Of a DNA stretch of 20,166 nucleotides, positions 1 to 20,166 are shown piece after piece. The position numbers and the translations under genes were made by a program. The stretch's first letter is position 1. Each line of letters begins with the position of its first letter. Source of the stretch: a virus; the IMG/VR virus record IMGVR_UViG_3300025168_000903, positions 1-20,166 of that record. One strand, given 5' to 3'. A model generated the notes under the pieces. The model worked only from the letters and a program-made list of their open reading frames with translations, made no database searches and was not told where the DNA came from.

Positions 1-389
1 CCTTGCCGCTGGCAAATGGTGGCACCGGCTCCACGACTTTAAGCGGTGCGGGTATCGCCGCGCTGGCGTCAGACCAAACTTTTACGGCGGCAAATCGTGG
101 CACTATCACCACTGATAATGACGGCTCACTGGACCTCGCCGTAACGAATAACTGGAAAATAACTACCGCCGGAAATCTCACGCTCACGTTCACCAACATC
201 GCCGCTGCCAACGGGCAGAGTGGCAATATCATTTTCGTCAATGCGAGCAATCACACGATTAGCCTGCACGCGAACACCAAGGGTGATGCCAATCTAGCCA
301 GCACAATATCGAAAACCGGCACATATTGGATCAGCTATATAGCCGATGGAACGAATGTGTATTGCACCACCAGCGCGGTGTTTGCCTAA
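1..389 (+). CDS. Tail fibre protein, C-terminal fragment (5' end outside window)
   Basis: This is an open frame running in from the window edge, with its first complete codon at base 3. It begins with the residues PLANGGTGST, the repeat motif that commonly joins the shaft and C-terminal head of phage tail fibres. The remaining ~110 residues are rich in Thr, Asn and Ala and alternate short beta-strand-like stretches (GNLTLTFTNI, GQSGNIIFVN, YWISYIADGTNVY). This matches the small beta-sandwich tip often found at fibre C-termini. The TTG at base 3 is very unlikely to be the true start, because the motif normally sits far inside a fibre. The stop TAA shares its last A with the ATG of the next gene, so the two are probably translationally coupled. 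The role inferred is receptor binding or an attachment base for the larger adhesin that follows. The N-terminal part and trimerisation region cannot be seen. Confidence 0.8.
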   Translation, partial: LPLANGGTGSTTLSGAGIAALASDQTFTAANRGTITTDNDGSLDLAVTNNWKITTAGNLTLTFTNIAAANGQSGNIIFVNASNHTISLHANTKGDANLASTISKTGTYWISYIADGTNVYCTTSAVFA

Positions 390-3300
390 TGGCGATTATC
401 CAGGGCAACTCAAAATCCGCGAGCGGGTTTGACACTACGCTCATCGAGGACTCGGTGTGGTTGGAAAATTATGACTATTTTACCAAAACCAATTTTGGCA
501 ATGGTACTGGTCAACCAAGACTTGTGTTTGCCGCGTGGATAAAGCGCACAAAATTCTCGGCAACCGATCAAACGATTTTTAACGGAATAGCCAATTATGG
601 TGGTTCTTGGAAAGGTAATAAATTCTTATTCCACGCCGACCACAAAATAGAAATTTACATTGACGATGTAGCGGGGACAAACGCAACCTACCAAACAGAC
701 GGGGTATTTCGCGATGTCGGATGGTATCACTTAATTTTAAGCATCGACGCAACCGTGACCGACTCGGTTCAGCTCTATGTAAATGGTATCAAAGAAGAAA
801 CTTTAACGCTCACATCAGGCACTGCACTGGCGGCAGCACCCGGCGTTTGGGGACACAGCGGTAACATAGCGATTGGTACTGATCTATCACTTGGAAACCC
901 GCTTTACGCTTACGTAGCACAGCCAGTGTTTCTTGCTGGTGAATCTATTCAGTCAACCACTGCCGTGACAGACATACTGGACAGCTTTGAATTTGGCACC
1001 AGTGGCAGTCAATTCGGCCCAAAATCCAGCGCTGCTATTACAACACTGGCCGCTAATGCTTTCAGTGAGGACAGTTTCGCGCTAGATTTTAGTGACAGCG
1101 CCCACCTTGGTCACGATAGCCGCCCGCATAATTTACTGGCTTATTCTGAACAGTTGGATCAGTGGACGGCTTCCGGCACGACTGCCGTAGCGAATGCGAT
1201 GGTTGCGCCAGACGGCTCTCAAACGATGGACACGCTTAGGGTTACGACTGGCAGCTCGAACATTTGGGAAAACCGACAATCGATACACGGCGTAGTCGAG
1301 ACCTCATCAGTCTACACGGTCTCGGGGTATTTCAAACATGATGGCACCAACAGGCCCATAATCAGCTTTATCAACCCAACCTCGCCATACAACAACATGG
1401 CAGAATTGGGATTTACTTGGTCCGGCGGAACGCCTACGCAAAGCCATTTTACCGGCACAGGTACTCCTGTCTTTACAGATGTAGGCAACGACATCTGGCG
1501 CATCTCGTTTCAAGTCACGACACACGCTACTGCTACGGATTTCAGAGTAAACGTTTTTCCGAACGGTGGGTATCTAGGAACCGATGTTGTCGGCGTTTGG
1601 GGTATGCAAGTCGAACAAGGCGGGTTGTCACCATACGTGCCTACGCCGAAAAATGTTCTCCTGCGAACAGAAGAATTTGACAATGCGTATTGGAGCAAAA
1701 TTGCTGGCGCGACCATAACCGCCGATCAAGCTGTAGCGCCAGACGGTACAACAACAGCTGAACTAGCGACAGCGGGCAACGCGCTCCACGGCAGTCTTTT
1801 TGCTCGAAGATATCTTACTTCTGCTGAAGTTGTCCCATCAACAAAGTATACTTTGTCGTGCTACGTTAAAAAAATAAACTATCGGTACATTCAACTCCGT
1901 CAACCAAACAGCAGATCAGCTACATTTGATTTCGATACTAAAACATTTGTAGGAGTCACGTCTGATATTGAATCAACTGGTTATGAAGACGTAGGTAATA
2001 ATTGGTATCGAATCCACAGCACATACACACAAGCATCATCTATTACAAATTTTATAGTTGATATTGCCTTTGCTAATTCATCTGGCACCAGCGGCTTCAC
2101 ACCAGCCGGAACAGAAACTGTTTATATTTGGGGCGCTCAATTTGAAACGGGCGGCCTGTCAACCTATCGTAAAATTTCCAGCACCGCTGCGGTTAACGTC
2201 GTCCCCAACAATTTCACACCGACTAGCATGTCGGCGGCAAATCAAAGCAGCAGCTCGCCGTCAAATGACGTTGCAATTTTGAATAAGCTAATTCCAAACA
2301 CCTCAATTGCATATTCCGAAGGCAACACCAAGCTCACGCACACCGGCGGCACAACAGTTGTACCGTCTACAATTTTCACGCGTAGCGGCAAATTTTATGC
2401 AGAGGTGCTGATAGGTACGACCGGAACTTGGTTTGGCTACAACGGGGTTGTCCCTGCCGACGATCAAGCTGCGCCCGATTGGGCATTAGGAGCCACTGAC
2501 GGCTACCTCTGGGTATCAAATGGAACATTAGCGCATCAAGGCGCTACACCAAGCATATCGACGACATATGGCAATGGTGATCGTCTTATGTTTGGTCTGG
2601 ACATGGATAACGGATGGCTGTTTATCGGCAAAAACAACGTTTGGTATGACAGTTCGGGAAGCAGCCACACTGATTTAACAAGCAGTAGCAATGCGGTTGC
2701 TACCAATTTGCTAACTGTCTCGTCTGACAGTTGGACGTTTGCACCAGGTGCTTCGCATGTCAGCGGGACGACGACGGAGCAAATCTTTTTAGAGGCAAGC
2801 TCTTGGGCTTACACAGCGCCAGCAAATTTTGTGCAATTAAGCTCGTCCAACCTACCAACACCTGAGCTACAAGGCGTAGACAATTTTTCGGTCACGCTGG
2901 GTACGGAAGCGGCGGTAGCGCCGACTGAAAATCTCATAAAGAACAGCGAAGATTTAAGCGCCGCATCTTGGTTTGACGCCGCAACTGTTACCGTTAATCA
3001 AGCTGCTAATCCCATCGATGGTGCGGTTACTGCCGATCTTATTGCCCGAAGCGCAACAAACGGTAAAAGGGTTCAAAGCCATGCATTGACCAGCGGTGCT
3101 ACCTATATTCATTCGGCGTACTTTAAAAATGTGTCTGTCAGTAACGGCGTCACCCGAATGTGGATGTGGGAGTCGGCAGCGGCTTACGCCAATTTAATTT
3201 GGATCACATGGACATCCGGTGTACCCGCTGTAACGTATAATCAAAACTTTGGTGGCTTGAGTCCAGCGGGCGGCTCAACTATCGAAGATGTCGGCGACGG

Positions 3301-5482
3301 CTGGTATCGAATCAGCTATGTTGCTGTTCCGAATAATTCAAATAGCCTTTTTGTATCATTTGAATGCTCAACGTCAGGGACGGGCGAAAGTTTGTACGTT
3401 TGGGGTGTGCAGCTTGAACTGGCAAAAAGCGGTGCCACTACGCCATCGACTTATGTGCCGACCTACACCAACACAGCTGCAAGTCTGCCGTATTCTGAAA
3501 AGCTTAACCTAATCGACAACACCACCACTGAAAACTATATCCGCAACAATACGATGGAAGGTGTGTTAGCTGGAACGCCGGGGACGGCTCCAACGCATTG
3601 GGGAGTGTACGGAAACGGCACAACTGTGGAAACAGTTGGATACGGCGTCACTGCTGATGGCGTTGAATACGTTGATATTAAATTTTCTGGTACGCCCACA
3701 TCTGATCCATATATAAATTTCGACGGAGTGGCTGACGGCATTTTGACATCTCCTAGCCAGCTTTGGTCCATGTCGAGCTATATTGCTTTGCAAGCTGGTT
3801 CGATGACTAACATTACGAATATTCAATTTGTTCGGGCTGACCGGACAATAACCGGCGGCTACATCACCGCAGCGGCTCCGTTGACAATTACACCAACGTC
3901 TGCGCTGAACAGGTACGAAGCGCCCACAACCACTTCCAGTGGTGGAACGGTCGCAAGAGTAACGCCAAAACTGAACATCAACTGGGATGGCAGCGGAGCA
4001 ATCGACGCGACGTTCAGAATTGGCAACCCGCAGATGGAAAAGCGGAGCAGCGCATCGCCGGTTATTAAGACTAGCCAGTATACTATGAATCACAACCTTG
4101 CTTTGCAATCGCAAACAATGGACAACGCAACATGGGTCAAGTCAGGCTGTGGGGTTTCAGCAAATGTTGCCGTTGCTCCCGATGGCACAACAACGGCTGA
4201 AGGTATTCAAGCTCTTAATTCTGTAAGCTCAGAAAAGCGTTTATCCCAGACGTTGTCGACACAACTAGCTGGTACATTTATCACGGGAAGTTTTTATGTA
4301 AAGGCCGCACGGTTATCGTTTGTTGCTGTAACTGTTTATAACTCAGTTAATTCCAAAGGCGTTCGCCGTTTTGTAAATTTAACAAATGGAGCCATAGGCA
4401 CAAATAACGATTTTAATGTCCCGGCAGAACCTGCGTTTGCTGTCGAAACCGTAGGCAATGGCTGGTATCGCATATCCGCATCTATGCGGTTACAAAGCCC
4501 CGGCGCTCCGATTTTACGTATCCAACCGGCGCTTAGTGATGGGAATTTAGCATATGTAGCATCAGAGAGTAATGTAGACGAAATCTATGTCTGGGGAGCG
4601 CAGTTTGAGAAAACATTTAATTCCCCACGAACGTATTTGCCAACCACCACCGCCGCTGTATTTGAACCAACACGACGAACCTCGCTGAATAGTTTCGTTG
4701 AAATTCAGAAGAATCGCACTGCATCTGAAACATGGGCGTGGCGGTTTAACGACTACGATAAAGAGTATGCAGTTTCCACCACCGCAACATATCAAGACAT
4801 TCGCGCTCAAACCGGCACCAACAACTGGTTAAGCCATGCAATTCGGATTGCTCCAGACGCCGGAACAGCGGCGGGCGCAGTGAGCCACGGGTTTGCAACC
4901 GGACATACAGTCGTAACGCACGGCTTAACGTCAAGCCGGTACGCGGTTTTATTGTTCCCACGCGCTAACGGAAATATTCATTTTTACCATCCCGACTTGG
5001 CCGCTGGGAAACTTTTGGTTTTAAACAGTGATGCTGGCGAGATCACAAGCGATGCGATCAGAGACATCACCACGACCTCGTTTTCAATCGATTCCGGCGT
5101 GGCTCAAGGCGTATACGATTACCTCGTGCTAGAGGACGGCGGTCTGGCGTCGATGGGGACCTATATCGGCAACAACAGCGGCGCTGGACCATATATTTCC
5201 TTGCCACACTCCAGTGCATTGTTCACGCGACGATCTGCGGCGGTCTGTAGTTTTTGGACGAATAACTCCAAATCTCCGGGCTACAACGAGAACGGAAATT
5301 ACACGCGCTGGAACGACGGGCAAGCCGAAGGAACTGGCAGTTTAAAAATCGACATGCTTTCGGGTGCGGTCAAAATACGTGACGCTTACGGCGACCAGAA
5401 TGCCAGTGGCGTCACCTACTATTATATCTCGCTCGGCGAGTTGTCGGGCGGCGGTGACTTACCACCGATTTACGGACGATAG
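389..5482 (+). CDS. Giant multi-lectin tail fibre/adhesin (1697 aa; LamG, SPRY, CBM-like repeats, DUF7483-like)
   Basis: The ATG at 389 overlaps the upstream stop (TAATG), and I prefer it to an in-frame ATG at 326 that lies inside the previous gene. Visible modules are a LamG/concanavalin-like domain at residues ~20-200 (AAWIKRTKF, WYHLILSID, VQLYVNGIKEE); two carbohydrate-binding-like repeats from residues 248 and 422; a SPRY-like domain at ~637-815 (SGKFYAEVLIG, LGATDGYLWVSNG, FGLDMDNGWLFIG); three more repeats from 848, 1049 and 1236; and a DUF7483-like end at ~1495-1690 (VVTHGLTSSRYAVLLF, NASGVTYYYISLGE). Such modules are known from marine phage fibres and bind surface glycans. There is no signal peptide, membrane segment or visible chaperone domain. 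GC content is higher than in the downstream genes and varies between modules, which suggests recombination. A receptor-binding role is confident at family level; the glycan targets are unknown. Confidence 0.88.
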   Translation: MAIIQGNSKSASGFDTTLIEDSVWLENYDYFTKTNFGNGTGQPRLVFAAWIKRTKFSATDQTIFNGIANYGGSWKGNKFLFHADHKIEIYIDDVAGTNATYQTDGVFRDVGWYHLILSIDATVTDSVQLYVNGIKEETLTLTSGTALAAAPGVWGHSGNIAIGTDLSLGNPLYAYVAQPVFLAGESIQSTTAVTDILDSFEFGTSGSQFGPKSSAAITTLAANAFSEDSFALDFSDSAHLGHDSRPHNLLAYSEQLDQWTASGTTAVANAMVAPDGSQTMDTLRVTTGSSNIWENRQSIHGVVETSSVYTVSGYFKHDGTNRPIISFINPTSPYNNMAELGFTWSGGTPTQSHFTGTGTPVFTDVGNDIWRISFQVTTHATATDFRVNVFPNGGYLGTDVVGVWGMQVEQGGLSPYVPTPKNVLLRTEEFDNAYWSKIAGATITADQAVAPDGTTTAELATAGNALHGSLFARRYLTSAEVVPSTKYTLSCYVKKINYRYIQLRQPNSRSATFDFDTKTFVGVTSDIESTGYEDVGNNWYRIHSTYTQASSITNFIVDIAFANSSGTSGFTPAGTETVYIWGAQFETGGLSTYRKISSTAAVNVVPNNFTPTSMSAANQSSSSPSNDVAILNKLIPNTSIAYSEGNTKLTHTGGTTVVPSTIFTRSGKFYAEVLIGTTGTWFGYNGVVPADDQAAPDWALGATDGYLWVSNGTLAHQGATPSISTTYGNGDRLMFGLDMDNGWLFIGKNNVWYDSSGSSHTDLTSSSNAVATNLLTVSSDSWTFAPGASHVSGTTTEQIFLEASSWAYTAPANFVQLSSSNLPTPELQGVDNFSVTLGTEAAVAPTENLIKNSEDLSAASWFDAATVTVNQAANPIDGAVTADLIARSATNGKRVQSHALTSGATYIHSAYFKNVSVSNGVTRMWMWESAAAYANLIWITWTSGVPAVTYNQNFGGLSPAGGSTIEDVGDGWYRISYVAVPNNSNSLFVSFECSTSGTGESLYVWGVQLELAKSGATTPSTYVPTYTNTAASLPYSEKLNLIDNTTTENYIRNNTMEGVLAGTPGTAPTHWGVYGNGTTVETVGYGVTADGVEYVDIKFSGTPTSDPYINFDGVADGILTSPSQLWSMSSYIALQAGSMTNITNIQFVRADRTITGGYITAAAPLTITPTSALNRYEAPTTTSSGGTVARVTPKLNINWDGSGAIDATFRIGNPQMEKRSSASPVIKTSQYTMNHNLALQSQTMDNATWVKSGCGVSANVAVAPDGTTTAEGIQALNSVSSEKRLSQTLSTQLAGTFITGSFYVKAARLSFVAVTVYNSVNSKGVRRFVNLTNGAIGTNNDFNVPAEPAFAVETVGNGWYRISASMRLQSPGAPILRIQPALSDGNLAYVASESNVDEIYVWGAQFEKTFNSPRTYLPTTTAAVFEPTRRTSLNSFVEIQKNRTASETWAWRFNDYDKEYAVSTTATYQDIRAQTGTNNWLSHAIRIAPDAGTAAGAVSHGFATGHTVVTHGLTSSRYAVLLFPRANGNIHFYHPDLAAGKLLVLNSDAGEITSDAIRDITTTSFSIDSGVAQGVYDYLVLEDGGLASMGTYIGNNSGAGPYISLPHSSALFTRRSAAVCSFWTNNSKSPGYNENGNYTRWNDGQAEGTGSLKIDMLSGAVKIRDAYGDQNASGVTYYYISLGELSGGGDLPPIYGR
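1130..1651 (+). repeat. Adhesin carbohydrate-binding-like repeat 1 (residues 248-421)
   Basis: This is a protein-level repeat of ~174 residues. It opens with NLLAYSEQLDQWTASGT, continues through VAPDGSQTMDTLRV, YTVSGYFKHDG and DVGNDIWRISF, and closes with VWGMQVEQGGLSPYVPT. The same series of anchors recurs in repeats 2, 3 and 5. DNA identity between copies is low, so this is an old or imported duplication. Local GC is about 51% (hand count over 1381-1620). Confidence 0.8.
1652..2182 (+). repeat. Adhesin carbohydrate-binding-like repeat 2 (residues 422-598)
   Basis: It opens with NVLLRTEEFDNAYWSK, directly after the YVPT end of repeat 1. It carries VAPDGTTTAELA, YTLSCYVKK, DVGNNWYRIHS and IWGAQFETGGLSTYR. 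Its 3' half is markedly AT-rich (about 37% GC by hand count over 1861-2100), unlike repeat 1 next to it, so the two copies probably have different histories. Confidence 0.8.
2930..3480 (+). repeat. Adhesin carbohydrate-binding-like repeat 3 (residues 848-1031)
   Basis: It opens with NLIKNSEDLSAASWFDAA and carries AVTADLIARS, YIHSAYFKN, DVGDGWYRISY, VWGVQLELAKSG and the closing STYVPTYTN. It follows the SPRY-like module. It is the same family as repeats 1, 2 and 5, and Trp and Tyr positions that could line a sugar-binding face are kept. Confidence 0.78.
3533..4090 (+). repeat. Adhesin divergent repeat 4 (residues 1049-1234)
   Basis: It occupies the place and length of another repeat but is divergent. 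It opens with NYIRNNTMEGVLAGTPG and THWGVYGNGTT, has TADGVEYVDIKFSG and the closing IGNPQMEKRSSASPVIKTS, and lacks the DVGNxWYRI anchor. It may belong to a related carbohydrate-binding family, with a beta-sandwich fold only inferred. Confidence 0.55.
4094..4660 (+). repeat. Adhesin carbohydrate-binding-like repeat 5 (residues 1236-1424)
   Basis: It opens with NLALQSQTMDNATWVKSG and carries VAPDGTTTAEGIQ, ITGSFYVKA, TVGNGWYRISAS, VWGAQFEKTF and RTYLPTTTAA. It closes the second block of repeats just before the DUF7483-like C-terminal region. Its VAPDGTTTAE box is identical at protein level to that of repeat 2 but uses different codons. Confidence 0.78.
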
Positions 5483-5493
5483 GAAATACAACA

Positions 5494-6114
5494 ATGATTG
5501 CATTAGAATCGAGTGGACGAATTGTTTATCAAGGGTCTTGGACTTTAAAACTACAAGAAATGATAGGGCTTGTTGGTAATAAGCAACCAAAGTTGCCGTT
5601 TGATACTTCCTCTGGAACACTAAGGAATGTAGGGTTTGCAAAACCAGTCTTGGACAAGTATCAAGTAGCGGGTACAGAAACTGGTGAAGTAAAAAATAAC
5701 GAGTGGCTTATTACTGCCGCTGCCAAAGATATTTCTATAGAATCTGCTAAAGTATTAGCAAAAACCGAAGTATCTCAAAAAAGATATGAAGTAGAAAATG
5801 GTGGAATATTTTTAAATAATAAATTTTATGCAACAGACAGAGATTCACAATCTGCAATTAGTCGCATGACTGGAACAATTGCCTGGAAAGCAGCTGCCAC
5901 AGTTGTTAAAGACGAGAAAACTTTTATTTCTGATTCTGAGTTTGTTGATACAGACATGGACGCTCTAAAGACTGCTGTTGCTGCTCACGTTGCAGCTTCT
6001 TATGCTAAGGAAAAAGAATTTGTAACAGCCATTAACGCTGCTGACACTATTGTTGCCCTGCGTCTAATTAACTTAACATCTGGATGGGCAGAAGTACCCT
6101 TGAAAGACTTTTAA
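5494..6114 (+). CDS. DUF4376-type tail fibre-associated protein (206 aa)
   Basis: An AGGAAA lies ahead of the ATG and the frame opens 11 bases after the adhesin stop. Residues ~97-195 fit the DUF4376 pattern: RYEVENGGIFLNNKFYATDR followed by a DSQSAISR segment, a short ITGTIAWK-like strand, then a helical end with AAVAAHVAASYAKEKEFVTAI. This domain is usually the C-terminal part of proteins encoded beside phage and prophage tail fibres, and its biochemical role is not established. Residues 1-95 look like the usual N-terminal partner, ending in NEWLITAAAKDIS. GC content falls sharply here compared with the adhesin. A fibre-assembly or fibre-accessory role is inferred from position. The next small ORF starts within its stop codon (TAATG). 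Confidence 0.72.
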   Translation: MIALESSGRIVYQGSWTLKLQEMIGLVGNKQPKLPFDTSSGTLRNVGFAKPVLDKYQVAGTETGEVKNNEWLITAAAKDISIESAKVLAKTEVSQKRYEVENGGIFLNNKFYATDRDSQSAISRMTGTIAWKAAATVVKDEKTFISDSEFVDTDMDALKTAVAAHVAASYAKEKEFVTAINAADTIVALRLINLTSGWAEVPLKDF

Positions 6115-6242
6115 TGCCAACTGAGAAAAAACCAGAAGTTATTAAAACAACAAGCCATTCTAAATGGGTAATTAGTCATGGCGATATGATCGAACTGTTA
6201 AAAATCCTAGAGGATAAAAGGGCGTCAAAGGTTAGGAACTAA
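6114..6242 (+). CDS. Small hypothetical protein (42 aa)
   Basis: The ATG overlaps the stop of the DUF4376 gene (TAATG) and the frame stays open for 43 codons to a TAA one base before the next ATG, so it exactly fills the gap between its neighbours. The product begins MPTEKKPEVIKTTSHS and ends LLKILEDKRASKVRN. It is basic and hydrophilic with a probable short amphipathic helix around GDMIELLKILEDKR, and has no Cys or membrane segment. There is no clear Shine-Dalgarno, so translation would depend on coupling. Exact gap-filling favours a real gene, but I recognise no family. An untranslated linker remains possible. Confidence 0.55.
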   Translation: MPTEKKPEVIKTTSHSKWVISHGDMIELLKILEDKRASKVRN

Positions 6243-6243
6243 A

Positions 6244-6621
6244 ATGCGTATATTTATTTTAATTTTAGCATTTCTTGCTATACCATTGCACTCAGCTGTA
6301 GCAACTACTTGGACTAAAGGTGATATAGTTACAGTGTTTTTTATATGTATCGAAGAAGAGGACATAATGGATGTTGCTTATGCAGATTCTAAAAATGAAT
6401 TAAAATACGCCAGCGCCATAAAAATTAAACAATTTAGTAATAAGTGTAGCTTTGTTTATCCACCTATTACGCTACGCATAAACGATGTCATAGCAAGTTA
6501 CACAGATTATAAAAAACAAGAAACTTCTATTTTAAAACTACACGATCCTAAGACAGATTTAAAAGCTGGTTATATTATAGCGGAAGGCAGACCAGCCAGT
6601 GCTAAAGAAATGTCACATTAG
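6244..6621 (+). CDS. Exported small protein with signal peptide, unknown function (125 aa)
   Basis: An AGGA at 6234-6237 sits six bases before the ATG. The N-terminus is a textbook Sec signal: MR, then a hydrophobic core IFILILAFLAIPL, then HSAVA with an Ala-X-Ala site predicting cleavage after residue ~20. There is no lipobox. The mature part (~105 residues) has just two cysteines (FFICIEE and NKCSFVYP), which could form a disulfide in the periplasm, and a Lys-rich, beta-strand-leaning sequence. The gene is clearly AT-rich. It lies between fibre genes and is followed at once by a candidate promoter. Possible roles include superinfection exclusion, receptor masking or a spanin-like lysis accessory, but nothing in the sequence decides between them. 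I do not recognise the family. Confidence 0.7.
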   Translation: MRIFILILAFLAIPLHSAVATTWTKGDIVTVFFICIEEEDIMDVAYADSKNELKYASAIKIKQFSNKCSFVYPPITLRINDVIASYTDYKKQETSILKLHDPKTDLKAGYIIAEGRPASAKEMSH

Positions 6622-6622
6622 C

Positions 6623-6651
6623 TTGACAACTGTTGAGAATAATGGTAAAAT
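6623..6651 (+). promoter_or_regulatory. Candidate sigma70-type promoter ahead of the collar-fibre gene
   Basis: A perfect -35 hexamer TTGACA (6623-6628) is followed after exactly 17 bases by TAAAAT (6646-6651), one mismatch from the -10 consensus. It fills the 48-base gap between the signal-peptide gene and the collar-fibre gene. The expected start of transcription, ~6657-6659, falls on the AAGGA Shine-Dalgarno at 6657-6661, so the mRNA would have a leader of only about 12 bases. It would serve the collar fibre, scaffold and capsid genes. No experimental support is available. Confidence 0.5.
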
Positions 6652-6669
6652 AAACTAAGGACTAGACTA

Positions 6670-7158
6670 ATGACAGTAGAATCTGCCAGCTACATCAGCC
6701 AGCTAAGTACATCCAATCCAGCTGCTGGTGATAACATTTCTGAAGGTGACGATCATATTCGTCTTATAAAAACTGTCCTTCAGACGCAATTTCCAAATTT
6801 AAGCACTGCGGCTGTTAACCCAACAGCAGCGCAGATGAACAAGTTAGGGTTTGAAACTGGTACGGTTATGATGTACGCATCTAACTCAATACCTACGACT
6901 CAGACAATCAGCGGCATAAATGACTTTTTGTTATGTGACGGGTCATCATTTTCAAGATCTACATATTCTGCTTTGTTTGGAATAATTGGGGTTACTTTTG
7001 GCGGATCAGGTGGTAACTTTAATGTTCCAGATTTTAGAACATTTTTTACAGCAGGTGTCGGAAGCGGGTTTGTTTTAGGAACCTCTCAAACAGCTACCGC
7101 ATCTTCCGGAACAGCTGTTTTAAAAGTGCAACCCATTAACTACATTATAAAGACCTAA
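6670..7158 (+). CDS. Tail-collar domain fibre protein (162 aa)
   Basis: The start is set by AAGGA at 6657-6661, eight bases before the ATG. Residues 5-45 (SASYISQLSTSNPAAGDN and the following EGDDHIRLIKTVLQTQFPN) match the N-terminal attachment segment shared by many short phage fibres. Residues ~65-138 match the phage Tail_Collar domain: GTVMMYASNSIPT, FLLCDGSSFSRSTYSALFGI, VTFGGSGGNFNVPDFRTFF. Such proteins trimerise and act as short tail fibres or fibre tips in receptor binding. The C-terminus is short and ends INYIIKT, which matches the usual 'xxYIIK' ending of collar proteins. It is therefore a complete, compact fibre in a separate gene from the giant adhesin. Confidence 0.85.
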   Translation: MTVESASYISQLSTSNPAAGDNISEGDDHIRLIKTVLQTQFPNLSTAAVNPTAAQMNKLGFETGTVMMYASNSIPTTQTISGINDFLLCDGSSFSRSTYSALFGIIGVTFGGSGGNFNVPDFRTFFTAGVGSGFVLGTSQTATASSGTAVLKVQPINYIIKT

Positions 7159-7159
7159 A

Positions 7160-7411
7160 ATGGCGATTGATTACAGAGGTGAAAAGTTTTCTGGATACAA
7201 CAAGCCTAAGCGTACCTCTGGAAAAAACAAAAAGTTTGCTGTATTGGCAAAGCAAGGCAGTACGGTTCGCCTGATTCGATTTGGTGATCCTAATATGTCT
7301 ATTAAAAAAGACCAACCCAAGCGGCGTAAAAGCTTTAGAGCTAGGCACCGCTGCGATTCTAACCCACCCAGTAAGCTAACTGCACGCTACTGGTCTTGCA
7401 AAAAATGGTGA
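7160..7411 (+). CDS. Conserved small phage protein, RFGDP...KSFRARH...YWSCKKW family (83 aa)
   Basis: The gene starts two bases after the collar-fibre stop with no obvious Shine-Dalgarno, so it is probably coupled. N-terminal YRGEKFSGYNKPKRT and KKFAVLAKQGSTVRLIRFGD lead into the strongly patterned C-terminal half: a DPNM-IKKDQP-RRKSFRARH string, then a Cys, then LTARYWSCKKW. This Arg/Lys-rich block with two Cys, His and Trp recurs in many marine phage proteins, sometimes as the tail of larger ones, and its function is not established as far as I know. A virion-associated or nucleic-acid-contacting role is possible from its charge and its position just before scaffold and capsid genes, but that is inference. 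Confidence 0.75.
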   Translation: MAIDYRGEKFSGYNKPKRTSGKNKKFAVLAKQGSTVRLIRFGDPNMSIKKDQPKRRKSFRARHRCDSNPPSKLTARYWSCKKW

Positions 7412-7416
7412 TTGAA

Positions 7417-7512
7417 ATGCCCCCAGGACAACCTTACAATCAAAAACCTAAAAAGAAAAAAAAGAAATTAGGAAACAAAATTGAATGTGGCTGTACAGAA
7501 TGTAAGTGCTAG
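7417..7512 (+). CDS. Lys-rich miniprotein ending in a CxCxxCxC motif (31 aa)
   Basis: The frame reads MPPGQPYNQKPKKKKKKLG, then NKIECGCTECKC and TAG. It is too short for most gene callers but sits neatly between two genes. In-frame ATG 7405 and GTG 7408, both overlapping the previous gene's end, would give 35 or 34 residues; there is no clear Shine-Dalgarno to decide. The C-terminal Cys-X-Cys-X2-Cys-X-Cys arrangement suggests binding of zinc or another soft metal, and the six lysines suggest contact with nucleic acid or acidic protein. The Lys codons contain an A8G run that is a potential slippery site. No function is recognised. Confidence 0.55.
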   Translation: MPPGQPYNQKPKKKKKKLGNKIECGCTECKC

Positions 7513-7514
7513 CC

Positions 7515-7691
7515 ATGACAACGCCGTACAAAAGGAAAAAAGGTACTAAAAAACCTGGACGATATGTAACAATAGCAGGTAAGCAAGTCTATACAACAGA
7601 CCCCAAAACTATTATCAGAGAAGAAACTATAGAAGCTATGGGAAAAGCTGTAGATAAGACAACTAAATTTTTTAAAGGTTTATTTAAATAA
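7515..7691 (+). CDS. Small basic hypothetical protein (58 aa)
   Basis: I chose the ATG at 7515, two bases after the preceding stop; an in-frame GTG at 7506 lies inside the preceding miniprotein. The product starts MTTPYKRKKGTKKPGRY, then has a short strand-like VTIAGKQVYTTDPKT and a helix running from IIREETIEAMGKAV to the Lys/Phe end KFFKGLFK. It is strongly basic at both ends with no Cys or membrane span. It belongs to a run of tiny genes between fibre and scaffold genes. I do not recognise the family; a minor virion component is a guess from context. Confidence 0.6.
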   Translation: MTTPYKRKKGTKKPGRYVTIAGKQVYTTDPKTIIREETIEAMGKAVDKTTKFFKGLFK

Positions 7692-7693
7692 CA

Positions 7694-7933
7694 ATGGCTA
7701 ACCCATCAACCTTATCAAGAGAACAAGCTAGCCAAGCTAGTGTGATTCTTGAAAATCCGGTGTTTAAGGAAACACTACAGAACATAAGTAGCAGACTAAT
7801 ATCCCAATGGACAATAGCTGATACTGTAGAAGAAAGAGAACTTTGTTGGATGAAGCTAAACGCTTTGAGTTCCGTTAAGGAAGACCTGCAAGCTTTTATC
7901 CATAACGACAAAATTGAAAACGGAGAGAAATAA
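7694..7933 (+). CDS. Conserved small helical protein upstream of scaffold (79 aa)
   Basis: It starts two bases after the previous stop and ends in a TAATG overlap with the scaffold start. It is predicted mostly helical: SREQASQASVILENPVFKET, then LISQWTIADTVEERELCWMK and LNALSSVKEDLQAFIHND. The pattern of a short 'NPxFKE' helix, then a W with an 'xxRE.xWxxL..L..' helix, is familiar from small proteins encoded just before scaffold or portal genes in many podophages and siphophages. Its role is unassigned. Coupling to the scaffold suggests co-production during head assembly. Functional assignment beyond that is not supported. Confidence 0.7.
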   Translation: MANPSTLSREQASQASVILENPVFKETLQNISSRLISQWTIADTVEERELCWMKLNALSSVKEDLQAFIHNDKIENGEK

Positions 7934-8916
7934 TGAGTGAGGCACCGACTAATCCCGAAGGGGAAGTCAAACAGCCACAACTTAACATGTTCGATGTCAT
8001 GTTTGGAAGTGAGGAAAACACTAATCCGGAACAAACAATCGAAGAACCTACCATTGATAACTCAGAAAAGTATGAAGCTGAAGCCTTTGACGAGGCCGAA
8101 GAAGAAGTTGCGGAAGAGTTTGAAGAGGTAGACGAGTACGAGGTAGCTGACGAGGAAACTCCTACAGAAACCACACAAGCCTACACTGTTAAAGTAGATG
8201 GTGAGGAATTTGAGGTTACACTGGACGAGCTACGAGATGGCTATCAGCGGCAAGCGGACTACACCCGTAAATCGCAATCTCTAGCAGAGCAACGTAAAGC
8301 TTACGAAGCTAATCTACAAGCAGTCCAAAACGAGCGTCAACAGTATTCTCAAGTTTTGGAACAAATGTCTCAAACTCAAAACTACGAACTACAGCAGTTT
8401 GAGAACATTGATTGGAAGGAACTAAAAGACGATGATCCTATGGAATACATGGAAAAACGTCTTGAGTATCAAGAATCCAAAGACAGAATAACTCAGCTGA
8501 ATAACGAACGTGCCCGAGTGCAACAGCAGTCTCAGCAAGAGTTTAATGATATAGTATCTCAGAAGGTACAGCAAGAGGCAGAACTTTTAGCCAAGGCTTT
8601 ACCAGAATACTCTGAGCCGGGATCAACATTAAAATCTGATCTTAGAAGCTATGCTCTTAGTCTTGGTTTCCCGTCCAATGAAATAGATAGCATCACTGAC
8701 CACAGGGTTGTAATGGTACTGCACAAAGCTATGATGCAGGACAATGCAGCTAAAGGGGTTAAGAAAGTTAAAATTGCTCCCAGAGTTGTTAAATCAGGAA
8801 CACCTCAGACTAAGACGCAAAAAGTCAAAAAGGTTGCCCAGGTTAAACGAGAGAGGTTGACGAAAACAGGTAATCCTAAAGATGCTGCAAATGTTTTTCT
8901 GGATTTAATCTCATAA
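7933..8916 (+). CDS. Capsid assembly scaffolding protein (327 aa)
   Basis: The start has GGAG at 7922-7925 with seven-base spacing and overlaps the previous stop. Residues ~1-80 are very acidic with repeated Glu/Asp. Next comes YTVKVDGEEFEVTLDELRDG with YQRQADYTRKSQSLAEQRKA, a signature of scaffolds from marine podoviruses. Residues ~100-225 are a long Gln/Glu-rich coiled coil (QVLEQMSQTQNYELQQF, RLEYQESKDRITQLNNERAR), and residues ~275-310 are basic (KGVKKVKIAPRVVKSG, KVKKVAQVKRERLTK), as expected for the coat-binding end. It lies directly upstream of the capsid gene. Scaffolds guide coat assembly and leave or are degraded on packaging. No protease motif is visible in it or nearby. Confidence 0.88.
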   Translation: MSEAPTNPEGEVKQPQLNMFDVMFGSEENTNPEQTIEEPTIDNSEKYEAEAFDEAEEEVAEEFEEVDEYEVADEETPTETTQAYTVKVDGEEFEVTLDELRDGYQRQADYTRKSQSLAEQRKAYEANLQAVQNERQQYSQVLEQMSQTQNYELQQFENIDWKELKDDDPMEYMEKRLEYQESKDRITQLNNERARVQQQSQQEFNDIVSQKVQQEAELLAKALPEYSEPGSTLKSDLRSYALSLGFPSNEIDSITDHRVVMVLHKAMMQDNAAKGVKKVKIAPRVVKSGTPQTKTQKVKKVAQVKRERLTKTGNPKDAANVFLDLIS

Positions 8917-8921
8917 CCTTT

Positions 8922-8927
8922 TAGGAG
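8922..8927 (+). promoter_or_regulatory. Strong Shine-Dalgarno of the capsid gene (TAGGAG)
   Basis: TAGGAG lies nine bases before the capsid ATG, in the ten-base block TTAGGAGTAA (8921-8930). The same ten bases recur before the next gene at 9928-9937. A strong, dedicated site fits the high output expected for the major capsid protein. Confidence 0.75.
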
Positions 8928-8936
8928 TAACTACAC

Positions 8937-9893
8937 ATGGCACAGCCAACTGGTGTATACGTTACGTTTTCCTCCAAGGGTCTTCGTGAAGACTTGGAAA
9001 ATGTAATTTACGATATTTCCCCAACTGACACGCCTTTCATGTCGATGGGCAGTCGCTCAGACGCGGTTGCAGTTAGTCACGAATGGCAAACTGATTCTTT
9101 GGCAGCAGTTGCCAATAACTTCCACGAAGAAGGAGCAACGCTGACGGCAGCAGAGCCAGCAGCTACTACTCGTGTTGGTAACGTTTGTCAGATCAGTCTC
9201 AAGACGACTCTGGTATCCGGTACGCTTGATGCGGTTTCAAAAGCTGGACGCAAGGAAGAGCTTGCCTACCAAATGTCCAAGCGTTCCAAAGAACTCAAGC
9301 GCGACATGGAACGTGCAATGGTTGGCGTCAATGTAGCTAAAGCTGCAATGGCAGCTGACACTACCGTGCGTAAGCTTGGTTCATTGACTACTTGGGTCAA
9401 CACCAACATCTCTAAGGCATCTGATGGTGCCAACGGTGCTGGTGCGGGTGCAGCGGTTCGTACTGACGGTACGGCCCGTGCGTTTACCGAAGCCCTTCTT
9501 AAAGCGGCAATCCTGTCTTCCTATAACGAAGGCGCTGACATTAAGTATTTGATGATGGCTCCTGCCCAAAAACAAACCTTCTCCAGCTTTGTTGGTGTTG
9601 GTGGTGGCAGTGGCGTCAGTAACTTTAATGACGTTGCTGATCAGCGCATCATTGGCGGCATGGATGTTTACGTCAGTGACTTTGGTGAAATGGCGGTTGT
9701 ACCTAATCGCTTCCAACGGGCGCGTGATGTATGGCTTCTTGATCCTGAGTACTACGGCGTAGCTTATCTACGTCCGTTCTTCCAGCGTGAAGTTGCTAGT
9801 ACGTCTGACGGTGAGCAACGTGCGATCATCGCTGAGTACACTCTTGTTTGCAAAAACGAAAAAGCTCTCGCAGCTGTGTACGACTTGTCGTAA
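8937..9893 (+). CDS. Major capsid protein, DUF5309/SU10 family (318 aa)
   Basis: The ATG follows TAGGAG. The sequence fits the SU10-type (DUF5309) coat family over its full length: an early GLREDLENVIYDISPTDTPF segment, HEWQTDSLAAVANNFHEEGA, an ISLKTTLVSGTLDAVSKAGR strand, the spine-helix-like ELAYQMSKRSKELKRDMERA, then LMMAPAQKQTFSSF, GMDVYVSDFGEMAVVPNRF and the C-terminal YLRPFFQREVASTSDG with IIAEYTLVCKNEKALAAVYD. Coats of this family have the HK97 fold and assemble T-number shells; in SU10 itself the head is elongated. Codon use is richer in C-ending codons than in neighbouring genes, as expected for high expression. It follows scaffold by 20 bases and is followed by a hairpin. Confidence 0.93.
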   Translation: MAQPTGVYVTFSSKGLREDLENVIYDISPTDTPFMSMGSRSDAVAVSHEWQTDSLAAVANNFHEEGATLTAAEPAATTRVGNVCQISLKTTLVSGTLDAVSKAGRKEELAYQMSKRSKELKRDMERAMVGVNVAKAAMAADTTVRKLGSLTTWVNTNISKASDGANGAGAGAAVRTDGTARAFTEALLKAAILSSYNEGADIKYLMMAPAQKQTFSSFVGVGGGSGVSNFNDVADQRIIGGMDVYVSDFGEMAVVPNRFQRARDVWLLDPEYYGVAYLRPFFQREVASTSDGEQRAIIAEYTLVCKNEKALAAVYDLS

Positions 9894-9901
9894 TCTAATC
9901 A

Positions 9902-9925
9902 GGGGGAGGGGTAATTCCCTCCCTC
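9902..9925 (+). terminator. GC-rich hairpin after the capsid gene (attenuator/partial terminator)
   Basis: GGGAGGG at 9904-9910 pairs perfectly with CCCTCCC at 9917-9923. G-U and G-C pairs outside (9902-9903 with 9924-9925) and a G-U pair inside extend this to about ten pairs around a four-base TAAT loop. There is no U-run after it; the next bases are TATTAGGAG, the following gene's Shine-Dalgarno. It may therefore act as an attenuator, an mRNA 3'-end stabiliser for the capsid transcript, or an inefficient terminator. Confidence 0.7.
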
Positions 9926-9928
9926 TAT

Positions 9929-9934
9929 TAGGAG
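9929..9934 (+). promoter_or_regulatory. Shine-Dalgarno TAGGAG after the hairpin
   Basis: TAGGAG lies five bases before ATG 9940 and four bases after the paired part of the hairpin. It fixes the start of the next gene at 9940 and rules out a longer reading from 9787 that would overlap the capsid gene. Confidence 0.7.
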
Positions 9935-9939
9935 TAAAC

Positions 9940-10248
9940 ATGAACGACCCTATTAAAACAACGTTTAAGTATGATCATGGTGAAGACAAGGTTATACTTA
10001 ATAATGTACAAGACATACAGCCTATCATAGAGCTTAACAAAAAAGAACAAAACAACGATTCTATGTATGGCATTGGTGAGAACGCAGCGGGTATGCGTAA
10101 AGTAGCCAGTATTCCTTTGGTGGTTATTGAAAAATGGAAGCGTGAATTAGGCGTCGATATTATGAATAAAAACGACTGGCCTAAAATTAAACAGCTTCTT
10201 AACGATCCTGAGAATAGATTTTTTAGGACTAATGAAAGCAAACTGTAA
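9940..10248 (+). CDS. Conserved small head/neck-region protein (102 aa)
   Basis: The start at 9940 is set by TAGGAG. The product has an N-terminal strand region (TTFKYDHGEDKVILNNVQDI), then QPIIELNKKEQNN, a Gly/Met linker with GENAAGMRKVASIPLVVIEK, and a C-terminal helix WPKIKQLLNDPENRFFRTNE. This 'DVQPIxExNK... MRKVAxIPLxVIxxW... LLNDPxNRFxRT' layout is familiar in podophages between the coat and adaptor genes, where it is carried as a conserved hypothetical protein. A part in head completion is plausible from position only. It ends in a TAATG overlap with the adaptor gene, so the two are probably coupled. Confidence 0.75.
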   Translation: MNDPIKTTFKYDHGEDKVILNNVQDIQPIIELNKKEQNNDSMYGIGENAAGMRKVASIPLVVIEKWKRELGVDIMNKNDWPKIKQLLNDPENRFFRTNESKL

Positions 10249-10898
10249 TGGCTCTTTCTACGTTTTCAGAACTCAAAACATCTGTAGCAAACTATCTCAA
10301 CAGGGACGACCTTACAAGCGTCATCCCTGATTTCATAACGCTTACTGAAAATCGTATCAATAGAGAACTGAGAGCTAGAGCTAACGTAAGCAGGGTAAAT
10401 ACGACCACTACTTCCGGAACAGACCTTTACGATTTGCCAGCTGATTTAATTGAGCTTAGAAGTGTTAGCCGTGTTTCAAGCAATAACAACACTTCTCTAT
10501 CTTACATGACTCCAGAATCTGGAATTAGAGAATACGGCACTACTGCAAACGGTTCCCCAAAAGCATATTCCAATATGGGAAAAGCAATAAAGCTTATTCC
10601 TACACCGGATTCAGCATATACTATAGAGTTAATCTATTACAGCAAACTTGCCGGATTGTCCGACAGCGTAACTACCAATAATATCCTAGCAGAGTTTCCA
10701 TCGTTGTACCTTTACGGTGCGTGTCTAGAAGGTGCTATATTCCTAAATGATTCTGATGAAATTACCAGATTTGATGCTATCTTTAACAGAACTTTGGTAA
10801 GCATCCAAGAGTCAGAAGAAAAAGCTAGGTATGGCGGCAATGTTATGACCATGACAGTCCAAGGCGATCCTGGTTCTCTAGTTCGTAGGGGTGCGTAA
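10248..10898 (+). CDS. Head-tail adaptor protein, SU10-adaptor-like (216 aa)
   Basis: The ATG overlaps the preceding stop (TAATG). The N-terminus FSELKTSVANYLNRDDLTSV followed by IPDFITLTENRINRELRARA is the typical opening of adaptor proteins of the SU10/P22 gp4-like group, where helices dock on the portal. A beta-rich middle follows (LYDLPADLIELRSVSRV, KAIKLIPTPDSAYTIELIYY), then helices again (SLYLYGACLEGAIFLND, ITRFDAIFNRTLVSIQESEE). Length suits the family. The protein would form a dodecameric ring below the portal and connect to the nozzle encoded just downstream. Portal itself is not in the window. Family assignment is from pattern recognition and is fairly secure. Confidence 0.82.
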   Translation: MALSTFSELKTSVANYLNRDDLTSVIPDFITLTENRINRELRARANVSRVNTTTTSGTDLYDLPADLIELRSVSRVSSNNNTSLSYMTPESGIREYGTTANGSPKAYSNMGKAIKLIPTPDSAYTIELIYYSKLAGLSDSVTTNNILAEFPSLYLYGACLEGAIFLNDSDEITRFDAIFNRTLVSIQESEEKARYGGNVMTMTVQGDPGSLVRRGA

Positions 10899-11104
10899 TG
10901 GCTACTAAGTTTCCAGATATAGAAGTTGACGGTGGTGCAAGCAATAGGATCAGTAAACCTGGAGGTACTAATTGGGTTCTTGATAATTTTAATATTATAC
11001 AAGAGGGAGGCGGAAATTTGCTAACTGAAAATAACAAATATATTACCCTCCAAGAGTTTAAAAATGTAGTATGGACAACTGACGAAGCTACTGGCAATGG
11101 CTAA
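10898..11104 (+). CDS. Small hypothetical protein between adaptor and nozzle genes (68 aa)
   Basis: The start has TAGGGG at 10886-10891 with six-base spacing and overlaps the adaptor stop; the stop lies eight bases inside the next gene. The product begins MATKFPDIEVDGGASN, has a Gly/Asn-rich middle (KPGGTNWVLDNFNIIQEGGG) and a short C-terminal segment YITLQEFKNVVWTTDEAT. No membrane span, Cys or known motif is seen. Double overlap with structural genes and a good Shine-Dalgarno support it being real. Function is unknown; a minor neck or tail component is only contextual. Confidence 0.65.
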   Translation: MATKFPDIEVDGGASNRISKPGGTNWVLDNFNIIQEGGGNLLTENNKYITLQEFKNVVWTTDEATGNG

Positions 11105-12665
11105 ACAAATATTTGATATATCCTCTAAGTCAGGAGCGTTTTCCTTAAATAAGGATTTGTCTCCCTATGACATGCCTCCAATGTTTTTCAGTGACGCTCA
11201 AAATGCTAGGTTTGTAGACGGCAAAGCTGGTAAAATTTTAGGCCACTCTCAAGTTTTAGGAACACCTTCAGTGGCTCCATTGTGGGCTACTGATTTCTTA
11301 CAGGGTAGTAATAGCCTTTGGATTTATGGAGGCGCTACGTCTTTACACAAGATAACAGGCACAACCCATGCAGCTGTAACGCGCAGCAGCGGGGCCTACA
11401 CTACATTGTCAGGAACTTCCAATAGCTGGTGCGGTGGTGTTCTGGGTGGCGTATTGGTCTTAACAAATGGTCTAGATGTACCTCAGAGTTTGACCCAGGC
11501 CGGTAGCGTGTTTACAGACTTGCCTAATTGGCCCTCTACCTTGAAGTGCAAATCTATTGTACCGTTTAAGAACCATCTAGTTGCTCTCAATCTTACTGAC
11601 TCTGGTACAGCAAAACCTTTTACAATTAGGTGGAGTGATGCTATACCAGCAGGCGCAGCAACCAACGGTACAGACACTTGGAACACAGGGAGTGCTGCTT
11701 CACAATCTGCTGAGACCTCTATATCGTCAGCAGAAGGGCATATTTTAAACGCCTTACAAATGGGCAACGAGTTAATAGTTTACCTAGAGGATAGTATATA
11801 CGCTCTTAATTTTGTAGGCGGTGCGTTTACCTTCCAAGTACGACAAAAGTTTAAAGATACAGGATTGTTTGCTAAAGAGGCTGTGGTTGATCTTGGCGAT
11901 GGCCGTCATGTTTTAATGACCACTGACGATGTTGTGTTGCATAATGGCAACAGTATTAAAAGCGTAATTGAAGACAGAGTTAGAGAGTTTTTGTTTGGAG
12001 AGATTGACTCAGGCGCTGCTGATAAAACATTTTTAGTCCATAACAAACACAAATCAGAAGTTTGGATTTGCTATCCTGCAACTAACGCTACTAATGATTT
12101 TCCTAATTCTGCTGTCATATGGAACTACAAAGATAACACCTGGTCTACTAGGGATTTACCAAATGTCAACTACATTGCCAAAGGTGTTGTAAATCCTGTT
12201 TTGGCTAACACCTGGACAGCGTCTACATCAACTTGGGAAAAGTCTACTCTTAACTGGGCGCAAGCACCATACAACCCTGTTATCAATTCGTTACTGATGT
12301 GTGGTACAAACGATACTAAATTTTACCTAGCAGACTCTTCAACTACATTTGACGGGACTAGCTTTTTAACAAAGCTGGAACGCATTGGATTACATTCTGG
12401 TCGCACAGATGCTGTTAAATCTGTTACTAAGGTGTTTCCCAGAATAGAAGGAACAGGAAGTGTCAACATAAGTGTCGGCTCTGAGTTACAACCGTTTCAA
12501 GGTGTGTCCTATAATGATCCAGTGTCTTTTGAAATAGGTTCAGACTTTAAAGTAGACTGTAGAGTTAAGGGTAGGTACATTGCTATTAAAATAGAAAGCA
12601 GTGCTGATACACAATTTGAGCTATCTGGAATGGCTATAGAGGCAGAGGTGGTGTCGAAGAGATGA
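11097..12665 (+). CDS. Tail nozzle / tail tubular B-like protein (522 aa)
   Basis: The ATG lies in the end of the previous gene, with no strong Shine-Dalgarno. The N-terminus DLSPYDMPPMFFSDAQNARF followed by VDGKAGKILGHSQV is the usual opening of podovirus nozzle proteins. Blade-like beta repeats follow: LWIYGGATSLHKITG, WCGGVLGGVLVLTNGLDVPQ, IVPFKNHLVALNL, ALQMGNELIVYLEDSIYALN, GRHVLMTTDDVVLHNGNSIK, EVWICYPAT with AVIWNYKDNTWSTRDLPNVN. These suggest a beta-propeller, as in T7 gp12 and P22 gp10. A C-terminal beta-sandwich-like part follows (SVNISVGSELQPFQG). In such phages it forms the distal hexameric tube of the short tail. Position after the adaptor agrees. I am confident of the class but not of the closest relative. 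Confidence 0.8.
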   Translation: MAKQIFDISSKSGAFSLNKDLSPYDMPPMFFSDAQNARFVDGKAGKILGHSQVLGTPSVAPLWATDFLQGSNSLWIYGGATSLHKITGTTHAAVTRSSGAYTTLSGTSNSWCGGVLGGVLVLTNGLDVPQSLTQAGSVFTDLPNWPSTLKCKSIVPFKNHLVALNLTDSGTAKPFTIRWSDAIPAGAATNGTDTWNTGSAASQSAETSISSAEGHILNALQMGNELIVYLEDSIYALNFVGGAFTFQVRQKFKDTGLFAKEAVVDLGDGRHVLMTTDDVVLHNGNSIKSVIEDRVREFLFGEIDSGAADKTFLVHNKHKSEVWICYPATNATNDFPNSAVIWNYKDNTWSTRDLPNVNYIAKGVVNPVLANTWTASTSTWEKSTLNWAQAPYNPVINSLLMCGTNDTKFYLADSSTTFDGTSFLTKLERIGLHSGRTDAVKSVTKVFPRIEGTGSVNISVGSELQPFQGVSYNDPVSFEIGSDFKVDCRVKGRYIAIKIESSADTQFELSGMAIEAEVVSKR

Positions 12666-12919
12666 CGGAGTTTTTAAGGTTTGATCCTTCAACTTGCCCT
12701 CAAGATTTAGAAGACATCCCTAAGTTTGTAGACGAGATGCTTTTACAAATTAAGATTGTCGTAGACCTTTTAAGAGATGGTCACTTAGACGTAATTTATG
12801 TAGAGCCTGATAAACCACAACAAGGCGATATTAGATATGCTGACGGAAGTACATGGAATCCTGGATCAGGAGAAGGAATTTATTTTAGAAATTCCGCTGC
12901 CGCGTGGGTTAAATTATAA
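12662..12919 (+). CDS. Small tail-region protein with GDIRYADGSTWNPGSGEG motif (85 aa)
   Basis: The start overlaps the nozzle stop (ATGA), with GAGGTG eleven bases upstream. The N-terminal ~45 residues are helical (CPQDLEDIPKFVDEMLLQIK, IVVDLLRDGHLD). The C-terminal ~35 residues carry the recognisable PDKPQQGDIRYADGSTWNPG with SGEGIYFRNSAAAWVKL, a short beta module that recurs at C-termini of marine phage tail proteins. It is possibly a small needle or tip trimer attached to the nozzle, but that is inference. The last 83 bases are shared, in another frame, with the proposed start of the next gene. Confidence 0.7.
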   Translation: MTEFLRFDPSTCPQDLEDIPKFVDEMLLQIKIVVDLLRDGHLDVIYVEPDKPQQGDIRYADGSTWNPGSGEGIYFRNSAAAWVKL

Positions 12920-13325
12920 ATTTGTAAATTACAAACACAATTCTTTATTTTCAAAGTTGTCTAAATGTTATGACTATTTCGAGAAAACGATACAGCGTAG
13001 TCTATGTTCTGATATTTACAATGCTAATGATCTGGTTAAACGAGTTGTTAAGGGAACAAGCGACTTATGGATTGCCTACGATGAAGATAAAGAGATTAAA
13101 GGATGTTTTATAATTGGGTTTGCACACTATCCTCAAAGTATAGGCATATTGACAGAAGGGATTAGCGGAGAGTTTGATTTTAAAAACGCTACTCCTAAAA
13201 TTGAAGAATATTATAAAGACTTGGGATATGAGTTTTGGGAAATGACAGGTCGAAGAGGTTGGGAAAAAATAATGTCTCCTTTAGGATACGAGTTTAAAAC
13301 GGTAACTTTAAGAAAGAGGTTATAA
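12837..13325 (+). CDS. GNAT-like (acyltransferase-fold) phage protein (up to 162 aa, start uncertain)
   Basis: The only upstream in-frame ATG is at 12837, with a weak AAGG 11 bases before it; it overlaps the previous gene by 83 bases. The body resembles GNAT-type proteins found among podophage tail genes: a beta hairpin DLWIAYDEDKEIKGCFIIGF, then the AHYPQSIGILTEGISGE stretch, a helix NATPKIEEYYKDLGYEFWEM, then TGRRGWEKIMSPLGYEFKTV and a basic end. The Gly-rich acetyl-CoA loop typical of active enzymes is not clear, so activity is doubtful. It may modify a virion protein or be structural. The true N-terminus could be shorter, with a non-ATG start near 12957 or a frameshift from the gene before. 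Confidence 0.62.
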   Translation: MLTEVHGILDQEKEFILEIPLPRGLNYKFVNYKHNSLFSKLSKCYDYFEKTIQRSLCSDIYNANDLVKRVVKGTSDLWIAYDEDKEIKGCFIIGFAHYPQSIGILTEGISGEFDFKNATPKIEEYYKDLGYEFWEMTGRRGWEKIMSPLGYEFKTVTLRKRL

Positions 13326-13326
13326 G

Positions 13327-14415
13327 ATGGGCGGTATATTTAGTAGTCCTCCTCCAGCTGTTGTTCAACTACCTCAACAGTCTCAATCCAGTGGCAGCGG
13401 AGAGGTTAAGCCATACGCTCCGGTAGAGCCTTTTATTGAAACATTGTTGCCAAGGATTGAAGAACAGTTTACAGCTGATCCTGTATTGTTTCAACAGTCT
13501 TTGGTTCCCCAGGACACTGCTGAAACTTTAGCAGCTAGGCAGGGCTTTGCCAATCTTGGTCAGACGGCAGCAGGTTTTGCTCCAGATTTTCAACAGTTGT
13601 ATCAAGCTGATTTAGCCAGAGGATTGGCAGACCCTAGTCAAGACTCTTTGTTCTTGGCTGAAACAGGTACTATTGCAGACCAAGCCCGTAGGTTGACAGA
13701 GCGTGATAAGCTTCTTGCCCAGACGCAAGCCATACAAGCGGGACAGTTTGGTATGGGCAGTACGGCCTTGGAAGAGCTACAGCAGAACCAAGCAAGAAAC
13801 AGAGAAGAAACTGTGCAACAACAATTGGCAGCGTCACTTGGTCGAGCAGAGAATAGACGCATAGGTGCTGCTGATAGAGCGCCGGGGTTTGCCCAGCAGC
13901 AACTACAGGCACAACTGGCACAACCATCGTTGCAGGAAGCTTTGGGTAGAGACCTAGAAAGCAGAGATGCTGCAAGATTGGCAGACCAAGCTAGGCTAAC
14001 GCAACAGCCACAAGAAGCACAGAGAGAACAGATGATCAACCTGACTAACCTTTTAGGTGGATTGGCTGGTCTAGGTACTTCAACAACCTTCCAAAACCAA
14101 AGCTCTGGGTTTACCTCGCAAGGGTTTGCAGGTGGGCCAAGTCCGTTCTCGCAGATTGCAAGCGCAGGAGCAGCAGTGGCTCCGTTCTTTGCTGGCTCAG
14201 ATATCAGGCTTAAAACTAACATTAAACAAGTTGGTAAACTTGACAATGGCATTAAGCTCTACACTTGGAAGTGGACAGACGAGGCTAAGAAGATTGTCAA
14301 CAACCAACCTGAGTATGGTGTCATTGCAGACGAAGTACAGCACATTATACCAGAGGCTGTCATCAGGGGCAGTGATGGCTACTTGAGAGTCAACTATGCT
14401 GCGATTGGAGCTTAG
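13327..14415 (+). CDS. Q/A-rich virion protein with C-terminal S74 auto-processing chaperone domain (362 aa)
   Basis: GAGGT at 13316-13320 supports the start. Residues 1-30 are Pro/Ser/Gln-rich (MGGIFSSPPPAVVQLPQQ). Residues ~35-250 are helical and very rich in Gln, Ala, Arg and Glu (RLTERDKLLAQTQAIQAGQF, LEELQQNQARNREETVQQQL), like tail-tip or ejection proteins. Residues 291-362 match the intramolecular chaperone domain of peptidase family S74: SDIRLKTNIKQVG, IKLYTWKWT, GVIADEVQHIIPEAV, YLRVNY. In this family the domain trimerises the preceding chain and is cut off before the Ser of SDxR, here Ser291. Such domains normally cap fibres and spikes, so the chain before Ser291 may form a trimeric tail fibre or tip. 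A position just before putative ejection proteins leaves its exact place in the virion open. Confidence 0.8.
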   Translation: MGGIFSSPPPAVVQLPQQSQSSGSGEVKPYAPVEPFIETLLPRIEEQFTADPVLFQQSLVPQDTAETLAARQGFANLGQTAAGFAPDFQQLYQADLARGLADPSQDSLFLAETGTIADQARRLTERDKLLAQTQAIQAGQFGMGSTALEELQQNQARNREETVQQQLAASLGRAENRRIGAADRAPGFAQQQLQAQLAQPSLQEALGRDLESRDAARLADQARLTQQPQEAQREQMINLTNLLGGLAGLGTSTTFQNQSSGFTSQGFAGGPSPFSQIASAGAAVAPFFAGSDIRLKTNIKQVGKLDNGIKLYTWKWTDEAKKIVNNQPEYGVIADEVQHIIPEAVIRGSDGYLRVNYAAIGA

Positions 14416-14417
14416 AC

Positions 14418-14939
14418 ATGGGTAGTATAAGTGGCGGTACGGGTACAGGTTTTGATCCCACTGATATGACAACATCTGATATGGTGCTAAGTGGTGATTT
14501 CGATGACATGGAAGATGTCAATGCTATTCTGGAAATGAACAGAGAAGCAGCAGAGCGTGACAGAAATCTGGACATTAAAGGCATTGATGTTTTAGAAGAA
14601 GATGACGATCTCCTCGACATCAGTAACCCTACCCGTGACGGTGCTACACCTTTAGAGTCAAACTTTTCAGATTGGTTAAACAATAATAAAGACAAGCTAA
14701 AAGATTTACCAGGTGGTCAAGGTTCTGGGCCTAAACCATTGGGAAGCAGCGGAAGTTTAAAGCTTGCTGACGATGGTTTAGTAGGTGCCAAAGGTTTTAG
14801 TGAAGAAAAAAACCCATATGCAGCCCCTAAGTACTACACTCCTCAAGGATCAGTAGAGTTCCAAAAGATGGTGTCTGGATTGTTGAGTAACGTATTTGGA
14901 TCAAGTATACGCAAACCCTCAATACGGTCTTTGATTTAG
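14418..14939 (+). CDS. Acidic Gly/Asp-rich putative internal virion protein (173 aa)
   Basis: The start has TTGGAG at 14405-14410 and lies two bases after the preceding stop. The first 80 residues are strongly acidic and flexible (SGGTGTGFDPTDMTTSDMV, GDFDDMEDVNAILEMNREAA, GIDVLEEDDDLLDISN). The middle is Gly/Pro/Lys-rich, and the C-terminal ~45 residues contain NPYAAPKYYTPQGSVEFQK and MVSGLLSNVFGSSIRKP, an amphipathic helix ending in a basic patch. No family is recognised. Its place as the first of three genes between the S74 protein and the muramidase suggests a small ejected internal protein, in the way T7 has three (gp14, gp15, gp16). This analogy is positional only. Confidence 0.6.
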   Translation: MGSISGGTGTGFDPTDMTTSDMVLSGDFDDMEDVNAILEMNREAAERDRNLDIKGIDVLEEDDDLLDISNPTRDGATPLESNFSDWLNNNKDKLKDLPGGQGSGPKPLGSSGSLKLADDGLVGAKGFSEEKNPYAAPKYYTPQGSVEFQKMVSGLLSNVFGSSIRKPSIRSLI

Positions 14940-14945
14940 GAGATA

Positions 14946-16367
14946 ATGATGGCTGAAAAAAATAGTGTTTGGAAGCAATGGGGAGATAATTTGGGAGACG
15001 CTGGTGAAGAAATTCTTGGAATTTTGAACATGCTGCGTAATAAGAATATTATCCCAGAATCAACAAATGTAAAAACTCCTACTACAAACTTAGAATTAGT
15101 AGACCAACTTAGAAAACCCCGAGGTCTTAATCAAGGGTTGCCGCCACAACTGATCCGTGATCCTATTACTGGTCAGGTGCGGCGACCAGGCACTGACAAA
15201 CTTAAGCAAGGTTTGCTTGGTCCAGAAGGAGTACTTAGAGAAACATTGGATCAAGGTGCGAAAAAGCTAGGAGGACAGCCTTTTACCCAAGAACAAATAG
15301 CTTTAGGAAGGGCTAGGGTTGGAGATAATGTCGGTATGGGAGAATTTGCTAACGCAAGTGGACCGATGCCGTTTCCCTTGGGGTATGATGAGGTAAATGT
15401 TAACACTCTCCCAGCGCCGCAAGGCCCACCCGCATCTGGTGCAGGGTCTGCATTATTTCCGTTTACTCAACCAGGTATAGAACCGGATGAGTTATTAGAC
15501 AACCTTGCTATAGCACAGATGGACAAGCCTACTGGTGATGTGGCAACAGACATTAAAAATAAACTTGTTACTGATACGGCAAAAGCTTACACATTTGGTG
15601 CGAAGACAGCACAGTCCCAAAAACAAGAAGGCTTAATTAACGAAGCATCTGATATGATATCAGGACTGCTAGGCAATGTTGATTTCAAAGGGTTGTTTAG
15701 GGTCTTAGCACGGCCAGAGTTTACCGCACCAATGGGACCAGGGCAAACACCCGTGACCAATTTTATCAATGCTGCCGCTGCTGACCGTACAGCGCAAGCC
15801 ACCAGCGCCGCCGCACAACAGGCAGCTGGACTAGAAGGATTCAAAGCTGAGACAGGCCGACTAAAGGCACTAATGCCTGATCCTTCTAAGATGCCTAAGC
15901 TTACTGGTGAAGTTAGTAAGCTATATGATCAGCTGTCGTCTTCTAGCCGTATAGGAGAAGTAGGATCAAAAATTAAATCAATGCTAAATGACAGCGCGTT
16001 TATAACAGGCGGTGCTGGTACAGCTGCACAAGGACTAAGAGGATTAGCTTCTGTTTTTGGAGTCAACCTTGGTTCTTTTAAAGCAGATCAAGTAGAAGCT
16101 AAAATAGCTCTTTTAAAATCAGAAATATTAAAATCTAAAGTATTTGGCAGGGAAGCCAACAAACAAGAATTAACAATGATTTTAGATAAAATGTTAGCTA
16201 ATCCGTCTCTTCTTACAAGTCCTAATCAAATATTAGACACAGTAGACGACATGATGAGAAGGGCCGAATCAACAAGGTACAATGCGGCAGGTAAGCTGAA
16301 GTATTTTGGATATCGAATTGAAGGTTTTGAAAAGCCAGCAGCACCGGCATTTACCAGAAATAATTAA
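14946..16367 (+). CDS. Putative internal virion (ejection) protein, mid-size (473 aa)
   Basis: Two adjacent ATGs (14946 and 14949) follow AGGAG at 14938-14942. The second has the better spacing (six bases), giving 472 residues starting MAEKNSVWKQWGDNLGDAGE. Residues 40-200 are Pro/Gly/Gln-rich and probably extended (LRKPRGLNQGLPPQLIRDP, PLGYDEVNVNTLPAPQGPP). After that the chain is helical and Ala-rich (FINAAAADRTAQATSAAAQQ at ~270; EAKIALLKSEILKSKVFGRE; QELTMILDKMLANPSLL). There are no Cys and no membrane spans. Long helical proteins without enzymatic motifs, encoded between tail genes and a lysozyme, are usually head-core proteins ejected into the host. I do not recognise a named family. 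Confidence 0.62.
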   Translation: MMAEKNSVWKQWGDNLGDAGEEILGILNMLRNKNIIPESTNVKTPTTNLELVDQLRKPRGLNQGLPPQLIRDPITGQVRRPGTDKLKQGLLGPEGVLRETLDQGAKKLGGQPFTQEQIALGRARVGDNVGMGEFANASGPMPFPLGYDEVNVNTLPAPQGPPASGAGSALFPFTQPGIEPDELLDNLAIAQMDKPTGDVATDIKNKLVTDTAKAYTFGAKTAQSQKQEGLINEASDMISGLLGNVDFKGLFRVLARPEFTAPMGPGQTPVTNFINAAAADRTAQATSAAAQQAAGLEGFKAETGRLKALMPDPSKMPKLTGEVSKLYDQLSSSSRIGEVGSKIKSMLNDSAFITGGAGTAAQGLRGLASVFGVNLGSFKADQVEAKIALLKSEILKSKVFGREANKQELTMILDKMLANPSLLTSPNQILDTVDDMMRRAESTRYNAAGKLKYFGYRIEGFEKPAAPAFTRNN

Positions 16368-16381
16368 AGGACAGATTAATA

Positions 16382-19363
16382 ATGTCTGAAATGCAAGATA
16401 CAGTTACTCTTACCGATGGCTCTATTGTTAAAGTTCCCGGTATGAATAATATGTCCGATGGTGAAATTACAAACGCCTTAATAAAAGCCTTGCCAGAAAA
16501 AATGGGCAACCTTGGGTTTTTGCCAGACATTGAGCGCGAATACAACATCAGAGACGGTGTGCCTGATCTTAACCTAAGATTTCAAGAGGCGCTTACTGCT
16601 GGAAATCCTAAAGAAATAAAAGCTGTATTTGATGACCAAGTAGGTCCAGGTAATTGGGGCATTGACCCCACAACTAGGAAACCATTTGTTACTCCCCAAG
16701 GCCTCAGAAACCTAGGAATTGAACCTAAAGATGACCGCAAGGTATTTTTAGACGGTACAAGCACAGACATATATGATCTCACCGCTGATGCCACTAGAGA
16801 GATAGCCATAGGTGCCGCAGCAGTGGCAGCTGAGTTGGCTATACCTGTACCCGGTAGTTTTTTACTAGGCCTGGGAGCTAGGTCTGCTGCTGCTGGCGCT
16901 GGTGGCACTATTGCCTCCCTAGGCCTTGAAGGACTACAAGAGCTACAGGGTTACAATAAAGAATCGGCAGTTGAGGTTTTAAAAAGCGCTGGCACAGAAG
17001 GTGCCTTTATAGGTGCCGCTACGTTTGTCCTAGGCGCTCCTTTTGGCGCATATGGTTCTATTGCCAACAGGGTAAAGGCAGCTGCTAAAGAAGTTGATCC
17101 AAATGCACCGCCAGTCACTAACACAACTGTAACTAAAATGGTAGAGGCACAACAAAAAGTTGAAGGAAGAGTTGGCAAAGAAGATGCCATGTTGTTGAGT
17201 ATCCGTACTGTAATCGGTGAAGATGGCGCTATCATAGGAAACTTATTGAGCAAGCTAGAAGGCATTGGGGCTAAACAAGCGGGAGACGAGTTTGCTGGCC
17301 GTGCTGGCAATATAGTAAACAAATACAAAAACACCTACCTAGCATCTATCAGAGCAGGTGATGATGAAATTGTTACATTAGGGAAATTAAAAACTGTTCT
17401 TAGCAAAGACGAACGGGACATGCTTGTAAAAACTGTCGAAAGTATTAAAAACTTTGACAAGACAACTTTTGGCAAAATTGGTAAAGCAGGAGCAACAGTG
17501 TTAGGTGTTAAAGAGTTTGCTCGAAAAAAACTTACACAACAATACAAAGCTGGTCAGAAAGCGTTTGACGGTGATGAGTACTATGGTCAGTTTGCTTCTA
17601 TGGGTGGTAGGGATATTACTAACAAAGAACTATCTATTTTGTTAAACCGTATATCAGACGATACAGGAATACTAATAGACGATGTTGTAAATGCTTTTGG
17701 TCCTGGAAATCCTTTACATTCTCGTATTATTTCTCGCGTTAAGATTGACAAAAAAACAGGCCGTCTTAAACCAGTAAAGGGAAAGAAGGACAAAAAGACT
17801 GGTGATCGTCCTGACAAGGGACGAGGTACTACAATTACCGCTGGAGATTTGCTAGAGGCAGATCAAAGGTTACGCCAAAAGTCTTATAAAACGTCTTCTG
17901 CTAATGAAGCTAGAATAAATTTAGAAATGTCTAAAGCGTTACAAGATTTAATGGATAAATCAACTTTTGTCCCTGCTGGCTTTAAAGACAACCTTAAAAA
18001 AGTAAATCAAAAATATTCCGAATTTGTTAATGTGTATCGTGGTAAAGACGGATTGTTTGCTCAAATTGCTCAAAGAAAAACAGACAATGCTCAAGAATAT
18101 ATTAAAGGTTTTGTTAAAGGCGGGGATAGTCGAGAGTTTGAAACATTGATGAGCAAACTTGACAAAGCTTTTGGTTCTAAAGCTGTAGGCGGCAAACTTG
18201 GGTTAGAAACTAAGGAAGAAATTCTTTCGTCTATTGGTATGAATTTTATCCAGCAAAACAAAATTCTTTTCAGCGGACCTAGAAATCCTAAAAAAATTGC
18301 TGCTGAGGCTCTTGAAACAATTGGCGAAATAGAGACTACTATACTTACAAAAATGGGCGGCGGGAAAAAGTCTAAGAAAACTCTTAATCAAATTTTTAAA
18401 GGCAATGTTCTTACAGAATACAAAAAGCTACTGAAGGATGTTGTTAATGGTCGTCCTGCACAGGTTGATAAAGCCCTTGCTGAACTTGGTATGACCATGA
18501 GCTTTAAGGAAGCTGGTCAATTTGTCAAATCTGTAAACAGTGTTGCTATGAATTTGTCTAAAGCTGACCTAGACTCATTTGCTACACAATTGAGAGCATT
18601 GGAAGAGGTGTCTCCCGACAGTGCCAAGTTTGTCAGGGACATGCTTTTTACAGATAACTATAGCAGGTTGTTTAAGGCTGTCGAAGCTCAAGACCCCAAG
18701 GCCAGACTGCTAGGTATTAAACAATGGGCAGACGATTGGTCAGCAGCTACGTTGAACAATGCTGAAAACATGCGTTACATATTTGGAAAAGAATTGTTTG
18801 AAGGCGTGGATGACTTTGCCCTAAATATGAAAGGCGCTTTGAACATAGACCCCGTTGCTGGAGCGTTGTCTGTAGCTGAAGACACCGTGGGTCTTTTCAG
18901 AAAAACTATATCTTTAAGCATAGGGGCTTTACAAAAACCGCTTGCCTTTATATACTTTACTCGTCGGTTTGCTCCCGGAACAGCGGTGCATACAAAAGTA
19001 GTACAGGGTTTACAATCTGGTAAAACAGCGGCTGAGATTACCAAAGAACAATCAGGCGCTGCTTTGAAAATGATGGACAAAGCGCAAGATTATGCTAAGG
19101 GAGTTATGAACGCCAGGGATGGTCTAGTTGCTGCCTCTATAGCCAACTACCTAGGCGAAGTAAACCAAGCGTCTCCTACAGAGGACGAGGTGCCAACTGT
19201 CAGGCCTCAGAAGATACAGGTACAACAGGAAGCACCACAGCCAACTACGCAGGGTCTACCGCAAGACGTAGGCATAGCTGCGATACAACAGATAGCACAG
19301 ATGCTGGGCGGCACAGGTGAAGCCGCATTGGCCCAAGGTGCAGCAATGGCAAAGGGACGCTAG
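16382..19363 (+). CDS. Large putative internal virion/ejection protein (993 aa)
   Basis: AAAGGA at 16366-16371 precedes the ATG. It is the largest gene after the adhesin. Residues 1-130 form an N-terminal region with NPKEIKAVFDDQVGPGNWGI. Residues ~140-230 are two Gly/Ala-rich hydrophobic stretches (IAIGAAAVAAELAIPVPGSF, LLGLGARSAAAGAGGTIASL and EGAFIGAATFVLGAPFGAYG), which could insert in or span a membrane. Residues ~452-482 are very basic (KKTGRLKPVKGKKDKKTG). The remainder is long alpha-helical sequence, ending in a Gln/Pro-rich stretch (QKIQVQQEAPQPTTQGLPQD) and a Gly/Ala tail. This suits a large ejected protein forming the trans-envelope DNA channel, comparable in role to T7 gp16 or the biggest pelagiphage internal proteins. 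No lysozyme motif is seen within it; a separate muramidase follows. Confidence 0.7.
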   Translation: MSEMQDTVTLTDGSIVKVPGMNNMSDGEITNALIKALPEKMGNLGFLPDIEREYNIRDGVPDLNLRFQEALTAGNPKEIKAVFDDQVGPGNWGIDPTTRKPFVTPQGLRNLGIEPKDDRKVFLDGTSTDIYDLTADATREIAIGAAAVAAELAIPVPGSFLLGLGARSAAAGAGGTIASLGLEGLQELQGYNKESAVEVLKSAGTEGAFIGAATFVLGAPFGAYGSIANRVKAAAKEVDPNAPPVTNTTVTKMVEAQQKVEGRVGKEDAMLLSIRTVIGEDGAIIGNLLSKLEGIGAKQAGDEFAGRAGNIVNKYKNTYLASIRAGDDEIVTLGKLKTVLSKDERDMLVKTVESIKNFDKTTFGKIGKAGATVLGVKEFARKKLTQQYKAGQKAFDGDEYYGQFASMGGRDITNKELSILLNRISDDTGILIDDVVNAFGPGNPLHSRIISRVKIDKKTGRLKPVKGKKDKKTGDRPDKGRGTTITAGDLLEADQRLRQKSYKTSSANEARINLEMSKALQDLMDKSTFVPAGFKDNLKKVNQKYSEFVNVYRGKDGLFAQIAQRKTDNAQEYIKGFVKGGDSREFETLMSKLDKAFGSKAVGGKLGLETKEEILSSIGMNFIQQNKILFSGPRNPKKIAAEALETIGEIETTILTKMGGGKKSKKTLNQIFKGNVLTEYKKLLKDVVNGRPAQVDKALAELGMTMSFKEAGQFVKSVNSVAMNLSKADLDSFATQLRALEEVSPDSAKFVRDMLFTDNYSRLFKAVEAQDPKARLLGIKQWADDWSAATLNNAENMRYIFGKELFEGVDDFALNMKGALNIDPVAGALSVAEDTVGLFRKTISLSIGALQKPLAFIYFTRRFAPGTAVHTKVVQGLQSGKTAAEITKEQSGAALKMMDKAQDYAKGVMNARDGLVAASIANYLGEVNQASPTEDEVPTVRPQKIQVQQEAPQPTTQGLPQDVGIAAIQQIAQMLGGTGEAALAQGAAMAKGR

Positions 19364-19364
19364 T

Positions 19365-20042
19365 ATGCTTTTAGCAGATATGATTGGTAGTCTTTTAGGA
19401 AACCCAGTTGAAAGACCCAAGTACGAAAGCCTTTTGGCTGATGATATGCTTGCCCCAAGGCCTAAAGAAAAGCCTTCCGAGTCTGTCCCTCAATATATTA
19501 CAAAAACTTTAAAAAAAGAAGGCGGGTATCAGTCAAACCGGGAAGATAAGGGAAACTGGACAGGGGGTAAAGTAAACGTAGGAAGAAACTTAGGCACAAA
19601 CTTTGGAATAACTCCCGTATCGTGGGCAGAGTTTCTTATTGGGGATGGAAAAGGTGTTAATCCAGAAAGTAAAGAATTTAAAGATACGTTAGCAAATCTA
19701 AAAATTGCAGACATACAAAATATAACAAAAGATCAAGCAATTGATTTTTACAAAAAAAGAGCGGATAAGCAATTTAAACTAACCCGATACCCACCGCATT
19801 TAAAAAATCAAATATTTGACATAATGACTCATAGCGGTTACAAGGGGGGGATGCGGTTAATTCAAAAAGCCGCAGGGACCACACCAGACGGATTGTTCGG
19901 GACTAAAACCCTAAACGCGATACAAAATTTATCAAACAATCAACTAGCAAAAACTAGAGAAGAGTCTTTTTCTCCATCTTTTAAAGACGATAATCCGGGT
20001 GTAATTGCTAGATCGCGTTCTTTTGCAAAAAGCAAACCCTAA
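19365..20042 (+). CDS. GH108-type N-acetylmuramidase with peptidoglycan-binding C-terminus (225 aa)
   Basis: I chose the ATG at 19365, seven bases after AAGGGA at 19352-19357 and one base after the preceding stop; an in-frame ATG at 19317 lies inside the previous gene. Residues 50-90 carry the GH108 signature: KKEGGYQSNREDKGNWTGGK then VGRNLGTNFGITPVSWAEFL, with Glu52 the expected catalytic acid. Residues ~142-215 fit the partner peptidoglycan-binding domain: PPHLKNQIFDIMTHSGYKGG, LIQKAAGTTPDGLFGTKTLN. The enzyme would cut the MurNAc-GlcNAc bond. An unusual ~45-residue N-terminal extension (MLLADMIGSLLGNPVERPKY...) has no clear signal peptide. It may serve as endolysin, beside a membrane-protein gene, or be a virion-borne lysin following the ejection protein. 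Confidence 0.82.
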   Translation: MLLADMIGSLLGNPVERPKYESLLADDMLAPRPKEKPSESVPQYITKTLKKEGGYQSNREDKGNWTGGKVNVGRNLGTNFGITPVSWAEFLIGDGKGVNPESKEFKDTLANLKIADIQNITKDQAIDFYKKRADKQFKLTRYPPHLKNQIFDIMTHSGYKGGMRLIQKAAGTTPDGLFGTKTLNAIQNLSNNQLAKTREESFSPSFKDDNPGVIARSRSFAKSKP

Positions 20043-20166
20043 TGGAAAGCTCAATTGATCTTAGGCTGGTACTAACACTGGCAGGTATGCTAGTGTCTGT
20101 AGTAGCGGCCAGTGCGGTAGCCAAGATGCAAATCAAGGTTATCCTGGAAAGGCTAGATGATATGGA
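20042..20166 (+). CDS. Small membrane protein, holin- or spanin-like (3' end outside window)
   Basis: The ATG overlaps the muramidase stop (TAATG), and no Shine-Dalgarno is visible, so it is probably coupled. The 41 residues seen are MESSIDLRLVLTLAGMLVSV, then VAASAVAKMQIKVILERLDD and M. A single membrane span at ~8-28 is followed by a charged helix that continues past the window edge. A short N-terminal anchor followed by a likely coiled coil behind a lysin suits an inner-membrane spanin, a holin-like or a lysis-timing protein. Similar small proteins are common beside phage structural and lysis genes. Which of these it is cannot be told from the fragment. Confidence 0.65.
   Translation, partial: MESSIDLRLVLTLAGMLVSVVAASAVAKMQIKVILERLDDM

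Follow-up and report, generated by a model that had tools for sequence, protein, structure and literature searches.

A viral adhesin that combines a LamG-SPRY-DUF7483 backbone with head-spike-fibre-type repeats at two sites

The locus analysed here raises the question of how the backbone of a common marine phage adhesin came to be combined with carbohydrate-binding-like repeats in one chain, and whether these repeats were inserted into it. The window (the whole 20,166-nucleotide stretch, positions 1 to 20,166 of the IMG/VR virus record IMGVR_UViG_3300025168_000903) had been examined in a preliminary description, which proposed that the repeats were plugged into a pre-existing fibre. The mosaic evolution of phage fibres is well known, and this adhesin is an unusual new mix of modules within that mosaicism. 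As argued below, it is probably a mosaic receptor-binding fibre or adhesin, in which two acceptor loops of the backbone were loaded with repeats of a predicted CBM-like fold and most of one DUF7483 unit, D1, was lost.

Layout of the adhesin and its gene neighbours

The adhesin of 1697 aa is encoded by a single ORF (389-5482) on the plus strand, as are all features described here, and its domain order is LamG, R1-R2, SPRY-like, R3-R4-R5 and a DUF7483-like C-terminus. The gene sits in a structural cluster and adjoins tail-fibre-type genes. Upstream lies the C-terminal part of a fibre-like gene (3-389), its ORF being cut off where the window begins; the relatives have a gene of ~339 aa that starts with MATNKKI directly 5' of the adhesin. 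Directly downstream is a gene for a DUF4376/tail-fibre-type protein (5494-6114; PF14301 E 5e-11; PHROG tail fibre), the product of which is a probable fibre assembly partner of the adhesin.

A Pfam search with the full chain returned 0 families, while separate pieces returned LamG and DUF7483; default HMMER filters missed the LamG, which was recovered with --max. The LamG-like module (389-1117), ending at LDFSDSAHLGHD, passes the gathering score of Laminin_G_3 (PF13385; 42 bits against 27.6, E 1.3e-10) and matches the family HMM with E 2e-26. The LDFSDS motif is at nt 1082, rather than at about 1120 as had been noted, and the NNFT motif is at nt 2207, in agreement with the earlier estimate of about 2210. 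The NNFT segment and the module that follows it (2207-2869) scored 14.6 bits with SPRY (PF00622), below the gathering score of 26.3, and E 1e-29 with the family HMM. The module is named SPRY-like after its homologous region in the repeat-free relative L061, which shows a SPRY fold in the model (Z about 20 to the Ash2L SPRY).

DUF7483 (PF24299), a family of unknown function that occurs often among the marine phage contigs of this analysis, consists of three tandem units of ~105 aa, D1-D2-D3 (hhalign E 8e-17 to 3e-13), and these units have been gained, lost and recombined. The C-terminal part of the adhesin passes the Pfam gathering score (47.9 bits against 27), with a match that covers profile positions 136-327 of 330 only; the full-length three-unit DUF7483 is absent, as the first unit is mostly missing. 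D2 (4892-5137) is weak (Pfam profile from position 136; D2 HMM 13.1 bits), and D3 (5138-5482; D3 HMM 46.6 bits) ends in LPPIYGR and the stop codon. A profile search for relatives of DUF7483 in the PDB by sequence found none, and the PDB structure matches of L061 were filled by its LamG and SPRY, with the DUF7483 units barely covered. A search of the open-licence PMC literature found no paper that mentions DUF7483, and none on a SPRY domain in pelagiphages.

Two sites in the backbone

Structure prediction covered the relative L061 (backbone model pLDDT 83) and R1-R2 of the window adhesin. Both insertion points had been thought to lie between domains, and this appears not to be so. In empty relatives, site 1 closes within ~6 residues, as expected of an insertion, and in the L061 model it falls between D255 and N261; it is probably a loop within the LamG beta-sandwich, before the last strand, rather than an interdomain linker. 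Its upstream edge in the window is at 1118-1123. Site 2 follows strand 502-508 in the L061 model and appears to be a loop inside the DUF7483 beta-sandwich, after the first strand, and not a linker. For the window adhesin itself, the geometry of the loops would be as in this relative.

At site 2 the insertion is not precise. By alignment with L061 and L060, the adhesin keeps only the first strand of D1 (VDNFSVTLG), which with the upstream edge of the site occupies 2870-2929 and is followed by R3-R5 and D2-D3, and the match to the backbone HMM skips from state 464 to 585. The closure of the backbone is imprecise here because most of D1 is missing and the site is inside DUF7483, and a clean insertion is therefore rejected for this site. 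Where D1 would be expected, a segment without recognised homology is present (4649-4891), in which the D1 HMM scored 0.6 bits, equalled by 1100 of 2000 shuffles. Residues 1424-1512 gave no support for a remnant of D1: the real scores were reached by 1100 (D1), 110 (D2) and 239 (D3) of 2000 shuffles, and a KNR-like motif and a MAFFT pairing, considered as traces of D1, were insignificant.

It is possible, if on balance somewhat doubtful as an explanation, that site 2 arose by unequal fusion of a repeat-array fibre with a DUF7483 fibre near D1, which would leave site 1 as the only true loop insertion. Such a fusion would fit the absence of D1 past its first strand, the R3-R4 tandem found in L002, L003 and L004, which are fibres without this backbone and in which the R4 homologues come after an R3-like repeat, and the recombination of the DUF7483 units themselves, as in L187 (D1-D1-D2-D3-D2-D3). 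However, the upstream break at state 464 lies within ~10 HMM states of the loop (472-474) into which a LamG-SPRY module is inserted in 15 other fibres.

Both sites are used by other modules elsewhere. Among 188 backbone ORFs (the number after 90% clustering; 108 have both SPRY and D3), inserts were found in 13 at site 1 and in 16 at site 2, with the window adhesin included in both. The cargo at site 1 in other fibres includes F5/8C domains (PF00754 E 5e-9 and 3e-10), DUF7483 triplets and unassigned modules, and at site 2 it is a LamG-SPRY module. These counts are inflated by common descent, since nearly all of the site-2 LamG-SPRY cases have one common junction. We tentatively suggest, as a reading close to evenly balanced, that the backbone is a widespread viral cassette acceptor, both loops of which repeatedly and independently take unrelated self-contained domains of glycan-binding type. 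The uptake of RcGTA-spike repeats, F5/8C domains, DUF7483 triplets or LamG-SPRY may thus re-arm the frame, leaving its fold and virion attachment undisturbed.

The repeats and what they may bind

The profile NF048003 (GTA_spike_fiber, a phage/GTA head-spike-fibre domain) matched five stretches of the adhesin, with E 2e-93 for the whole protein. Its curated cutoff of 36 bits was passed singly by R1 (1124-1654; 90.2 bits), R2 (1655-2188; 106.9), R3 (2930-3478; 54.0) and R5 (4094-4648; 82.7). R4 (3533-4093) alone scored 31.6 bits, below the cutoff, and is treated, on its sequence, as a related, divergent repeat. Exactly two repeats thus separate LDFSDS from NNFT, as had been described, and the proposed three between SPRY and the DUF7483-like end are found when R4 is counted. 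The 'YVPT/N-L' junction reported for these repeats is literal at R1|R2 only; R3 ends in YVPT and R5 in YLPT, but R2 and R4 end in neither. In the AF2 model of R1-R2, each repeat is a beta-domain and the R1|R2 junction falls in the linker between them, not in the middle of a domain. The predicted structure matched CBM4-2 (Z 12.7) and structures from the phages Pa193 and E217 (Z 20.8 and 19.0), which suggests a CBM-like fold.

The window repeats are 19-33% identical to one another. In a tree of 244 repeat domains they belong to different lineages, their common ancestor spanning 212 of the 244, with R1 and R3 as sisters at long distance (support 0.93). Because the repeats scatter in the tree, one recent local amplification is excluded, and recent duplication within the gene is also contradicted by the absence of DNA similarity between repeats (blastn E 0.14 or worse). 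No near-identical donor of the repeats is known.

The RcGTA head spike fibre (GhsB, Rcc01080; PDB 6tb9), which the repeat-family profile matched with E 3.8e-70, carries the same domain family as R1, R2, R3 and R5. GhsB (325 aa) is located on the head of the GTA and matches over a single stretch (residues 58-277), whereas the window adhesin has four or five such domains within its LamG-SPRY-DUF7483 chain. A passage of PMC10218006 reports that cell binding by the RcGTA spike fibre increases with capsular polysaccharide. As a shared fold by itself shows no function, the repeats could serve as passive spacers, adding to the length of the fibre without binding glycans. This is unlikely, as their closest relatives of solved structure are this spike fibre, which binds capsule, and fibre/baseplate proteins from phages, and F5/8C, another ligand-binding fold, occupies site 1 elsewhere.

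In the mosaic adhesin that we favour, the widespread marine backbone (LamG, SPRY-like and triple-unit DUF7483) would offer two acceptor loops at the edges of its beta-sandwiches. The loop before the last LamG strand would have taken a pair of RcGTA-spike-type carbohydrate-binding-like domains, and the loop after the first strand of D1 would have gained three further repeats with loss of the remaining D1, with recombination as the presumed route of module gain. The host domains could preserve the fold and the attachment to the virion, and the inserted ones would stand out from the chain to bind surface polysaccharide. Each chain would then have several sites for binding, and the exchange of cassettes could change or broaden glycan preference.

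Relatives without repeats and known fibres

The usual adjacency of LamG, SPRY and DUF7483, stated in the preliminary description, was borne out by 88 unique ORFs in which LamG-SPRY-D1-D2-D3 is read uninterrupted. L061, L067 and L072 have the backbone without repeats at the same locus, and the repeat-free relatives include phages with the same gene neighbours and a capsid protein 83-93% identical. As relatives at the same locus lack the repeats, these were probably added, and on parsimony gain by the backbone is more probable than loss in the relatives. An ancestral repeat-bearing fibre that lost its repeats in the relatives would be consistent with the high divergence of the repeats, but is very improbable given 88 unique uninterrupted backbones, syntenic close relatives among them, against one repeat carrier.

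Among 149 repeat-bearing and 202 backbone-bearing ORFs, repeats and backbone occur together in the window adhesin only, and none is an intermediate in which a single repeat set sits in the same backbone. Where other fibres use these sites, the modules in them are different ones.

Smug et al. 2023 (PMC10684548) presents domain shuffling in phage receptor-binding proteins as general fibre mosaicism, in a text that does not mention LamG; the acceptor loops and the DUF7483 triplication come from the present comparisons. These loops are described in none of the titles and abstracts found by topic searches of the open-licence PMC literature, spike fibres included. The general statement that fibres are mosaic is given a testable form here, namely that two particular loops in a common adhesin of marine phages take up sugar-binding-type modules of different kinds. 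Host ranges are mostly unknown for uncultured marine phages, and the module content at both loops could become a readable predictor of them.

The marine phage fibres of this type, such as those of L061 and the pelagiphages HTVC105P, HTVC201P and HTVC031P, have the same backbone order and no repeats. In these three annotated isolates, LamG-SPRY and DUF7483 are encoded by two adjacent genes.

Fibre gene and repeat-free relatives

The complete 20,166-bp IMG/VR virus record covers a tailed-phage structural region encoding head scaffold, major capsid, tail-collar and fibre-type proteins and an endolysin-like protein. The adhesin ORF (389-5482, 1697 aa), with PHROG matches to 'tail protein' and 'virion structural protein', reads LamG, R1, R2, NNFT/SPRY-like module, first strand of DUF7483, R3, R4, R5 and DUF7483 units 2 and 3 (R1-R5 being its repeats), confirming the architecture of two repeats before SPRY and three after it in the preliminary description. 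The adjoining fibre-type genes suggest a fibre locus. Elsewhere in the window, a 362-aa DNA-ejection-like virion protein (13327-14415, PHROG 4287) carries a C-terminal Peptidase_S74 intramolecular chaperone domain (PF13884, E 2.8e-12), which is better known in tailspikes. The gene for a 162-aa protein (12837-13325) overlaps the preceding one, and no Pfam or NCBIfam match was found for this protein at E 0.01.

A capsid-protein search gave 80 loci, 24 of which were examined for ORFs upstream of the capsid gene. L061, L067 and L072 (capsids 93%, 87% and 83% identical) carry a repeat-free LamG-SPRY-DUF7483 protein of 747-840 aa, preceded in each case by the same MATNKKI-type gene and followed by a small gene. 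LamG-SPRY is present twice in L060 (capsid 91% identical), and the same joint was found in the fragment L063 (88%). The fibre locus is hypervariable, because different proteins fill it in L069, L073, L076, L084, L086, L092 and L094. At the fibre position of L092 (5965-7788), ORFs resemble, by impression of sequence, a dioxygenase and a substrate-binding protein.

At site 1, which holds R1-R2, L061 reads ...LDYSDSSNIVND-ASSKG-NNFTP... and the window ...LDFSDSAHLGHD-[R1-R2]-...VVP-NNFTP..., a closure precise to about six residues. Together with the empty syntenic relatives, this supports the earlier proposal that repeats were plugged into a LamG-SPRY-DUF7483 backbone. At site 2 (R3-R5), however, both the proposed position at the SPRY/DUF7483 junction and a precise closure were contradicted. 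The backbone-HMM match in the window ends at state 464, just past the first strand of DUF7483 unit D1, and restarts at 585, within D2, while residues 1424-1512 (89 aa, before and into D2) gave no score as D1, D2 or D3 above shuffles; R3-R5 therefore occupy the place of most of unit 1.

Acceptor sites and the DUF7483 repeat

Profile comparison shows that DUF7483 is a triple repeat. By hhalign on sub-alignments of 52 backbones, D1/D2 matched at E 8e-17 (probability 98.95), D1/D3 at 1.3e-13 and D2/D3 at 3.2e-13, and 13 control comparisons that included a LamG or SPRY piece gave E 5.5e-4 to 0.94, with the smallest value for LamG against SPRY.

Site positions in the fold were read from match ranges and DSSP on the L061 model (pLDDT 83.2, pTM 0.83), which shows SPRY and LamG folds (Foldseek; VIA Z ~17-21). 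LamG/pentraxin matches extend to residues 279-286, past site 1 (255-261), and SPRY matches confined to their own region start at 274-289, after it; site 1 is therefore most likely, on this model, a loop preceding the final LamG sandwich strand. In D1, strands 502-508 and 530-535 bracket site 2.

Clustering at 90% left 188 backbone ORFs, 108 with both SPRY and D3, in a non-random sample collected by searching for sequences similar to L061 and its clade, in addition to the capsid and repeat searches. An extra module or broken match was listed for 25 SPRY-bearing ORFs. L178 was rejected as an insertion, being an overlap. Thirteen ORFs use site 1 at states 204-264 (window, L141, L161, L187, L199, L213, L220, L239, L249, L270, L295, L303, L306) and 16 use site 2 at states 464-474 (window, L060, L063, L213, L219, L246, L249, L258, L263, L265, L268, L270, L278, L287, L289, L295); L141 has an additional insert between D1 and D2. 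The site-1 cargo is F5/8 type C (PF00754) in L239 and L249, with their junction shared by L270, and DUF7483 units in L161, L187, L199, L220 and L306; nothing exceeded the Pfam cutoff in L141, L213 and L303. At least three kinds of cargo at site 1 indicate at least three events there. The LamG-SPRY inserts at site 2 share nearly one common junction and the DUF7483 inserts at site 1 another, and these cases are therefore few events, widely inherited. Tandem DUF7483 units were found in L187, L303 and L306. In L306 (phage C72C1) and L187, enlarged arrays (D1-D1-D2-D3-D2-D3) stand between LamG and SPRY, with a second DUF7483 at the end.

Family and origin of the repeats

NCBIfam NF048003 (GTA_spike_fiber) matches the adhesin in five stretches (E 2e-93), R4 by itself falling under the cutoff (31.6 vs 36 bits). 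A tandem-pair profile, built from R1-R2 and 30 other pairs (31 in all), matched Rcc01080, the RcGTA head spike fibre of solved structure (6tb9, E 3.8e-70), as well as phage E217 gp45, Pa193 gp46 and tail fibre gp17. The AF2 model of residues 228-640 (pLDDT 77.7, pTM 0.66) has two distinct all-beta domains (model residues ~22-183 and ~200-361), linked by a segment containing YVPT-PK-NVLL. Its best structural matches were Pa193 (Z 20.8; rmsd 2.3 over 183 aligned) and E217 (Z 19.0; rmsd 2.2 over 178), followed by CBM4-2 (Z 12.7; rmsd 2.5 over 140). By analogy with these relatives, the repeats may bind carbohydrate; for the RcGTA fibre, one report describes higher cell binding when capsular polysaccharide is present (PMC10218006).

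The window repeats are 19-33% identical among themselves, and no DNA similarity was found among them. In a FastTree phylogeny of 244 repeat domains, with R4 left out, their common ancestor spans 212 leaves, R2 is sister to an L317 repeat (support 0.97), and R1 and R3 form a sister pair separated by a long distance (0.93). Of 179 cases in other multi-repeat proteins, 3 had their nearest neighbour inside the protein they came from. The R3-R4 tandem was found again in L002, L003 and L004.

Among 149 unique ORFs with repeats and 202 unique ORFs with the backbone, the window's is the only one that has both, a count also made without HMMER filters. The two types do meet in one genome, because L154 and L363 each encode both as separate ORFs on one contig. 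There, an NF048003-type tandem-repeat protein lies shortly downstream of an uninterrupted LamG-SPRY-DUF7483 fibre (9625-11403 and 5710-8148 in L154; 4779-6605 and 934-3336 in L363), giving two genes for what the window's single gene combines.

A probable role for the inserts

The chain is probably a receptor-binding fibre, in which the LamG, SPRY-like and DUF7483 sandwiches would form a frame and the repeats would supply extra polysaccharide-binding faces. At loops, both ends of an insert exit close together, and swapping cassettes there would alter preference while keeping the frame intact; for the window this geometry is inferred, as is recombination as the route. Mosaic phage adhesins are well known (PMC10684548); added here are the pair of acceptor loops, the DUF7483 triplication and an unusual union of two otherwise separate domain repertoires. 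In the pelagiphages HTVC105P, HTVC201P and HTVC031P (L139, L140 and L142), modules found fused in other fibres are split, LamG-SPRY and DUF7483 being two adjacent genes with touching or overlapping ends.
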